From Lachnospiraceae bacterium AC2028 (lineage in GTDB: Bacteria > Bacillota > Clostridia > Lachnospirales > Lachnospiraceae): a DNA stretch of 64,000 nucleotides. The translations under genes and the position numbers were made by a program. Shown piece by piece: positions 1 through 64,000 of this stretch (its first letter is position 1; every line of letters begins with the position of its first letter). The notes below the pieces were generated by a model that searched no databases, was not told the origin of the DNA, and saw only the letters and a list, made by a program, of their open reading frames with translations. The stretch is taken from positions 496,001 through 560,000 of the forward strand of contig JNJD01000006.1 in the NCBI GenBank assembly GCA_000702685.1. The letters run 5' to 3'.

Positions 1-780
1 GTCGTCATGGTGATGGTGATGGCAGCACTCGTGATCATCGTCGTCATCGTCATCATCTTCATCGTGATGATGGTGGCAGCAGCACTCTTCGTCATGATCG
101 TCGTGGTCATGATGATGGTGGTGATGATGTTCGGGAGCCTCCTTAGCCTTCTCCATCATTTCTTCGAGAAGCGAATCGATGCTGTCATTTCCCTCAATGG
201 CGTCGAGAACCGCTTTGGCATCAAGCTGATCGAGAGGTGTGGTGATGACCGTGGCTTTGGGATTGTGCTCCTTGACTATGGCAACCGCTTCTGCGATCTT
301 TTCCGCGGATGCGGTATCGGTACGGCTGAGGATGACTGTGCCCGCATACTCGATCTGGTTTACAAAGAACTCACCGAAGTTCTTGGAATACATCTTTGCT
401 TTGGAAGCATCAACAACGGCAACTGCGGAATTGATCTTGACATCAAGTTCTCCGGCAACTCTTTCGATAGCCTTGAGAACATCGGAAAGCTTTCCTACGC
501 CCGAAGGCTCGATAAGGATCCTCTCGGGAGAATAGGTATTGATAACTTCCTTAAGTGATGTTCCGAAATCGCCTACAAGTGAGCAGCAGATACAGCCCTG
601 GCTCATCTCCTTGATCTCTATACCCGATTCTTCAAGGAATCCGCCGTCTATTCCGATCTCACCGAATTCATTTTCGATCAGTACGGTCTTGGTTGCATCA
701 ATGGCATCCTTAAGAAGCTTTTTGATAAGTGTGGTCTTGCCTGCGCCGAGAAAGCCGCTGACAACGTCAATTCTGGTCAT
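1..780 (-). CDS. CobW/P47K-type GTPase metallochaperone (COG0523), C-terminus cut by window edge
   Basis: P-loop GTPase of the COG0523 family, which delivers metal (zinc, cobalt or nickel, depending on subgroup) to client proteins in the cytosol. The first 260 residues are visible. Walker A GFLGAGKTT lies at residues 9-17 and the family metal motif C-I-C-C at 63-66. From about residue 211 to the window edge the chain is almost only His, Asp, Glu and Cys (runs of 4-7 His, CCC, eight Asp in a row), a typical metal-buffering tail but very dense here. A ribosome site GGAGG (790-794) precedes the ATG at 780. It lies downstream of rnpB, separated by a terminator. Zinc is the likeliest metal given the tail, but the substrate cannot be read from sequence. 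The real C-terminus lies outside the window. Confidence 0.9.
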   Translation of the reverse strand, partial: MTRIDVVSGFLGAGKTTLIKKLLKDAIDATKTVLIENEFGEIGIDGGFLEESGIEIKEMSQGCICCSLVGDFGTSLKEVINTYSPERILIEPSGVGKLSDVLKAIERVAGELDVKINSAVAVVDASKAKMYSKNFGEFFVNQIEYAGTVILSRTDTASAEKIAEAVAIVKEHNPKATVITTPLDQLDAKAVLDAIEGNDSIDSLLEEMMEKAKEAPEHHHHHHHDHDDHDEECCCHHHHDEDDDDDDDDHECCHHHHHDD

Positions 781-802
781 TGTATATACCTCCGATAAAT
801 CA

Positions 803-850
803 TAAAAACCCGCAATGAGTCCGGGAGGAAAAAACTCCCGGATCATGCGG
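803..850 (-). terminator. Intrinsic terminator of rnpB
   Basis: On the minus strand, a long stem (CCGCATGATCCGGGAG pairing imperfectly with CTCCCGGACTCATTGCGG) with a T-rich loop is followed by five T residues at 807-803. It lies just after the RNase P RNA 3' end and before the cobW-type gene. Confidence 0.8.
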
Positions 851-867
851 AAAAATTTATTGTTTAA

Positions 868-1213
868 GCGAAACTGTAAGCCGGGTTCTGTCTTAAAGCA
901 TACGCTTCGGGACGATCATCTATCTAGTACGTACGTTGCCGCACGCATCAAGCGACCTACCTGAAAGACGGGCGGGCAGCCCTTAACCTTTCTGTTTGGT
1001 CTTGCTCCGGATGGGGTTTACACGACTTCGCATGTTACCATGCGAATGGTGGTCTCTTACACCGCCTTTTCACCCTTACCTGCCTGAAGCAGGCGGTTAT
1101 TTTCTGTTGCACTGTCCCGGGAGTTTCCTCCGCCGGACGTTATCCGGCATCCTGCCCTCTGGAGCCCGGACTTTCCTCACGGATCCTGAGATCCCCGCGA
1201 TCGTCCGTTTCGC
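868..1213 (-). ncRNA. rnpB: RNase P RNA, bacterial class A
   Basis: Catalytic RNA that removes 5' leaders from pre-tRNAs. On the minus strand the hallmarks appear in order: GAGGAAAGTCCGGGCTCC near the 5' end, ACAGAAA and the AGGGTGAAA-GGCGGTGTAAGAGACCACC core, and the closing GACAGAACCCGGCTTAC near the 3' end. The terminal helix P1 is visible as GCGAAAC (1213-1207) pairing with GTTTCGC (874-868), which sets both ends. Size (about 346 nt) and core layout match class A rather than Bacillus class B. A TATAAT box at 1223-1228 (minus) fits a start of transcription just before 1213. Confidence 0.96.
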
Positions 1214-1222
1214 TCAAAATCA

Positions 1223-1251
1223 ATTATACAGCACGTGTCAAATATGAAAAA
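1223..1251 (-). promoter_or_regulatory. Probable rnpB promoter
   Basis: A perfect TATAAT (+ strand ATTATA 1223-1228) sits 10 bases ahead of the rnpB 5' end. The -35 is poor: T-rich sequence at 1246-1251 that also forms the tail of the upstream terminator. A TTGACA at 1235-1240 is too close to the -10 to serve it. Confidence 0.55.
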
Positions 1252-1289
1252 ACACGGATTACTTCATCGCTTCGCGATTCCCGTAATCC
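1245..1289 (-). terminator. Terminator after the nucleoside kinase gene
   Basis: Minus-strand hairpin with arms GGATTAC (1289-1283) and GTAATCC (1262-1256), inner pairing of ATCGC with GCGAT, followed by TGTTTTTT. It is the last of three tandem stem-loops between the kinase stop codon and rnpB, and the one with the best T-tract. Confidence 0.75.
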
Positions 1290-1290
1290 T

Positions 1291-1410
1291 AAAAACATTC
1301 GCAACTCCGCGTATTTTTTCAAAATACGCAATTGCTCATGTTTTTGGCGGGGCAATAATGCAGCAATTCGAATTAATGCAAGCATTATTCGCATTGCTGC
1401 ATTTTGCCCC
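1291..1410 (-). repeat. Two tandem long imperfect palindromes in the kinase 3' region
   Basis: Positions 1291-1345 form one hairpin (AAAACATTCGCAA...TTGCTCATGTTTT, inner GCGTATTTT/AAAATACGC). Positions 1349-1410 form a second (GGGGCAATAATGCAGCAAT...ATTGCTGCATTTTGCCCC, inner GAATTAATGC/GCATTATTC). Each spans 55-62 bases with few unpaired positions. The 1291-1345 hairpin is followed on the minus strand by a short TTTTT, so it may be an additional terminator; the larger one has no T-tract. Confidence 0.75.
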
Positions 1411-1416
1411 TGTTTT

Positions 1417-3072
1417 TTACACGTTGAAACACGATCCTCCGACGAACTCCCTGCAGATGGAGTTGTTGGGAAGGAATTCGCTGGGAAGGGACAGGAAATA
1501 ATCAAGGAACTTGAGCAGTCTCTTCGCTTCGTAATATGTAGGATCGTCCTTCTGGATGCTGAAAAGCAGGGGCTCCGCAAACTGCTTAAGAAGCGCAAGC
1601 TCATAAACCTGAGCGGAGTTGAACATTACATCCGCCTCTTCCTGAAACGGGAAGATATTCTCCTCTTCGCCTCTTCTTACGGAATGCCACATTGAAAGTG
1701 TTCTCTTTGCATCCGAACCTCTTGTACGCGCATCCCTTACAAGACGTCTTAAGAGTCTCGCATCGGTTGTAGGGATCCTGTTGTGCTCATCGATATTGAT
1801 CGAAGTAAGTGCGGAGATATAGATCTTGAACTTACTTTCATCGGGAAGAGCATAACTCATCTTGGGATTGAGTCCATGGATTCCTTCTATTACAAGTATG
1901 TCATCCTTTTCAAGCTGCATGTAATTGCCGTGGTATTCTCTCTGGCCGATCTTGAAATTGAAAGTGGGAAGTTCGACTCTTTCACCCGCAAGGAGTTTAA
2001 GCATATCATCATTAAATCCCTTGGTGTCGATTGCTTCGATGCATTCGAAATTGTAGTCGCCGTTCTCATCTCTCGGTGTATCCTCACGGTTTACGAAATA
2101 GTCATCAAGTCCTATCGCATGAGGCTTGAGTCCGAAGGTTCGAAGCTGTATTGAAAGTCTGTGTGAAAAACTCGTCTTACCGGATGATGAAGGTCCGGCG
2201 ATCATGACGAACTTAACACCCTTTCTGGATGCTATCTCTGCGGCGATCTCAGCAATACGTCTTTCCTGCTCGGCTTCCTGGACAAGGATGAGATCCTCCA
2301 TGCTTCCGGAACAGATCCTTTCATTAAGGTCACCGACATTTTCTATGCCAACATATTCGCACCACTTATGCGAACGCTGGAATGTATCAAAGAGCATTCT
2401 GCTCTCTTCATACTTGGGCACGACTGTGGGGGCACTCTTTTCCGGAAGGATGAGCATGAATCCTGTATCGTACTGAATGAGATCGAAATACTTTACGTAT
2501 GAAGCGTTGGGAAGCATATAGCCGTAGTAATAATCCCTGTATCCGTCCATCTCGTAGATATTTACGTTGGAGGTCCTTCTGTATCTGAAAAGCTTTACCT
2601 TATCCTCCATGCCTCTCTTTGAAAAGATGTCGAGAGCATCATCGATCGGATAGGATCTCTTCATATAAGGAGTACCGGCTTCAACGATCTCAAGCATGCG
2701 CTTTTTGATCTTCTCCGCATTTTCTTCGGTGCTTTCGATAAGACCTTCCGTATTGATGAACAATCCTCTTTTAACGGTAAAGTCAGCCCTGCATTTATTG
2801 GCAGTCTCTTCTCCGAAAAGATCCCATATGGATTTCATAAGGAGCATCGTTGCGCTTCTTACATATGTAAGATGGCCGACATTATCCTTAAGGGTGAAGA
2901 ACTTTACTTCACCGCTCCTGGTAACTTTCTTGAAAAGCTCTCTTATCTTTCCGTCCAGGCTGATCGCAGCAATGGGCGAATCATAATCTTTCTGGTAATC
3001 CTTCGCTACATCTTCCCATGTGGCATCGGGAGCATATTCCTTTTTTTCACCGTTAATGATAAGTGTGTACAT
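1417..3072 (-). CDS. Uridine kinase-like nucleoside kinase with N-terminal TGS-type domain
   Basis: A 551-residue cytosolic kinase of the uridine kinase/phosphoribulokinase superfamily, probably phosphorylating a nucleoside with ATP or GTP. The N-terminus (about 1-60) resembles a TGS/ubiquitin-like domain and the next part (60-230) resembles the second additional domain of threonyl-tRNA synthetase, as in other Clostridia and Thermotoga long nucleoside kinases. The kinase domain starts near 285 with Walker A GPSSSGKTS, followed by GLDDYF and VIEGIHGLN. A GAGAGGG site precedes ATG 3072, 10 bases after trmK, so it is likely the last gene of the dgt-dnaG-rpoD-trmK run. Three stem-loops follow the stop. 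The exact nucleoside is not deducible. Confidence 0.9.
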   Translation of the reverse strand: MYTLIINGEKKEYAPDATWEDVAKDYQKDYDSPIAAISLDGKIRELFKKVTRSGEVKFFTLKDNVGHLTYVRSATMLLMKSIWDLFGEETANKCRADFTVKRGLFINTEGLIESTEENAEKIKKRMLEIVEAGTPYMKRSYPIDDALDIFSKRGMEDKVKLFRYRRTSNVNIYEMDGYRDYYYGYMLPNASYVKYFDLIQYDTGFMLILPEKSAPTVVPKYEESRMLFDTFQRSHKWCEYVGIENVGDLNERICSGSMEDLILVQEAEQERRIAEIAAEIASRKGVKFVMIAGPSSSGKTSFSHRLSIQLRTFGLKPHAIGLDDYFVNREDTPRDENGDYNFECIEAIDTKGFNDDMLKLLAGERVELPTFNFKIGQREYHGNYMQLEKDDILVIEGIHGLNPKMSYALPDESKFKIYISALTSINIDEHNRIPTTDARLLRRLVRDARTRGSDAKRTLSMWHSVRRGEEENIFPFQEEADVMFNSAQVYELALLKQFAEPLLFSIQKDDPTYYEAKRLLKFLDYFLSLPSEFLPNNSICREFVGGSCFNV

Positions 3073-3082
3073 AGATTCCCTC

Positions 3083-3784
3083 TCAATCTTTGTTGATGCG
3101 TGATCTGATCCTGCGGTTCAGATCCATCAGTTCTCTTATCTCTTCCGTACGCTCATTATGTTCTCCGCTTTCAGAGATCAGTTTCTCCAGGATCTTTTCG
3201 TAAGAACCCATCTCTGCATCGAGATAATCCGAAAGACCTCTGTCTTCCTCGATAAGGTCCGCACCGTATCTGTCTTCCGGAGTGATGTTAAGTGCAGGCT
3301 CCGTTTTTCCGGTATATCTTATCTTCATCGGAAAATAATATTTTTCCGCATCGATAAGAATATTGTTGCGGACTATCTCAAAACCGCTCTGTCTTAAGAA
3401 ATTTCTGAACTCCGGAATATTCGACTGCGGCTGGACAATGAATTCATCCATCTGTCTGATGCAATCCATTCCGTTCGTCAGTATATCCCTTATGAGCATT
3501 CCGCCCATTCCGGCAATGACCGCAGTCTTTACGGTTCCGGGTTCTATCTTTTCAAAGCCGTCGGAGATGATGAGTTCTATCTTATCCGAAAGCCCGGCCT
3601 TTTCCACATTCTCCCTTGCTCTTTTAAGCGGGCCTGTGCGAAGATCGGAAGCTATCACCTTGGGAGAGATGCCTCTCGATACCAGTTCGATAGCCATAAA
3701 TCCGTGGTCGCAGCCTATATCGGCACATACAAGCCCCTTTGGAACAAGTTCGAGTATGTTCTCTAATCTGTCAGAGAGCCTCAT
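3083..3784 (-). CDS. trmK: tRNA (adenine(22)-N1)-methyltransferase TrmK
   Basis: SAM-dependent enzyme making m1A22 in tRNA. The 233-residue chain has the Rossmann SAM motif [11 protein letters not shown] (about 20-30), the [17 protein letters not shown] second strand typical of TrmK/YqfN, and the family signature [10 protein letters not shown] near 90-99; a coiled C-terminal region follows, as in Bacillus TrmK. The start codon overlaps the rpoD stop in an ATGA arrangement, showing translational coupling. The position next to rpoD is the classical Firmicutes order. Confidence 0.93.
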
Positions 3785-5823
3785 GTATCCTCCAGATAAT
3801 CCTTGAGCTGCTTGGAACGGCTGGGATGACGAAGCTTACGGAGTGCCTTTGCTTCGATCTGTCTGATCCTCTCACGGGTAACGTTGAATTCTTTTCCTAC
3901 CTCTTCAAGAGTACGCTGTCTTCCGTCATCAAGTCCGAAACGAAGTCTGAGTACTTTCTTTTCCCTGTCGGTAAGTGAATCGAGAACCTTGTCGAGCTGT
4001 TCTCTGAGAAGCATCTGTGTGGCAGCTTCTGCGGGTGCGGGAACATTGTCGTCCTCGATGAAATCTCCGAGATGCGAATCTTCCTCTTCACCGATGGGAG
4101 TCTCGAGTGATACGGGCTCCTGGGAGATCTTGAGGATCTCGCGGACCTTCTCTTCGGGGATGTTCATCTCCGCTGCGATCTCCTCGGGACTGGGCTCTCT
4201 TCCGAGAGTCTGAAGGAGCTGACGGCTTACACGGATCAGCTTATTGATGGTCTCTACCATATGAACGGGAATACGGATGGTACGGGCCTGGTCAGCGATT
4301 GCTCTGGTAATGGCCTGTCTGATCCACCATGTTGCATATGTCGAGAATTTATATCCCTTGCGGTAATCGAACTTTTCAACCGCCTTGATGAGTCCGAGGT
4401 TTCCTTCCTGGATCAGGTCAAGGAAGAGCATTCCTCTTCCGACATATCTCTTTGCAATGGAAACAACGAGTCTGAGGTTTGCTTCGGCAAGCGCGTTCTT
4501 GGCTTCCTCGTCTCCCTTTTCCATTCTCTTGGCGAGCTTGATCTCTTCCTCTGCGGTAAGAAGAGGAACCTTACCGATCTCCTTGAGATACATACGGACG
4601 GGATCCTCTATGCTGACGCCCTCTACGAGTGCATCTATATCGATCCTGTCTACCGCATCTTCATCGGCATCAACAAGATCTTCGGGGCTGGGACCGTCAA
4701 GCTCAAACTCATCGGGAGGAAGATCGGATCCTCCGGGGCCGTCATCGGGGAAAAGAATGATTATTCCCTTGGATGAAAGATTCTCAATGACCTTATCAAC
4801 CATCTTGTCGATAAGCTCATCATCATCGGTAACCTTGGTCACGGCATCATTGATCTTGTCGTAATCAAGACCCTTGTTCTTTTTGCAGTGCTTGACCAAA
4901 GCCGCAGTGATCTCCTGAACCTTGTCGTCAAAAGACATCTCTTCGGAATCGGTTATAACGATAGGTTCTTCAACAACCTTTTTGCCTGCGTCCTTGCCCT
5001 TGCCTTTAGCGGTCTTGGGCTCGGGAACTGCCTTGCCCTTTGACTTGGTATCGGCTTTTGCCTTAGGCTCAGCCTTTGCCTTGTCCTTAGCCTTGCTCTT
5101 GGGTTCAGCCTTGGGAGCGGGCTTGGTCTTTACATTCTTGGTATCAGCCTTCTTAGGTGCGGGCTTTGCCGTCTTCTTGGGAGCTGCCTTTGCTGCGGGC
5201 TTTGCTGCTTTCTTGGGAGCAGCCTTTGCTGCGGGCTTTGCTGCTTTCTTGGGAGCTGCCTTTGCTGCGGGCTTTCCTGCTTTCTTGGGAGCTGCCTTTG
5301 CTGCGGGCTTTGCTGCCTTCTTAGGTGCTGCCTTCGCTGCGGGCTTTGCTGCCTTCTTGGGTGCTGCCTTTGCAGCAGGCTTTGCTGTCTTCTTAGGTGC
5401 TGCCTTTGCTGCGGGCTTTGCCGCTTTCTTAGGCATAGCCTTTGCTGCGGGCTTTGCTGTCTTCTTAGGTGCTGCCTTTGCTGCGGGCTTTGCTGTCTTC
5501 TTAGGCGCTGCCTTTACTGCAGGCTTTGCTGCCTTCTTGGGTGCTGCCTTTGCTGCGGGCTTTGCTGCTTTCTTGGGTGCTGCCTTTGCTGCGGGCTTTG
5601 CTGCCTTCTTGGGCGCCGCCTTTGCTGCGGGCTTTGCTGCTTTCTTGGGTGCTGCCTTTGCTGCGGGCTTTGCTGCCTTCTTGGGCGCCGCCTTTGCTGC
5701 AGGCTTTGCTGCCTTCTTGGGGGCTGCCTTTGCTGCGGGCTTTGCTGTCTTTTTAGGTGCTGCCTTTGCTGCGGGCTTTGCAGCAGCCTTCTTTACATTC
5801 TTCTTTTCTTCCTTCTTAGCCAT
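3781..5823 (-). CDS. rpoD: Primary RNA polymerase sigma factor with long Lys/Ala/Pro repeat tail
   Basis: Housekeeping sigma factor that directs RNA polymerase to -10/-35 promoters. The conserved part (about residues 400-680) has region 1.2 ([16 protein letters not shown]), region 2 ([32 protein letters not shown]), region 3 and region 4 ([20 protein letters not shown]). Before this come about 17-18 copies of a 12-residue unit of the form [12 protein letters not shown] (residues about 14-222), then a Lys/Pro-rich linker to about 290 and an acidic region 1.1-like segment. Total is 680 residues against about 370-380 in Bacillus SigA. The ATG at 5823 has GAGGAGG inside the dnaG 3' end. The repeat is in frame throughout, so the tail is probably translated. 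Confidence 0.96.
5161..5787 (-). repeat. 36-bp tandem repeat encoding the RpoD tail
   Basis: About 17 copies of a 36-bp unit coding for a 12-residue Lys/Ala/Pro motif. Copies differ mainly at synonymous third positions plus a few A-to-T, A-to-V, A-to-M and A-to-G changes, which suggests copy-number change by slippage or recombination with selection on the protein. Confidence 0.9.
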
Positions 5824-5828
5824 CTGGT

Positions 5829-7622
5829 TTATTCCTCCTCGTCAGTAATACGTAATTTTTCCTGTTTTAATCTGTCTATCTCGAGTCTGCAGTTAAAGAC
5901 TTTGAGTTCTTTTTCCGGATCATCCGTATGTGTCAGAAGTTCGCACTTCCTTTCCATTACTTTTATGATCAGATCCTTCAGCATTGCTATCCGCTTTTCC
6001 GGTGTATCTATATCCGGTGCGGAGTTCTGCAGGATACCCGTAGCATCTTTTATGACTTCTTCATCTTCAAACTCCGATAAAAGTTTTGAGATATCGAATG
6101 TCCCCGTTTCAAGCATCTCATATGCTTTTTCGGCTACGCTTCTGCATGAACCCGGTGAAAAGTCATCAGCTTTCAGATATTTTTTCACCACCCTGAAGAT
6201 AGCAGGTTCATCGGTCATCCATGTAAGAAGAGAGCTTTCGGCGGGAGTCCACTCGCTTTCCTTCTTTTTGCCGGAAGGCTTCTTAGGCGGAGAATATACC
6301 GTCTTGGATGCCGGTCCCATCGGAGCAAATTCGGGAGGTCTGGTCTCCTCGAGAAGCTTGGACACTTCCGATGCCGCAATGCCAAACCTGCTTACGATCG
6401 AGCCTGCATAGGAATTCATCCTGACTTCATCGCCTCCGAACATCCACAGATTCTCGACGATCTCGCGCTTGCATCTGTACTGTTCTTCGGGATCGGACAG
6501 ATCGTATTTCTCTTTAACCCTGTCCTCTATATAAAGGAAGCCGTTCTCAGCTTCTTCTATACGCTTTTCAAATTCCTCCGCGCCGTTCTTGTTGAGGAAT
6601 TCATCGGGATCCTTACAGGGTCTGATGCTTATTCTCTTCGGCGTTATGCCGACATTCGTGAGCATCCTGACCGCCTTGAGCGCCGCCTTTTCACCGGCTT
6701 CATCCATATCGTAAGCCAGATACACATCCCTGCGGTCTCTTTTTATCATAGCGGCCTGTTCTTCGGTAAAAGCCGTTCCCAGAGACGCTATCGCCGAATC
6801 AAATCCGGCCTGATGCATTGATATGACATCCATATACCCTTCACAGAGTATGTAATATTTCTTGCGCGATCTCTTGGCGAAATTATATCCGTAGAGATTT
6901 CTTCTTTTATCGAAGATCGCGGTTTCGGATGTGTTCAGATATTTCGGTTCACCGCTTCCGAGAACTCTTCCGCCGAATCCGATCACCTTCTTATCCGGCG
7001 TGATTATCGGAAACATGACCCTTCCGAAAAACGCTGAACTCATTCCGTACTTTTCATGGTTCGTCGCCATTCCGGATGCTATGATCAGTTCATCGGAATA
7101 GCCCTTCTTCCTGAGGAATTCGACCACTTCGCGGCCGTTATTTCCCGCAAAGCCGAGTCCGAAATGCCTTATCGTCTCGTCGGTAAGGCCTCTGTCTTTA
7201 AAATATGCCAGGCCCCTTTCACCGTGCGGAGAACTTAAGTTGTTCATGAAAAAGAGTGCGGCATCCGAATTGATCTGCTTCAGAAGATCCGACTTCTGAC
7301 GCCTTTCCTTGTCCGCAGGTGAGTCTTCCGATTCAACCACTTCCATTCCGGCGCGTTCGGCCAGGATCTTCACAGCCTCCGGAAACGAAACATTTTCATA
7401 CTTCATAACAAAGCCGAAAACATTTCCGCCTTCGCCGCATCCGAAACAGTGGAACATCTGCTTCGGCGGATAGACCGAGAACGACGGAGTCTTTTCGTTA
7501 TGGAAAGGACACAGTCCCCAGTAATTATTTCCTTTTTTCTTGAGAGGCACGTAACTTCCCACGACATCGAGGATGTCATTGCGGGATCTTACTTCCTCCA
7601 CGAATTCATCCGTAAAATACAT
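5829..7622 (-). CDS. dnaG: DNA primase DnaG
   Basis: Makes RNA primers at the replication fork with the DnaB-type helicase. The 597-residue protein has the N-terminal CHC2 zinc finger ([11 protein letters not shown] then CFGCGEGG, residues about 38-65), the TOPRIM core with [13 protein letters not shown] (about 262) and [10 protein letters not shown] (about 304), and a helical C-terminal helicase-interaction region. It starts 3 bases after the dgt stop, with its ribosome site inside dgt, and runs into rpoD with a 5-base gap. This is the macromolecular-synthesis type operon common in Firmicutes. Confidence 0.97.
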
Positions 7623-7625
7623 TTA

Positions 7626-8633
7626 TCAGATCATCTCCCATGATTTGGGAACAAAGAGGTCATTGTATGTAAGGATTGCGAATCTGTCTGTCATGGCACC
7701 GACGTAATCGCACACAGCCCTTTCCGGAGCTTCACCCTCATCGATCATCAGTCTGTTTTCCTCGGGCAGCTTGTCCAGATGGTGCATGTAATAATCGTAG
7801 AGCGTTATGACAAGAGTTTCGGCCTTGCCTTCTTCGGATTTGATGTCGGGGTTCGTATAAACCCTTTCAAACATGAACTGTCTGATCTCCTTCATGGCAT
7901 CCATCACGCCGTCACTCATGCAGATATCATTCTTTTCCTTGCTGTTCGTGATGATGTCGTGCATAAAGGTATCGAGCCTGTCACCGGGAGTCGATCCGAG
8001 GACATCCCTTATCGAAGCGGGAACGTCCATTTCGGTAAGAACCCCGCCCCTTACAGCATCGTCCATATCGTGATGGATATATGCGATCTTGTCGGATAAT
8101 CTCACGACCTTGCCTTCAAGCGTGGAGGGCATTCTGGAGGTCTGGTGGTTCAGTATCCCGTCCCTGACTTCCCAGGTAAGATTCAGGCCCTTTCCGTCCT
8201 TTTCAAGCTTTTCGACGGTTCTTACGCTCTGCTCGTTGTGTTTGAAGCCTAAGGGACAAACGGAATTGAGAGCTCTTTCTCCGGCATGTCCGAAGGGAGT
8301 ATGACCGAGATCATGGCCCAGTGCTATTGCCTCGGTGAGGTCCTCGTTCAGCCTGAGCGCCTTGGAGATCGTGCGGGCTATCTGTGAAACCTCGAGAGTA
8401 TGGGTAAGTCTGGTCCTGTAGTGGTCGCCCTCGGGGATCAGATAAACCTGGGTCTTATCCTTGAGCCTTCTGAAGGCTTTACAGTGGACTATCCTGTCAC
8501 GGTCCCTCTGGTAAACGGGTCTTATGTCACACTGGGGCTCATCCGTGTCGCGTCCTTTTGAATTTTTGGAAAGTGATGCGTAAGGGCTTAAGATCTGCTC
8601 TTCACGCTCCTCAAGCATTTCTCTGATGGTCAT
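7626..8633 (-). CDS. dgt: Deoxyguanosinetriphosphate triphosphohydrolase-like HD protein
   Basis: HD-domain dNTPase family, hydrolysing dGTP or other dNTPs to nucleoside and triphosphate. The 335 residues contain RRLKDKTQVY, TRLTHTLEVSQIAR (first His, about 75) and the HD pair in ALGHDLGHTPFGHAGE (about 106-120), the Dgt signature, then a later ARG-free DKIAYIHHDMDD metal/helix motif. The ATG at 8633 has CAGGAG upstream. It is the first gene of the minus-strand operon dgt-dnaG-rpoD-trmK-kinase and faces the ABC transporter genes across a 220-bp divergent region. Confidence 0.92.
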   Translation of the reverse strand: MTIREMLEEREEQILSPYASLSKNSKGRDTDEPQCDIRPVYQRDRDRIVHCKAFRRLKDKTQVYLIPEGDHYRTRLTHTLEVSQIARTISKALRLNEDLTEAIALGHDLGHTPFGHAGERALNSVCPLGFKHNEQSVRTVEKLEKDGKGLNLTWEVRDGILNHQTSRMPSTLEGKVVRLSDKIAYIHHDMDDAVRGGVLTEMDVPASIRDVLGSTPGDRLDTFMHDIITNSKEKNDICMSDGVMDAMKEIRQFMFERVYTNPDIKSEEGKAETLVITLYDYYMHHLDKLPEENRLMIDEGEAPERAVCDYVGAMTDRFAILTYNDLFVPKSWEMI

Positions 8634-8773
8634 AGTTTTCTCCTGTAAAAACAGTCACCGTATGTATATACCCCATTAATTAAGAAATCCCTCTCTTTTT
8701 TCATAAAAATTTTACGAAAAACTCAAAAGTCTCAAAAAGCCTGCTTTTCTACCGTGAGTTGTTCTACCGCAGG

Positions 8774-8779
8774 TATAAT
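8774..8779 (+). promoter_or_regulatory. Candidate -10 box for the ABC/DUF1854 operon
   Basis: TATAAT lies 75 bases before the TTG start at 8854; no good -35 is seen at the right distance (ACCGTG or TTCTAC nearby). The remainder of the 8634-8853 divergent region is AT-rich, with nothing else recognised. Confidence 0.4.
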
Positions 8780-8853
8780 ATGGATGATTCAGGGGTTTTC
8801 CTATGTTAAAATACAAATCAATTCGAAAAAAGAGACAATAACGGAGAAATTTC

Positions 8854-11145
8854 TTGAACAAAGATCCAAAACTCAAAAAAACCGATATTGAAAAGCTAAA
8901 AAGTCTCGGAATAGAGGAATCCGGGGTTCTGTTATCAAGCCCCATAGATCTTTCATTTTCGGGAGAATATATCGAGGGCTTTATAGCCGTCACCACTGAC
9001 AAGGTAGTCGTCTGCACAAAAGAGCTCCCCGAAGGACATCTGAATCTTTTTAACGGGGTGCCCGTACCCGAAAACCTGCCGGACGAAGAGGCGGCCATAA
9101 CGGATACATACGTTTACGAAATAAGTGAGCTGGCCCACCTGCGCCTCGATGCCTACATAGGTTCAAATGTCCTTTCGGCTTCCTACAAAGGAGTTCCCAC
9201 GCACCTTGCGGCATTCACCAACAGGTATTCATCCGGAATGAATGTCCTCTTCCGCAAGCTCAAGGGCTTCCTTAAGGGTGAAGAGATCACGCAGGATGAA
9301 GAAAGCCCCGATGACGGTGCCGAAGAGACAGAGGAAAAGAAGAAAAAGAGCAAGCGCTCCATCTTCTTCAGAACCCTGAGATACTTCCTTAAATACAAGT
9401 TCGGGCTGTTCATTCTTTTCATTACATATCTGACCTCAGCAGCACTCAGCATTGCGTGGCCGTACCTGACGGGTAAGGTCCTCTTCGACCACGTCCTCGA
9501 AAAGGACGAAGTATTCCTCGCCCGTTTCGGACTTGACGGCAGATACGTCCTTGCACTCGGAATGGTCGCCCTCACGATGATCGGCGTAAAGGTCATTCAG
9601 TCGGTCTCAAACTATTTCCAGGTATTCTGCATGGCGAAGGTCGCAGCCTACACTGTCAGGGATATCAAGACCGATGTCTTCGATTCTATGAGCAGGCTTT
9701 CCCTTAACTTCTTCGTAAACAAACAGACCGGCGGTCTGATGACAAGAGTCCTGAGTGATTCCGAAAGAGTAAGGGAATTCTTCATAGACGGAATCCCGAT
9801 GGTATTCGTTCACGGAATAACGATCATCGTCACGTTTACCGTCATGTACAGGCTGAACTGGAAGATGGCACTCATAGCATGCATACTCCTTCCTCTTCTG
9901 GTCTTCATGACAATCAAGCTCCGCCCCGGACTCTGGAATCTTTCCGGCAAAAGACACCGTGCCGAGAAAGCCGTTACCGCCAAGGCCAACGACAATCTCA
10001 CCGGAGCACGTGTTGTAAAGGCATTCGGACAGCAGGAAAACGAGATCGTAAAGTTTGTCCACCCCAGCGAAAATCTCCGTGATGCCGAGATCAACATAGT
10101 AAGACTCAGAAACAAATTCGCGATCCTCTACAACATGGTCCAGGAGGTTTCAAGCATCTGGATCTGGATCGTCGGCGTATTCTTTGTAATGAAGACCCAT
10201 GAGATCGAGCTCGGTGTGCTCATCACATTCGTCGGATACGTAATGCAGCTGAACGGTCCCATGAATTCCTTTTCCTGGATATTTAGGATGTGGGCCGAAA
10301 GCATAAACTCAGCGGAAAGACTCTTTGAGATCATAGATGCGATCCCCGAGATCCGCGAAAAGGAAAACCCTGTAAGGCTGACGCAGCCGAGGGGCGAGAT
10401 CGAACTTGATAATGTAACCTTCGGCTACAGGATCGGACGTCCGGTTCTCAAGAACATAAACCTCAAGGTAAAAGAAGGAGAAATGCTCGGCATAGTCGGA
10501 AGATCCGGTGCCGGCAAATCCACTCTCGTCAACCTGATATCCAGACTCTACGATGTAAACGAAGGATCGATCAGCATCGACGGAACCTGTGTCAAGGACC
10601 TTGCGCTCTCAGACCTCAGAAGAAACGTTGCGATGGTATCACAGGATACATACATCTTCATGGGATCCGTTGCAAAGAACATCGCATACGGAAATGAAAA
10701 CGCAAGCAAGGCCGACATCATCAGGGCCGCAAAGCTTGCAAGCGCACACGAATTCATTTCAAAACTTCCCGACGGATACGACACTGTCATAGGTGCATCC
10801 GGCAAGGACTTATCGGGCGGCGAAAAGCAGCGTATATCGATCGCAAGAGCGATTCTCGCAGATCCCAAGATACTGATACTCGATGAAGCTACCGCAAGCG
10901 TTGATACCGAAACGGAAAAAGCGATACAGCATTCTCTAAAGTATCTTGTCAAAGGAAGAACAACTCTTTCCATCGCACACAGACTCTCAACCCTTAAGGA
11001 TGCCGACAGGCTGATCGTTATCGACGGCGGCAGGATCGTTGAAGAAGGAACCTGGGACGAACTGTACGCACGTGAAGACGGAATCTTCCATAACCTCTTA
11101 GACCTTCAGAACAAATCGCTGCAGCGTAAAAGCGAAAGCTTTTAA
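8854..11145 (+). CDS. ABC exporter half-molecule with N-terminal PH-like domain
   Basis: Type IV (exporter-fold) ABC half-transporter of 763 residues. Residues 1-150 form an extra cytosolic beta-rich domain (SGEYIEGFIAVTTDKVVVCT looks like a PH/GRAM-type fold), then an acidic/lysine linker, six predicted membrane helices (about 175-470) and a nucleotide-binding domain: Walker A GRSGAGKST, Q-loop VSQDTYI, signature LSGGEKQR, Walker B ILILDEAT, switch IAHR. All ATPase motifs are intact. Start is TTG at 8854 with ACGGAG upstream. It is followed by a DUF1854 gene and a second half-transporter with the same kind of N-terminal domain, so the two probably form a heterodimer. The substrate is unknown. 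Confidence 0.88.
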   Translation: MNKDPKLKKTDIEKLKSLGIEESGVLLSSPIDLSFSGEYIEGFIAVTTDKVVVCTKELPEGHLNLFNGVPVPENLPDEEAAITDTYVYEISELAHLRLDAYIGSNVLSASYKGVPTHLAAFTNRYSSGMNVLFRKLKGFLKGEEITQDEESPDDGAEETEEKKKKSKRSIFFRTLRYFLKYKFGLFILFITYLTSAALSIAWPYLTGKVLFDHVLEKDEVFLARFGLDGRYVLALGMVALTMIGVKVIQSVSNYFQVFCMAKVAAYTVRDIKTDVFDSMSRLSLNFFVNKQTGGLMTRVLSDSERVREFFIDGIPMVFVHGITIIVTFTVMYRLNWKMALIACILLPLLVFMTIKLRPGLWNLSGKRHRAEKAVTAKANDNLTGARVVKAFGQQENEIVKFVHPSENLRDAEINIVRLRNKFAILYNMVQEVSSIWIWIVGVFFVMKTHEIELGVLITFVGYVMQLNGPMNSFSWIFRMWAESINSAERLFEIIDAIPEIREKENPVRLTQPRGEIELDNVTFGYRIGRPVLKNINLKVKEGEMLGIVGRSGAGKSTLVNLISRLYDVNEGSISIDGTCVKDLALSDLRRNVAMVSQDTYIFMGSVAKNIAYGNENASKADIIRAAKLASAHEFISKLPDGYDTVIGASGKDLSGGEKQRISIARAILADPKILILDEATASVDTETEKAIQHSLKYLVKGRTTLSIAHRLSTLKDADRLIVIDGGRIVEEGTWDELYAREDGIFHNLLDLQNKSLQRKSESF

Positions 11146-11178
11146 AACAGACCTTCCTGTGTTACCAAGGAGAACAAA

Positions 11179-11715
11179 ATGTCAGACAACACTCTCAACA
11201 TATTTGAACAAAAAGCGGAAGAAATGACCGCAACACGCATCATCCCCGTGAGTGCCGCATTCACACGTACGGACGGAGGATTTGTAAGCCTCGATCTTGA
11301 CGGCAAACATTACGACAGGATAAGGATCATAAGACTCTTTCCTTTTTCGGATGCAAACAGATTTCTCTCTGTAAGGGAATATGAAGGCGACGGAAAAGAG
11401 ATAGGCATCATCGAAGACCTTGATGCAATGTCCGGAGAAACGAAAGAGGTCATCTCCGATCAGCTTACTCTCTGCTATTTCACCCCCGTCATCAGCAGGA
11501 TCTACAGCATCAAGGACGAATACGGCTATGCTTATTTCCACGTTATGACTGACAAGGGCGAATGCAGATTCGCGATCAACATGGGATCGAATGCCGTTAG
11601 CAAACTCTCCGACACAAGACTGGTCATTGTCGACGTCGATGAGAACCGCTTCGAGATACGGGATGTCGATGCACTTTCGCAGAAAGAAAAGAGAATGCTC
11701 GATCTCTTCCTGTAA
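11179..11715 (+). CDS. DUF1854 family protein
   Basis: A 178-residue soluble protein recognised as DUF1854 from its beta-rich pattern: VSLDLDGKHYDRIRIIRLFPFSD, then EIGIIEDLDAMSGE, RIYSIKDEYGYAYFHVMTDKGE and the C-terminal VDVDENRFEIRDVDALSQKEK. This family is known beside exporter-type ABC genes, including, from memory, pairs near cyanophycin metabolism genes in other phyla. Here it sits between two half-transporters with gaps of 33 and 26 bases, so it is almost surely part of that complex. No catalytic motif is seen; a regulatory or coupling role is an inference. Confidence 0.8.
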   Translation: MSDNTLNIFEQKAEEMTATRIIPVSAAFTRTDGGFVSLDLDGKHYDRIRIIRLFPFSDANRFLSVREYEGDGKEIGIIEDLDAMSGETKEVISDQLTLCYFTPVISRIYSIKDEYGYAYFHVMTDKGECRFAINMGSNAVSKLSDTRLVIVDVDENRFEIRDVDALSQKEKRMLDLFL

Positions 11716-11741
11716 CAGTTCAAAGATCATGAGGACCTGAA

Positions 11742-13904
11742 ATGATTTTAAGATACGACATTCCGCATAAGGCAGAAAGCATGGTGGAGCTTTCGGAAGG
11801 TGATAAAATCTACTACGCCGTCCCGATCGACATCGATGAAAAAGGAAACTGGACAGACGATTCTTTCTTTGTCGTGACCACCTCAAAGCTCTTCATCATC
11901 CGCGGAAAAAAGAAAACGATAATAAATATCGCAGACCTTGACAAAGCCACCGCCGAACCCGGCATAGGAGGAGGAATCCTCACGGTCAGACAAGGTGATT
12001 CTCACAAGGTACTCGCTCACTATTCTTCCAGGCATCTCGGAAGATACGCTTACGTTGCGCGTGGTATCAACATCCTGATCTCCGGAAGGTTCGAAGAAGT
12101 CATCAGCAACGAATACGAAAAGACCTGTCCCATATGCGGAAGGGCGATCCCCGGAACAAAACGCTGCCCCAAGTGCTCGGGCGAAGGCGGTTTCTTAAGT
12201 ATGTTCGTGAAAATGGCCGGTCCCTACAAAAAGGACTTTCTCGGTGTCTTCCTGATCATGGTATTGGTGGCAGTGACAACGCTGTTAAATCCCGAAGTAC
12301 AAAAGCACCTCATCAACGATGTACTCAGCGGAAACGGCAGCCTTAAGACCGCATATGCTCTTCTTGCACTGATGTTCACCTTCAGTGCATCGATCGTTGT
12401 CCTTAACATAATGAAGAGCAACGCATCCGCAAGGCTCGGTTCCAAGATCGCGGCGGACTTAAGAAGACAGCTTTTTGAAAAATACCAGAAGCTCCCCTTA
12501 AGCTTTATAGGTGACAGAAGGCCCGGCGAGCTACTGAACAGGATCACCCAGGATACAAGGTTCATCAGTGACTTCATGGCCGATGTATTCTGCAACCTGT
12601 TTGCGATTCTCTTCATCTTCATCTGGGACATCGTATTCATGATGGTGCTGAACATTAAGCTTGCGCTGCTCACCTTCATCCTGGTTCCGTTCGTATCGGC
12701 ACTTATGATCACGTTCAGGAAAACCATAGGCCGCATCTTCCATCTCCAGTACAAGAAAAATGACGACGTAGCCAGTGAGCTTCAGGACGTCATCTCGGGA
12801 ATGAGAGTCGTCAAGACATACGGTAAGGAAAAGGACGAATCGGAAAGATTTAAGTCGGTCTCCGGAATCTTTGCAGATATCCAGAAAAAGAACGAACGTT
12901 TCTGGGCAATGTTTGATTTTCTCGTAAACGTTCTTATGGGAATGGGGCTTGTCATAGTCGTTTATTTCGGTGGACTTGATGTCTTCAACTATAAGATGAC
13001 ACCCGGTGAGCTCTATCAGTTCATCGCTTACACTCTCCTCCTCTTCCAGTACATAGGATGGCTCGGAAGACTTCCAAGAGAGATATCCAGACTCACGAGC
13101 AGCCTCGAGAGAATATACGATGTCCTCGCACAGGACGTACCCGAAGAGTCTGATAACGTCAAGGATATCGATATAAAAGGCGAGATCACATTCGATCATG
13201 CAACATTCGGATACAAATCATACCGTCCCGTTCTTGAAGACATCAATGCGGTGGTAAAACCCGGAGAAATGATCGGAATAGTCGGCGCCTCCGGAACGGG
13301 AAAGTCAACGCTCATCAACCTGCTCATGAGACTGTATGAAACCGATGACGGAAGGATCCTCGTAGACGGAACCGATATGAAGGACATCAGCAGGAAGTCA
13401 TACCATTCCCAGCTCGGTGTCGTTCTTCAGGAGACATTCCTTTTCTCGGGAACGATCATAGACAACATCAGATTCTCAAAGCCCGATGCCACGACAGAAG
13501 AAATAATAAGAGCTGCCAAGCTTGCAAACGCACACGACTTCATCTGTGCACTTCCGGACGGATACAATACATATGTAGGCGAAAAGGGATATACCCTTTC
13601 CGGCGGAGAACGCCAGAGAATAGCGATCGCAAGAGCCATCCTTCCCGACCCTCGGATCCTGATACTCGATGAAGCAACCGCAAGCCTTGATACCGAGAGC
13701 GAGTTCATGATCCAGAAAGCACTGGAGAGACTCACAAAGGGAAAGACGACATTCGCGATAGCGCACAGACTGTCCACTCTCAAGAATGCCGACAGGATCA
13801 TGGTAATAGACGGCCATCACATTGCGGAGATCGGAACGCATTCTGAACTTCTCGACAGAAAAGGCATCTATTACAATCTCTATACGGCGCAGATACAGAC
13901 TTAA
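11742..13904 (+). CDS. ABC exporter half-molecule with PH-like domain and zinc ribbon
   Basis: Second half-transporter of the operon, 720 residues. Residues 1-125 are a PH/GRAM-like domain (SFFVVTTSKLFIIRG) similar in layout to the one in the first subunit, then a C4 zinc ribbon CPICGRAIPGTKRCPKC (about 128-144), six membrane helices, and an ATPase domain with Walker A GASGTGKST, Q-loop VLQETFL, signature LSGGERQR, Walker B ILILDEAT and IAHR. Both subunits have consensus ATP sites. Ribosome site GAGG precedes the ATG at 11742. A strong terminator follows. It might act as a homodimer, but the gene order favours a heterodimer with the 8854-11145 product. Confidence 0.88.
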   Translation: MILRYDIPHKAESMVELSEGDKIYYAVPIDIDEKGNWTDDSFFVVTTSKLFIIRGKKKTIINIADLDKATAEPGIGGGILTVRQGDSHKVLAHYSSRHLGRYAYVARGINILISGRFEEVISNEYEKTCPICGRAIPGTKRCPKCSGEGGFLSMFVKMAGPYKKDFLGVFLIMVLVAVTTLLNPEVQKHLINDVLSGNGSLKTAYALLALMFTFSASIVVLNIMKSNASARLGSKIAADLRRQLFEKYQKLPLSFIGDRRPGELLNRITQDTRFISDFMADVFCNLFAILFIFIWDIVFMMVLNIKLALLTFILVPFVSALMITFRKTIGRIFHLQYKKNDDVASELQDVISGMRVVKTYGKEKDESERFKSVSGIFADIQKKNERFWAMFDFLVNVLMGMGLVIVVYFGGLDVFNYKMTPGELYQFIAYTLLLFQYIGWLGRLPREISRLTSSLERIYDVLAQDVPEESDNVKDIDIKGEITFDHATFGYKSYRPVLEDINAVVKPGEMIGIVGASGTGKSTLINLLMRLYETDDGRILVDGTDMKDISRKSYHSQLGVVLQETFLFSGTIIDNIRFSKPDATTEEIIRAAKLANAHDFICALPDGYNTYVGEKGYTLSGGERQRIAIARAILPDPRILILDEATASLDTESEFMIQKALERLTKGKTTFAIAHRLSTLKNADRIMVIDGHHIAEIGTHSELLDRKGIYYNLYTAQIQT

Positions 13905-13910
13905 GATCAA

Positions 13911-13942
13911 AAAACCCCGCTCATATGAGCGGGGCCGTTTTT
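13911..13942. terminator. Bidirectional terminator between convergent ABC genes
   Basis: Perfect 20-base palindrome CCCCGCTCATATGAGCGGGG (13915-13934), with T-rich sequence on the plus side (13937-13942) and A-tract on the other, between the second exporter gene and the FtsX-type gene. Confidence 0.9.
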
Positions 13943-13960
13943 GAGTCACAGGGGCTGTAC

Positions 13961-16651
13961 TTATTCAACATTCTTAAGTGCCACATCCATCGGGATCTTT
14001 TTTATCCTTATAAAATCAATCACCGACACGAACGCATATCCTATCAGCAGATACAATACCGAAAGGATCATGGATCCGGTAGTCATATAGAATGCGAAAT
14101 AACCGTCCATCTGAAGCATGAATGCATGGAAAAGCCATAGCATCAGATAATACCCGGCTCCGAATCCTATGATCGAAAAGAAAACAACAACTATTGCGGT
14201 AGGCGCGATGTACAGCTTTCCTATCTCACCGTTCTTAAAGCCAAGGATCTTGACCATCGAAATGGAATGTTCATTCCTCTCGATTATTATCTTGGCGAGA
14301 AGATATATCAGTGCCGCGGCAAGAACAACCAGAGCATATTTGAACATATCGATTATTGCTCCGAATGAATGATTGAGCTGTACCGCAACCTTTTCGATAT
14401 CTTCCGCAGTGATGACTGTGGCGATATACTGATCATCTATGTCGGTGATCTCATTGCGTGAAAAATACCCGGAGAATTCATCATCTTCCATTTCAAATAC
14501 GGACTTAAAATCATCACTGTTCATAAAAGCCGCAACCGATCCGTCGTAATCTATGAATCCCGCAACCGTAAATTCATAGGATCTGTTCTCGTATTCCTCA
14601 TGAAGAGTTATCGTATCGCCAGCCGATATCCTGAACTTATCTCTGAAAGCGCTTGAAATATAAACGCTGCCCTCGGAGGTTCCTTCCGGAACAGTAATAT
14701 ATGCGCTTCCGGGATCGATGCCATATACGGTTACTCCCTCATCTCCTCCGCTTCCCATTCCGGTACGGAAGGTAGATTTCGCTTTAGGATACAAAAGATT
14801 TACCGCACAGAATTTTTCCGCCGTTTCTTCCGATGTGCTTATCACTTCGCCTTCATCATCAAGGTTACTCATGAGCATATACTGGTAATCGGCGAACATC
14901 ATACCTGCAGCCGTATCCGAATAATTATCAAGCGAATCCGGAAGTCCGAATGCAAAACACAGCATAAGTTCGATGAATACTACACCGAATATAAGTACTA
15001 TGTAGTTGGGTATATTCTGGAACAGGATCCTCAGTCTGAATCTTCTTAAGAATGACCAGTGAGGAAGTCTTCTTGCTTTTGTTCTCTTGGTACGGACAAG
15101 ATCATGTCGTAAGAAACGAAGCGGACTGATCTGCATCTTTTTGACAATGATAAAAAGATTGATGAAGAACATCAAAAGCAAGGGGATGACCGTTGTCTTG
15201 ACCAGGGCCGTGTTGCTCCATACAAGCCTGTATTTGGGAAGGCTGTAACTCTCATAATACAGGTTCATCATAAGATCCTTGAATGAGGTATATCCGAGCA
15301 CGTTACCGATGACAGCTCCGATAAGCGTAACGATCACCGGCATGGACATATAGTGGAAGATAAGTTCGCTTCTGCTGTATCCGGATGCCCTGAGCGTTCC
15401 TATGACAGTACACTCTTTATCGATCGTATTACTGATGGTTATCGCAAAGATAAAAGCAATTACACCGATCAGGATGTAACACAGTATTGCTGTTGCGGAC
15501 GAATCGCCCTCAATATCCGAAACTGCGAAATTACTGGCCTGTCTGAGGTATTCGGGCAGATAGTCCCTGATCTCATTGTCGGAGGTGAGACTCTGAGTTA
15601 TGAGACATTTCATAAAGCTTTCGGAATGATCGGCAAGCGCAACCTTATCCGCAGGTTTGTCATCGTACTTATAAGCATAACTGTAATGTATCCTGGAATG
15701 AAGTGAATCAAATCCTTCGGGAGTTACCATTGCAACATCAAATCCGAATGCGTCAAACATCATATCGGTATTTGATTCGTGAAGCGTCAGGTAATTAACG
15801 TATGAAAGAAGTCCGACTACGGTAAATTCTTTTTCGCCGACGGTGATCCTGTCACCGATCTTTATGCCGCGGTTATCCGCATGCATTCTGTCTATGGCTA
15901 TCTCATCCGCACTTTCGGGTGCGCGTCCTTCATTAAAAGAAGCCATATCTATCACGGAATCACTTTTATATATCCTTACATTTGCATCAGAGATTCCGTC
16001 ATTATCAAAATCTTCATTTTCCTCTCTGAAAAAATGCTCATAGATCGTCACGCGGACCGGAGTATGTTCGGCATTCAGTTCATACCTGTCGGCGATCTTT
16101 TCCCACTCCTCATCCACAGCTTTGATCACTTCATCGTGAGCTTCGGAATATGCATCATCCACAGCCTGTTTGAACTCATCGGAATTACGCGCTTCCTCCA
16201 TTGCCGAGTCATAGTTTTCCTCGATGGCTTTTTCTGCCCGGTCGTTTATGATGTCTTCATCGGTTATGCCGAAAGCTTCACACTGCAGGCGGACATTCTC
16301 TTCTATCGCCTCACGTACCTTTTTATCCAGTTCTTCTTCAACGGCTTCGGCAACCTTTTCATCCGCCTCCTTCATTCCCTCCTGAATAAAGTATTCACGG
16401 ACATCGGCGAGTTCACCTGAACTGATTCCTTCAAGCATCTGCTCCGAAGCCTTTTTAGATAATTCAAAGCTTCCGTCCTCCAGATTCAGTTCTTCCCTGC
16501 CGGCATATACGGAAGCAAGCATGCTGTCATGACCGACATACATTCCCGATATAACGCTGATCATAACCACCATAAAAATAATAATGACCAGATATTTATG
16601 CCAGTCGGATACAAGCTCTTTGGGAATTCTTTTTATCAAAGGATTTCTCAT
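13961..16651 (-). CDS. FtsX-like ABC permease (MacB type) with coiled extracellular region
   Basis: Large permease of 896 residues; an ATG at 16651 with AAGGAGG just upstream is preferred over a longer frame. One N-terminal membrane helix (VIIIFMVVMISVISGM) is followed by a very acidic, helix-rich extracytoplasmic segment (about 35-180, Glu/Ala heptads) and a MacB periplasmic core-like domain with GDRITVGEKEFTVVG. FtsX helices then appear around 430-540, a second extracytoplasmic domain follows, and three helices close the chain. This is the duplicated 10-helix layout of Firmicutes peptide or lipid exporters. It lies 13 bases after its ATPase gene. The likely role is mechanotransmission/export or antimicrobial-peptide defence; the substrate is unknown. 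Confidence 0.87.
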   Translation of the reverse strand: MRNPLIKRIPKELVSDWHKYLVIIIFMVVMISVISGMYVGHDSMLASVYAGREELNLEDGSFELSKKASEQMLEGISSGELADVREYFIQEGMKEADEKVAEAVEEELDKKVREAIEENVRLQCEAFGITDEDIINDRAEKAIEENYDSAMEEARNSDEFKQAVDDAYSEAHDEVIKAVDEEWEKIADRYELNAEHTPVRVTIYEHFFREENEDFDNDGISDANVRIYKSDSVIDMASFNEGRAPESADEIAIDRMHADNRGIKIGDRITVGEKEFTVVGLLSYVNYLTLHESNTDMMFDAFGFDVAMVTPEGFDSLHSRIHYSYAYKYDDKPADKVALADHSESFMKCLITQSLTSDNEIRDYLPEYLRQASNFAVSDIEGDSSATAILCYILIGVIAFIFAITISNTIDKECTVIGTLRASGYSRSELIFHYMSMPVIVTLIGAVIGNVLGYTSFKDLMMNLYYESYSLPKYRLVWSNTALVKTTVIPLLLMFFINLFIIVKKMQISPLRFLRHDLVRTKRTKARRLPHWSFLRRFRLRILFQNIPNYIVLIFGVVFIELMLCFAFGLPDSLDNYSDTAAGMMFADYQYMLMSNLDDEGEVISTSEETAEKFCAVNLLYPKAKSTFRTGMGSGGDEGVTVYGIDPGSAYITVPEGTSEGSVYISSAFRDKFRISAGDTITLHEEYENRSYEFTVAGFIDYDGSVAAFMNSDDFKSVFEMEDDEFSGYFSRNEITDIDDQYIATVITAEDIEKVAVQLNHSFGAIIDMFKYALVVLAAALIYLLAKIIIERNEHSISMVKILGFKNGEIGKLYIAPTAIVVVFFSIIGFGAGYYLMLWLFHAFMLQMDGYFAFYMTTGSMILSVLYLLIGYAFVSVIDFIRIKKIPMDVALKNVE

Positions 16652-16664
16652 TGCTTTATCCTCC

Positions 16665-17372
16665 TTACCACTCAAGCTCGGAAGCCGGAACTTTTTTATC
16701 ATTGATATCATTATGGCGGACAACACCGTCCCTCAGCTTAATGACGTGATCCGCCATATTCTTGATTGCTTCATTATGCGTAACCATGATGATTGTGCTG
16801 CCGTATTTTTTGTTGCAGTCTTCTATGAGTGCGAGGATCTCCTTGGATGTCTTATAATCAAGTGCACCGGTGGGTTCATCACACATAAGAATATCCGGAT
16901 TCTTAACGACTGCACGACCTATGGACACTCTCTGCTGCTGTCCGCCCGATAACTGGTTGGGATATTTATACTTATGATCCTGAAGCCCGAGTGTGGTGAT
17001 CACTTCCTCCACATCAAGAGGCTTATCGGAAAGATACGCACCCACTTCAATGTTCTCTTTTACATTCAGATTAGGAATAAGATTATACATCTGGAAGACG
17101 TAGCCAAGATGCTTTCGTCTGTAGAGGGTGAGCTGATGCTCATTCATGTCTTCGAGTTTGTCTCCGTTAATGCTGACATAACCCGAGTCGGGAGTATCGA
17201 TTCCCCCGATGATGTTGAGAAGCGTTGATTTTCCGGAACCCGAAGGTCCGAGCAGAACACAGAACTCACCTTTTGCAACGGTAAAATCCATGCCCCGCAG
17301 AACATCCTGTCTGGCTTCGCCGCTTCCGAAACTCTTTTTCAGATCCTTGATCTCAAGAAAATTTTCCTTCAT
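16665..17372 (-). CDS. ABC ATPase of MacB/LolD type
   Basis: A 235-residue ATPase energising the FtsX-type permease downstream. Motifs: Walker [10 protein letters not shown] (about 42), Q-loop [20 protein letters not shown], signature LSGGQQQR, Walker [13 protein letters not shown], switch VTHNEAI. The Q-loop text and GALD are typical of the LolD/MacB/BceA class. RBS GGAGG sits before the ATG at 17372. A palindrome lies in the promoter region about 115-135 bases upstream, so expression is probably regulated by a dimeric repressor not encoded next to it. Confidence 0.93.
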
Positions 17373-17447
17373 ACAATTCCTCCAAACCTTTCATGATCGT
17401 TTTTCGAAAATGTATTCCCTTGATCACACAAAAAAACCAAGTACAGC

Positions 17448-17507
17448 GTTAACTATACCTGGTTAAATATCGGATCCGACACTTCATGTATAGTTAACCT
17501 ATACATG
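17448..17507 (-). promoter_or_regulatory. Palindromic operator region before the ATPase-FtsX operon
   Basis: A 23-bp palindrome, CATGTATAG-TTAAC-CTATACATG, lies at 17485-17507. A further GTTAACTATAC at 17448-17458 is inverted relative to the GTATAGTTAAC inside the palindrome. Minus-strand TATACAT and GGTATAGTTAAC could serve as -10 regions. This looks like a repressor site of GntR, MarR or TetR type. The rest of 17373-17622 shows nothing else recognised. Confidence 0.6.
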
Positions 17508-17622
17508 AGTCTCGCAATTTAAAACAAGCCAGACCTCGCGGCCATGATGTTGACTTGCTGCGCACATGCGCCTGCTACTCCCCCATGGGAATTATCAAAT
17601 AATATTTTACATAATTATTCAT

Positions 17623-18390
17623 TTATGTCAAATGTTTATTTTTCAAAAATTTAGCAACACCGTCATCATCATTGCTTTCAATAACGACGTCCGCAATTTC
17701 TTTTACGCTTTCAATGGCATTGCTTACCGCCGCTCCGAGTCCGCAATACCTGATGCATTCAATATCATCGTTATCATCACCGAAATAGATCGCCTGCCCG
17801 GAAGAAATTCCGAATGCATCCAGCATTCTTTTCACTCCGTTCCACTTCGTTGCATCTGCGGCCATGATCTGCAGCAGCTTATGTTCCGCTATGGTGCTGT
17901 ATACGTCATCCGGAAGATCGATCTTTATATCATCCGCATTCTTATCGGGATGACTTACAAGAATTTTATATACTTTCTCTCTTTCGGCAATGGTACGCAG
18001 ATCTTCAACAACCTCAGGCTCCCAAAGCGGAATGTCAACGTTGGAATAAATACCGCTGCCTGTTTCCATGGATATCACATTGCCTTTAACATCGTACAGC
18101 TGATCCAGGACTTTCACCACACTTTTTGTATCTATCGATGTCTCATAAACGGCATCCGAGGTTATTGTCCTGGCGCCATTCAAAGTAGTCACGGCATCAA
18201 AATGAATCTGCTTACAATAGCTTGTTATGGCTCTTTCCGGTCTGGCTGTGGCGGCAAAAAGTTTCATTCCCGAATTCTTTTGATCATTCAGAACATCAAG
18301 AGTCAATTCGGAAATTGTTTTATCAGTCCGAAGAAGAGTCCTGTCGAAATCCACTATTATCGCTTTATATTTGTCCGACATATATTCCAT
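17623..18390 (-). CDS. HAD-superfamily Cof-type phosphatase
   Basis: A 255-residue cytosolic hydrolase of the HAD class IIB (Cof) group, which dephosphorylates sugar phosphates or similar metabolites. Motif I is IIVDFDRTLL (about 11-20), motif II AATARP, and motif III/IV K...FGDDNDDIECIRYCG near 200. The motif I second Asp is replaced: DFDRT instead of DxDGT keeps Asp +2, so the enzyme should be active. Ribosome site is weak; a second ATG three codons inside (MSDKYK) is possible. It stands alone between the ABC operon control region and a lipoprotein gene. Confidence 0.88.
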   Translation of the reverse strand: MEYMSDKYKAIIVDFDRTLLRTDKTISELTLDVLNDQKNSGMKLFAATARPERAITSYCKQIHFDAVTTLNGARTITSDAVYETSIDTKSVVKVLDQLYDVKGNVISMETGSGIYSNVDIPLWEPEVVEDLRTIAEREKVYKILVSHPDKNADDIKIDLPDDVYSTIAEHKLLQIMAADATKWNGVKRMLDAFGISSGQAIYFGDDNDDIECIRYCGLGAAVSNAIESVKEIADVVIESNDDDGVAKFLKNKHLT

Positions 18391-18425
18391 TTATTCGTAA
18401 TATTATCCTGTAAATAAATAATCAT

Positions 18426-19646
18426 TTAGAACTCATAATCTGAAATATTGAATTCTTCGTCAAAAAACGTCGTTGCCTCTCCTGTTACAGGATCGACATA
18501 TATCCAATCTATCGTTGCACAATGTGATCCGGTCTCATCGATCACTAATTCATATAAATGGTATACATAAATCCCGTCTTCATCGATATGATCAAAGACT
18601 GTATAAAAAGGAGACTCATTGCATGAATATTTTGCTGCCAGAATTTCACGTATCTTCTCTGCGTCATTATCCTTGGTTTCTTCAACACTTACCAGGCTGT
18701 AGCCATACTTATTATCCGATTCGGCTATCGTCAAATCAACAGTGCTGTATGGTGCGTAAACCGGCGAAAGATCACTGTAAAGATCATATGTGATCACATA
18801 GGTATTCCCCTCTGTTTTTACCTCTCTTACTTTTGCATATTCATAGCCCCAGCCGATAGCACCGACTTCCATATAAATGTAATTATCATCAGGGTTATAA
18901 TACACTTCCATTTCACCGGCAAACTCGGTGCTCATCTTATCCCTGAGATTCTGCGGATTCTTTTCATTTAATACCTCTCTCAAAAGGCATTCCCAGTCCT
19001 CATATTTGATCCTCCATTGTTTTGTCGGAATATCCGCTCCTCCGTTGTAATCGTGCATTAATTCAACGTTTTCATTGTCTGCATTTATAAAACAAATAAG
19101 GAATTCTTCGATTTCATACAATTCCTTAGAACTTAACATATCTCCATTATCGGTATTGCTTCCGGTTTCCAGATAGATCGCACAGGTAGCAAACAGATCC
19201 AGAGTTTCTTCGGATAGTCCCTTTGTATCTACTTCGTCATAATTAAACTCCGTTTCCGGAATGTACTCCATTGAGTTGACCGAATCCACATGAAGTGAAA
19301 CATCATGAGCGGGCATTATGAAAGTGATAACAAAGCCTTTCTTATCATCATAATCCCGCTTCAGTTCAATATCATCGCTGTCCGTATAGAATGAGTAGTC
19401 CGTATCCGTAGCGATAAGATCGTAATACACCTTGACCTTGTCGCCTTCGGCATAAGATGTCTTCTTCGATTCAAATCCATAATCCAGGATGAGCTGATAT
19501 TTTACGGTATCATCCTGCTCATCATCAATAACAGGATCATCCTGCTCATCTCCGATAACAGGTTCGGGCTGATCCGAAACATTTTTCCCGCACCCCGCAA
19601 GTATCAGGATCAGTGATAACATTATGAGACTAAATACTTTTTTCAT
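18426..19646 (-). CDS. Lipoprotein of unknown function with acidic linker
   Basis: A 406-residue exported lipoprotein. A short signal (MKKVFSLIMLSLILI) ends in the lipobox LAGC (Cys 19). Then comes a linker with two near-identical acidic repeats (PVIGDEQDD, PVIDDEQDD) and a beta segment like the InlB/bacterial repeat type (YAEGDKVKVYYDLIATDTDYSFYTD...). A middle helical part contains LSEETLDLFATCAIYLETG, and two C-terminal beta domains follow. I do not recognise the family. GGAG precedes ATG 19646. It is the last gene of a minus-strand series with the small membrane protein and the 65-residue peptide, after an 80-base gap. Confidence 0.75.
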   Translation of the reverse strand: MKKVFSLIMLSLILILAGCGKNVSDQPEPVIGDEQDDPVIDDEQDDTVKYQLILDYGFESKKTSYAEGDKVKVYYDLIATDTDYSFYTDSDDIELKRDYDDKKGFVITFIMPAHDVSLHVDSVNSMEYIPETEFNYDEVDTKGLSEETLDLFATCAIYLETGSNTDNGDMLSSKELYEIEEFLICFINADNENVELMHDYNGGADIPTKQWRIKYEDWECLLREVLNEKNPQNLRDKMSTEFAGEMEVYYNPDDNYIYMEVGAIGWGYEYAKVREVKTEGNTYVITYDLYSDLSPVYAPYSTVDLTIAESDNKYGYSLVSVEETKDNDAEKIREILAAKYSCNESPFYTVFDHIDEDGIYVYHLYELVIDETGSHCATIDWIYVDPVTGEATTFFDEEFNISDYEF

Positions 19647-19726
19647 AAAATCTCCGTTTTTTATTTGCGATCAATGTAACGATCAATGATCTTTTTGCTA
19701 TTTTCCGGAAATCAGGCTTGCCTTCT

Positions 19727-20098
19727 TTATCCCAAGCTGCTTCCATGTGTATTTAAAAGCATAAGAAACTCCACAATTACGCAGATAATACCGGAAACAA
19801 TAACAGTTATCAGAAATATTATCAGTTTATTCCGGCTTTTAAGATCACCGAGTTTAGCTGAATTTGCAATGCCTATTGCAAGTAAAATAATATCGACGAG
19901 AGAAGGGATCTTAAACAGCACATTCAAAAACAGGAAGAAAAGAAACGTAAAAGGAATGACAAGCCCAAACTGACCATTAACATAATTCTTCCAAAAACCG
20001 TATGAGCAGGCCAGTCCGCCGTAAAGGAGCACAAGACAGATAATTGAATAGACTGTAACTCCCTTTGTTTTTGCGACATTTCCGTTTGTGTTATTCAT
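19727..20098 (-). CDS. Small membrane protein, three predicted helices
   Basis: A 123-residue protein with predicted membrane spans at about 17-35, 44-78 (probably two close helices including IPFTFLFFLFLNVLF and VDIILLAIGIAN) and 92-115. No known motif. AAGGA lies 6 bases before the ATG. It follows the 65-residue peptide gene by 50 bases in the same direction; small membrane proteins next to peptide precursors sometimes give immunity or export, but nothing in the sequence proves this. Confidence 0.6.
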   Translation of the reverse strand: MNNTNGNVAKTKGVTVYSIICLVLLYGGLACSYGFWKNYVNGQFGLVIPFTFLFFLFLNVLFKIPSLVDIILLAIGIANSAKLGDLKSRNKLIIFLITVIVSGIICVIVEFLMLLNTHGSSLG

Positions 20099-20148
20099 AT
20101 GATTCCTTATTATCTATGCTATGTTATCTGTTCACCAAAATGATCCGT

Positions 20149-20346
20149 TCATTCATCAATAGCATCGCAGTTTCCGACGGAGCCGGTAGCCCAAGGGCTT
20201 CCGACATCGCATCTTCCGTGATGATATGCCTCCTTTTTTTCACCGGCCTGCATCTCATCACTGAATCCGACCTTCAGGCGGCTGACGCCTCCGTTCATCT
20301 TATTGTCTATCATTTCAATCAGTTCATCAATATTCTCAGTGTCCAT
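20149..20346 (-). CDS. 65-residue peptide resembling a RiPP/bacteriocin precursor
   Basis: The N-terminal half (MDTENIDELIEMIDNKMNGG) is acidic and helix-forming with a GG pair, like a leader. The C-terminal half is rich in Gly, Ser, His and has exactly two Cys in CDVGSPWATGSVGNCD, preceded by YHHGR. This leader-core layout is typical of ribosomally made, modified peptides; the HHGRCDVGSPWA string recalls clostridial bacteriocin-like precursors, possibly the CLI_3235-type class, but I cannot verify that. GGATGAGG is close before the ATG. It lies 21 bases after the alpha/beta hydrolase gene, and no radical SAM, LanM or YcaO enzyme is in the window. A non-modified small protein is the alternative. 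Confidence 0.6.
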   Translation of the reverse strand: MDTENIDELIEMIDNKMNGGVSRLKVGFSDEMQAGEKKEAYHHGRCDVGSPWATGSVGNCDAIDE

Positions 20347-20367
20347 AACCTCATCCTATCTGATCGA

Positions 20368-22554
20368 TCAATCATAATACCCTATATCATTGACCACGAT
20401 CCTGCCATCTTCGCTTCCGTCAAATGAAACAGTTATGGCAACGATGCTTGAAGCATCAAATCCGCCCGATATGTCGAAATCAGAAAGACCGATCATGACC
20501 GTCTGCAGCTGATGCTTATATTCGTATGAGCCGAACAGAGCATCCTGCTTATAAAGCTGTACCGCAAGTGACGGATAGACCAATACCGGGCAGTGACAGC
20601 TTACAGTGCGTCCGCGCTCATCGGTGATCATGACCGTATAATCCAGCCCGCCGTCAATATCCTCGGTATCATCTCTCATATCCGCTATCCTGAAACTGAT
20701 ATATCCTTCAGAGATATCCGTTTTAGGGATAAACACCTTCAGTTCAGGTTCGGATTCTTCATCCCATGACATGGCCAGCACAAAGTCTTCACTTTCACCG
20801 CCGTTTCCTCTTGAGTATGGAACGACCGTCCATGTATCCGTTCCGTCGACATCCAGAGTCACACCACCGACGTAATTCTCAATATCCACGGTATCGTCAA
20901 ATGAACATAAGGAATGGAAATCGGAATCTTCAAAATTGGTTATATAAACCGTATCGGGAAGTACGTCCTCATATCCCGACCGATCTCTGAGCAGTGACGC
21001 ATACTTGTCATCATTTCCGATCGTTGTATCGAGGAACGCACGGATATAAGCTTTGGCTATCAGTTTCTGATCGGCTTCATCAATGAAATGATTCGTATTC
21101 AGATATCCGTTAGTCGCACCGGCCATATCATAACGGCCCCACAGGCTGTTGAACTGTCCGTGATTTGCACCGAGTATATAGACCGAAGTCTTAAAGTGAT
21201 ATCCGTCTTCCTCGGAAAAAGAAATATTGTTATACTGCTTTTCTCCCATCATGGAGCTGACATCCTGGTCATTCGATCCGTGGATCAGAAGGTAATCGAC
21301 ATCGGATATTTCAACAGACCGTCTGACGGGCCTGTATTGATCGACACACGGAGCGATTGCCACTATGGATGAGATATTGAAATGATAATCAAAACTTATA
21401 TTTCCGTCCTCGGGATATCTGTCAAGATCATTGAACAGATATGCGACAGGAGCCATCTCACCTCCGCGCGAATGACCTCCTATGGCTATCCTGTCCGGGT
21501 CGATCAGTCCGCAGATCGGGCTTTCCGGATCTTCATTACTCTCCAGAACAGCTTTCATATTATCGAGAAGAAGTATCGCTCTCTTATCGTTGCCTTCTCC
21601 GAGTTCATTAATGATATTCTCATCAACCGACACAACAACATATCCGTTGGATGCAAGATATTCTCCGAGATATTCATATCCCAGGTATGAAGGAACATCC
21701 GAATCATGATTTCCGTGAACGAAAAAGAAAACAGGAAGATCCGTCATTCCTTCCGGATACCAGATTTGTCCTTTCACAGGCGTTTCGGCAAAATCGTAAT
21801 CACTGAAGAACTCCGTTATCTTATCAGAGAATCCGCGTTCATCCATCGAATCAAATCCGGAATAATCGACCGTTTCCGTAATGATATCCGAATCCTCTCC
21901 CGGACCGTAGGATAAAGTGCAAACCTTTAACGAACCGTCAAGAAGATAATCTTCAAATCCGGGTACCCGGCTTGCGGTATCTGCCGCAGCATCTCTCATG
22001 CCGGTGTAATGAGCAATGCGGCTCTCTCCCCAGAAATCGTTATGGAAAAATACCGCATAAAAGACCATATATGTCAAAACCAGAACAAGTGCGATATAGG
22101 CAAATACCTGTTTGAATCTGCGTGTTTTGCAAAAGCTCCATACGCATCTTCCGAGAATATCCGCGGAGAGCACCAGCGCAAATGTCATCAGGATAACAGC
22201 AGCGGAATTATCACCCTGGTTACCTATATAATTATTCATTCCGACAATGCCGAGTGCCGTCAGAAAATATCCCTTGCTGCGCTTTACGCCTCCGCCCAGG
22301 ATCCTGATTGCAAGATTGATCAACTCGGAAATCAGAAACGGAATGATCATTGCTATCAGAATTCCAAGAACCTGCGGGAGCTTTTTTAATGTAAATTCAT
22401 CTACGATCCAGTAATAAAACTGTGTTGAAAGCAAAAGCTCTGCTATCATTGCACCCGCGCGTCCGGCTTTCATGAACTCACGAGGCTTTTCGGTCTTTCT
22501 TTTAATAAAATCAAAAGGTCTTTTTAATTGCTTTTTAATTTTTGAAACTTGCAT
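20368..22554 (-). CDS. Membrane-anchored alpha/beta hydrolase
   Basis: A 728-residue protein with four or five N-terminal membrane helices (about 30-165) and a large extracytoplasmic hydrolase. Signs of the fold are the oxyanion FFFVHGNHD, nucleophile elbow GGHSRGG (Ser about 365), acid region LLIHGSNDQDVS, and catalytic His in LGANHGQFNS. After the hydrolase comes a C-terminal beta domain of about 190 residues. The fold is like the platelet-activating factor acetylhydrolase/dienelactone group; substrate unknown, perhaps a cell-surface ester. Its start overlaps the upstream PH-like gene by 31 bases and it is followed closely by the RiPP-like peptide, so it is co-transcribed with both. Confidence 0.82.
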   Translation of the reverse strand: MQVSKIKKQLKRPFDFIKRKTEKPREFMKAGRAGAMIAELLLSTQFYYWIVDEFTLKKLPQVLGILIAMIIPFLISELINLAIRILGGGVKRSKGYFLTALGIVGMNNYIGNQGDNSAAVILMTFALVLSADILGRCVWSFCKTRRFKQVFAYIALVLVLTYMVFYAVFFHNDFWGESRIAHYTGMRDAAADTASRVPGFEDYLLDGSLKVCTLSYGPGEDSDIITETVDYSGFDSMDERGFSDKITEFFSDYDFAETPVKGQIWYPEGMTDLPVFFFVHGNHDSDVPSYLGYEYLGEYLASNGYVVVSVDENIINELGEGNDKRAILLLDNMKAVLESNEDPESPICGLIDPDRIAIGGHSRGGEMAPVAYLFNDLDRYPEDGNISFDYHFNISSIVAIAPCVDQYRPVRRSVEISDVDYLLIHGSNDQDVSSMMGEKQYNNISFSEEDGYHFKTSVYILGANHGQFNSLWGRYDMAGATNGYLNTNHFIDEADQKLIAKAYIRAFLDTTIGNDDKYASLLRDRSGYEDVLPDTVYITNFEDSDFHSLCSFDDTVDIENYVGGVTLDVDGTDTWTVVPYSRGNGGESEDFVLAMSWDEESEPELKVFIPKTDISEGYISFRIADMRDDTEDIDGGLDYTVMITDERGRTVSCHCPVLVYPSLAVQLYKQDALFGSYEYKHQLQTVMIGLSDFDISGGFDASSIVAITVSFDGSEDGRIVVNDIGYYD

Positions 22555-22991
22555 ATGAAACCCTTCGGAAGCTTATCCCACTCATCAAAGAAGAGATGCT
22601 GCTTCACATAATTATCATCGTTGTATATAACCTCAAGATACTTCTTGGGCCGTGCAAATCTGCGCAGCCGTCCGCCTGACGTAAAAGGAGTGATTACAGA
22701 ACCCGATTCACGGAACTGTTCGCGTTTCGACGCCTCCCTGTTATAAAAGGCTGCTGAACCGGCTTTGGGAGTGTTATCGGTATTGAAGGGAGTGCTGACA
22801 GTGATATCATCTATGAACTTAATATCAATTACATAGTGCTCCTCGAAAGTGCCGTTAAAATTATCCTCCAGAACAAAAAGATGCCTTTCCGTAAGCACCA
22901 GGTTACATCTGCAATCGGGAATATTCTTATCCGCAGGATGAATCTTAGCCGTAATCTCCGCCACAACATTTTCAGTCTTGTAAGTATCCAT
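22524..22991 (-). CDS. PH/GRAM-like small protein, function unknown
   Basis: A 155-residue soluble protein. The pattern NLVLTERHLFVLEDNFNG...EEHYVIDIKFIDDI followed by YLEVIYNDDNYVKQHLFF is that of a bacterial PH-like or GRAM domain: paired beta strands ending in a basic helix, here the Lys-rich C-terminus. A stretch of low complexity with Arg/Lys (GGRLRRFARPKK) lies before the last strands. GGAGGG precedes the ATG at 22991. It is the first gene of the operon leading to the membrane hydrolase and the peptide. Function is not assigned. Confidence 0.65.
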   Translation of the reverse strand: MDTYKTENVVAEITAKIHPADKNIPDCRCNLVLTERHLFVLEDNFNGTFEEHYVIDIKFIDDITVSTPFNTDNTPKAGSAAFYNREASKREQFRESGSVITPFTSGGRLRRFARPKKYLEVIYNDDNYVKQHLFFDEWDKLPKGFICKFQKLKSN

Positions 22992-23068
22992 TTATCCCTC
23001 CGAAAAACCGCGATCTTACTAAAGCATATAGATAGTATAATTATACATTATTTGGGCGACATTTGAAA

Positions 23069-23081
23069 TGCAGAAGAAGGG
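23069..23081. repeat. 13-bp direct copy of the tRNA-Leu 3' end
   Basis: TGCAGAAGAAGGG at 23069-23081 is identical to 23249-23261, the minus-strand 3' end (discriminator base, acceptor arm, start of T-stem) of tRNA-Leu. The copies are in the same orientation, 180 bases apart, like att sites left by a tRNA-targeted element, but only hairpins lie between them. Confidence 0.8.
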
Positions 23082-23085
23082 GTGA

Positions 23086-23194
23086 GGCGGAAATAGAAAA
23101 AGGTCCGGTGGACCTTTTTTCCGCCGAACCGACCGAGGAACACGCATGCGTGTTCCGAGATCTGAACCCTCGGGTTCACGGAGCGCTTCTGCGC
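23086..23194 (-). repeat. Chain of four hairpins downstream of tRNA-Leu
   Basis: Stem-loops: 23086-23125 (GGCGGAA...TTCCGCC enclosing AAAAAGGTCC-GGT-GGACCTTTTT; on the minus strand it has a terminator-like T run); 23137-23156, a perfect 20-bp palindrome GGAACACGCATGCGTGTTCC; 23163-23178 (TGAACCC-TC-GGGTTCA); 23183-23194 (GCGC-TTCT-GCGC). No open reading frame in the stretch looks real. Confidence 0.75.
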
Positions 23195-23199
23195 GACGT

Positions 23200-23243
23200 A
23201 AAAACAGAACCCCCTGGGCATAGCCCAAGGGGTTCTGTTTTTC
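23200..23243. terminator. Terminator after tRNA-Leu
   Basis: A very strong hairpin, AAAAACAGAACCCC...GGGGTTCTGTTTTT with inner GGGC/GCCC, six bases beyond the tRNA 3' end. It has a T-tract in both directions. Confidence 0.9.
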
Positions 23244-23248
23244 CATCG

Positions 23249-23332
23249 TGCAGAAGAAGGGACTTGAACCCTCAAGAGATTGCTCCCACACGGACCTGAA
23301 CCGTGCGCGTCTACCAATTCCGCCACTTCTGC
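23249..23332 (-). tRNA. tRNA-Leu (anticodon CAG)
   Basis: 84-nt class II tRNA on the minus strand. The acceptor arm GCAGAAG (23332-23326) pairs with CTTCTGC. The D-arm contains AATTGGTAGA, the anticodon stem-loop is CACGG-TTCAGGT-CCGTG with anticodon CAG (reads CUG leucine codons), a long variable arm follows, and the T-arm is GGGTTCAAGTCCC. Discriminator base is A; CCA is not encoded. It lies alone between a glycosidase gene and a terminator. Confidence 0.97.
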
Positions 23333-23405
23333 AGACAACGATAGGATTTTAAAACAATATCACTTCAATGTCAATAATTCCGTCATCCTATCGCAATCTT
23401 CAATA

Positions 23406-24848
23406 TCATTTCTCAAACTTCCAGTTTTCGAGCTCTAAGCACTCTCCGGAAAAGACGAGATATATGTCATGAACTCCGGTGATCTTCGAAGCAATATCAA
23501 CGGTAAATTCCTCAAAATCATCGGTAAGTTCCGAAGTTCCGAATACCGCGGCAGCTTCACCGTTTACATCATCGAGCACAACGGAAACCTCTCCGAAACC
23601 TTTGCCTCTTGCACTGAGCGTAAAGGCGGATGCTCCTTCACTTCCGAAATCAGCGCCGCTGACCATTACCCAGTTTCCGCTCTCTTCGGATCTTACGATC
23701 ATATTGCCTGCCGAAAGCTTCGGATCGGTAAGGGGCTTTTCGGAATCATATGCAAATGTCTTTACTCCCGCCATGGATGCGAATGTAGAAGCACTTGTAA
23801 GCTTATAAGGATCAAAACCACAGACCTGCTCTACGCCCTTTCTGGTGCCTGTGGAATGAGTGGGTGCACCGTCAGCTGACTGAGCGATCAGATCGACATT
23901 CGTGCTCCTGTATCCGCCGGTAAGATCCATATACTCCTCAAGGATGCGTGAGTGATATGCGATATACCACTTACCCTTGAATTCAAACATGCAGTGATGA
24001 TTGTTTCCGCCCCTTCCGAAGAACACTTCGGGATTCTTAAGCACGGGGCTTGCAGGCTTGAAGGGACCGTCAGGCTTGTCGGAAACCATTGTTACGATCT
24101 CACCCGATGAAAAGCCGTGCTCTTTCTCAGCTTCGGGAGTTACGTTGAAATTGGAGCAATATGAATAATAATATTTTCCGTTTATCTTGTTGATTCCCGA
24201 ATCCTCAAAGAGATAAGCTACATTCTCAATAGGTCTGGGATCCTCGGCAAGACTGATCATATCGTCACCCAGCCTTACGACTCTTGCGGTTCCGGGATTT
24301 GATGCCTTGTCATCCGAAGGGATTCCGCCGCCGATATAAAGCCATCCGGTTCCGTCATCATCAACGAGAACAGCGGGATCGAAAAGCCAGGTTACGGAAT
24401 CACAGTTGGGTGTTTCCCTAGATACAAGAGGTCCGTTAATGGGATCGATGAAGGGACCGGTGGGACTGTCCGAAGTAAGAACCGCAATACCGTTTCCGCT
24501 GTTGGCAAAGTAAAGGAAGAACTTATCCTTGCCGTTTATATTCTTCCAGCATGCGGCGGGAGCCCATGAATTGCCTCCCCAGGTTGCTATTCCGTTCTTT
24601 CCTGCGGCATATACCTCTCCGTGATCGGTCCAGTTTACCAGATCGGAGGATGAAGCAACGCTTATGGTATCTATCTTCTGGTATGTATTGTCGGTAAGTT
24701 TACCCGCATCATCGTAGGTCAGAATGTCACAGGTCATATACATATAGACCCTGTCCTTATAGACCATTGCGAAGGGATCAGCACCGAAGCGCTGGGTCAT
24801 TATCGGATTGTGATCACCCTGAGGCTTAAAGCTTTTTTTGATATCCAT
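23406..24848 (-). CDS. Glycoside hydrolase family 43 with C-terminal CBM6-like domain
   Basis: A 480-residue enzyme, probably alpha-L-arabinofuranosidase or arabinoxylan-debranching. The five-blade GH43 region starts with FGADPFAMVYKDRVYMY (catalytic base Asp about 24), the pKa-modulating Asp in TWLFDPAVLVDDDG, and the acid Glu in LFEDSGINKINGKYYY. The last 130 residues form a beta-sandwich of CBM6 type (GFGEVSVVLDDVNGE... ending LELENWKFEK). No signal peptide, so it acts on imported oligosaccharides in the cytosol. It has its own -10 (TATAAT, minus, 24882-24887) just after the terminator of the preceding gene, and AGGAG before the ATG. With the GH94-GH29-GH31 genes it would strip side chains from hemicellulose fragments. 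Confidence 0.88.
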   Translation of the reverse strand: MDIKKSFKPQGDHNPIMTQRFGADPFAMVYKDRVYMYMTCDILTYDDAGKLTDNTYQKIDTISVASSSDLVNWTDHGEVYAAGKNGIATWGGNSWAPAACWKNINGKDKFFLYFANSGNGIAVLTSDSPTGPFIDPINGPLVSRETPNCDSVTWLFDPAVLVDDDGTGWLYIGGGIPSDDKASNPGTARVVRLGDDMISLAEDPRPIENVAYLFEDSGINKINGKYYYSYCSNFNVTPEAEKEHGFSSGEIVTMVSDKPDGPFKPASPVLKNPEVFFGRGGNNHHCMFEFKGKWYIAYHSRILEEYMDLTGGYRSTNVDLIAQSADGAPTHSTGTRKGVEQVCGFDPYKLTSASTFASMAGVKTFAYDSEKPLTDPKLSAGNMIVRSEESGNWVMVSGADFGSEGASAFTLSARGKGFGEVSVVLDDVNGEAAAVFGTSELTDDFEEFTVDIASKITGVHDIYLVFSGECLELENWKFEK

Positions 24849-24881
24849 AGCTGCTCTCCTTTAAAACCAAAATACCTGTTT

Positions 24882-24887
24882 ATTATA
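24882..24887 (-). promoter_or_regulatory. -10 box of the GH43 gene
   Basis: Minus-strand TATAAT located 34 bases before the ATG. The -35 would lie in the T-tract of the preceding terminator and is not convincing. Confidence 0.45.
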
Positions 24888-24898
24888 TCATAACGGAC

Positions 24899-24929
24899 AA
24901 AAAAAGACTCTTCCCATATGGGAAGAGTC
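24899..24929 (-). terminator. Terminator of the FliD-like gene
   Basis: Perfect palindrome GACTCTTCCCATATGGGAAGAGTC minus GC-poor centre (24906-24929), followed on the minus strand by seven T (24905-24899). Confidence 0.92.
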
Positions 24930-24947
24930 TCAGGATTTAAATGACCA

Positions 24948-25658
24948 TCAGGTGAACAAATCAAAACTGTATCCGTATGATCCCGTTATGCTTGTTCCGG
25001 TTCCGTTATAAAGTGAAGCTCTGGTAGCGGCATAATCTGCATTACTCTGGATCATTGAAGCGGAAACCGAGACACTGTATCCGTATGAGGATTTCTCGGC
25101 AAACAGATCCTTGATATCCTTAGCATCCGCTGTCTTAAGCTTATCCTCATCGAGCTTAAGCGTTCCGTCATCAGAGGTACTGATGCCCGCAATGGACATC
25201 TTCTCCGAATAACCTCCGTTCATAACGGTAAGATACGATAATCTTCCGGAAATGGAAGCATCATTTATATCGTCTCCCTCTGCGGCTTTCACCATTGAGT
25301 TGTAGCTCTTTACGAAGTTCTTGACCGTGGAAAGAAGAAGGTCCTTGTCTTCCCCATCCGCATCCTGAATACTCTTGACCGAACTCTTTACCGAACCCGC
25401 TGCCTCTGAAAGCTTGCTGTAGGAATCCGATACGGTGGATTTTTCCTTAACGGGATTCTTTACATTGGTTATCTTCGAAGCGGTCTCGGACTTTTTATCC
25501 GGGTCGGCATAATATGCCTTCATCAGCTTGGAATACGCTCCGCTCTTGACCAATCCGTAGTCCTTGAGCCAGCTCATCGAATTGAACGAATCATTCTTAG
25601 CCGATATTCCCGAAAAAAGAAAGCTTGTATCGTTTTTAGCCTGAATATTTATACTCAT
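24948..25658 (-). CDS. FliD C-domain-like secreted or surface protein
   Basis: A 236-residue protein; ATG 25658 with GGAGGT is chosen over a longer frame. The C-terminal half follows the FliD (flagellar cap) C-terminal pattern: VKNFVKSYNSMVKAAE, SYLTVMNGGYSEKMSIAGISTSDDGTL, LDEDKLKTADAKDIKDLF, ending with a Ser/Tyr-rich coil. The N-terminal half is helical with many Ser/Lys. It is far shorter than real FliD (about 450-650 residues) and no flagellar genes surround it. No signal peptide is seen, as for flagellar-exported proteins. The 5' leader forms a hairpin next to the ribosome site. Its role is unknown; a flagellar-secreted or chaperone-like protein is possible. Confidence 0.6.
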   Translation of the reverse strand: MSINIQAKNDTSFLFSGISAKNDSFNSMSWLKDYGLVKSGAYSKLMKAYYADPDKKSETASKITNVKNPVKEKSTVSDSYSKLSEAAGSVKSSVKSIQDADGEDKDLLLSTVKNFVKSYNSMVKAAEGDDINDASISGRLSYLTVMNGGYSEKMSIAGISTSDDGTLKLDEDKLKTADAKDIKDLFAEKSSYGYSVSVSASMIQSNADYAATRASLYNGTGTSITGSYGYSFDLFT

Positions 25659-25666
25659 AGGCTTTA

Positions 25667-25683
25667 CCTCCGGCATCCCTGCC
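25667..25683 (-). promoter_or_regulatory. CsrA-like hairpin joined to the ribosome site of the FliD-like gene
   Basis: On the minus strand GGCAGGGATGCC (25683-25672) forms a 4-bp stem with GGGA in the loop, directly abutting the Shine-Dalgarno GGAGG (25671-25667). A GGA in a hairpin loop next to a GGA in the ribosome site is the arrangement of CsrA-repressed leaders; the core fits the ARGGAUG CsrA consensus. Confidence 0.5.
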
Positions 25684-25754
25684 AAAAGCGGTAACCCGCA
25701 CATATAGTTCCTTCATATAATACATATCATTTATGACTGTATTATGTAAAGTGA

Positions 25755-27749
25755 TTATTTTTTCTTAAATACGGGTATTGATTCGATGGGTGCGGCAGCG
25801 GTGATCGTCTGTCCGCCCTCGTATACCTTGCCGTCACGGATGTCTTCCCACTGTCCTGCGGGCAGATATACCTGTCTTTCCCTCATTCCCTCGTACATTA
25901 CGGGAGCAACGAGATACTCGCTTCCGAACATATACTGGTCATCGAGATCCCAGCACTTTTCATCCTCCGGGAACTCATAGAACATCGTTCTCATAAGGGG
26001 TGAACCGTTTGAGGAAGCTTCATCATAGAGCGACTTGATGTAATCCTTGAGATCCCATCTGATCTTAAGGTTATCGGTCATGATCTTCTGAACCTCTTCA
26101 CCGTAGCTCCAGATCTCATTGGCATGACCCGTGTGAAGATATCCGCTTCCCCAGTCCTTATGATCGAGGGGCTCTATATCGAGAGGACCTCTTTCTCCGT
26201 GAAGTCTTAAGATGGGAGTAAATACCGCCCACTCGTACCATCTTACAAGGAGTTCCTTAAAGTAGTCCGTATTTACGTCGCTGTTCATGAATCCGCCGAT
26301 ATCGGTGGTCCACCAGGGGATTCCCGCAAGACCTATATCAAGTCCTCCTCTTACGGAATTCTGAAGTGCTTCGAAGGTTGAATAAACATCTCCGCTCCAG
26401 AGAAGCGTTCCGTACTTCTGCGATCCTACCCATCCGCAGCGAAGGAGGTTGAGGATCTTCTTGTCGGGATGTACTTCCTTTTCACCCTCGAAGAATCCCT
26501 GTGCATAGCATCTGGGATAGATACAGCTGACCTCCGCACCGGGTCCGAGATAATAGCGGTAATTGTCGAAATCATATGCCGTAAGATCGGGCTCGGCATT
26601 ATCAAGCCAGAACATGTCTATGCCGTAATCGTAATAATTCTTTTTGCAGATATCCCATACAAACTTTCTGGCTTCGGGATTGGTCGCATCATATACTACG
26701 CAGTCGCCCTGGTAGTCATAGGTCTGCATAGCGCCCTTCTCGGTCCTCATGAGAAGTCCGCGGTCAGCCATGGGATAGAAATTCTCACTCTTTCTGTCTA
26801 CCGAAGGCCATACGGATACCATTACCTTGATGCCGTATGAGTGAAGCTCATCGACCATTGCCTTTACATCGGGCCAGTATTCCTTATCGAATTTCCATTC
26901 ACCCTGAAGAGTCCAGTGGAAGAAATCAATGACAAGAACGTCGATCTTGATACCGAGTTCCTGATACTTCCTTGCAACGGTAAGAACCTCATCCTGTGTC
27001 CTGTATCTGAGCTTGCACTGCCAGAGCCCGAGGAGATCTTCATCAATCTCGGGAGCACGTCCGACAACAGCCGTGTAGTTTTCAATAATGGCTTTGGGGG
27101 ATTCGTCCGTAGTGATCCAGAGATCGAATTCCCTGGATGCATCTGCTGACCACTCTGTCATATTCTTTCCGAAGGTTACGTGACCGACCGCGGGATTGTT
27201 CCAGAGAAGTCCGTACCCTTTATTGGAAACCTCAAAGGGGATTGAGGTCTGTGCATTGCGCTGCGCAAGCTCGAGAGTTGTTCCCTTAAGTTCGATGTAC
27301 GGATTCTGGTAAACGCCCATACCGTAGATCTTCTCGCCCTCTATGGGCTCGAAACGGAGCGTAAGCTTATAATCTCCGTTGAGATAGGGCTTATACTCTC
27401 TGTTTACTCTCTTAAAACAGCTTACGGCATTGTTCTCGGTTCCGCCGTAGTTGCTGAAGTATTCCCTCATAAGGAATTCATCGTTCTTATAATACGTGAT
27501 GATTCCTTCACTGCTCACGGACATGGATGTGGAACCGTTTTTGATAAGCGCTCTCTGCTCGGTTATCTCGATCTTTGCATTCGTCTGTTCTGCCGGCAGT
27601 TCATCCTTCGGACAAAGTGCCCAGAGATTACCGGTAAAATCATTGTTCTTGGTTGCTCTGAGGCGCAGGGCATTCTTTCCCCAGCCTTCTATCCTTACGA
27701 TCTCTCCGCCCTTCTTAAAGACGAGCGCATTACTGTCCTGATAAAACAT
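25755..27749 (-). CDS. Glycoside hydrolase family 31, probable alpha-xylosidase
   Basis: A 664-residue cytosolic retaining glycosidase. The N-terminal beta-sandwich (YGMGVYQNPYIELKG) precedes the barrel: IDVLVIDFFHWTLQGEWKFD, nucleophile Asp in DMFWLDNAEPDL (about 395), acid/base Asp in LLWSGDVYSTFEAL (about 450), then GIPWWTTDIGGF and RLHGERGP. The LDNAEPD form is closer to alpha-xylosidases than to alpha-glucosidases. No signal peptide. It starts 24 bases after the GH29 fusion gene, in operon with GH94; removing xylose from xyloglucan oligosaccharides fits this company. Confidence 0.88.
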   Translation of the reverse strand: MFYQDSNALVFKKGGEIVRIEGWGKNALRLRATKNNDFTGNLWALCPKDELPAEQTNAKIEITEQRALIKNGSTSMSVSSEGIITYYKNDEFLMREYFSNYGGTENNAVSCFKRVNREYKPYLNGDYKLTLRFEPIEGEKIYGMGVYQNPYIELKGTTLELAQRNAQTSIPFEVSNKGYGLLWNNPAVGHVTFGKNMTEWSADASREFDLWITTDESPKAIIENYTAVVGRAPEIDEDLLGLWQCKLRYRTQDEVLTVARKYQELGIKIDVLVIDFFHWTLQGEWKFDKEYWPDVKAMVDELHSYGIKVMVSVWPSVDRKSENFYPMADRGLLMRTEKGAMQTYDYQGDCVVYDATNPEARKFVWDICKKNYYDYGIDMFWLDNAEPDLTAYDFDNYRYYLGPGAEVSCIYPRCYAQGFFEGEKEVHPDKKILNLLRCGWVGSQKYGTLLWSGDVYSTFEALQNSVRGGLDIGLAGIPWWTTDIGGFMNSDVNTDYFKELLVRWYEWAVFTPILRLHGERGPLDIEPLDHKDWGSGYLHTGHANEIWSYGEEVQKIMTDNLKIRWDLKDYIKSLYDEASSNGSPLMRTMFYEFPEDEKCWDLDDQYMFGSEYLVAPVMYEGMRERQVYLPAGQWEDIRDGKVYEGGQTITAAAPIESIPVFKKK

Positions 27750-27773
27750 ATGTACCTCCGAATAAAATACAGA

Positions 27774-30707
27774 TCATAAAAGTTCGATCTTAAATACTAC
27801 AGGCATATCATCGCGGGACCTACCATTTACTCTGATATCAAGTCCTTCAGCCCCATGATCCCACTTTACTTCCGAACCGTCGGCAAGAAGGACAACCTTT
27901 GATATAAGTCCCTTGTAGGAATGTCCGCCGTCCTCGCCGTTTTTTGCAAAGCTCTTAATTACGTAATGTCCGTCCTCTGCAGGCTTCATAGCCGCTGCAT
28001 AGATGTATCCGTCCTTTGCGGTGAATCTGAAATCCTCAGAGGTATATTCAAGGCTTTCCATATCCTTGAATCCTCCCTCTTCCCTGTTGATCTTGCCTTC
28101 GCCGTAGATCTTGTAAGGCGTGCTTCCGTAGATCATCTCACCGTTCTTATCGAGCCACTTTCCGATCTCGAGAAGTGCTTTCTTTTCCTCATCGCATATG
28201 GTTCCGTCCGCCTTGGGACCTACATTGAGAAGAAGGTTACCGTTCTTGGAAACGATATCGATAAGTTCTCTTACGATATCAAGTCCGGACTTGTAGGAAA
28301 GGCCGGGTACATATCCCCATGACTCCCTGCATATGGGAGTATCCGATTGCCAGATGTATGATGCGGAGCCTGACAGGCCTCCTCTTTCGATATCCCTTAC
28401 GGATGCGCCGGGTGCAAATGCATCGACCTTGGATACGATCACACCCTCTAATCCCTTGGATGCCATCACATTATAGTAATATGCGGCAGCCTTCTTAAGG
28501 TAGGGCTTGAGAACCTTCTGTGCTATCCACCAGTCAAAATAAATAACTTCGGGAGTAAAGAGATCCACTATCTCGCAGGTTCTTGCAAGCCAGTCCTGCA
28601 TAAACTCTTCGCTGGGTGCAGGCTTTACATCGAAGTCCTGGATGTTCTCGGGCTCGGGCTGTGAAGGCCAGTAGAGATCTCCTCTTTTGAACTCACCCTT
28701 GATATCACTGTCGAAATTTCTTCCGTTTCCGAGGAACCACCAGTGCTCGATCCTGTGTGAGGAAACGCCGAAATGAATTCCGTATTCTTTCGCCGACTTT
28801 TTAAGCTCAGCGACTATGTCCCTGTGAGGACCTTTCTCCGCCGCATTCCAGTGAGACATACGGCTCTTATACATCTGGAATCCGTCATGATGCTCGCCAA
28901 CCGGAACGACATATCTTGCACCGGATTTTTTGAAGATGTCCATCCAGGTATCGGGATCGAATTTCTCTCCCTTGAACCTGTCTACGTAATCCCTGTATCC
29001 GGTCTCGGTGTGAGGTCCGTACTTTTCTATATGATGCTTCCACTCCTCGCTATCCTTGATATACATACATCTCGGATACCATTCATTGGAAAACTCCTCG
29101 GAGGTGAATACACCCCAGTGAATGAAGATTCCGAATCTTTCGGATGCAAACCAGTCGGGAACCTTAACCTTGGAAAGCGAAGCCCAGTCATCCTTGAACG
29201 GACCTTTTGCAATGACCTCGTCGATCCTCTTCATCTCTTCGGAAAGCTCGGGCAGATCATCGGCATCCTGATCTTTGTCATCAGTCAGTACCGCAGCGGA
29301 TGCCGAAGCTTTCTTATCCTTTTTTTCGGATTTCTCTTCCTCTGCTTCCTCTTTTTTCTCTTCTTCCGCTATATCATCGAGGGCTTTATCAAAAGCCTTA
29401 TCGTCGGTTTCATCGTCATCACCGTATCCGGTTTTGTCCATATCATCCTTCAGATCCTCTTCCCTGGGAGGTCTTTCTTTCGAAAGAAGGATTCCGCAGA
29501 TGATCATGGCTATTGCAGCTATGGCTATGATCACGCCTATAACAAGTCCTTTCGAAGTATTCTCTTCTTCTACAACAATATCCGCAGGCTGAACCGGCTG
29601 GACAGGCTCAACAACTTCTACAATATCGTCGGGCACGACCTCTTCGATCACTTCGGGTTCGGGCTCACGGTATTCTTCAAAGATTGAATTTACCGTGATG
29701 ATATATTCAATCTTGGTTGCTCCGGCAAAAAGAGCGGGATCAACGTAAAGCACACCGTTCTCATCACATCCGCCGCAGATCCTCCAGGCATTTTCATTAT
29801 CCCCGACGGTTTCAGCCCATGCGGGAGATCCTGCCATATAATTGATGACCGTATCGGAGCCGTCGATGCGAAGTGCAACTGATATATCCATCTCGGCAAA
29901 TGATTTGCCTTCCTCGGACGGAACTATGACCGGTGAAATATGATGAACATGAGTTATTGCATTGGGAAACTGAAGTGAAACGGTAACAGTATCTCCGACA
30001 AGCGCACTTGCGGTCGTTGCGGTAATGCTGTCGCTGTTATTCTCATTGCCGGGTCCCTGATAAACATGAGTCTCTCCGCCGGCAACATCTCCGGAAAAAT
30101 CGATATAGACAAGTGATTCACCTTCATACGCAGGTCCGAGCCTGTGTGCTACGGTGAAGGAATTAAGAGTGATAGTGTATTCTATCTTGGTTGCTCCGGC
30201 GAACGAATTAACGGGAAGCGTACCCGTACCGTCCTCATCATATCCGCCGTAAAGCTTCCATGAATGCATGAGCGTACCGACAGGACATGCCCACGCTTTT
30301 GCAGCTTCGGGATCGGGTGTGATCTCAACATCTTCCCCGTTTACCCTGAGAGATACATCGGCGTTTACGGAACCGAAGACGACAGTATCATCGCCCGTGT
30401 ACATTACCGGTGCGATCGAAGTGATATGTGACGGCATCTCAGGAAGTACAAGAGATATGACAACCGTGTCACCTGCTTTTGCCGAAGCATTTACAGCCAC
30501 GATTCCTTCGCTGTTCGAATTGCCGGTCGGATCCGTATAAACAAGACCTCCGTCTCCGGCTTCAAGTCCCGATCCGACAAAAGAAATAAAGAACGATACA
30601 GTCTCTTCCTGATCACCGGCCGCCTGAGCCGGGATCACCGGAACGATCGATGCTGCCAAAAGCAAAGCCGCCATGACCGCTCCGAGTTTTCCCAACATTT
30701 TTTTCAT
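27774..30707 (-). CDS. Membrane-spanning fusion: two surface beta-domains, TM helix, GH29 alpha-L-fucosidase
   Basis: A 977-residue protein. A signal peptide (to about 29, cleavage after AQA) is followed by two similar beta domains (about 35-175 and 190-345, each with GDTVxVSLxxP) and a Glu/Pro/Val linker. One membrane helix (about 386-406, LVIGVIIAIAAIAMIICGILL) precedes KERPPRE. Then comes a long acidic/lysine linker and a complete GH29 domain from about 505: GIFIHWGVFTSEEFSNEWY, VPVGEHHDGFQMYKS, nucleophile Asp in VIYFDWWIAQ, LLLNVGPKADGTI. By the positive-inside rule the fucosidase faces the cytosol and the N-terminal domains face outside, unusual for GH29. Operon with GH94 (24-base gap) and GH31 (24-base gap). 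If the helix were not inserted, the enzyme would be secreted. Confidence 0.85.
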   Translation of the reverse strand: MKKMLGKLGAVMAALLLAASIVPVIPAQAAGDQEETVSFFISFVGSGLEAGDGGLVYTDPTGNSNSEGIVAVNASAKAGDTVVISLVLPEMPSHITSIAPVMYTGDDTVVFGSVNADVSLRVNGEDVEITPDPEAAKAWACPVGTLMHSWKLYGGYDEDGTGTLPVNSFAGATKIEYTITLNSFTVAHRLGPAYEGESLVYIDFSGDVAGGETHVYQGPGNENNSDSITATTASALVGDTVTVSLQFPNAITHVHHISPVIVPSEEGKSFAEMDISVALRIDGSDTVINYMAGSPAWAETVGDNENAWRICGGCDENGVLYVDPALFAGATKIEYIITVNSIFEEYREPEPEVIEEVVPDDIVEVVEPVQPVQPADIVVEEENTSKGLVIGVIIAIAAIAMIICGILLSKERPPREEDLKDDMDKTGYGDDDETDDKAFDKALDDIAEEEKKEEAEEEKSEKKDKKASASAAVLTDDKDQDADDLPELSEEMKRIDEVIAKGPFKDDWASLSKVKVPDWFASERFGIFIHWGVFTSEEFSNEWYPRCMYIKDSEEWKHHIEKYGPHTETGYRDYVDRFKGEKFDPDTWMDIFKKSGARYVVPVGEHHDGFQMYKSRMSHWNAAEKGPHRDIVAELKKSAKEYGIHFGVSSHRIEHWWFLGNGRNFDSDIKGEFKRGDLYWPSQPEPENIQDFDVKPAPSEEFMQDWLARTCEIVDLFTPEVIYFDWWIAQKVLKPYLKKAAAYYYNVMASKGLEGVIVSKVDAFAPGASVRDIERGGLSGSASYIWQSDTPICRESWGYVPGLSYKSGLDIVRELIDIVSKNGNLLLNVGPKADGTICDEEKKALLEIGKWLDKNGEMIYGSTPYKIYGEGKINREEGGFKDMESLEYTSEDFRFTAKDGYIYAAAMKPAEDGHYVIKSFAKNGEDGGHSYKGLISKVVLLADGSEVKWDHGAEGLDIRVNGRSRDDMPVVFKIELL

Positions 30708-30731
30708 TTCTGATTCTTCTTTCCGAAAATA

Positions 30732-33161
30732 TTAAAGTCTTTCAAAAGGAACTTCACATGCGTTCTTACCCATAACGGCTTCGATCTTGTTATCGCCGTC
30801 AACGAGCTTGGATACGGGGATGACCGCAGAATTGATCTTTTCTCCGTTTACGGTAATGTACGCTACGCCCTTGCATACATGCTCGGGGTTCTTGACTTCG
30901 ATGTGAAGATTCTTTCCTCTGAATACTCTTTCGACCTCAAAGCCGCCCCAGGAATCGGGAATGCAGGGATCGATGAGCATTCCGTCGTACTGGGGTCTGA
31001 TACCGAGTACATACTGTGTAAGTGAATAGTATGTCCATGCAACCGCACCGGAAAGCCATGAAGTACGACAGTTACCGGGTCTGGGTGACTCATCCGAATA
31101 GGTGGTCTGACCCTGAACATAAGGCTCCGACTGACGGATCTCGGCTCTGGTATTGTAGCTTGCGGGAAGCGCAGCCTTTAAGTACTTGTATGCCCTGTTT
31201 CCGTTGCCGGCAACGGTCTCTGCCATTACGCCCCATCCCTGGGTATGATTGAAGATACCGCCGTTCTCCTTGATGCCGGTAGGGAATACTACGCAGCCCA
31301 TAACGGTCTGGGGAGTGTAAACAATAGGAGGTGCGCAGAGCTTGAGTCCGTATTCGGAGAAGAGCTGCTCATCAACGGAATCAAGGCAGAGCTTTTCCTG
31401 ATCATCCTTGCATGCACCGGACATAACAGCCCATACCTGGGTGTTGAGGTAAACCTTTCCCTCGTCATACTTATCGGTTCCGTATACGGTTCCGTCTTCG
31501 CCGACAGCCCAGATCCACCACTTTCCGTCCCATGCTTTCTTCTGGATTGCTTCGTCAAGGATGTCTCTCTGCTTAAGCGCCCATGCTGCCTCGTCTTCTT
31601 TTCCGAGGAGTTTGGAAATATCGGCATAGGTGGTAAGACCGAGTCTTAACTGGAATGTTACCATTACGCTCTCGCCGTGATAACCGGTCTGGAGACAGTC
31701 GTTCCAATCGGCTGCAAGTCCGGAAGGAAGTCCGTCGGCACCGCTTCTTTCAATATTGAAAAGAAGCGCTTTCTTGAGGTGACCGTAAACGGTATCCTCT
31801 CCGTGATCTGCATAGGGAATAACTTCATTATAGAAATCAAGATCACCGGTCTCGGCAACATATGCAGGGATCGCATTGAAGAACCACTGGCAGTCATCCG
31901 ATCTGAATTCCTTCTCATCGGGGCACTGCATATGTCCGGGATTATGACCGAGCTTGATGAGGGGCATTGCGCCTCCGCAGAATGTCTGACCGGAAAGCAT
32001 CAGTTTAAGGCGGTCCTTGGAAAGACCGGGAATAGCTGCGTTGACACCGAGAGTATCCTGAACGGAATCACGGTATCCGAGTCCGTCTCTTTCTCCGTTG
32101 TAAACAAGCGATGCAGCTCTTGACCATGAGAATGTGATGAGGTTGTTGTAAAGTCCCCATACATTCGCGGTGTGGTTGATATCTTCATCGGGAGTCTTAG
32201 CCTTGAATGAAGTAAGCTTTGAGTGCCAGTCTTCCTTGAGCTTTTCGAACTCCTCGTCAAATCTCTTTACAGAGCCGTACTCCGCAACGGTCTTCTCACC
32301 TACGGCATTTGCATTTCCGATTCCGAGAAGGATGAGGACTGTTTTCTTTTCACCGGGAGCAAGAACCATATCGGACTGGATAGATCCGCAGGCGGTATCG
32401 CCGTAGCACCAGGAATCGGAGCACTGTCCTTCGATGACAGCCCTGGGCTCCTTGTATGATCCGTATGTTCCGAGGAACTTTTCCCTGGAAGTATCGTAGT
32501 GGGTCATGGGTGCTTCGCATACCGCGAACCACTCCTGCTGGATGAGACCGCCGAGTTCATACTCGGGATGCTGTTTGTAGATATTGTCATGGATGGAATA
32601 GCCGAGAATGTTGTCGGCCTTCTTGTCCGCTTCCATAATGAAGAGTGAATACTGAAGATTTACAAGATCCTGGGTGGTATTCCACTGGCTTGCAAATTCG
32701 CAGTATGTGAATGCAGAAAGATTTCTGGGCTTATCGGACTTGTTCTCAACATCAAGTCTCCAATACTCGAATCTCTGTCCGAGAGGAACGAAGTAAGTAG
32801 CATCGGTGTGGATGCCCGAATAATCTGAACTGAATATGGAATATGCAGTACCGTGACGGCATACGGTCTTGTACTGATCGAGAGGCTTGCCTACGGGCTG
32901 CCATGATGCAGACCAGTAATCCTTGGAATCGTTGTCTCTTAAATAGAAATATCTTCCGGGCTGGTCCATGGGGATCGAATTGAAACGAAGACGCATGAAT
33001 CTTCCCTGCGCACCGGAACGATAGAATCCGTATCCGCCCGCATTATTTGTAATGATCGCACCGTACTCAGTGGTACCGAGATAATTGCTCCACGATGTGG
33101 GAGTATCCGGTCTGTCTACGACATATTCGTAGGCTTCATCATCAAAATGTCCAAACTGCAT
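30732..33161 (-). CDS. Cellobiose phosphorylase, glycoside hydrolase family 94
   Basis: An 809-residue cytosolic enzyme that cleaves cellobiose with phosphate to glucose 1-phosphate and glucose, saving ATP. The N-terminus FGHFDDEAYEYVVDRPDTPTSWSNYLG is that of true cellobiose phosphorylases. The catalytic region has GYRDSVQDTLG, HNPGHMQCPDEKEFRSDDCQW and the acid Asp in GLAADWNDCLQ (about 485), then VFPTGIKENGGIFNHTQGW with ARAEIRQSEP-type end. First gene of the GH94-GH29-GH31 operon; the upstream 194 bases contain a TATACT -10 but no obvious operator. The backbone left after xylose and fucose removal from xyloglucan would be its substrate. Confidence 0.93.
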   Translation of the reverse strand: MQFGHFDDEAYEYVVDRPDTPTSWSNYLGTTEYGAIITNNAGGYGFYRSGAQGRFMRLRFNSIPMDQPGRYFYLRDNDSKDYWSASWQPVGKPLDQYKTVCRHGTAYSIFSSDYSGIHTDATYFVPLGQRFEYWRLDVENKSDKPRNLSAFTYCEFASQWNTTQDLVNLQYSLFIMEADKKADNILGYSIHDNIYKQHPEYELGGLIQQEWFAVCEAPMTHYDTSREKFLGTYGSYKEPRAVIEGQCSDSWCYGDTACGSIQSDMVLAPGEKKTVLILLGIGNANAVGEKTVAEYGSVKRFDEEFEKLKEDWHSKLTSFKAKTPDEDINHTANVWGLYNNLITFSWSRAASLVYNGERDGLGYRDSVQDTLGVNAAIPGLSKDRLKLMLSGQTFCGGAMPLIKLGHNPGHMQCPDEKEFRSDDCQWFFNAIPAYVAETGDLDFYNEVIPYADHGEDTVYGHLKKALLFNIERSGADGLPSGLAADWNDCLQTGYHGESVMVTFQLRLGLTTYADISKLLGKEDEAAWALKQRDILDEAIQKKAWDGKWWIWAVGEDGTVYGTDKYDEGKVYLNTQVWAVMSGACKDDQEKLCLDSVDEQLFSEYGLKLCAPPIVYTPQTVMGCVVFPTGIKENGGIFNHTQGWGVMAETVAGNGNRAYKYLKAALPASYNTRAEIRQSEPYVQGQTTYSDESPRPGNCRTSWLSGAVAWTYYSLTQYVLGIRPQYDGMLIDPCIPDSWGGFEVERVFRGKNLHIEVKNPEHVCKGVAYITVNGEKINSAVIPVSKLVDGDNKIEAVMGKNACEVPFERL

Positions 33162-33355
33162 AATAATTACCCCTTAAAATAATTGATTAACCCCGATACA
33201 GGGAACTGCAAGCATAAGTATAGCAAAACAAAGGTTAAAAAAATAGTTTAAGAAGATTAAACCGAAATAATTTTTCACAGATGTGATAGTATTAATCCGA
33301 GGCAGGTAAGCCGAACAGTATACAGGTTAAAAATCCGCCTCCGAAAGGACAGAAA

Positions 33356-34525
33356 ATGGAAGCTTCCAAAAAGAAACTACTTAAAAATGTCATGGAAAGA
33401 TCGGCCGAAAGCGGCGAAACCGCAGGTTCTCTTCTGCTCGTAATGAAAAACGGCAGGGAAGAATGCTTTCTGAAGACAGGCTATGCCGACATCGAGGCTA
33501 AAAAGCCCCTGGAAAGAAACACTCTGTTCAGGCTTTATTCAATGACCAAGCCCGTTACCGCTGCGGCCGTCATGATCCTTGTCGAAAGAGGCCTGATCGA
33601 CCTCAATGACCAGATCAAATATATCTTTCCCACATTTGAGAATATGAAGGTCGTCGAAAACGGCAAGCCCTCAAGAGCCGTCAGGGACGTTAATCTATTT
33701 GACATTTACAATATGACGAGCGGCATCGCTTACCCGGGTCCCGAAGGCGCGCATCTTCAGGCTGCGAAGATCTTCGACGACATCATAAAGGGTCTGGCCG
33801 AAACACCGGGCGGAAATGTCACAACCCTTGAATACGCCGAGCGCACCGGAAAGGTTCCTCTCGCATTCCAGCCCGGATCACACTGGCAGTACGGAGCGGG
33901 GGCGGATGTCTTAGGCGCCGTCGTCGAGAAGGTATCCGGTATGAGATACGGCGACTTCCTGAAAAAAGAAATCTTTGAGCCGCTCGGAATGAAGGATACG
34001 GACTTCTACGTTCCCGCAAAAAAGAAAACCAGGCTCGCCAAGGTTTACGAAACCGTACCCGGCAGCGATATGATCGAATACACTGGTGAAAACCTCGGAA
34101 TAGAAAATCCCCCCTATCACAGGCCGGCTTTCGAATCCGGCGGTGCGGGCCTTATATCCAGCATCGATGATTACGAGAAATTCGCCTCGATGCTCTTAAA
34201 CGGCGGAAAACTGAACGGCAAAAAGATTCTATCCGAAAACAGCGTCGAATTCCTCACAAACGGAAGACTCACACCCGAACAGCAGAAGGACTTCAACTGG
34301 GACGGTCTGCAGGGATTCACATATTCCCATTTCCTGAGGATCATGGACGAACCCGAAAAAGCGGTGACGATCGCCAAAAAAGGGGAGTACGGATGGGACG
34401 GATGGCTCGGATGCTATGTAGCCAATTTCCCTTCGGAAAAGATGACAATCCTGATCATGACACAGAAGAAAGATTCCGGTACATTCGGTCTTACAAGAAG
34501 GATCAGAAATATAGTGCTTGCATAA
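33356..34525 (+). CDS. Serine beta-lactamase-fold hydrolase (class C-like esterase)
   Basis: A 389-residue member of the beta-lactamase/DD-peptidase superfamily, probably an esterase or peptidase rather than a beta-lactamase. Catalytic SMTK (Ser about 62), Tyr motif YGAGADVLG (about 181) in place of YxN, and a C-terminal GWDGWLG region instead of KTG. No signal peptide, so cytosolic. AAAGGAC precedes the ATG. The leader (33299-33347) can pair GAGGC with GCCTC. A terminator follows, shared with the TetR-type gene. Confidence 0.85.
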   Translation: MEASKKKLLKNVMERSAESGETAGSLLLVMKNGREECFLKTGYADIEAKKPLERNTLFRLYSMTKPVTAAAVMILVERGLIDLNDQIKYIFPTFENMKVVENGKPSRAVRDVNLFDIYNMTSGIAYPGPEGAHLQAAKIFDDIIKGLAETPGGNVTTLEYAERTGKVPLAFQPGSHWQYGAGADVLGAVVEKVSGMRYGDFLKKEIFEPLGMKDTDFYVPAKKKTRLAKVYETVPGSDMIEYTGENLGIENPPYHRPAFESGGAGLISSIDDYEKFASMLLNGGKLNGKKILSENSVEFLTNGRLTPEQQKDFNWDGLQGFTYSHFLRIMDEPEKAVTIAKKGEYGWDGWLGCYVANFPSEKMTILIMTQKKDSGTFGLTRRIRNIVLA

Positions 34526-34530
34526 TAAAA

Positions 34531-34553
34531 CGGCTGCCCGCTCCGGGCAGCCG
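34531..34553. terminator. Bidirectional terminator between convergent genes
   Basis: Perfect CGGCTGCCCG-CTC-CGGGCAGCCG hairpin between the serine hydrolase and TetR-type genes. The T-tract is better on the minus strand. Confidence 0.85.
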
Positions 34554-34567
34554 TAAACCTTTATATA

Positions 34568-35155
34568 TTATGAATTCCTCAGGTCGATGCCGAGCATGTT
34601 TCCGATGAGATCGTAGAGCTCGGCGGTAACTTCGATGGTGGAGATGCTCTCACCGGTAAGTCCGAATACCGCGAACAGCACGGTTGCGGCTCTGGCTCTG
34701 GGATTGACTATCCTGAGGACGCCTTCCTCATTTCCTCTTTCGAGAAGAGCTTCGAATGAATCAAGAAGTTTATAGTATGTGCTTATCCTTACGCAGTCCA
34801 GCTGATATCGCAGTGTCTCGTCGCCGAAGCATCTGTCCGTATCTTCCTTGTCTTCCTTGAACTGCCTCATGCAGAAGTACACGAAGGTCTTGAGGATTTC
34901 TATAACGGGCTGCTCTTTGTTGACCATCAGTGCAATAAGAAGGTCTGCGGATTTCTGGGATTTCCTGTCAAGAACGCACTTAAAGAGCTTTTCCTTGGAT
35001 TCGAAATAATGCAGTACCGTTCCCCTGACGACCTGCGCTTCACGCGCAATATCATCAAGATTTACCCCGTAATATCCGTGCTTAAGGAACAGATCCTCCG
35101 CAATGTCCAGGATCTGCTTTTTTCTTTCTTCGGTATTGTTCATTCTTTTTGCCAT
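34568..35155 (-). CDS. TetR-family transcriptional regulator
   Basis: A 195-residue regulator with the N-terminal helix-turn-helix: KKQILDIAEDLFLKHGYYGVNLDDIAREAQVVRGTVLHYFESKEKLF (split by helix turns), the standard TetR sequence. The C-terminal half is a helical ligand domain rich in Asp/Cys. ATG 35155 (MAKRMN) with AAAAGGGG is preferred over a longer frame. It is preceded by a near-consensus promoter containing a small palindrome, so autoregulation is likely. The clostripain-type lipoprotein gene is divergent and could be a target. Confidence 0.92.
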   Translation of the reverse strand: MAKRMNNTEERKKQILDIAEDLFLKHGYYGVNLDDIAREAQVVRGTVLHYFESKEKLFKCVLDRKSQKSADLLIALMVNKEQPVIEILKTFVYFCMRQFKEDKEDTDRCFGDETLRYQLDCVRISTYYKLLDSFEALLERGNEEGVLRIVNPRARAATVLFAVFGLTGESISTIEVTAELYDLIGNMLGIDLRNS

Positions 35156-35206
35156 AAGCGTACCCCTTTTCGATAAAAACGATGAACCAAGCACCGATAC
35201 GGAATT

Positions 35207-35236
35207 ATTATAATCTTTTTATTGACACGAGGTCAA
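35207..35236 (-). promoter_or_regulatory. TetR gene promoter with overlapping palindrome
   Basis: Minus strand: TTGACC (35236-35231), an 18-base spacer, then TATAAT (35212-35207). The -35 is part of the palindrome TTGAC-ACGAG-GTCAA (35222-35236), a probable operator for the TetR protein itself. Confidence 0.65.
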
Positions 35237-35368
35237 CTGATGATTTGCACACGCCTATTCTTTTCCGCATGTTCAGGCAGACAACCATTAAGGAATACTT
35301 AATATTCCGAATATGACAGGATATGCGGTTTCATGGTATCATATACAGGATCTACGGAGGTTTTTAAC

Positions 35369-36916
35369 GTGAGAAAAACAGTTTTTAAATTTACAGCACT
35401 TACGGCAGCCGCATGTTTTCTTTTGTCCGGCTGCAAGTATTCATATTTCGGACTTCCCGGTCTCTTTTACGAAGCTGTGGATGCCACGGAGGATATACTC
35501 GAAGATTCCCTCTATTATGACGGGGATTACTATGGTGAAGAAGAAACCGACATATGGACATGGCCGGATTCAGGCGACCACGACGATACCTTCGACTGGG
35601 ATACCGACGAACACGATAATCCCGATGCGAAGCCCGGATCGGTCACCGTCATGGTATATATGAACGGCTCCACACTCGAGACCGAAGGCGGAGTTGCCAC
35701 AGCCGATATCAGTGAGATGATAAGGGCCGGCTACAGTGAGGATGTCAACGTCGTAATCCAGACAATGGGCACCAAATACTGGTCCGAAAAACTCGGGATC
35801 GCATCAAACAGATCGCAGACATACGTGATCGGAGAAGACGGACTCGAGCTTGTCCGCGACGATCTCGGACAGCTTGACTGCACCAAGGCGGATACTCTTT
35901 ATGAGTTCATTCAATACTGCGCAAAAGCTTATCCCGCCGACAGAAATATACTGATCCTCTGGGATCACGGCGGCGGTCCCGCATACGGATTCGGATGGGA
36001 CGAATTCCAGGATGACTGGGAGAACCTCAGCATCGATGAGATGAGGAAGGCCCTCAAGAACTGCAGTGTCCACTTTGATTTTATAGGCATGGACTGCTGC
36101 ATCATGTCATGCCTTGAGATCACTTACGCACTCAGGGATTACTGTGATTACATGATACTTTCGGAAGACTTCGAAAGCTGCCTCGGATGGTATTACACCG
36201 GATGGCTCGAAGCGCTTTACGATAACACTTCCATCTCCACTTATGACCTCGGCAAGATCCTGATCGATGATATGATCAGGAAAAATGAAAACGACAGATT
36301 CAACGGAGACAGATCGATCCTTGCTCTCGTGGATGAAAGCAAGATGGATAAGCTCTGGGATGTCTGGGTCGAGTTCGCATACGAAAATGAAGATGCTCTC
36401 CTTGCCACCAATTTCAGCCAGCAGATGGAGGAGACCGGAAAAGGTGTCGGACTGGGTGCAAGACGCGCACATGCGGATCTGAGGCTCAATGACCTGATGG
36501 ATCTGTTCTTCGATGACAGTGAAATCTGGGATGTTCTGGAGGATATCTCGGAAGATGATGTTTATATGTCCGACTACTGCATTACCGACCTGATGGGACT
36601 TGCCTATTTCATAGAGTCGGATTCTTCCGAAAAGCTCATCAGAGCCGTGGACAAAACACTTCTCTACGTAGGTGCGACAAGTGACAACTTAAGCCTTACC
36701 GGCATATCGGTCACTCTTCCGTACAACGATTCGGATCTGTACTATGAACTCGCCGATGTTCTCGACAGAAGCGGATATGACGACGAATATATCACCTGGC
36801 TCAAGAAATTCTGTGATACCGATAGCGACAGCAGTTTCGACTGGTCGGGCTGGGGTGAAGATTTCTGGAATGAATGGGGCGAATACGACAACTCCGATAT
36901 CTGGGGCGAGTGGTAA
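35369..36916 (+). CDS. Clostripain-family (peptidase C11) lipoprotein
   Basis: A 515-residue exported lipoprotein; start GTG 35369 with ACGGAGG upstream. Signal ends in lipobox LSGC. A very acidic Asp/Tyr/Glu-rich linker (about 45-100) with DYYGEEE precedes the C11 catalytic domain: MVYMNGSTLETEGG, catalytic His in LILWDHGGGPAYGFG (about 205) and Cys in FIGMDCCIMSCLE (about 250). The clostripain group cleaves after Arg or Lys. The C-terminus ends with Trp/Gly/Asp repeats. It would act on the outer face of the membrane. It is divergent from the TetR-type gene. Confidence 0.9.
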   Translation: MRKTVFKFTALTAAACFLLSGCKYSYFGLPGLFYEAVDATEDILEDSLYYDGDYYGEEETDIWTWPDSGDHDDTFDWDTDEHDNPDAKPGSVTVMVYMNGSTLETEGGVATADISEMIRAGYSEDVNVVIQTMGTKYWSEKLGIASNRSQTYVIGEDGLELVRDDLGQLDCTKADTLYEFIQYCAKAYPADRNILILWDHGGGPAYGFGWDEFQDDWENLSIDEMRKALKNCSVHFDFIGMDCCIMSCLEITYALRDYCDYMILSEDFESCLGWYYTGWLEALYDNTSISTYDLGKILIDDMIRKNENDRFNGDRSILALVDESKMDKLWDVWVEFAYENEDALLATNFSQQMEETGKGVGLGARRAHADLRLNDLMDLFFDDSEIWDVLEDISEDDVYMSDYCITDLMGLAYFIESDSSEKLIRAVDKTLLYVGATSDNLSLTGISVTLPYNDSDLYYELADVLDRSGYDDEYITWLKKFCDTDSDSSFDWSGWGEDFWNEWGEYDNSDIWGEW

Positions 36917-36958
36917 GCTCACATTAAAATATATCAAGAAAATGGTTAAGATAATCCC

Positions 36959-36988
36959 TTGACGGGAATCCTCCTCAGGGAGGATAAT
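36959..36988 (+). promoter_or_regulatory. Promoter of the SDR gene with hairpin spacer
   Basis: TTGACG (36959-36964), an 18-base spacer and GATAAT (36983-36988). The spacer holds ATCCTCC-TCA-GGGAGGAT, a near-perfect palindrome that could be an operator. Confidence 0.6.
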
Positions 36989-37046
36989 ACTCTTGCTTGA
37001 TAATTTTTTAACAGGATTGATAAATTTAAAACGAAAGGAATCAGTC

Positions 37047-37820
37047 ATGAAGAATTATTTTGATCTTACGGGACAAGTTGCGATTGTCACCGGATGTTCT
37101 ACAGGTCTCGGAGTTCAGATGGCTAAGGCACTTGCAAGCCAGGGTGCCAATATCGCCGCTCTTGCCCGCCGCAAGGACAAGATCGATGAGGTTGCCGCTT
37201 CTCTCGAAAAAGAATTCGGAGTAAAGGCGATCGGCGTTCAGTGCGACATTACCAGCACAGAGAATGTCGATGCCGCAGTCGATGAGGTCATGAAGGTATT
37301 CGGCCGTGTTGATATCCTTATCAACAATGCAGGTACCGGTGCGGTTGCACCCGCCGAGGAGATCACCGATGAACAGTTCCACAACGAGATGGATATCGAC
37401 CTCTTCGGAACATTCAGGGTATCACGTTCGGTTGCAAAGAAAGCCATGATCCCCGCTAATTACGGACGCATCATCAACATCTCTTCCATGTACGGTCTTG
37501 TCGGAAACAAGATCTGCGGAAGCGCTCCCTATCACGCTGCAAAGGGCGGTGTTGTAAACCTTACCAGAGCACTCGCCGCAGAGTGGGGTGCAAAGGGAAT
37601 CACCGTTAACGCCATCTGTCCCGGATATTTCTACACCGACCTTACCACCGAGACTCTCAACAGTGATTTCTTCCAGGCTAACGCAAGGACAATGATTCCT
37701 CTTGAGAGATACGGAAAAGAAGGCGAGCTCGACTCAGCGGCTCTCTTCCTTTCATCTCCCGCAAGTTCATATGTTACCGGAGTAATGATCCCCGTAGACG
37801 GCGGATACACCTGTATGTAA
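37047..37820 (+). CDS. Short-chain dehydrogenase/reductase
   Basis: A 257-residue classical SDR: NAD(P)-binding TGCSTGLGVQMA (about 14-25), NNAGTG, catalytic Ser in NISSMYG and Tyr/Lys in YHAAKGG (about 159-163), and C-terminal SSYVTGVMIPVDGG. It looks most like gluconate 5-dehydrogenase or 3-oxoacyl-ACP reductase types; substrate is not certain. ATG 37047 with AAAGGAA is preferred to a longer frame that starts in the promoter. It is alone, with its own promoter and a strong terminator. Confidence 0.93.
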   Translation: MKNYFDLTGQVAIVTGCSTGLGVQMAKALASQGANIAALARRKDKIDEVAASLEKEFGVKAIGVQCDITSTENVDAAVDEVMKVFGRVDILINNAGTGAVAPAEEITDEQFHNEMDIDLFGTFRVSRSVAKKAMIPANYGRIINISSMYGLVGNKICGSAPYHAAKGGVVNLTRALAAEWGAKGITVNAICPGYFYTDLTTETLNSDFFQANARTMIPLERYGKEGELDSAALFLSSPASSYVTGVMIPVDGGYTCM

Positions 37821-37837
37821 TAATTTCCGAGAATAAG

Positions 37838-37869
37838 AAAATGCGGCTTCTGCTGAAGCCGCATTTTTT
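37838..37869. terminator. Bidirectional terminator after the SDR gene
   Basis: AAAATGCGGCTTC-TGCT-GAAGCCGCATTTTTT, active in both directions between the SDR gene and the converging methyltransferase gene. Confidence 0.92.
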
Positions 37870-37873
37870 CACT

Positions 37874-39742
37874 TTATTCCTGTTCGCTGCCCTTCATCTT
37901 CTTGTCGATGGCCCATTTAAGCCCGTATGCCGGATTCCTGATCGCACGCTTGAGCTTTTCGATGAACGCCTGCTGCTCCTGCGTAACTCTCTTCAGTTCC
38001 TTATTCTCAGCATCAAGTGCTTCGATACGGCTTATAAGACCTTCACGTTCCGATGCAAATTCATCAAGCCTTCTGAAAGGCTTCCTGTAATCAGCTATCT
38101 TTTCGGCAGATAATCCGTCTCCCGCTATCATCTTCTGGAATGCATTTTCCATACGGTCATAGGTATCAACCATATACATATCTATACCGCAGAGATTTGC
38201 GAATTCCTGTCTGGTCTTTATCTTCCATGCAATATTCGTATGTGTCTCGAATACGCATCTGTAAACCCTGTATCTTATATAATCCTCGGGAACGGGGAAA
38301 TCAAAGAACCACTCGGGATCTATGCATACGATACCGTCATCGGTCCTGAGGAAATTACCGAAGATCATATCCGCATCGGATCTGCGGAAGGCCGGCGTGT
38401 GCGGAGGAATCTCGACATCACCGAATACACTTCTGAATCCGTCTGTCATTTCAAAGGTGCATCTGTTCTCGTCCTTGATATCATAAAGCAGGATATCCAG
38501 ATGCTCTTTCAGATCGCGGCATATATCAGGCACGGATGCGGATGAATAATCAACGCAGTCATTATCGAACGGAACACCGACAACATAATCGAAATACAGA
38601 TCGTTTCCTTTTCTGCTCAGACCCGCAACCTTTATGGAATTAAATATCTCTTCGGTGATCGAAGCATTTTTTTCAACGGTATTTATGTGAGAAACCGCTT
38701 CATCACATGCGGGTGATTTCACGGCATATAATCTGCCGTCCACGATCATGATGCGCGTATCGACTCTGTACTCGGGAGCTCTTAAGGTATTGAACTTGGC
38801 ATACAGGCACCCCTGAACCGGATCTTCTCCTCCGTTATGTGCGGTAATGATAAATGAATTTGCAAAGTCGGGGAAAAGTCCGTCCGCACAGATCTGATCA
38901 AGAACCTTGACTTCGTCAAACGAATCCATCCTCTCCCTGTCATAATTCGGAGATCTGGTAACTATATCGCCGGGTGCGGGAAGCTTTTCGTCAGAATAGA
39001 TCTCAAGCGGAAGCTTATAATCGGGAACGGGATATCTGAACCTTACGCCAGTAAATCCGGCTTCCTTAAGCATGGCATTGAGCGCATATCCGGAGAACGT
39101 CCTTACTCTCTCGACACCGTGATAGCCCTCTATTCCGTCATACGCCTTACCGGTATGATCTTCCTTCGCTCCCGCAAAATATTTCATGCCGTATTTATTC
39201 TCGATCGCAATATAGAGCCTGCCGCCTTCTTTTAACAGACTGCGGCACTTCTTCAGCATATCGATGAAAGGATCATCGGAGGAAATGTAATAGATCGAAT
39301 ATTCAAAAACTCCGATCAGAGTTATAACATCATATTTCTCGGTAAATTCTATGTCTTCGAAATTACCGACAAGGATCTTCAGATTGTCATACTTACTGTT
39401 TCTGTATGCATTAATGGTGGAACGCTTTTTGGAAAGATCGACACTTGTTACACGTCCGCACTTTTCGCACAGCACGCCGGTCACAGCACCGCATCCGGAA
39501 CCTATCTCAAGTGCGGATGAATCCTTATCAAAGTTTTCCCATGCAAGGATATTCTTCCTGATGTCGGAGAGATGATAAAGCTCCGCCCAGTCGTTTCCTT
39601 CGGAAAGCCTTTCATCAATATCGCATCCGCTTTTTACTATATCGAGGATGCGGTCTTCCACGCTCTCACCGTCGGAGTAAGTATCACTGCCTTTGTAAAA
39701 AGACAGATCCATTATTACATTTCCGATCTTTTCTTCATTCAT
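37874..39742 (-). CDS. Large SAM methyltransferase with C-terminal coil, surface-glycan type
   Basis: A 622-residue protein. The N-terminal class I methyltransferase has ALEIGSGCGAVTGVL (about 77-91), VTSVDLSKKR, and FEYSIYYISSDDPF. The middle part (about 270-520) is kinase-like in texture, with MIVDGRLYAVKSPAC and FDYVVGVPFD, ending in VCIDPEWFFDFP. The C-terminus is a coiled coil and RAIRNPAYGLKWAIDKK tail typical of Lachnospiraceae glycan enzymes. The start overlaps the glycosyltransferase stop by 4 bases, so both work together, probably in surface glycan or glycoprotein synthesis. The acceptor is unknown. Confidence 0.82.
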   Translation of the reverse strand: MNEEKIGNVIMDLSFYKGSDTYSDGESVEDRILDIVKSGCDIDERLSEGNDWAELYHLSDIRKNILAWENFDKDSSALEIGSGCGAVTGVLCEKCGRVTSVDLSKKRSTINAYRNSKYDNLKILVGNFEDIEFTEKYDVITLIGVFEYSIYYISSDDPFIDMLKKCRSLLKEGGRLYIAIENKYGMKYFAGAKEDHTGKAYDGIEGYHGVERVRTFSGYALNAMLKEAGFTGVRFRYPVPDYKLPLEIYSDEKLPAPGDIVTRSPNYDRERMDSFDEVKVLDQICADGLFPDFANSFIITAHNGGEDPVQGCLYAKFNTLRAPEYRVDTRIMIVDGRLYAVKSPACDEAVSHINTVEKNASITEEIFNSIKVAGLSRKGNDLYFDYVVGVPFDNDCVDYSSASVPDICRDLKEHLDILLYDIKDENRCTFEMTDGFRSVFGDVEIPPHTPAFRRSDADMIFGNFLRTDDGIVCIDPEWFFDFPVPEDYIRYRVYRCVFETHTNIAWKIKTRQEFANLCGIDMYMVDTYDRMENAFQKMIAGDGLSAEKIADYRKPFRRLDEFASEREGLISRIEALDAENKELKRVTQEQQAFIEKLKRAIRNPAYGLKWAIDKKMKGSEQE

Positions 39743-41787
39743 CGTATGAGTTTATTCTCCGTATCTTTCCTGCCTATGCCGCTCCAAAGACATAGATCGT
39801 ATGTACCTTCTTCAATGAGCTTTTTATCGAACTTGGCCCTGAATCCGCAGTACTCGGTATCCTTGGTCATGTTGAGACTGTACACATCGGGCCTGTACCA
39901 GTCGCCAAGCTCTGCGAGGTAATGATGCTTATCGTTATATATGACCATCTTTCTTCTCTGGGTATAATTCTTATCATAGTTTTCGGCATATGCCCAGCCG
40001 AAAAGATGGATGCATTTGAATGAATCGCATTCGTCAAAGCAGATCTTGTAATCTTCCCTGACCGGAGCATTCTCCCACTCTCTTATCTCACCGTCCGTCA
40101 TCTCTCTGACGGAAGTTGTGACATCATAGAGCCACTTGGAATAATCGGGCTTTTTATCGGAATGCCTGTATGTCTGATTAACGTTATAAAAAGGATGAGG
40201 CGAATTCTTCAGCGCATGATGCTCATACAGATATTCATGCTCTTTAAGCATTCTCCTGTATTTGGCTTCGTTTACTTCATCCGATCCGCGGCTTACCGAT
40301 TCCTTGTGTATCAGCTTTATATCGCCCCTTACACAGTTGACGTATCCTTCGTTAATCAGATCGAAGCAGAGCGCTACATCATTATAGCAGACACTCATAT
40401 TTTCATCGAAACGTCCGATCTTCTCAAATACATCCTTCCTTATCGCAAGACATGCTGCGGTAACTCCGTTTACATCCGCGGGATATACCGCATCGAAAAC
40501 TTCGGGATCGTCCAGATAATATCCCTGGTAAATATGATTCGGTCCGTCTTCGGAATCCTTGGTTCCCGCATGCTGGATCATATTGTTATCGGGATATACG
40601 AGAAGGCATCCGACGGCACCGGAATACGGAAGCCTTGCCTGACCTGCCATTGAGCCGAGCCAGCGCGGTTCGGTTATCTTAATGTCATCGTTTAAAAATA
40701 TTATCACATCACCGGCTGCTTTTGATGCGCCGAGATTACACATATACGAAAAATTGAAATCCTTCTTTTCATAGAAGTATTTTGCCCTGTATTTTTCGCA
40801 GAGCGTTTCTATCTTGGAACGGTTTTCATCGGAGCTTCCGTTATCGACGACTATGATCTCGTAATCCCTGTAAATGGTAAGTTCATCGATCGATGCCAGA
40901 CAGTCGGAAAGCATCGCGGGATTATCCTTCGAAGGAATGACGATGCTCACAAGCCCTTCCGTCTCATGATCGATGATGCATCTGTCACCTGCAACTGTTA
41001 CATTGCCTTTAAGTCCTCTTCTTGCGAGAGCTCTTTCAACCGAAGCTTTATCCGGTCCGGGCATTTTTGCTTTTTCCGTCTTATGGAAAAGAATACGGTC
41101 TATGTGGGATACTTTCTCATTCTCGGATATCCTGAGCCACAGATCGTAATACGGATCTCCTTCAGTCTCGGCATCGAGCCCGCCGGCTTTTTCATAAGCT
41201 TCTTTCGATATGAATACGAACCCTCCGTAATAATCGTACGACATAAGAAGATCCGGTGCATAGTCAGGTTTAAAGTCGGGTGCGAATCTCGTTCCGCACT
41301 GCATGACGGTATCTTCATCGGAATAGATGAGTCCGGGCTTTTCTCCGCTCAGGAGAATTTTTCCGCACTCGTAGAACGCTCTCTTTTCAAGGACGTTACC
41401 GTTTCGGATCAGCGCAATGTATTCGCTGCCGGTGCTCCTTATCTGCTTATCCGCATCGTCCGCGCTCAGACCGCACAAGCCGCAGATTGCATCAGCTTTG
41501 CAGAACTGGTTTTTTACGGAATCAAAAGTACGGCCGAAAGCATCAGCATCTTTATCCCCGATGATGAACGCGGAAAAAGAAGGCATGCCGGAAAGTCTAT
41601 GCGGCTTTTCATATTCCCTGTCGAGTATCCTGACGAAGCTGTCCGGATCATTCGAATAAAACCTGCGAAGATGCCAATGGCGCATCGTCGCAAATGTCTT
41701 ACGATGGAAATATGCTATATGGGTCTCTTCGGAAAAAAAGGACCAGAAAAGAGCAGATATTTTGCTTTTCAGATTATCACCGGGCAT
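39739..41787 (-). CDS. Family 2 glycosyltransferase
   Basis: A 682-residue GT-A enzyme, which transfers sugars from nucleotide-sugars onto a surface polymer. A first, weaker Rossmann-like region (about 70-260) contains IYSDEDTV, and the main GT2 domain starts about 275 with VSIVIPSKDNPAMLSDCL, YEIIVVDNGSSDENR, AAGDVIIFLNDDI (DXD-like) and IRKDVFEKIGRFDENM. The C-terminal part has a beta domain (DYKICFDECDSFKCIHLFGWAY) that may bind the acceptor. No membrane helices. Two-GT2-in-one architecture as in rhamnan/O-antigen synthesis proteins. It starts 159 bases before the hsp20 stop and is translationally coupled to the methyltransferase. Confidence 0.88.
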   Translation of the reverse strand: MPGDNLKSKISALFWSFFSEETHIAYFHRKTFATMRHWHLRRFYSNDPDSFVRILDREYEKPHRLSGMPSFSAFIIGDKDADAFGRTFDSVKNQFCKADAICGLCGLSADDADKQIRSTGSEYIALIRNGNVLEKRAFYECGKILLSGEKPGLIYSDEDTVMQCGTRFAPDFKPDYAPDLLMSYDYYGGFVFISKEAYEKAGGLDAETEGDPYYDLWLRISENEKVSHIDRILFHKTEKAKMPGPDKASVERALARRGLKGNVTVAGDRCIIDHETEGLVSIVIPSKDNPAMLSDCLASIDELTIYRDYEIIVVDNGSSDENRSKIETLCEKYRAKYFYEKKDFNFSYMCNLGASKAAGDVIIFLNDDIKITEPRWLGSMAGQARLPYSGAVGCLLVYPDNNMIQHAGTKDSEDGPNHIYQGYYLDDPEVFDAVYPADVNGVTAACLAIRKDVFEKIGRFDENMSVCYNDVALCFDLINEGYVNCVRGDIKLIHKESVSRGSDEVNEAKYRRMLKEHEYLYEHHALKNSPHPFYNVNQTYRHSDKKPDYSKWLYDVTTSVREMTDGEIREWENAPVREDYKICFDECDSFKCIHLFGWAYAENYDKNYTQRRKMVIYNDKHHYLAELGDWYRPDVYSLNMTKDTEYCGFRAKFDKKLIEEGTYDLCLWSGIGRKDTENKLIR

Positions 41788-41820
41788 ACGGCTATTTTAC
41801 CATACAGGCGGAAAAAGCGG

Positions 41821-41869
41821 AACAGGGGACAGGTGAACGAGGGGACGGTTCCTCCGTTCACCCCCTGTT
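41821..41869. repeat. REP-like palindrome with GGGGACGGTTCC core
   Basis: Outer arms AACAGGGG / CCCCTGTT, inner arms GGTGAACG / CGTTCACC, loop containing AGGGGACGGTTCCT. GGGGACGGTTCC-type sequences are, from memory, common in clostridial repeats tied to REP-associated transposases. It is similar in core to the palindrome at 63078-63140. Confidence 0.6.
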
Positions 41870-41878
41870 TCACAATAG

Positions 41879-41908
41879 AAAAGGCCGGAGCATTAAGCTC
41901 CGGCCTTT
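41879..41908 (-). terminator. Terminator of hsp20
   Basis: AAAGGCCGGAGC-ATTAA-GCTCCGGCCTTT hairpin; on the minus strand it follows the hsp20 stop and is followed by TTTTC. Confidence 0.85.
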
Positions 41909-41946
41909 CCGGCGAATCTACTCACAGGAGAATATGGTCAGGGGAA

Positions 41947-42408
41947 TTATCCCTCAATGGCTATGTACTTATTCTGTGTCTTGTCGGGAAGTGCTTCCTT
42001 CTTGGGTACGGTCAACTTAAGGATACCGCCCTTGAACTCAGCCTTGATGTCTTCCTGGACAAGTCCGTCACCGACATAGAACTGTCTCATGCAGCTGCCT
42101 GCGTAGCGCTCCTTGTGGATCCACTTGCCGTCCTTTTCATCCTCATCCTTATCGAGTCCCTTCGAAGCCTGGATGGTGAGATAACCGTTTTCAAGCGAAA
42201 CCTGGATCTCATCCTTATCGAAGCCGGGGAGATCGATGTGGAGCTCATACTCCTTATCCTTCTCCTTGATATCGGTCTTCATAAGGTTGCCGGCATGATG
42301 GCCGTAGAGCTTCTTCTCTGCTTTCTTCATGTCTCTGTCGTTCCATACAGGAAAATCAAAAAGATCGTCAAACAGATCGTTGTTATAAATACTAGGGAAC
42401 ATCATCAT
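41947..42408 (-). CDS. Hsp20 small heat-shock protein
   Basis: ATP-independent cytosolic chaperone, 153 residues. The N-terminus is short and hydrophobic (MMMFPSIYNNDLFDDLFDFP), the alpha-crystallin domain runs from about 43 to 140 (YELHIDLPGFDKDEIQVSLENGYLTI, GGILKLTVPKKE), with the I-x-I-like tail YIAIEG at the end. AAGGAGG precedes the first of three ATG codons. The control region has a CIRCE element over a perfect -35, so HrcA controls it; hrcA itself is not in the window. Confidence 0.95.
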   Translation of the reverse strand: MMMFPSIYNNDLFDDLFDFPVWNDRDMKKAEKKLYGHHAGNLMKTDIKEKDKEYELHIDLPGFDKDEIQVSLENGYLTIQASKGLDKDEDEKDGKWIHKERYAGSCMRQFYVGDGLVQEDIKAEFKGGILKLTVPKKEALPDKTQNKYIAIEG

Positions 42409-42499
42409 AAGTCATTCCTCCTTTGTATCAAGCGTTCTGATGTGCCGTTATGGTCACCCTTGAGTGTTCTGAACGCTTTGTTTTCCTTGTTCTAGATGC

Positions 42500-42542
42500 A
42501 ATATAACACGCATTATTAGCACTGTCAATAGGTGAGTGCTAA
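42500..42542 (-). promoter_or_regulatory. CIRCE operator and sigma-A promoter of hsp20
   Basis: CIRCE at 42516-42542: TTAGCACTG-N9-GAGTGCTAA, one mismatch from the consensus. Minus strand TTGACA (42528-42523), a 17-base spacer, TATATT (42505-42500). The operator covers the -35 completely. The leader to the ATG is about 85 bases. Confidence 0.93.
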
Positions 42543-42573
42543 TTTTAGAAAATGTTTATAATTTACGAAAAAA

Positions 42574-42596
42574 CCGGACAGGCCCAGCCTGTCCGG
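42574..42596 (-). terminator. Terminator of the M56-type gene
   Basis: Perfect CCGGACAGGC-CCA-GCCTGTCCGG hairpin, then T-rich sequence (minus strand) after the M56-type gene stop. Confidence 0.9.
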
Positions 42597-42615
42597 CAGT
42601 AAGAATAAGTCTTAT

Positions 42616-44622
42616 TTATTGTATGTAATCCGCGATATCGATCGGGCATTCATCCACTACCAGCTGGATTCCGAGATGAGGTCCTGTCGAATTTCCCGTA
42701 TTTCCGAGAGTTCCTACGGTATCACCCGCATTTACTGATTCACCTTCATCTACGGAGATGTCCTCCATGTGACTGTAAATAACGGATATTGTATGTCCCT
42801 CATATTCCCTGGTCAATACAATATAGTTGCCGGAGCTTTCGGTAAATCCTGTCGCGGAAACTTCTGCATCGCAGACCGCATATACCGGAGTTCCCTCCGC
42901 ACCCGGAATGTCCGTCTCGGGATGATCGTTGGGATCAAAAGGTCTCGATATAAAGAAGCTGTCTGTGGGGCTGCAGAATTCACTTTCAAAGAATTCCGAG
43001 GCCTGTGCAAAAGGAATATTGATGTTGATCGCCATCTTGTCACCGACCTTGACCTCATCACCTTCGTCAACGTAAATCTGGTACAGACCCGAAAATCCCG
43101 AGACAGCACCAAATTCATCCTTGATCTCAAGGTAATATCCTACACCGTCCTCGTATCTTGCTGCCGTCACAACTCCCGGGAATGCAACATATATATAGCC
43201 TCCCTTAAGATAATCAGCCTCCCCGTACAGGTACGCCGGATCATCCATAATGAATGCTTCTCCGTCCTTAAGTGTATGCATCCGGAAATTATCGGAGCCG
43301 TCCGCAATATAATACAGCTTGTCTCCATCCATACGGAATCTGTTGACTCTCTTATCGCACCCGGCAGACGTATCATCGATCAGCGTAAGCACGTCATCCT
43401 CAATGGTATAATCACCGAATCCCAGATAACTGCTTGTAAGATCTTCGTACCAGGTATATTTTCCGTCATCATAGAGGGAAATGCAAAAGCCCATCCAGAA
43501 TTCCTTATCCGGATCATTGCCGCTGTATCTGTAGATCTGGCCGCTGTATACTTCATGAGTTGATAAAGGATCGACGACAATGTACTCTTCACCGGAAGAT
43601 TCTCCGGTAACGGGCTGATCTTCCGTCACCTCGGAAACCGAAGCTGCGACCGCATTTGCGGCATTCTCATCGGGCACATCATTATTTCTGCCCGGTGCCG
43701 TGATAAAGCATACCGCAACAACTATGCACGCCGCTACGGATGCGATGATGATCCAGAATGCGGGCTTTTTGTAATTGAGTATTCCCTTCACTCTTCCCTT
43801 AACATCGGTCTCACCGAATGCAAGAGGACATGCCGCTATCACTCTTCTGCGCACGCTGCAGTCAAGCAGAGCCTGGGAATATGCAGCCATATACTGCATA
43901 TCCTTATCATGGATAACCTTCTCATCACATGCGGCTTCTATATCCCTGCAAAGCAGAACATATGCAAGCCAGCTGAAGGGATTGAACCAGTAAACGGATA
44001 AAAGGAAAAATCCCAGAGGCTTCCAGAGATGATCATTCCTTTTAAGGTGTGCTCTTTCATGTGCAGTCACATATTCGAGAGTCTCCGGATCCATTCCCGA
44101 AGGAACATAGATGACGGGACGGAATATTCCGAGAATGAAAGGTGATGAAACTTCATCACATTCGTATATGCCTTCCGATAATCTGACGGATGCGCTGACT
44201 CTCCTGCGAAGAAGCAGACAGCTGACAAGTACATAGACAAGCATTGCGACAAATCCGAGCAACCAGACGATCCACGCTATTGCTATGAACACCTGCAGCG
44301 GATTTACACCGTATCCCGCTTCGGGTGTGAATGCGCTCTCAACTATCGGATTGACCGTATTGTCGAACAGCCTGACTCCCGAATAGATCCGAGGATTCTG
44401 CTGCATCATTATATTGCTCGGTACCACTTCATCACTCGGCAGCAGGCTGAGCATACTGTGAATGGTGAAAGGACATATCAGTCTGAAAGCTACAAGTCCC
44501 CACAGAAGACACGAAACCCATTTGGGAGATTTCTTAAGGAAAACCCTGACGATGACCACGGCAAGGATAAGCCACGATGCGTTCAGGGACATATTCAGAA
44601 TCTTAAGGAATAATGCACTCAT
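42616..44622 (-). CDS. M56 (BlaR1/MecR1-type) membrane protease with degenerate M23-like C-terminal domain
   Basis: A 668-residue membrane sensor. Membrane helices lie at about 10-30, 35-55, 108-135 and 297-315, with the cytosolic zinc protease motif HERAH (about 187-191) and downstream CRDIEAACDEKV. After the last helix comes an extracytoplasmic domain (about 340-530), with EYIVVDPLSTHEVYSG. Then there is an M23 (LytM)-like domain (about 550-668): DHPETDIPGAEGTPVYAVCDAEV, SVIYSHMEDISVDEGESV and GNTGNSTGPHLGIQL. The usual HLHFE motif reads HLGIQ, so the zinc His of HxH is missing. The partner BlaI gene overlaps by 4 bases upstream. A cell-wall or glycopeptide sensor is likely. Confidence 0.86.
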   Translation of the reverse strand: MSALFLKILNMSLNASWLILAVVIVRVFLKKSPKWVSCLLWGLVAFRLICPFTIHSMLSLLPSDEVVPSNIMMQQNPRIYSGVRLFDNTVNPIVESAFTPEAGYGVNPLQVFIAIAWIVWLLGFVAMLVYVLVSCLLLRRRVSASVRLSEGIYECDEVSSPFILGIFRPVIYVPSGMDPETLEYVTAHERAHLKRNDHLWKPLGFFLLSVYWFNPFSWLAYVLLCRDIEAACDEKVIHDKDMQYMAAYSQALLDCSVRRRVIAACPLAFGETDVKGRVKGILNYKKPAFWIIIASVAACIVVAVCFITAPGRNNDVPDENAANAVAASVSEVTEDQPVTGESSGEEYIVVDPLSTHEVYSGQIYRYSGNDPDKEFWMGFCISLYDDGKYTWYEDLTSSYLGFGDYTIEDDVLTLIDDTSAGCDKRVNRFRMDGDKLYYIADGSDNFRMHTLKDGEAFIMDDPAYLYGEADYLKGGYIYVAFPGVVTAARYEDGVGYYLEIKDEFGAVSGFSGLYQIYVDEGDEVKVGDKMAININIPFAQASEFFESEFCSPTDSFFISRPFDPNDHPETDIPGAEGTPVYAVCDAEVSATGFTESSGNYIVLTREYEGHTISVIYSHMEDISVDEGESVNAGDTVGTLGNTGNSTGPHLGIQLVVDECPIDIADYIQ

Positions 44623-44993
44623 CTGCCGTGGCCTCCTTTCTTGAAATCATTGATCATCTTCTGTATCTCATCAACATCCTTCTTCGAAAGCTTCTTACCG
44701 GATGCAAAAGCCGCGATGAATGCGGGAAGTGATCCGTTGTAGGAATCCTCCACTATCTGCTTGCTCTTTGCAGAGTAAAATTCATCTTTACTTACAAGCG
44801 AAGAAACTATTCCGTCTTCATTCTGCAGAAGACCTTTCTCACAAAGTTTTCTTAAGACCGTATATGTTGTGGGCTTTTTCCAGTTGAGTTCCTTCTCGCA
44901 TACCTTGACGAGATCACCGGATGCGATAGGCTCATTTGCCCATACGATATCGGCGAATCTTTCCTGTACAGCCGCAAGTTCCATATCTTTCAT
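44619..44993 (-). CDS. BlaI/MecI-family repressor
   Basis: A 124-residue winged-helix repressor: LAAVQERFADIVWANEPIASGDLVKVCEKELNW (split), KKPTTYTVLRKLCEKGLL is the recognition helix region typical of BlaI, and a helical dimer domain follows. It is cleaved or relieved by M56 sensors in characterised systems; the M56 gene follows and overlaps its stop (ATGA). ATG 44993 with AAAGGAGG is far better than an upstream frame start. It has a near-consensus promoter overlapped by two palindromes. Confidence 0.93.
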   Translation of the reverse strand: MKDMELAAVQERFADIVWANEPIASGDLVKVCEKELNWKKPTTYTVLRKLCEKGLLQNEDGIVSSLVSKDEFYSAKSKQIVEDSYNGSLPAFIAAFASGKKLSKKDVDEIQKMINDFKKGGHGR

Positions 44994-45021
44994 AAGGATT
45001 TCCTCCTTTGGTTTATTCCTG

Positions 45022-45062
45022 TAAACTAATGCTAGTTTATACCTATAAACCAAACTTGTCAA
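45022..45062 (-). promoter_or_regulatory. blaI promoter with two overlapping BlaI-type operators
   Basis: Minus strand TTGACA (45062-45057), 17-base spacer, TAAACT (45039-45034). Palindromes TAAACTA-ATGC-TAGTTTA (45022-45039) and TTTATA-CC-TATAAA (45036-45049) cover the -10 and spacer, as expected for autorepression. Confidence 0.82.
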
Positions 45063-45067
45063 GAAAA

Positions 45068-45090
45068 CCGGCAGAAAATATTTCTGCCGG
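45068..45090 (-). terminator. Terminator of the zinc operon
   Basis: CCGGCAGAAA-ATA-TTTCTGCCGG, then TTTTC on the minus strand, directly before the blaI -35. Confidence 0.85.
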
Positions 45091-45099
45091 TAATTCACG

Positions 45100-45747
45100 T
45101 CAAAGAAGTCTTGCGTTTCTGAGTGTGCAGTACTCGTATCCGCCATCCATGTATGTGTCGAATGTTCCGATGACGGTTATCGTATCTTCATACTCGGGAT
45201 AATCATCGGGATATGTGTATGTATCATCAAGTTCAAATTCTATTCCCTGTGAACAGCATGCGGTAGCATCCATGATGATGCATGCGCAGTAAAACGGTTC
45301 TCCTTCCTTCGGGAAATTGCACACATACATGCCATCCATCTTGACAACCTTTCCCTTATAATCTTCCGGGTTGGTTATCATATCGAAGACCTGGGAATAG
45401 GTCATAACGGAATTGAGTACGGTAATATCGACATCAACGCCTTCCGTTGATTCATACAGTTCCTTCATCTCATCGGGATCGGGCGGCTGTGCCTCTGCCG
45501 CTGCCTGAATAGCTGTGCCGTCACCGAAATCAAAAAGTGCCGGATCGTTTGAATCTAGCGGAACGACTATCTCATTTCCGGAATCTGCATCAGACTGCTG
45601 TGCATCATATTCCGCCATGCCTGCCTGCAGTGCATCTTCAACAGCTGAACCCTGACTTCCGGCGTGATCCGCCGAAGCACTGTTTCCGCATCCTGTAAGC
45701 AGGACTGCCGTACATAATAAAATTGATAAAAAAGTTTTCTTTTTCAT
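45100..45747 (-). CDS. Lipoprotein of the zinc operon with OB-fold-like C-terminal domain
   Basis: A 215-residue lipoprotein; ATG 45747 with GGAG, signal and lipobox LTGC (Cys 20). A Gln/Asp/Ala-rich linker is followed by a beta-rich part with YKGKVVKMDGMYVCNF, CACIIMDATACCSQGIEFEL and YEDTITVIGTFDTY, suggesting a small OB-type or tRNA-anti-like barrel. Four Cys near the core could bind metal or form disulphides. The start overlaps the permease stop by 4 bases, so it is the last gene of the zinc-uptake operon. A periplasmic-side accessory to zinc capture is an inference. Confidence 0.75.
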   Translation of the reverse strand: MKKKTFLSILLCTAVLLTGCGNSASADHAGSQGSAVEDALQAGMAEYDAQQSDADSGNEIVVPLDSNDPALFDFGDGTAIQAAAEAQPPDPDEMKELYESTEGVDVDITVLNSVMTYSQVFDMITNPEDYKGKVVKMDGMYVCNFPKEGEPFYCACIIMDATACCSQGIEFELDDTYTYPDDYPEYEDTITVIGTFDTYMDGGYEYCTLRNARLL

Positions 45748-46583
45748 CTGTTTACTCCACGGACCAAGCCGATCAGACAGCATATTCCGAATACGATCAT
45801 GTCGGCCGCAACTATTGTGGAACCTACCGGAGTGCCCGCAACTATCGAAACGATCATTCCCGTAAGTGCGCATATTACCGACAGTACGGCAGAACATATT
45901 GTAACACTTTTAAAACTTTTAAAAAGCTTCATTGCGGAAAGCGCGGGGAAGATCACAAGTGCGGATATAAGGAGCGAACCTACGAGGTTCATTGCAAGCA
46001 CGATGATCACTGCGGTTATCACGGCGATGATCAGATTATACAAATCCGTTCGGGTTCCGGTGGCTTTTGCAAAATTCTCATCGAATGTTACCGCGAAGAT
46101 CCTGTTGTAGAACAGAACAAAAGTCACGACAACGATCACCGACAATATAACGCACAGCCATACTTCGGCACCCTTTAACGTAAGGATCGACATAGAACCA
46201 AAAAGTGTCGAGCACACATCACCCGAAATGTTCGATGATGTAGGGAATATGTTCATGAGCAGATAGCCGAATGCAAGCGCACCGACAGAGATCATCGCGA
46301 TGGCAGCATCACCCTTTATCTTCGCATTCTGTCCCGTTCTGAGAAGAAGGACTGCACTGACAATGGTTATCGGCATTACGATAAGCATATTGTTGGTAAG
46401 ATTGAATACCGCTGCGATCGCCATCGCTCCGAATGCAACATGTGACAGACCGTCACCGATATATGAAAATCTCTTGAGGACAAGTGTCACACCGAGAAGC
46501 GATGAGCAGAGTGCAATGAGTACACCCACTATGATCGCATATCTTACGAAAGGATACTGGAGGTATAAGAATAATTTATCCAT
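45744..46583 (-). CDS. znuB: Zinc/manganese ABC permease ZnuB type
   Basis: A 279-residue membrane protein of the ABC-3 (ZnuB/TroC/MntB) family with eight or nine predicted helices, including GVTLVLKRFSYIGDGLSHVAFGA (split around the conserved GDGLSHVAFG motif) and NLVGSLLISALVIFPA, both typical of the family. It forms the channel for the ZnuA/ZnuC proteins encoded next to it. Start overlaps the ATPase gene by 8 bases. Zinc is supported by the Zur-type control region and by the His-rich ZnuA. Confidence 0.9.
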   Translation of the reverse strand: MDKLFLYLQYPFVRYAIIVGVLIALCSSLLGVTLVLKRFSYIGDGLSHVAFGAMAIAAVFNLTNNMLIVMPITIVSAVLLLRTGQNAKIKGDAAIAMISVGALAFGYLLMNIFPTSSNISGDVCSTLFGSMSILTLKGAEVWLCVILSVIVVVTFVLFYNRIFAVTFDENFAKATGTRTDLYNLIIAVITAVIIVLAMNLVGSLLISALVIFPALSAMKLFKSFKSVTICSAVLSVICALTGMIVSIVAGTPVGSTIVAADMIVFGICCLIGLVRGVNR

Positions 46584-47346
46584 TATCTTTGTCCTCCTTT
46601 ACCTTCATTGTTGTCCTGGACTTATACATAACGGGATTATCGAGTTCTCTCGACTGCATCATAAGGAAGAACTTGCCTGCTTTGCTTCCGAGATATTCAT
46701 CCCTTGTTCCGAAGAAGACATTGTCTCCGACATGCAGAATGTGATCCGCATAATTGACTGCGGTCCCGATGTCATGGGATATCATTATTATCGTTACTTT
46801 CTCTTTGTGAAGCTCCGAGATCAGCGCATACATCTCCGCAGTGACCTTGGGATCGAGTCCCGAAACGGGCTCATCGAGAAGAAGGAGCTTTCTTGTCGCA
46901 CAGAGCGCTCTTGCAAGAAGGACTCTCTGCTGCTGTCCGCCGGATAACTCTCTGTAGCATTTCTGTGCCAGATCCGTTATTCCCATCTTCTCCATATTTT
47001 CCGATGCTTTCTTTTTGTCCTCCGCACTGTAGAAGGGTCTGAATCCTCCCCTCCCTTGACATCCGGACAAAACGACTTCTCTCACCGACGCGGGAAAATC
47101 TCTCTGTACCTGGGTCTGCTGGGGAAGATATCCGATCTCATTTTCCCTGAGTCCCTCTCCTGCGATTATCTCGCCCTTAACAGGCTTCTGAAGGCCGAGA
47201 AGAGTCTTCATGAGCGTGGATTTACCCGATCCGTTCTCGCCCACGATGCACAGATAATCACCGGCCTTTACTTCGAAATTGATATTTTCCGCAACGATCT
47301 GTGATCCGTATCCTACGGTCAGATCTTTAACGGTGAGAAGAGCCAT
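46576..47346 (-). CDS. znuC: Zinc/manganese ABC ATPase ZnuC type
   Basis: A 256-residue ATPase of the ZnuC/MntA family. Walker A GENGSGKST (about 37), Q-loop YLPQQTQVQRDFPASV, signature LSGGQQQR, Walker B LLLDEPVSGLD, switch ISHDIGTAVNYAD. The FPASVREVV segment is typical of the zinc/manganese group. It starts 18 bases after znuA and overlaps znuB. Confidence 0.93.
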   Translation of the reverse strand: MALLTVKDLTVGYGSQIVAENINFEVKAGDYLCIVGENGSGKSTLMKTLLGLQKPVKGEIIAGEGLRENEIGYLPQQTQVQRDFPASVREVVLSGCQGRGGFRPFYSAEDKKKASENMEKMGITDLAQKCYRELSGGQQQRVLLARALCATRKLLLLDEPVSGLDPKVTAEMYALISELHKEKVTIIMISHDIGTAVNYADHILHVGDNVFFGTRDEYLGSKAGKFFLMMQSRELDNPVMYKSRTTMKVKEDKDNG

Positions 47347-47364
47347 TTTATATTCCTCCGATCG

Positions 47365-48393
47365 TCAGTACGAAAGTGCTTCCTTCAATACTTCCAGATT
47401 TTCTTTCATAAGCGAAAGATATGTCACTCCGTTTGCGATATCCGCCGATGTCACGGACTGCATGGAATCAAGTGTAAGGATCTTCTGATCCTTTGAAGCG
47501 GTATTCTGTATTATGGTCTCCGCAATGCTGTGATCTTTTCCCTCGATGGTAAGAACACATCCGAGACCGAGTTCGTCAACCTTTCCGGAAAGGAAGGTGA
47601 TCGTCTCAAAGCTTGCCTCAGACTCAGCGGAGCATCCTACGAATGCCGCATAATAGTTAAGGTCATAATCATCCGTCATATAACGGAAAGGGAAACGGTC
47701 GCCGAAAAGAAGAGTATTTCCGGATGCACTTTGCACCGCTTCTTCATATTTATCATCAAGAGCAGACAGTTTTCTTATATACTCAGCGGAGTTTTCGGCG
47801 TAAGCGATCGCATTATTCGGGTCAATGGTCTGGAGTGAATGAGATATGCTTTCCGTGATCTTGATAGCATTCTTCAGAGAGAGCCATACATGCTCATCAT
47901 ATTCAACCTCATCCTCGTCGTGATGATGATGTTCATGCTCGTCATCATCTTCATCGTGGTTATGCTCATGATCGTGCTCATCTTCTTCCTGCATGCCTTC
48001 AACAAGCTCCTCTTCCTTGACGGAATCTCCGAGTTCTTCGAGAAGGTTAATAACTACCATATCCTTATTGATTGCTTCACTGAGCGCATCATCGACCCAT
48101 CCGTCGGATTCTCCTCCGACATAGATGAACAGATCACAGGTTGAGATCTTCATTATATCATCAGCATTTGGCTGAAAGCTGTGAAGATCGACTCCGTTAT
48201 TAAGAAGGAGCGTAACCTCCGCACCTGCGGGATTATCACCGAGTACATTCATCACCCAGTCGTACTCGGGAAAGATGGTTACGACAATGCTCAATCCGTC
48301 ATTTCCGGCGGATGCGCCTGCGGTCGATGAACAGCCGCCGAGTGTACCTATTATCATTAAAGCTGTAAGTAAATATGCTAATATCTTTTTCAT
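47365..48393 (-). CDS. znuA: Zinc-binding lipoprotein ZnuA type
   Basis: A 342-residue substrate-binding lipoprotein (cluster A-I). Lipobox LGGC (Cys about 21), then FPEYDWVMNVLG, the metal His in VDLHSFQPNADDIMKI, and a long loop with about 20 His/Asp/Glu residues (about 138-163, HDHEHNHDEDDDEHEHHHHD). Next are DEHVWLSLKNA (second His) and the later DYDLNYYAAF region. The His-rich loop is the classical zinc marker. GGAGG is 13 bases before the ATG, longer than usual. Operon order zur-type regulator, Cys-rich membrane protein, znuA, znuC, znuB, lipoprotein. Confidence 0.94.
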   Translation of the reverse strand: MKKILAYLLTALMIIGTLGGCSSTAGASAGNDGLSIVVTIFPEYDWVMNVLGDNPAGAEVTLLLNNGVDLHSFQPNADDIMKISTCDLFIYVGGESDGWVDDALSEAINKDMVVINLLEELGDSVKEEELVEGMQEEDEHDHEHNHDEDDDEHEHHHHDEDEVEYDEHVWLSLKNAIKITESISHSLQTIDPNNAIAYAENSAEYIRKLSALDDKYEEAVQSASGNTLLFGDRFPFRYMTDDYDLNYYAAFVGCSAESEASFETITFLSGKVDELGLGCVLTIEGKDHSIAETIIQNTASKDQKILTLDSMQSVTSADIANGVTYLSLMKENLEVLKEALSY

Positions 48394-48449
48394 AATAAAA
48401 TCATTGCCTCCGTAATAATTTATCAAACGCTTACATGTACGGAGGAACA

Positions 48450-48749
48450 TCAATTGTCCATACGTATCTTTTCCGAAACCAGTGTGTCATATGATAAACC
48501 GAATCCGGTATTCTTTTTGATCAGACATATAAATACATACGCCGCTGCTGCGGAGATAAGGATAAATTCCGCTCCCCGGCTCTGATACAATATGCCTTCG
48601 CATATATGTATGCACTCACAGACGGAGCACTCTTCGCCTTCACATTCATGAACGGATTCTTCCGCTATATAGAATGCGGCAAAGACCATGAACAGCATCA
48701 TCAGTACTGAAAGGATAAAAGGCAGAAGCTTCGATCTGTTATTTCGCAT
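48450..48749 (-). CDS. Small two-helix membrane protein with Cys-rich loop, in the zinc operon
   Basis: A 99-residue protein with membrane helices at about 9-30 and 61-78. The short segment between them, HECEGEECSVCECIHICEG, has six Cys and two His, so it may bind metal outside the membrane or be disulphide-linked. Start overlaps the fur-family gene by 11 bases, stop is 56 bases before znuA, so it is a true operon member. I do not know a characterised relative; a metal shuttle or sensor helper is a guess. Confidence 0.7.
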   Translation of the reverse strand: MRNNRSKLLPFILSVLMMLFMVFAAFYIAEESVHECEGEECSVCECIHICEGILYQSRGAEFILISAAAAYVFICLIKKNTGFGLSYDTLVSEKIRMDN

Positions 48750-49173
48750 CTTCTTCCTTCTTTCCGCACTCTTCGCAGATACCGTAAAAAACGGTTCTCA
48801 GAGGATTCAGTTTAAAACCGTGTTCTTCGCTGAGATGCTTTCCGATCTCTTTTAATTCTTCACACTGAAGATGTATGAGCTTTCCGCATTTTTCACATTT
48901 ACAGTGAAAGCAGGTCTTGCCCTTTTTATGAACTCTCATTCCCACATATTCAAAACATGCGGGTCCCGAAGCCTCCATGATGTATTTATTCAGAAGACCT
49001 TCATCGACAAGCTTTTCGAGCTGACGGTAGACGGTTGCCTGTCCGATGGATACATCCTGACCCTTGAAATACTCGCACACATCTCCTGCCGTGATATGAT
49101 CGCCGGCATGCTTTTCGAGATATTTGAGAAGAATCTCACGCTGTTTGGTTTTGTATGTAGAACCTGCAGGCAT
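48739..49173 (-). CDS. zur: Fur-family metalloregulator, probably Zur
   Basis: A 144-residue repressor. The winged helix YKTKQREILLKYLEKHAGDHITAGDVCEYFKGQD...QATVYRQLEKLVDEGLL (split) is typical, with QATVYRQL as recognition helix. The dimer domain has FHCKCEKCGKLIHLQCEEL (CxxC, His) and a C-terminal CEECGKK (second CxxC) for the structural zinc. It heads the zinc-uptake operon and lies 20-60 bases after two Zur-type boxes. ATG 49173 with GGAG is preferred to a longer frame. Zinc rather than iron or peroxide sensing is inferred from the operon. Confidence 0.9.
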   Translation of the reverse strand: MPAGSTYKTKQREILLKYLEKHAGDHITAGDVCEYFKGQDVSIGQATVYRQLEKLVDEGLLNKYIMEASGPACFEYVGMRVHKKGKTCFHCKCEKCGKLIHLQCEELKEIGKHLSEEHGFKLNPLRTVFYGICEECGKKEEDAK

Positions 49174-49194
49174 GTAATTTGCTCCAAAATAAAA

Positions 49195-49233
49195 TGAGAA
49201 CAATTCTCAAATTCAAATTGAGAACCGTTCTCA
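49195..49233 (-). promoter_or_regulatory. Tandem Zur-type boxes before the zinc operon
   Basis: Two palindromes, TGAGAA-CAA-TTCTCA (49195-49209) and TGAGAA-CCG-TTCTCA (49219-49233), 24 bases centre to centre. The whole block is symmetric. A TTGACA upstream (minus, about 49263) with a T/A-rich -10 17 bases on would place the boxes just downstream of the promoter. Confidence 0.88.
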
Positions 49234-49292
49234 TTTTTATCATAATGGACCGTTTTTGTCAATAAAATACGGCACTTTTAAGAGGATTTTTA

Positions 49293-50171
49293 CTATCTTC
49301 CCTTTATTTCGATCCTGTCCAGGATTCCCTGCACGGAAACTCCGGGATGTGTCAGATACATCCTCATTACATCGCCGACGAATTCTTTATCCGCTCCTGT
49401 CTTTCTGCAGATATGATCTATGCCATAACCCTTATCGATATGCTTTATTATTTTTCCCACAAGATCTTCTTTTTCGGACAGTGTGTTGTGCTCCGGTCTT
49501 TTTCCGAACAACCCGAATGGGCGCCTGCCCGTATCGCTCCCGGATTCACACCTCTCCGCTGAGGACGCGGATCCGCCCGCATCTCCGGTGATGAAAAATG
49601 TTTTCGCATGTCCGTAATATATCACTTTCGGCTTGCGGGCAAGCAGCTTATCCCAGTTGTCTCCGATAACCGTGCCCTTGTGAAGTTCAAGCTCATACAG
49701 AGGATTCAGGTCACCTACGAAAAGTTCTCCCGAATCCAGCAAAAGAGAAATGCTGTCATCACTGTGACCGGGCGTATGGATGATCTCACCGGAGATGCCG
49801 AGTTCATCGAGAAGTCTGCGCCCTTCGGAGATATCGAACAGACGGATCTTCGAATCATCTATCGGTTTATAGTCTTTCCTGTTTTCTTTTTCGAAGATAT
49901 GATCGGATGAATGGATGAAGCTTTTCTGTATATCGCATACGGCAATGACAGGACCGTTATCCGCTATCTCCTGCGCTATGCCGATATGATCGGGATGATA
50001 ATGGGATATGAGGATCATATTTATGTCAGAGATCTTCACTCCGGCTTCACCGATGCATCTGCAGAAGTCAGGGAATGTTCCGGCCCATCCGGTATCGAGT
50101 AAAAGACTGCCCTTCTCTCCGAGTATCAGATATGTATTTGTCTGAGAATATTTCAGTTCCGTTATCTTCAT
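49293..50171 (-). CDS. Metallo-beta-lactamase-fold hydrolase
   Basis: A 292-residue MBL hydrolase with metal motif SHYHPDHIG (about 54-61), IIHTPGHSDDSI (third His), GDLNP (bridging Asp) and YYGHAKTF (last His). All metal ligands are present. The C-terminal 90 residues add a helical domain with a Ser/Gly/Arg-rich insert. A weak ribosome site GAAGATC precedes the ATG. Substrate unknown; such proteins hydrolyse thioesters, lactones or nucleic acids. The divergent gene is a CmpB-type membrane protein. Confidence 0.88.
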   Translation of the reverse strand: MKITELKYSQTNTYLILGEKGSLLLDTGWAGTFPDFCRCIGEAGVKISDINMILISHYHPDHIGIAQEIADNGPVIAVCDIQKSFIHSSDHIFEKENRKDYKPIDDSKIRLFDISEGRRLLDELGISGEIIHTPGHSDDSISLLLDSGELFVGDLNPLYELELHKGTVIGDNWDKLLARKPKVIYYGHAKTFFITGDAGGSASSAERCESGSDTGRRPFGLFGKRPEHNTLSEKEDLVGKIIKHIDKGYGIDHICRKTGADKEFVGDVMRMYLTHPGVSVQGILDRIEIKGR

Positions 50172-50259
50172 GATCTTCGGTTATGTATGTGTGCATTCTA
50201 TTTTGCGCGGATACGTGGTAAAGTAGATATGATATGATCAAAACGATCGGAGAATTGTC

Positions 50260-50811
50260 ATGAACGGTAATGATAAAAAAGCAAAACTCTGGAATCTGTT
50301 CCGTGACTATATGGAATACTTCCTCGTATATTGTTTCTTCGGCTGGGTATATGAATCCGTATGGTGCTGCATGATATATCACCGCAGGGGATTCATCAAC
50401 CGCGGCTTTTTATTCGGACCCTGGCTTCCCATATACGGAATAGGCTTTTTCATCATTCTCGGAATCTTCACTCTTCTGAAGATCAAAAAACCTCTTCTCG
50501 TTTTCATCGTAGGTGCGGTAGTTGCCGCGACTGCGGAGCTCATCGCCAGCTATATCATCGAAGCCGCAGGCGGAGCACCTATGTGGGATTATCATGCGGA
50601 ATTCCTTAACTTCGACGGAAGAATTGCACTCGTTCCTTCGCTGATGTTCGGATTCCTGATCTGGCTTGCGATATGTGTGATCCATCGCGGGATCATCAGG
50701 CTTCAGAAAAAATTCCGCGATTCCAAAGCTCACAACATCGGTTTCATCATCATTGCAGTTTTATTCTTCATCGACCTTATCGCAAGGATATGGCTCGGAA
50801 GCAATATCTGA
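50260..50811 (+). CDS. CmpB-type membrane protein (putative ABC transporter permease family)
   Basis: A 183-residue protein with five or so membrane helices. The family text is FGWVYESVWCCMIYHRRGFINRGFLFGPWLPIYG (split) and APMWDYHAEFLNFDGRIALVPSL. These small membrane proteins are annotated as putative ABC permeases but have no ATPase partner here. CGGAG precedes the ATG. It converges on a small protein gene with a 3-base gap. A second family member lies at 51323-51880. Confidence 0.82.
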   Translation: MNGNDKKAKLWNLFRDYMEYFLVYCFFGWVYESVWCCMIYHRRGFINRGFLFGPWLPIYGIGFFIILGIFTLLKIKKPLLVFIVGAVVAATAELIASYIIEAAGGAPMWDYHAEFLNFDGRIALVPSLMFGFLIWLAICVIHRGIIRLQKKFRDSKAHNIGFIIIAVLFFIDLIARIWLGSNI

Positions 50812-50814
50812 ATA

Positions 50815-51264
50815 TCACGTACGTGTGAAATAATCGTAACGTGAATCGTCATCGTACGCTCCCCACGGATCGTCTTCTTTTTTTGTCATGTCTTCTTTTT
50901 CCTGAGAAGCTCGTCTGTCCGGATCATCGTGCCTGGATATGACCTTTCCTCTTGCACCATCGATAAAACAGATACCGGGATCATCGGTATTGTATATTAC
51001 CCGGGCTTCAAACGGAAAAGATTTCTCACTCGGACCGGTCCTGCCAAGTCTGACCATATATACGGTATCCCCGACAACAAATTCATAAACCGGTATCCAG
51101 ACATTAGGAACCTTCTGAGGATTCGGAGATTCGTTGCAGTCGGCATACATGAAGCGTGCCGTCGAAACACCCTTGCATTTCTTTTTCTGCACTCCGCTTA
51201 TCAAAGCAGTGATCACGAAAAACATGATCACGGCAACAACTATGAAAAATAACAATAATCTCAT
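50815..51264 (-). CDS. Single-helix membrane protein, DUF3592-like
   Basis: A 149-residue protein with one N-terminal helix (LLLFFIVVAVIMFFVITALI) and a small beta domain outside (VWIPVYEFVVGDTVYMV, FEARVIYNTDDPGICFIDG) as in DUF3592, then an acidic, Lys-rich tail. Function unknown. It is the last gene of the membrane-protein series, 58 bases after the second CmpB-type gene. Confidence 0.68.
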   Translation of the reverse strand: MRLLLFFIVVAVIMFFVITALISGVQKKKCKGVSTARFMYADCNESPNPQKVPNVWIPVYEFVVGDTVYMVRLGRTGPSEKSFPFEARVIYNTDDPGICFIDGARGKVISRHDDPDRRASQEKEDMTKKEDDPWGAYDDDSRYDYFTRT

Positions 51265-51322
51265 CTTACTGTATCCCGCTTTCTCACAGCACGTATTGAT
51301 CCGTCACATTCCGGTCTGCGTT

Positions 51323-51880
51323 TTATAATCCGCCGTTTATGATAGTCTTGATGATATATCCGTAAATGACATCGGCTCCCACAATGACAGCAAGAACGGA
51401 TGAAAAAATAACGAGCACGCGTGCATTTGCCTTCCGTATGAATTCCATGAACTTAGGTATGACAAGCGCGCCGTATATGCTTCCGAACACTCCGAATATG
51501 AGTACGGATCTGGCACATACAAATCCGTCTATATTACCCCAGTTCCAGATCTCCGTGTTGTAATCCCAGAGTCTTACTCCGCCCATAAGATTATAAAGCA
51601 CCCAGCCGGTCACATACTCAATGATCCCGGAGCCTATTACCGATATTATGAAAAGTATCGCGGGCCGGATCTTTTTCCTGATAACGATGAGCGTAAGTCC
51701 GAGGGCGCCGAACGCATAGATCGGAAGCCACGGTCCGAAGCCGTGTCCCCTCTTGATGAAATATCCGAGATCAATCCTGTAGAATATCATCTCATAGACC
51801 CAGCCTATGAATGCTCCAAGAACCGTCAGCAGGAATACTCCTATCACTGTTCTCTTTTTATCGCTAAGTTCATCCTTCAT
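51323..51880 (-). CDS. CmpB-type membrane protein, second copy
   Basis: A 185-residue relative of the 50260-50811 product: GWVYEMIFYRIDLGYFIKRGHGFGPWLPIYAFGAL and GVRLWDYNTEIWNWGNIDGFVCARS (split) match the same family blocks. Start at ATG 51880, 7 bases after GGAGA; a GTG one codon earlier is possible. It overlaps the CPBP gene by 11 bases. The copies differ enough to be old paralogues. Confidence 0.8.
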   Translation of the reverse strand: MKDELSDKKRTVIGVFLLTVLGAFIGWVYEMIFYRIDLGYFIKRGHGFGPWLPIYAFGALGLTLIVIRKKIRPAILFIISVIGSGIIEYVTGWVLYNLMGGVRLWDYNTEIWNWGNIDGFVCARSVLIFGVFGSIYGALVIPKFMEFIRKANARVLVIFSSVLAVIVGADVIYGYIIKTIINGGL

Positions 51881-52748
51881 CACCGGTCTCCTGGCAGTCT
51901 TTTATATCGGTTTTATATCCGTGCTTTCTGAGCATAAGGATCGCAACAAACGAAACGATCACATATCCCGCAAGTGCGATCACGGAAGATTCAATACCGA
52001 ATTCACCTCCGGTTATCGCAAAAGATTTCATCTTCAGAACATATGTGACCAGGGAGAATTCGTCAGGTGCATCCGATACCGTCAGTACTCCTCCGATGAT
52101 TATGATGTTCCACATTGCATGAACAAAAGCACTGCACCATATCGATCCGCTTTCCATCATTATCAGCGAAAACATTATTCCAACCGCAGTGCCGGCAAGT
52201 ATAACCAGCAGACAGCTTCCCACGGAATAATCCCTTCCGATGATATGGATCACTCCGAAAAGAAGTGACGGTACGATCAGGGCAACCTTTGTATTCCACG
52301 CTCTTTCAAGCGAATGGAAAATGAATCCCCTGAATACCATCTCCTCCACTATTCCCGCCGCGATTCCAGTATAGAACACTCCGATGATCACCGTCTCGAA
52401 TACTCTTTCATTGGTCACTCCGGAGGTGACATATTCACCGGGGAATATCAGCAGATAGATTGCCATCACGGCGAGCGGAAGCAGGAATGCAAGCACCACC
52501 CATTTGAGCTCAAGTCTGAAACTTGTGATCCCGTTATCCGACAATTTCTGATGCAGTACCTTCTCCATAAAATATTTTGCGATCAGAAGTGCAAAAACGG
52601 GATAAAGTATTCCACACGCAAGATCACATATCCATACCGGCACCCCAAGCTGAAGCGCTCCGGACGATATCTCATCGGCAAGAAGCTGCGAAGCAACGAG
52701 CAGCACTATCGCCAATACGGAAATTCCAATTGCTTTTAAATACTTCAT
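51870..52748 (-). CDS. CPBP-family intramembrane metalloprotease (CAAX protease-like)
   Basis: A 292-residue membrane protein with eight or so helices. Active-site motifs EEMVFRGFIF (motif 1, about 138), LLFGVIHI (motif 2 His) and SAFVHAMWN (motif 3) are complete. These proteins process prenylated or peptide substrates; in Firmicutes they often give bacteriocin immunity or maturation. The start overlaps the stop of the Lgt-like gene (ATGA). Confidence 0.88.
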   Translation of the reverse strand: MKYLKAIGISVLAIVLLVASQLLADEISSGALQLGVPVWICDLACGILYPVFALLIAKYFMEKVLHQKLSDNGITSFRLELKWVVLAFLLPLAVMAIYLLIFPGEYVTSGVTNERVFETVIIGVFYTGIAAGIVEEMVFRGFIFHSLERAWNTKVALIVPSLLFGVIHIIGRDYSVGSCLLVILAGTAVGIMFSLIMMESGSIWCSAFVHAMWNIIIIGGVLTVSDAPDEFSLVTYVLKMKSFAITGGEFGIESSVIALAGYVIVSFVAILMLRKHGYKTDIKDCQETGDEG

Positions 52749-53746
52749 TTATCGTTTTCTCCTTCAAGAGATTTCTTACAGCTTTTTCTGTGTACCGTGA
52801 TCACGGAAAGTATCATCACCATACATGCCGCGGCCATGATCGAATAACAGTATATATACAGATTTCCGTGTCTCTGCACATAATATTCCATATATCCCGT
52901 CAGCGACAGACCCGACAGAAATGCAAGCACAAACAGTACATGATACGCATGGAATCCGCGCGCCTTAGCCGATCTTATCATGCATACGGTGAACGTGATG
53001 ATAAGGAAGACTCCCGACACGATCTGCATAAGACTTACAAATCCGTTGGATCTTAAGAAGGATGCATCATATCTCGCGCTGTCCAGTAAAGCCATGGCTG
53101 CAAAATAGCATACATATGTCTCAACTGCGGATCTGCCTTTATAATACAGGATCAGCGATACGACCGTTATGATCCCGAGTATCATGAACTTCCAGAAAAA
53201 CACCGCCGTCCTGTACTGCACGCTTCCGTCGGAAAGATATGTGACATAGCTGAAAGGAAGTCTCTGATAAGCTCCATCGGTTATGACCGCTTTACCCCTG
53301 TCGGAATCACTGAACATCGAGACAAGTGATGCAAGCATCATAAAGAGCATCTGTCCCGCAGCACATGCGCTCATCATCTTTTTGTGAAGCTTCCTGCCGG
53401 ATATAAGAACGCACAGACCGGCCGACAGGATAAAACCAAACATTATGCCCGCTTCATGATATCTTCCTTCAACGTCCGCAAATGCTCCGGACAATCCTTC
53501 GTAAGTTTCATAATGACTGTACCAGTGTATGAGCCGTCCGAAAAATAAAGCCGAAACAAGTGAAGATGCGGCATAGATCACAAGTGATGCAGATCGTCTT
53601 ACCTTAACGGAACGCTCTTCCTTCCCGGTACATACAAGGCTGCATGTCATGAACCACGATGATATGAATGACAATGCGGCAATGATCACGCCGTATCCGA
53701 TCCTTACATTTCCTGCGTATACTGCTGTAACGGTATCAAGATTCAT
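52745..53746 (-). CDS. Polytopic membrane protein, Lgt-like in layout
   Basis: A 333-residue protein with about nine predicted helices. GRLIHWYSHYETYEGL and GIMFGFILSAGLCVLISGRKLHKK resemble prolipoprotein diacylglyceryl transferase (Lgt) blocks, but the key Lgt HGGL-type signature is not clear, so I do not call it Lgt. It starts inside the stop of the phosphodiester glycosidase gene and ends inside the start of the CPBP gene. A lipid-linked function is an inference from texture and neighbours. Confidence 0.65.
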   Translation of the reverse strand: MNLDTVTAVYAGNVRIGYGVIIAALSFISSWFMTCSLVCTGKEERSVKVRRSASLVIYAASSLVSALFFGRLIHWYSHYETYEGLSGAFADVEGRYHEAGIMFGFILSAGLCVLISGRKLHKKMMSACAAGQMLFMMLASLVSMFSDSDRGKAVITDGAYQRLPFSYVTYLSDGSVQYRTAVFFWKFMILGIITVVSLILYYKGRSAVETYVCYFAAMALLDSARYDASFLRSNGFVSLMQIVSGVFLIITFTVCMIRSAKARGFHAYHVLFVLAFLSGLSLTGYMEYYVQRHGNLYIYCYSIMAAACMVMILSVITVHRKSCKKSLEGENDK

Positions 53747-55536
53747 TGCTCGTCCTCCGGTACAGCTGTCGCAAAATAGATTATGTCGCTTATCGTTCTC
53801 TCGACTCCCCAGTCAACATAACTGTATGGCCTGTCTCTCCATATCAGCTCAGCCGTCTGTCCTCCGTCGAGAGTGTAGGCGTTCACGCATCCCTTTAGGA
53901 GCATTATGTCCTGGGCACCTTTAAGGGTACAGCATTCCTTATACGGATATACATGTCCTATGGTCATAAGAAGATAATGGTTTTGTCCCAGCTGGCCGAT
54001 CGCCGAGCGCGAATACCTCTGCATCGTCTCGCCGATGCGGTAATTCAGGTTTTCCTTCGGGACACCGTTATCTATGAGCACGGGACCGAACGACACCGAA
54101 AAGAGGATATCATTCTCATCGACAAATCTCTGTGCCTCATCCTTATCCGTAAGCTCTCCCGCATAGGAAAAGATCATATTTCCCTGCGTATCGAAAAAGC
54201 ATGTATCAAGGCTTGCAGCTTCGCACCTGTAAACGGTTCTGTCATAAACACACAGTCCGAGCGGCCTGAACTTATAGAAATCCCCGTTCATCGCCACAAC
54301 CGCATTTGCCTGCGCCGCCATTGAAGATGCATACAGCTGCGTGCCGTATCCGTAGGTATCTCCGGCGATCTTTCTTTTCAGCTGGCTGGGATCTGATATG
54401 AATACTTCCGCAAAATTACAGTAACAGTTATTGCAGTATTCCTTCCATACTATCGCAAATATCGAATCATCGGCGTAATAGTAGATCCTCTGTCCCGTTG
54501 CAAATGTGACATCCGGATCGAACACAAGATCCGCGTCACCTATCAGATGCTCACTGCCTGCGATTGCTTCGGTGATAAGATGCGGATCCTCAAGTTCATG
54601 ATACTTATCCTCGCAGGGCTCATATCCGCACAGCGCATCCTCGGGTATCGAATAGAGCTTGGGAATATATACAAGATCTGCAAGGATGTTTGATTTCGAA
54701 TTGTTGGCATAAAGTGCGATCTTCTCGGAAAGATTTTTTTCGGACGATGCACCCGGGCACACTCCTCCGCCGAGTATATCAAGCAGTTCATCGCTCGGAT
54801 CGATCATCCAGTCTCCGTCTGCATAGGAAAGGGTGATCACCATATCCCTGCAGCACTCAGGCGCATCACCTGAAAGCACCCCGGCCGCAGCATCCGTATA
54901 TGCCTGCTCGATGACCCATCCTTCATAGGAATCGTCATCGCCGTAAACATCCTTCCTCGAATTAGCCTGAACCACACGGTCAAGCTGTACATCAAAGCCT
55001 TCGTCTATCCTTGCGGACGCATCGGTCATATCCGCATACCATACTCGGACGGGGACAAATGCATTAAGATCGATGACATTGATCTCCCCCGTATATTCGC
55101 ATCTGAAACTCTTTGTAAGAAAGCTGTAATACATGGCGGCGGTATCATCTCCGAATACCGCCCGGGCTCCCTCCGCACCGGAGCGATCCGTCGAAACCGT
55201 TCCATAGAGGATATCGTAAGCATCACCTATGCGTCCTTCGTTTACGGCAGTCAGAAAAGCATCCGTCTTTTCCGCAGGGTCTCCCGCGGGATGCGCATAC
55301 AGAAGGTCAAGCTCCGGGTAAAAGATGCATATCACAAGAACCGCGGCTGCAGTCAGAATGCTTATGACGGCAGGAAGAAATCGCAGGGATCTTCTCACGG
55401 AAAAAAAGACGGCAAGAAGAAGTGCCGCAACAACAAAAGCGATAAGTATATACAGAAGCCTAACATGTCCCGCCGGAAGCTTCGGAAGGACATGATCCAT
55501 TCTAAGAAAACATTCTTTTAGTATCTCAAAAAACAT
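53743..55536 (-). CDS. Membrane-anchored phosphodiester glycosidase-domain protein (NAGPA type)
   Basis: A 597-residue protein with two N-terminal membrane helices (about 27-46 and 52-72), a middle domain (about 85-330), and a C-terminal NAGPA domain. Family hallmarks are AVVAMNGDFYKF (about 412), LTDKDEAQRF, SFGPVLIDNGVP, SAIGQLGQNHYLLMTI and GCVNAYTLDGGQTAEL (about 560). The family cleaves phosphodiester-linked GlcNAc or acts on wall polymers. First gene of the coupled membrane-protein series. Promoter TTGTCT-N16-TATAAT lies upstream. Confidence 0.85.
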   Translation of the reverse strand: MFFEILKECFLRMDHVLPKLPAGHVRLLYILIAFVVAALLLAVFFSVRRSLRFLPAVISILTAAAVLVICIFYPELDLLYAHPAGDPAEKTDAFLTAVNEGRIGDAYDILYGTVSTDRSGAEGARAVFGDDTAAMYYSFLTKSFRCEYTGEINVIDLNAFVPVRVWYADMTDASARIDEGFDVQLDRVVQANSRKDVYGDDDSYEGWVIEQAYTDAAAGVLSGDAPECCRDMVITLSYADGDWMIDPSDELLDILGGGVCPGASSEKNLSEKIALYANNSKSNILADLVYIPKLYSIPEDALCGYEPCEDKYHELEDPHLITEAIAGSEHLIGDADLVFDPDVTFATGQRIYYYADDSIFAIVWKEYCNNCYCNFAEVFISDPSQLKRKIAGDTYGYGTQLYASSMAAQANAVVAMNGDFYKFRPLGLCVYDRTVYRCEAASLDTCFFDTQGNMIFSYAGELTDKDEAQRFVDENDILFSVSFGPVLIDNGVPKENLNYRIGETMQRYSRSAIGQLGQNHYLLMTIGHVYPYKECCTLKGAQDIMLLKGCVNAYTLDGGQTAELIWRDRPYSYVDWGVERTISDIIYFATAVPEDEQ

Positions 55537-55576
55537 ACCGTGATCCGTTTATTTCCTTTAGATTCGCATTTCATTT

Positions 55577-55604
55577 ATTATATCGTACCTTGCATAAAAG
55601 ACAA
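55577..55604 (-). promoter_or_regulatory. Promoter of the NAGPA-type operon
   Basis: Minus strand TTGTCT (55604-55599), 16-base spacer, TATAAT (55582-55577), about 40 bases before the ATG. Confidence 0.6.
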
Positions 55605-55622
55605 AATTAATAAACTGTTCGA

Positions 55623-55651
55623 TTGAATATGACTTGATACAAATATAGAAT
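55623..55651 (+). promoter_or_regulatory. Candidate promoter of the 91-residue gene
   Basis: TTGAAT (55623-55628), 17-base spacer, TAGAAT (55646-55651), then a 25-30 base leader with GGAGAGGG before the ATG at 55682. Confidence 0.5.
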
Positions 55652-55681
55652 GCATATACAAACATATGTTCGGAGAGGGAA

Positions 55682-55957
55682 ATGAGCAAGGTATACGTGG
55701 ATGTCACGGCAAAATTCGATAAAGAAGGCCGTATGGAACCGGTACAGATATCCTGGACGGACGGAACCAGATTCCGTGTGGACAAGGTTCTGAACGTATG
55801 CCGCGCCGTATCGACGGGCGGCGGAGGCATGGGCATCCGTTACACCTGCAGGATATGCGGCAGGAACGCTTTTGTCTTCTATTCGGAAAGAGATCACAGA
55901 TGGTTTGTCGAAGGCAAAGGGTCAGTCAGATCCGACTGGGTCTATACGGTAATGTAA
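55682..55957 (+). CDS. Small protein of unknown function with CxxC
   Basis: A 91-residue soluble protein: MSKVYVDVTAKFDKEGRM, then a beta-rich part with WTDGTRFRVDKVLNVCRA, a Gly-rich loop, and YTCRICGRNAFVFYSERDHRWFVE. One CxxC and a separate Cys/His could form a small zinc site. It resembles, in texture, small conserved clostridial proteins of unknown role. GGAGAGGG precedes the ATG and a promoter is visible, so it is a real gene. Another frame-shifted reading exists but has no ribosome site. Confidence 0.7.
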   Translation: MSKVYVDVTAKFDKEGRMEPVQISWTDGTRFRVDKVLNVCRAVSTGGGGMGIRYTCRICGRNAFVFYSERDHRWFVEGKGSVRSDWVYTVM

Positions 55958-56040
55958 CTGATACTGCATCTCCCGCTTTTTGTTAAATTTTTATTTTTTA
56001 TAGACATGCACTGCCTTTTTGAAGGATAATCAATGTATAT

Positions 56041-56055
56041 CGGAAACGTTTTCCG
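56041..56055. promoter_or_regulatory. Palindrome resembling a CcpA (cre) site before the chemoreceptor
   Basis: CGGAAA-CGT-TTTCCG, a perfect-arm palindrome with the AAACGTTT core of cre sites, 34 bases before the ATG. Outside positions differ from the TG...CA of cre, so the match is partial. Confidence 0.4.
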
Positions 56056-56088
56056 TGATCAGATCATCCGGCAAAAGAGGGCATGAAT

Positions 56089-57834
56089 ATGAACAGATTG
56101 AAAAACATCAAAATGAGATGGAAGCTCTTTGCGCTGTCCATACCTCTCATCATCGCGATCATCGTTTCGGTGATCATGACCGGCATCAAAGTCACCAAGA
56201 CCGAGAATGATATCACCGGTGTATATTACGATATGCTCTACAAGGTAAACAGCGGTCTTCTGAGCGCCGACAGGGATCTGTATCAGACTCTGAACAGCGC
56301 TACATTCTATTATGATTTCCATAACACCACCGGAATGTTCGAGAGCATGACTCCGAGTGCCCTCAGGCAATACCATGAAAGCAGGCAGCTGATACTGGAT
56401 AATGTAAATGAAGCCGCATCGATTGCATCAACCAATGAGCTTCTTTATACCGGCATCACATGTGAAGAAGGCGAAACATTCGAAGAAGCCTATCAGGCAT
56501 TCCTTGAATCGTTCGAAAGATGGGAACAGCAGTATGACATCGAAACCGATAAGGGTTCATGGTTCCATTACCAGACGACATTCACCACTGCAAGAAGACA
56601 TCTCGACAATATGCAGGAAATAACGGAATTATGGTCCGAACAGGAGCGTGCCGCACTTGCCGCACAGAACCGCGCGGCCATCATCTCCTATTCCGTCGTC
56701 TATGCCGTCGTCATAGCTGCGCTGATCGCATTCGTGCTTCTCATACTCAGACAGATCAATACCTCGATCAAAAGTGTTACCGTATCTCTTGATGCTCTTG
56801 CAGCCGGAGACCTTACGCATGAATTCCCCGATGAGAAACAGATGGGAAGCGATGAGCTCGGACAGATCCACAAGTCCGCCAAAAACCTTTCCGATGAGCT
56901 CAGGGAGATCATCGGACGCACCAAGGAAATGTCGGATATGCTGACCGCATCCGGCATCGAACTTTCGGATTCCTCCGATCAGGCTACCGCCGCATCAAAC
57001 CAGGTATCGCAGGCTGTCGAGGAAATATCACAGGGTGCGATAGGACAGGCGGAAAGCGTTGAAGTCGCATCCAACAATACCTCGGACATTGAAAAGAATA
57101 TCGGTGCGATAAATGCCATAATCGAAGTTCTTGCTTCCAAGACAGAGAGCATGAAGAAAAAGTGCGACGAGACAATGGCTACCATGCGTGTACTCCTTGA
57201 CCAGAACGCCGAGGTCATAGAAAACATGAAGGATATACATGCACAGATCTCCGCCACCAATGAAGCGGTAGGAAGCATTTCGCAGGCATCCAAGATAATC
57301 ACGGAGATCTCATCACAGACCAATCTCCTCTCACTCAACGCATCGATCGAAGCCGCTAGAGCGGGAGAATCGGGCAGAGGCTTCGCCGTTGTCGCAACCG
57401 AGATAGGTAATCTCGCGGATCAGTCGGGTAATGCCGCAGTAAGCATTTCAAAGATAGTAAGCAATCTTGTTGAAGAATCACAGAAATCCGTTGAGATCAT
57501 CGAGAAGATGAATGTCGGATTTGAAAAGCAGAACGCACATATCGACGAGACGGGAAAAGATGTTGAAGAAATGGCGGATGAAGTAAATGCCATTGCTGAA
57601 GAGACCGAAGAGATCTCCGTACAGATCAAGAACCTCCTTGCTTCCAAGGAATCACTCGTAACGATCATCACCGAGCTTTCCGCTGTATCGGAAGAAAATG
57701 CGGCATCAACCCAGGAAACAAACGCATCGATGGAGGAACTGAATGCAACCTTCAGCCTGATAAGCGAATCTGCGGGACAGCTCCGTCAGCTTGCTTCCGA
57801 ACTAAAAGAAAATATCAGCTTCTTTACAAGCTGA
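56089..57834 (+). CDS. Methyl-accepting chemotaxis protein
   Basis: A 581-residue transmembrane chemoreceptor. Membrane helices at about 14-35 and 197-219 enclose a helical sensor domain (four-helix-bundle type), then HAMP (about 220-275) and the signalling domain. The tip sequence [39 protein letters not shown] is split here by description: it runs about 395-435 and is nearly canonical. Methylation-type Glu/Gln pairs occur in the long coiled coils. The ATG at 56089 has GAGGG at proper distance; an ATG two codons earlier has it too close. It senses an unknown ligand outside the cell; no other chemotaxis gene is in the window. Confidence 0.95.
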
Positions 57835-57839
57835 TATTT
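57810..57839. terminator. Hairpin inside the 3' ends of both converging genes
   Basis: AAATATCAGCTT-CTTTAC-AAGCTGATATTT, a perfect 12-bp stem that contains the chemoreceptor stop codon and part of the HD-GYP stop codon. The two genes are 3 bases apart, so this is the only place for a terminator. Confidence 0.7.
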
Positions 57840-58944
57840 ACTCTATTACCATCGAAGCACAGTTTATATCTTCGAGCAGATTGTATTTCTTGCCGGTCTT
57901 GAAACCGATGACGACGGGACGCATCGGATATCCCGGATTGTTCGCCACAACCTTTCCGGTTTCGCCGTTTGAAAGTGTGACATAGGAATCGACAGGGAAG
58001 ATAATGACCGAATTCATAAAGCTTGATATCGCTTTATTATCGAGTTCCGTAGACATACCGAATATCATCTCAAGGGCTTCTCTTTTCGGGAAGCCTTTTT
58101 TGTACGGTCTTTCCGTTACAAGCGCATCGTAGATATCCGCAACCGATAATATCCTTGCAAACTTGCTGATGGCATCCCCGGTAACGCCGAGAGGATATCC
58201 CTTGCCGTTCATCTTCTCATGATGCTGGAGAACGCCTTTCATAATATTTTCGTTGAATGCATTTTTCTCCTTGAGGATCTTAAATCCGAAAAGAGAATGC
58301 TGCTTCATAAGTGCAAATTCGTCATCATCGAGCTTGCCGGGTTTATTAAGGATCTCAAGAGGAATGTTGGATTTTCCGAGATCGTGAAGCAGTCCGGAAA
58401 CACCTATGTCCCTCAGCTCCTCGGCGGAGAGTCCGTAATTCCTGCCTATTATCATTCCCATGGTTGCAACGTCAACACTGTGTTTAAATGTGTATTCATC
58501 GCTGACCTTGATAAGGTTTATATCGACAGCGATCGCATTATTGGATTCGATCGCTTTTACAAGTTCACCGGTAACATTGTTGGTGGCTTCAAGGAAATGT
58601 TCGGACTCGACATTATCGTACAAAAACTGTACACCCTCACCAACGCGCTTGATAACTTCGTTGCTGAGCGTGACCTTGCTCTTGTCTTCTACACGGCTCT
58701 TTTCAATTAATTCCTTGGTGTATGCGGGAAGATTTGCTTCGAGTGAATGGATCTCATCGGGATCGGGTTCTCCCTCCGAGACATATATCCCGCCTATTGA
58801 TTTTTTCTGAAGATACTCTATCTGGAAATCGTCAAGATACGCACCTTTGGCTATGAGTTCGCGTCCTGTTTTATCGAGAATGGCCTGATCGATCTTCATT
58901 CCCGGCTGCAGAACTCTTGTACTTACGAATTTACGCTTAACCAT
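57838..58944 (-). CDS. HD-GYP domain phosphodiesterase
   Basis: A 368-residue protein, likely degrading cyclic di-GMP. N-terminal DUF3391-like segment (VSTRVLQPGMKIDQAILDKTGREL), then the HD-GYP domain: KHSVDVATM (His), LLHDLGKSNIP (HD), QHHEKMNGKGYP (HHE and GYP), ILSVADIYDALVTERPYKKG. Catalytic residues are all present. A C-terminal beta segment follows (YVTLSNGETGKVVANNP). Start ATG 58944 with GGGGAG. It overlaps the foldase gene by 8 bases and converges on the chemoreceptor. Confidence 0.92.
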   Translation of the reverse strand: MVKRKFVSTRVLQPGMKIDQAILDKTGRELIAKGAYLDDFQIEYLQKKSIGGIYVSEGEPDPDEIHSLEANLPAYTKELIEKSRVEDKSKVTLSNEVIKRVGEGVQFLYDNVESEHFLEATNNVTGELVKAIESNNAIAVDINLIKVSDEYTFKHSVDVATMGMIIGRNYGLSAEELRDIGVSGLLHDLGKSNIPLEILNKPGKLDDDEFALMKQHSLFGFKILKEKNAFNENIMKGVLQHHEKMNGKGYPLGVTGDAISKFARILSVADIYDALVTERPYKKGFPKREALEMIFGMSTELDNKAISSFMNSVIIFPVDSYVTLSNGETGKVVANNPGYPMRPVVIGFKTGKKYNLLEDINCASMVIE

Positions 58945-60004
58945 CGGTCTCCCCACTGCCCAGATAATTATCGTAGATTTCAAAAAAGCTGCTTGTCGTG
59001 ATCTGTGGATCGGAATTAAGAGTTACTGTTTTCCACAGTTCCGTATTCAGATTTCTGATAAGACTGTCAAGAAATTCGTTATAAACAGTCTCGAATGCTT
59101 CATCCTTAAGTTTCTCTGTAATGAGAACCTTGTTGGCGTCGGTCTGCGCTCTGTCAAGTGTACTGATGCATTGCATAAGATACAGACCGTCGGAAGTTTT
59201 TACTATTTCGCTTATCTCGTCATTCGCCAGTGAGAAAGCTTCTTCCTCTATTGCGGGATCCATCATACCCTTACCGAAAGAGATGACGTTTTCTTCCGCT
59301 TCGTTATATCTTGCAGCCTCGGTTTCAAAATCCAGCTGCCCTTCAAGCAATCCCGTGCGTATATCATTCAGATTGGCATATACACGCTCGTAATCACTGT
59401 TGGTATACGGGATCAGCGAATCACCGTTCCTGTACGCCGTCCTCATATATATGATCCTGACCTTTACATACCTTGCTTCGTCATCGGATATCTCCGGTGA
59501 AATATCCCTTATGATCTCATCATAAGCGGTCTGGGCAAGTGCGATCTGATAATACATCTTCTCTATCAGCTCTTCGCTCGCGCCCATCGCTTCTATCTCG
59601 GCATCATTAAGCGAAGCATAATAGCTTTCCGCCGCATTTTTGACGAGGATCTGTTTTTCGGGATCAAGCGAAAGTCCTCTGTCCGTTGCCATGAGATACA
59701 TGGTCTTGACCTGGGCAAGTTCCGCAAGGGCGGTATTTTTTATGCTGTCTTCAAAGGTAACGCCGTCCGATGTAACGTTCCAGATCTCCTCTCCGTACAC
59801 ATTCTCGTATGTGTTCTGGATATTGGTCAGGTAGATCTCAAGTTCCTGTATGCTGCAGCTTTCACTTCCGACGATGAATATCTCATCCTTGTTAAAGCCT
59901 GTAGTCAGCACCACCTGCGTGCCGCCGCAACCGCACAGGGTTATAAGGGCGACAAGCAGGCAGAAGGCTTTTGAAATTTTTCCTTTGAAAAACTTTTGAA
60001 ACAT
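58937..60004 (-). CDS. PrsA/SurA-like foldase lipoprotein
   Basis: A 355-residue lipoprotein with lipobox LCGC (about 24-27). A helical chaperone region (about 50-185) contains ELEIYLTNIQNTYENVYG, a parvulin-like part (about 185-285) has ARYVKVRIIYMRTAY... and DGLYLMQCISTLDR, and a final helical part follows. It probably folds exported proteins on the outside of the membrane. It lies 15 bases after ilvE and overlaps the HD-GYP gene, an unusual combination that suggests only transcriptional convenience. Confidence 0.8.
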   Translation of the reverse strand: MFQKFFKGKISKAFCLLVALITLCGCGGTQVVLTTGFNKDEIFIVGSESCSIQELEIYLTNIQNTYENVYGEEIWNVTSDGVTFEDSIKNTALAELAQVKTMYLMATDRGLSLDPEKQILVKNAAESYYASLNDAEIEAMGASEELIEKMYYQIALAQTAYDEIIRDISPEISDDEARYVKVRIIYMRTAYRNGDSLIPYTNSDYERVYANLNDIRTGLLEGQLDFETEAARYNEAEENVISFGKGMMDPAIEEEAFSLANDEISEIVKTSDGLYLMQCISTLDRAQTDANKVLITEKLKDEAFETVYNEFLDSLIRNLNTELWKTVTLNSDPQITTSSFFEIYDNYLGSGETDG

Positions 60005-60019
60005 AGATCAAAAAACAGA

Positions 60020-61048
60020 TCAAAGCTTGATCTCGTGTACCCATCCTTCGGGAGCTTCGAGGCGTCCCATCTGGATTCCGGTGAGAGTGTCGTAGAGCTT
60101 CTTGGTGACAGGTCCCATCTCCTCCATTCCGCTGGGGAAGCAGATCTCTCTGCCGTGATCGTTGATCTTGCCGACAGGAGAAATGACTGCTGCGGTTCCG
60201 CAAAGTCCGCACTCTGCCATATCCGCAACTTCCTCGAGAGTGATCTCTCTTTCCTCTGCTTCAAGTCCGAGATAATCTCTTGCTACCTGGATGAGGCTTC
60301 TTCTGGTGATGGAAGGAAGAATGCTGTTTGACTTGGGAGTGACAACCTTTCCGTCCTTGGTGACAAAGAGGAAGTTAGCTCCGCCGGTCTCCTCAACCTT
60401 GGTCCTGGTTGCGGCATCGAGATACATATTCTCGGCAAATCCTTCAGCATGTGCGGTAACGATCGCATGAAGGCTCATTGCATAGTTAAGTCCGGCCTTG
60501 ATGTTACCGGTTCCGTGCGGTGCCGCACGGTCGAAATCGGACACCTTGATGACGATGGGCTTAGCGCCGCCCTTGAAGTAAGGTCCTACGGGTGTAACAA
60601 GGATCCTGAACTGATATTCATCAGCGGGCTTAACACCGATAACGGGATTTGATCCGAACATATAAGGTCTTACATAAAGAGTTGCACCGCTTCCGTAAGG
60701 AGGTACGAATGCAGCATTGGCCTTAATGGTCTTCTCAACGGCATCGATGAATCTTCCCTCGGGAAGAACGGGCATTTCAAGTCTTGCAGCAGACTGATTG
60801 AGACGCTCCGCATTCAGGTCGGGGCGGAATGTAACGATCCTTCCGTCTTCGGTGGTATATGCCTTAAGGCCTTCAAATACGGTCTGGGCATATTGAAGAA
60901 CGCCGGCACACTCATTAAGCACCACCTTATCGTCGGTAGTGATCTCACCGTCGTCCCACTTTCCGTCCTTGAAGTTGGATACATAGCGATAATCGGTCTT
61001 GATGTATCCGAAACCTAAATTACCCCAGTCAATGTCTTTCTTTTCCAT
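60020..61048 (-). CDS. ilvE: Branched-chain amino acid aminotransferase
   Basis: A 342-residue PLP enzyme (fold type IV) converting leucine, isoleucine and valine to their 2-oxo acids and back, using glutamate/2-oxoglutarate. Family II BCAT: VLNECAGVLQYAQTVFEGLKAY, VRPYMFGSNPVIGVKPA, PLP Lys in GNIKAGLNYAMS (about 185), EETGGANFLFV, and GLCGTAAVISPVG. Length and motifs match bacterial/eukaryotic type BCAT. The leader before the ATG is AT-rich with GAAAGAAGG. It leads the operon ilvE, foldase, HD-GYP. Confidence 0.95.
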   Translation of the reverse strand: MEKKDIDWGNLGFGYIKTDYRYVSNFKDGKWDDGEITTDDKVVLNECAGVLQYAQTVFEGLKAYTTEDGRIVTFRPDLNAERLNQSAARLEMPVLPEGRFIDAVEKTIKANAAFVPPYGSGATLYVRPYMFGSNPVIGVKPADEYQFRILVTPVGPYFKGGAKPIVIKVSDFDRAAPHGTGNIKAGLNYAMSLHAIVTAHAEGFAENMYLDAATRTKVEETGGANFLFVTKDGKVVTPKSNSILPSITRRSLIQVARDYLGLEAEEREITLEEVADMAECGLCGTAAVISPVGKINDHGREICFPSGMEEMGPVTKKLYDTLTGIQMGRLEAPEGWVHEIKL

Positions 61049-61192
61049 ATCTGTAGCCTTCTTTCTTTAATAAATAAAATAAAAAAAACTTTTAAATATT
61101 TTAGCACAATGCGGTTTTTGGTACAATATTCTATGTTCGGATGTGTTTTTACCAACCACCCCGGAAAATATACAGAAAAGGCCGTTATCAGA

Positions 61193-62467
61193 ATGGAAAA
61201 ACCGATGACAGATCATCCCATAATAAACAGATTCTTACGCTTCCTGCCCCTTACGGGACTGGTGATCGTACTGTGCGCCTGTTCACAGACCCAGGGAACT
61301 CCGGCAGGCGACACAAACACCGGAAATGTCTCGGAAAACCAGGCAGTTCCCATGCAGCCCGAAGTTCCTGCAGAACCTGAACCCGAGTCCGAACCCGAGG
61401 TTATCGTGCCCGAAACGGTCACGATCCTCGGAAAAGAATACAATATTGACGAAACCACCCTTGATCTGTCCGATATGGCACCGGAAGACATAGAGGAAGT
61501 CAGCGGTATTCTCGCCGAAATGCCGGAACTGGAAGAAGTCGGTCTTATGCCGTCCGAAGGTGATCCGCTGCTTTCACTCGAAGCGGTTTGCGTACTTAAG
61601 GAAGCCGTTCCGGATGTCCATTTCGTATATGAATTCGATATGTATGACCGGCACCTGACCACGGAAGATACCGAAGTAAGCTACGTAAAGGCAGAGATCG
61701 GTAACGATGGCGAAGAGACGATCCGTCAGGCTCTTACGGTGCTTGATAAATGTGAATATTTCCTTCTCGATGACTGCGGTATCGATGATGAGATAATGGC
61801 TAAGATAAGGGAGGATTTCCCGGATACGAAAGTCGTGTGGAGAGTGCACGTCGGATGGAAGTCCGCTCTCACCGACGATCAGGTCATCCGTATGACGCAC
61901 GGAATAAACGATTCAATGACCGGCCCGCTGAAATATTGTAATGAGGTCATCTATATCGATCTGGGACACGACAGCGGCATCACTGATATTTCATTTATCG
62001 AAAACATGCCGGATCTTGAATGTGTAATACTTTCGGATGCACAGTTTTCCGATCTGACACCGCTTACGAACTGCAGCAAGCTGACATGGCTCGAACTGGT
62101 AAGCTGCTATCATATACAGAATCTGTCCGTCATAGCGGATATGGATTCGATCAAATACCTGAACATAAGCTTCACTCGCACAAGCGATATAAGCGGGATA
62201 ATGGATATGGATCTCGACCGTTTCAGCTGTATCGGAAATCCCGTCTCACGCGAATCCTTCGACGAATATGCGGAGGCTCATCCCGACTGCCTGTGCGTCT
62301 ATTCCGGTAATCCTTACGGATACGCCTGGAGGTACGACGATTACGGATATCACTACTTCTCCTACTACGCAAGAATGCGTGAAGTATTCCGCTATGACAG
62401 GGGATGTCCGGGCGGATTCAAGATGCCCGAAGATGAGCCCGAAGATAATACCGATGAAGAACCTTGA
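61193..62467 (+). CDS. Leucine-rich repeat lipoprotein
   Basis: A 424-residue lipoprotein; the ATG at 61193 is chosen because a TACAAT -10 at 61118-61123 makes the earlier frame start fall upstream of transcription. Signal and lipobox LCAC (about Cys 30), Pro/Glu-rich linker, a first domain with VTILGKEYNIDETTLDLSD, then three or four irregular leucine-rich repeats (ITDISFIENMPDLECVILSDAQFSDLTPL, split by repeat) and a Tyr-rich tail YDDYGYHYFSYYARMREVF. It acts on the cell surface, perhaps in adhesion or protein binding. The terminator follows the stop. Confidence 0.78.
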   Translation: MEKPMTDHPIINRFLRFLPLTGLVIVLCACSQTQGTPAGDTNTGNVSENQAVPMQPEVPAEPEPESEPEVIVPETVTILGKEYNIDETTLDLSDMAPEDIEEVSGILAEMPELEEVGLMPSEGDPLLSLEAVCVLKEAVPDVHFVYEFDMYDRHLTTEDTEVSYVKAEIGNDGEETIRQALTVLDKCEYFLLDDCGIDDEIMAKIREDFPDTKVVWRVHVGWKSALTDDQVIRMTHGINDSMTGPLKYCNEVIYIDLGHDSGITDISFIENMPDLECVILSDAQFSDLTPLTNCSKLTWLELVSCYHIQNLSVIADMDSIKYLNISFTRTSDISGIMDMDLDRFSCIGNPVSRESFDEYAEAHPDCLCVYSGNPYGYAWRYDDYGYHYFSYYARMREVFRYDRGCPGGFKMPEDEPEDNTDEEP

Positions 62468-62495
62468 ACGGAATACGAAGAAGACTTTTGAATAG

Positions 62496-62526
62496 AAAAA
62501 CAGCTGCACCGATGTGCAGCTGTTTT
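62496..62526. terminator. Bidirectional terminator between LRR lipoprotein and dfrA
   Basis: AAAAACAGCTGCAC-CGAT-GTGCAGCTGTTTTA with A/T tracts on both sides. Confidence 0.92.
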
Positions 62527-62565
62527 ATTATTCGATTAACAGCGGAATCCGTCACAATCCGGATC

Positions 62566-63054
62566 TTACTTTTTTCTTTCGTATGTCACGAAATGATAGG
62601 TCAGGTCGAAGTAGGTCTGTTCGTCGGAAGTATCGGTGATCTCCCACTCTTCATCCGCATCGAGATCGTGTAAATACGTATCCGCTTCATATGTGTGATC
62701 TATGCGTGTTACGATCGCTTTGTCGCAATAGGGAAGAAGCTGGTCATAGATCGTGCCTCCGCCGATGACAAAGACTTCATCATCGATATCCTTTACCATC
62801 TCAAGAAGCTCATCAACGCTGTGGGCAACCTTTGCTCCCTCCACACTGTATCCGGGATCACGGCTCATGATGATGTTGGTTCTGTTCTTGAGGGGAAGGC
62901 CACCGGGAAATGTCGAAAGAGTTTTTCTTCCGAGTATTACGGTATGACCTGTAGTAAGTTCCTTGAAGTTCTTATGGTCTTCCTTGATCCTGACAAGAAG
63001 CTCGTCCTTGTTTCCGATTCCCCACTTCTCATCGGCTGCAACAATTATAGTCAT
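62566..63054 (-). CDS. dfrA: Dihydrofolate reductase
   Basis: A 162-residue NADPH-dependent reductase making tetrahydrofolate. Typical motifs: IIVAADEKWGIGNKDELLVRI, GHTVILGRKTLSTFPGGLPLKNRTNIIMSR, VFVIGGGTIYDQLLPYCDKAIVTRID (each broken by loops). The active-site acid is Glu or Asp in the DELL segment. ATG 63054 is 11 bases after GGAG; a GTG three codons earlier is too close to it. It follows thyA, whose product regenerates the dihydrofolate, with an 80-base palindromic interval between. Confidence 0.95.
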   Translation of the reverse strand: MTIIVAADEKWGIGNKDELLVRIKEDHKNFKELTTGHTVILGRKTLSTFPGGLPLKNRTNIIMSRDPGYSVEGAKVAHSVDELLEMVKDIDDEVFVIGGGTIYDQLLPYCDKAIVTRIDHTYEADTYLHDLDADEEWEITDTSDEQTYFDLTYHFVTYERKK

Positions 63055-63077
63055 GTAAGTCACTACTCCTTAATGGT

Positions 63078-63140
63078 GAGTCACGGGGACAGTCCCTCCT
63101 GACTCATGATATGAGTCAGTGGGGACTGTCCCCGTGACTC
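63078..63140. repeat. 63-bp near-perfect palindrome between thyA and dfrA
   Basis: Arms of 30 bases (63078-63107 and 63111-63140) differ at only two positions, spacer GAT. Each arm holds GAGTCACGGGGACAGTCCC and TGACTCAT. The GGGGACAGTCCC core is akin to the core at 41840-41852. In the thyA-dfrA transcript it would form a very stable hairpin just before the dfrA ribosome site. Confidence 0.9.
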
Positions 63141-63148
63141 ATTTCACC

Positions 63149-63997
63149 TCAGATTGCGATGGGTATGTTCCTGATCTGCTCATGATGCTGATAATTCTCA
63201 AGTGAAACGTCATCAGCGGTAAATTCATAGAAATCATGTACATCGGGATTCAAGATGAACTTCGGCGCAGGCAGAGGTTCTCTTTTCAGCATCTCCTCGA
63301 TAAGAGGGATATGCCTGTCATAGATGTGGCAATCCGCGATGACATGTACAAGTTCACCCACTCTCATATCACATACCTGGGCGAGCATATGGACAAGTAC
63401 CGCATACTGTACGATGTTCCAGTTATTGGCTGCGAGCATATCCTGTGAACGCTGGTTCAGGATTGCATTGAGCGTGAGCTTGTCATCCCCGTTCTTCTGG
63501 GTGACATTGAATGTCATTGAATAAGCACAGGGGTACAGATTCATCTCGTGAAGATCCTGGAAAACATAGATGTTGGTAAGGATCCTTCTCGAGAACGGGT
63601 TGTTCTTAAGATCATAGATCACACGGTCGACCTGGTCCATCATGCCCTCACGGTATTCATGCTTAACGCCCATCTGATATCCGTAAGCTTTTCCGATGGA
63701 TCCGTTCTCATCGGCCCACTCATCCCAGATATGGGATCCGAGATCATGGATATTGTTGCTCTTTCTCTGCCATATCCAGAGCATCTCGTCCGTAGCGGAT
63801 TTAAGTCCGGTACGGCGCAGTGTCATGATAGGAAATTCCCTGCTGAGATCGTATCTGTTCACAACACCGAATTTCTTGATCGTATATGCGGGAGTTCCGT
63901 CTTCCCAGTGGGGACGTACCTTCTGGCCTTCGGTACTGGTACCGTTCTCCAGAATATCCCTGCAGGTTTCTATGAATACTTCATCTGCATAACTCAT
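63149..63997 (-). CDS. thyA: Thymidylate synthase
   Basis: A 282-residue ThyA converting dUMP to dTMP with methylene-tetrahydrofolate. Motifs: PIMTLRRTGLKSATDEMLWIWQRKSN, GSHIWDEWADENGSIGKAYGYQMG, FSRRILTN (phosphate Arg), catalytic Cys in LYPCAYSMTFNV, NQRSQDMLAANNWNI, and ADCHIYDRHIPLI. The Cys region and LAANNWNI are closer to the Bacillus ThyA/phage subgroup than to E. coli ThyA. Complete within the window; the start lies 3 bases from its right edge, so the ribosome site cannot be judged. Confidence 0.94.
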   Translation of the reverse strand: MSYADEVFIETCRDILENGTSTEGQKVRPHWEDGTPAYTIKKFGVVNRYDLSREFPIMTLRRTGLKSATDEMLWIWQRKSNNIHDLGSHIWDEWADENGSIGKAYGYQMGVKHEYREGMMDQVDRVIYDLKNNPFSRRILTNIYVFQDLHEMNLYPCAYSMTFNVTQKNGDDKLTLNAILNQRSQDMLAANNWNIVQYAVLVHMLAQVCDMRVGELVHVIADCHIYDRHIPLIEEMLKREPLPAPKFILNPDVHDFYEFTADDVSLENYQHHEQIRNIPIAI

Positions 63998-64000
63998 AAA

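Follow-up and report, generated by a model that had tools for sequence, protein, structure and literature searches.

How does a glycoside hydrolase of family GH29 come to lie, within one reading frame, behind a signal-peptide-like N-terminus, two repeated beta domains and a membrane helix, and on which side of the membrane would it act? The question is raised by a 64,000-nucleotide stretch of contig JNJD01000006.1 of Lachnospiraceae bacterium AC2028 (hereafter the window), which belongs to a group found in ruminant guts. Positions 27774-30707 of its reverse strand constitute a single uninterrupted ORF of 977 amino acids, and the genome, which is 99.6% complete in 14 contigs, holds one match to this protein. 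A first-pass annotation made from the sequence alone had listed a signal-like N-terminus, two repeats, a linker, a helix and a full GH29 domain, and all of these are indeed present in the one frame. The frame, its parts and its neighbours, all on the reverse strand, are the following:

23406..24848, reverse strand: GH43 with CBM6, best PDB match 3c7e
24948..25703, reverse strand: 251-aa ORF with a weak FliD_C match, between the GH31 and GH43 genes, syntenic in relatives
25755..27749, reverse strand: GH31, alpha-xylosidase-like, downstream operon partner (Pfam; gene order in relatives)
27774..30707, reverse strand: fused ORF of 977 aa (signal-like N-terminus, two repeats, stalk, membrane helix, acidic tail, GH29)
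27777..29234, reverse strand: GH29 module, residues 492-977 (Pfam match 498-857; presumed nucleophile Asp725 by alignment to 7lnp)
29235..29480, reverse strand: acidic low-complexity tail, residues 410-491 (35 D/E, 15 K/R), holding the fusion junction
29481..29549, reverse strand: membrane helix, residues 387-409 (23 hydrophobic residues, peak hydropathy 3.11; in 9/9 fused proteins)
29550..29672, reverse strand: Pro/Glu-rich stalk, residues 346-386 (sequence)
29673..30146, reverse strand: beta repeat 2, residues 188-345 (HMM match; AlphaFold2 two-repeat model)
30147..30617, reverse strand: beta repeat 1, residues 31-187 (HMM match; AlphaFold2 models, pLDDT 91-92)
30618..30707, reverse strand: signal-peptide-like N-terminus, residues 1-30 (MKKMLGK..PAQAA; hydropathy peak at residues 8-26, 2.28)
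30732..33161, reverse strand: GH94 phosphorylase, upstream operon partner (Pfam; gene order in relatives)

Pfam recognised GH29 only in the 977-aa protein (PF01120, complete, residues 498-857, E 2.9e-92, profile positions 8-345 of 345) and nothing in its N-terminal half. The best explanation, with a probability of roughly 0.62, is that of a single-span membrane protein derived from fused operon genes, carrying beta domains outside the cell and a tethered cytosolic GH29 that debranches imported oligosaccharides. Two neighbouring genes of a glycan-use operon would have fused; the N-terminal signal would send the two beta domains outside, one helix would stop the transfer, as sequence and comparison suggest, and the GH29 would stay in the cytosol, held by the acidic, flexible tail. 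At the inner face of the membrane the exo-acting enzyme would split off terminal alpha-L-fucosyl or alpha-L-galactosyl residues, so that imported plant oligosaccharides would be trimmed before, or together with, the action of cytosolic GH31, GH94 and GH43, while a glycan or an importer is probably what the outer domains recognise. The observations behind this explanation are the fused frame, its conservation, its split relatives and the free GH29 proteins examined, which have no hydrophobic N-terminus. The topology, the catalysis, the ligand and any benefit of tethering are inferred.

Fused and split forms within one genus

A protein search of 114 genomes recovered the full-length fused frame in 9 of the 31 genomes of the window's genus (G000, G030, G018, G004, G016, G027, G007, G028 and G012) and nowhere else. 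The architecture, which the first-pass annotation proposed to look for in other Lachnospiraceae, is accordingly found in eight relatives, all of the same genus, with identities of 87-88% (G030, G018, G004) or 60-62% (G016, G027, G007, G028, G012). A scan of species representatives with six short peptide patterns, by which relatives can be missed, gave eight full-length fused contigs (L031-L038), apparently from the same eight relatives. Outside the genus no fused form was seen among the matches of the repeat HMM in 298 family genomes, where one of the four matches besides the window's own (G119/L106) runs off its contig with its C-terminus unseen.

In two further genomes (G021, G024) the membrane part and GH29 are encoded by neighbouring genes that lie in different frames, while in a third (G010) the halves lie on two contigs, the second of which begins with the acidic tail and a stop, followed by the GH29 ATG. 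In all three the stop of the membrane part falls 4 nt before the likely ATG of GH29, the start codons of the split genes having been chosen by us and the G021 GH29 frame being open for 90 codons further upstream. G002, whose contig ends in the tail, was counted neither as fused nor as split. In two genomes (G019, G023) the gene after GH94 encodes a membrane protein with a single repeat (277 and 289 aa); no GH29 or GH31 was found in the 526 and 685 bases beyond the membrane gene, and no GH29 match genome-wide. Fused and split forms alike have their genes in the order GH94 - membrane part - GH29 - GH31. The adjacent halves of the split relatives, so narrowly separated by a stop, argue that the single frame represents a genuine, conserved gene fusion rather than an error. 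Of the circumstances that had been named as fatal to the first-pass annotation, a joining of two genes by fusion did take place, in evolution, whereas an assembly error is contradicted by the nine copies. Split operons also show that the pathway can do without tethering.

The trees leave more than one history for the fusion. In that of GH31, which was midpoint-rooted only, the split clade (G024, G010, G021) joins the fused clade of the window with support of 100/100. The tree of GH94, weak in itself (1 of 11 inner branches starred), partly conflicts with it, as G021 and G010 group with G002 at 88/95 and G024 stands apart. The branching order is not settled by the outgroup-rooted GH29 tree or by the N-module tree, in which long branches meet. 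These sequences are compatible with two separate fusions as well as with a single fusion followed by a split.

Met492, the likely internal start of the GH29 module, is Ile in G016, so that GH29 cannot start at that Met in this genome, and no clear ribosome site lies 5-9 nt upstream of it in the window. Both findings weaken the case for an internal translation start that would give a free GH29. The loss of this Met, together with the maintenance of the fused frame in nine genomes down to about 60% protein identity, also bears on a near-neutral fusion, in which two parts with unrelated jobs would have been merged through operon adjacency and the enzyme would be effectively soluble, possibly released by proteolysis in the tail. 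The co-occurrence of split and fused states within one genus, trees that allow either history, and a tail that is poorly conserved between clades all fit such an origin. However, the conserved frame and the lost start codon speak against it, and we regard it as unlikely, though deserving to be weighed seriously.

Over six pairs, dN/dS was 0.05-0.27 in the repeats, 0.07-0.18 in the helix and 0.06-0.13 in GH29, with 0.10-0.52 in the stalk, 0.04-0.67 in the tail and 0.10-0.99 in the signal, dS being near saturation in several. The value of 0.67 in the tail was obtained between the two fused clades; given this fast evolution, no conserved interaction motif is evident there. Synonymous divergence between the window and three close relatives is about 1.2 in the repeats versus 0.25-0.38 in GH29, and nucleotide identity in 300-base bins is 72-78% in 29400-30300 versus 84-99% in most enzyme-gene bins (edge bins are intermediate, and the L033 bins below 25800, outside the BLAST match, were ignored). 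Between close relatives, no other stretch of the operon diverges as much as the outer part (repeats and tail, 29400-30300). The high synonymous divergence and low identity suggest that this surface part has undergone recombination and exchange, or diversification.

Such divergence of the outer part would also suit a transmembrane sensor, in which a ligand outside would alter how active the cytosolic GH29 is, or its release, as in a receptor enzyme, and the layout resembles that outlined for sensors such as RsgI, where an external ligand domain is paired with an internal output domain (PMC12203970). The output here is, however, a metabolic hydrolase of ordinary kind, a single helix with a flexible tail would conduct a signal poorly, and Pfam detects no anti-sigma or kinase domain, all of which makes a sensor improbable.

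Sidedness of the membrane protein

The hydropathy profile of the 977-aa protein has an N-terminal peak besides that of the helix, with the values given above. In each of the nine fused proteins the helix is directly followed by K/R (KER, RER, RRK or RKK). Over the eight residues beyond the first K/R, however, D/E and K/R are about equal (3-4 each), the flank being basic only where it adjoins the helix, while the eight residues before the helix hold 1-3 D/E and 0-2 K/R in the fused proteins, an acidic or neutral outer flank. Compared with a type I single-span protein, the helix is found in 9/9 and the N-terminus is suitably hydrophobic, and the charge of the inner flank is balanced over eight residues. 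The positive residues noted after the helix in the first-pass annotation are thus consistently the first to occur, but they do not extend into a basic flank.

Additional evidence comes from relatives of the two halves. A hydrophobic N-terminal stretch was seen in none of the 35 free GH29 loci checked, out of 37 non-fused loci fetched (L013 and L039 are one contig-truncated gene and uninformative, L023 and L030 were left out, and the sets may contain duplicates). In another genus (G142, L108) the repeat domain is borne by an LPXTG-anchored protein. The free GH29 proteins without an export signal, the LPXTG-borne repeat and the conserved signal, helix and K/R together favour repeats outside and GH29 inside as the best-supported topology, so that the arrangement originally read from the sequence gains support from comparison. 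The companion enzymes GH94, GH31 and GH43 of the window had been said to lack signal peptides, and a hydrophobic N-terminus is absent from all three (maximum 0.11, -0.02 and 0.46, respectively). Unlike the window GH43, its 58% identical relative in G024 (L093, 17208-18908) has a lipoprotein-like N-terminus.

Export of the whole protein, with GH29 at the cell surface and the helix as part of a secreted or re-inserted form, would agree with the N-terminal export signal, with an inner flank that is basic only next to the helix, and with the fact that many other GH29 enzymes are secreted. It is nevertheless very hard to reconcile with a 23-residue hydrophobic stop-transfer segment in all nine proteins, or with the lack of a hydrophobic N-terminus in the free homologues examined and in the window's GH94, GH31 and GH43, and we give it little credence. 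Finally, an assembly or sequencing artefact, which the MAG label of seven of the eight fused relatives might have suggested, is refuted by nine independent assemblies that reach down to about 60% identity and include that of a named strain, P6A3 (L038, 916-kb scaffold).

Repeat domain, enzyme and substrate

Both repeats match one HMM built from 18 copies (E 8.3e-66 and 2.2e-59, both having been in the model) and are, by this likeness, homologous to each other. The HMM has matches in 20 of the 31 genus genomes and in 5 of 298 family-wide genomes, the window's own included. The structural prediction proposed in the first-pass annotation gave a confident all-beta fold, for two repeats (AlphaFold2, pLDDT 91.2, pTM 0.73) as well as for one (pLDDT 91.7, pTM 0.88). 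With Foldseek neither model had a match in the PDB at E <= 0.001, and the domain is therefore left without a name. The window's own repeats had no Pfam or NCBIfam match at E 0.01, and repeat-bearing relatives, LPXTG anchors aside, no Pfam match and only NCBIfam matches below cut-off. With no recognised family or fold in Pfam, NCBIfam or the PDB, an assignment as a CBM was rejected, and these searches lend no support to the sugar binding that had been attributed to these domains.

Five further genomes of the genus carry a longer repeat protein. In four of these (G009, G014, G015, G025) the protein closes with a helix and has no enzyme, and the gene that follows at once encodes an ABC permease, as it also does in G163 and G361 of other genera; in the fifth (G006) the frame runs past the available sequence with its C-terminus unseen. 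The permease genes were recognised by their likeness to that of L025/L101, whose product is a BPD_transp_1 protein and matches UgpA/MalF below cut-off. A second permease and a solute-binding protein were confirmed by Pfam in G014, and a solute-binding protein in G015, those at the other loci being assigned from gene order alone. The repeat may thus be an uncatalogued importer-associated surface domain. A tentative extension of the favoured reading is that the outer domains dock an importer or glycan and hold the cytosolic debranching enzyme at the transporter exit, whereby side-chain removal would be coupled to uptake. Pfam scans of 28 proteins of the window brought up no sugar importer. The adjoining ABC permease has extra N-terminal membrane segments at L101, L102, L103, L104, L105 and L107. 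At L108 (8212-11068), in the genus of G142, three small proteins stand in a row, two of them LPXTG-anchored, and one (8212-9198) has the repeat domain.

The nearest solved relative of the enzyme part is BpGH29, an exo-alpha-L-galactosidase (residues 503-975 aligned, E 2e-109). Asp725 aligns with the Asp replaced by Asn in 7lnp, which we take to be the catalytic nucleophile. A search of the 31 genus genomes for fucose isomerase (PF07881) found none; completeness is at least 90% and contamination no more than 5% in 10 of these genomes, and controls matched in 3 of 14. The nature of the nearest solved relative and the lack of a PF07881 match make 'fucosidase' a provisional label on sequence grounds, and the role of the GH29 may be debranching rather than fucose feeding. 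In the earlier designation 'GH29 fucosidase' the family is borne out by a complete domain, but the specificity for fucose is not. The PF07881 result weakens a reading as fucose catabolism as far as the fucose isomerase route is concerned.

The operon neighbours give indications of the substrate. The nearest matches of GH94 are phosphorylases of N,N'-diacetylchitobiose, chitobiose and cellobiose, that of GH31 is the alpha-xylosidase MeXyl31, and that of GH43 is 3c7e, named endo-1,4-beta-xylanase in the PDB and presumably the Bacillus arabinoxylan arabinofuranohydrolase. In the G002 operon (L098, 2433-6586) a GH115 gene and a PTS EIIC-like gene lie between GH31 and GH43, hinting at glucuronoarabinoxylan debranching. 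Xyloglucan and complex arabinoxylan are both possible substrates, and the alpha-xylosidase matches of GH31 fit either. The GH43 match, so understood, the GH115 of G002 and a precedent on corn xylan make us lean to xylan, which does not explain the GH94 matches to chitobiose and cellobiose phosphorylases. In that precedent, as summarised in PMC4491172, a GH31 alpha-xylosidase and an alpha-L-galactosidase of GH95, a 'fucosidase' family, of Bacteroides ovatus act on corn xylan.

Comparison with known systems

The closest enzymes are GH29-A alpha-L-fucosidases of SSN cluster 2 (BpGH29, 7LJJ/7SNK; RiGH29 from Roseburia intestinalis), the cluster being named here by likeness to BpGH29. According to PMC11189522, this cluster holds one alpha-1,2-preferring fucosidase, xyloglucan-active ones and BpGH29, and in that text the word 'transmembrane' occurs 0 times, whereas the present GH29 protein is predicted to span the membrane. 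The proteins of L101-L104 (same genus), L105 and L107 (two other genera) share the repeat domain and a single C-terminal helix with the fused protein, but have extra sequence or repeats before the helix, end soon after it and carry no enzyme. Among the matches listed, in open-licence PMC titles and the beginnings of abstracts, no membrane-anchored or cytosolic GH29, or other glycoside hydrolase, with outer domains was seen, which is a weak negative. The protein gives a known enzyme family a new architecture. It brings to light an uncatalogued surface domain beside ABC importer genes, and makes the separate-gene and one-protein states both visible in one genus. With its split relatives as natural controls, the fused protein offers a direct test of a possible spatial coupling between the import of complex plant glycans and their intracellular trimming in Lachnospiraceae.

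The RsgI anti-sigma factors of Clostridium thermocellum, as outlined in PMC12203970, likewise have a single helix that separates a glycan-recognising outer domain from an intracellular one. An RsgI-type N-terminal cytosolic anti-sigma domain has no Pfam match in the 977-aa protein. In RsgI the intracellular part is N-terminal and binds a sigma factor, whereas here the N-terminus is signal-like and a hydrolase makes up the inner part. Recognition outside the cell and glycoside hydrolysis in the cytosol, normally the tasks of separate proteins linked only via a transporter, would in this protein be joined across a single helix.
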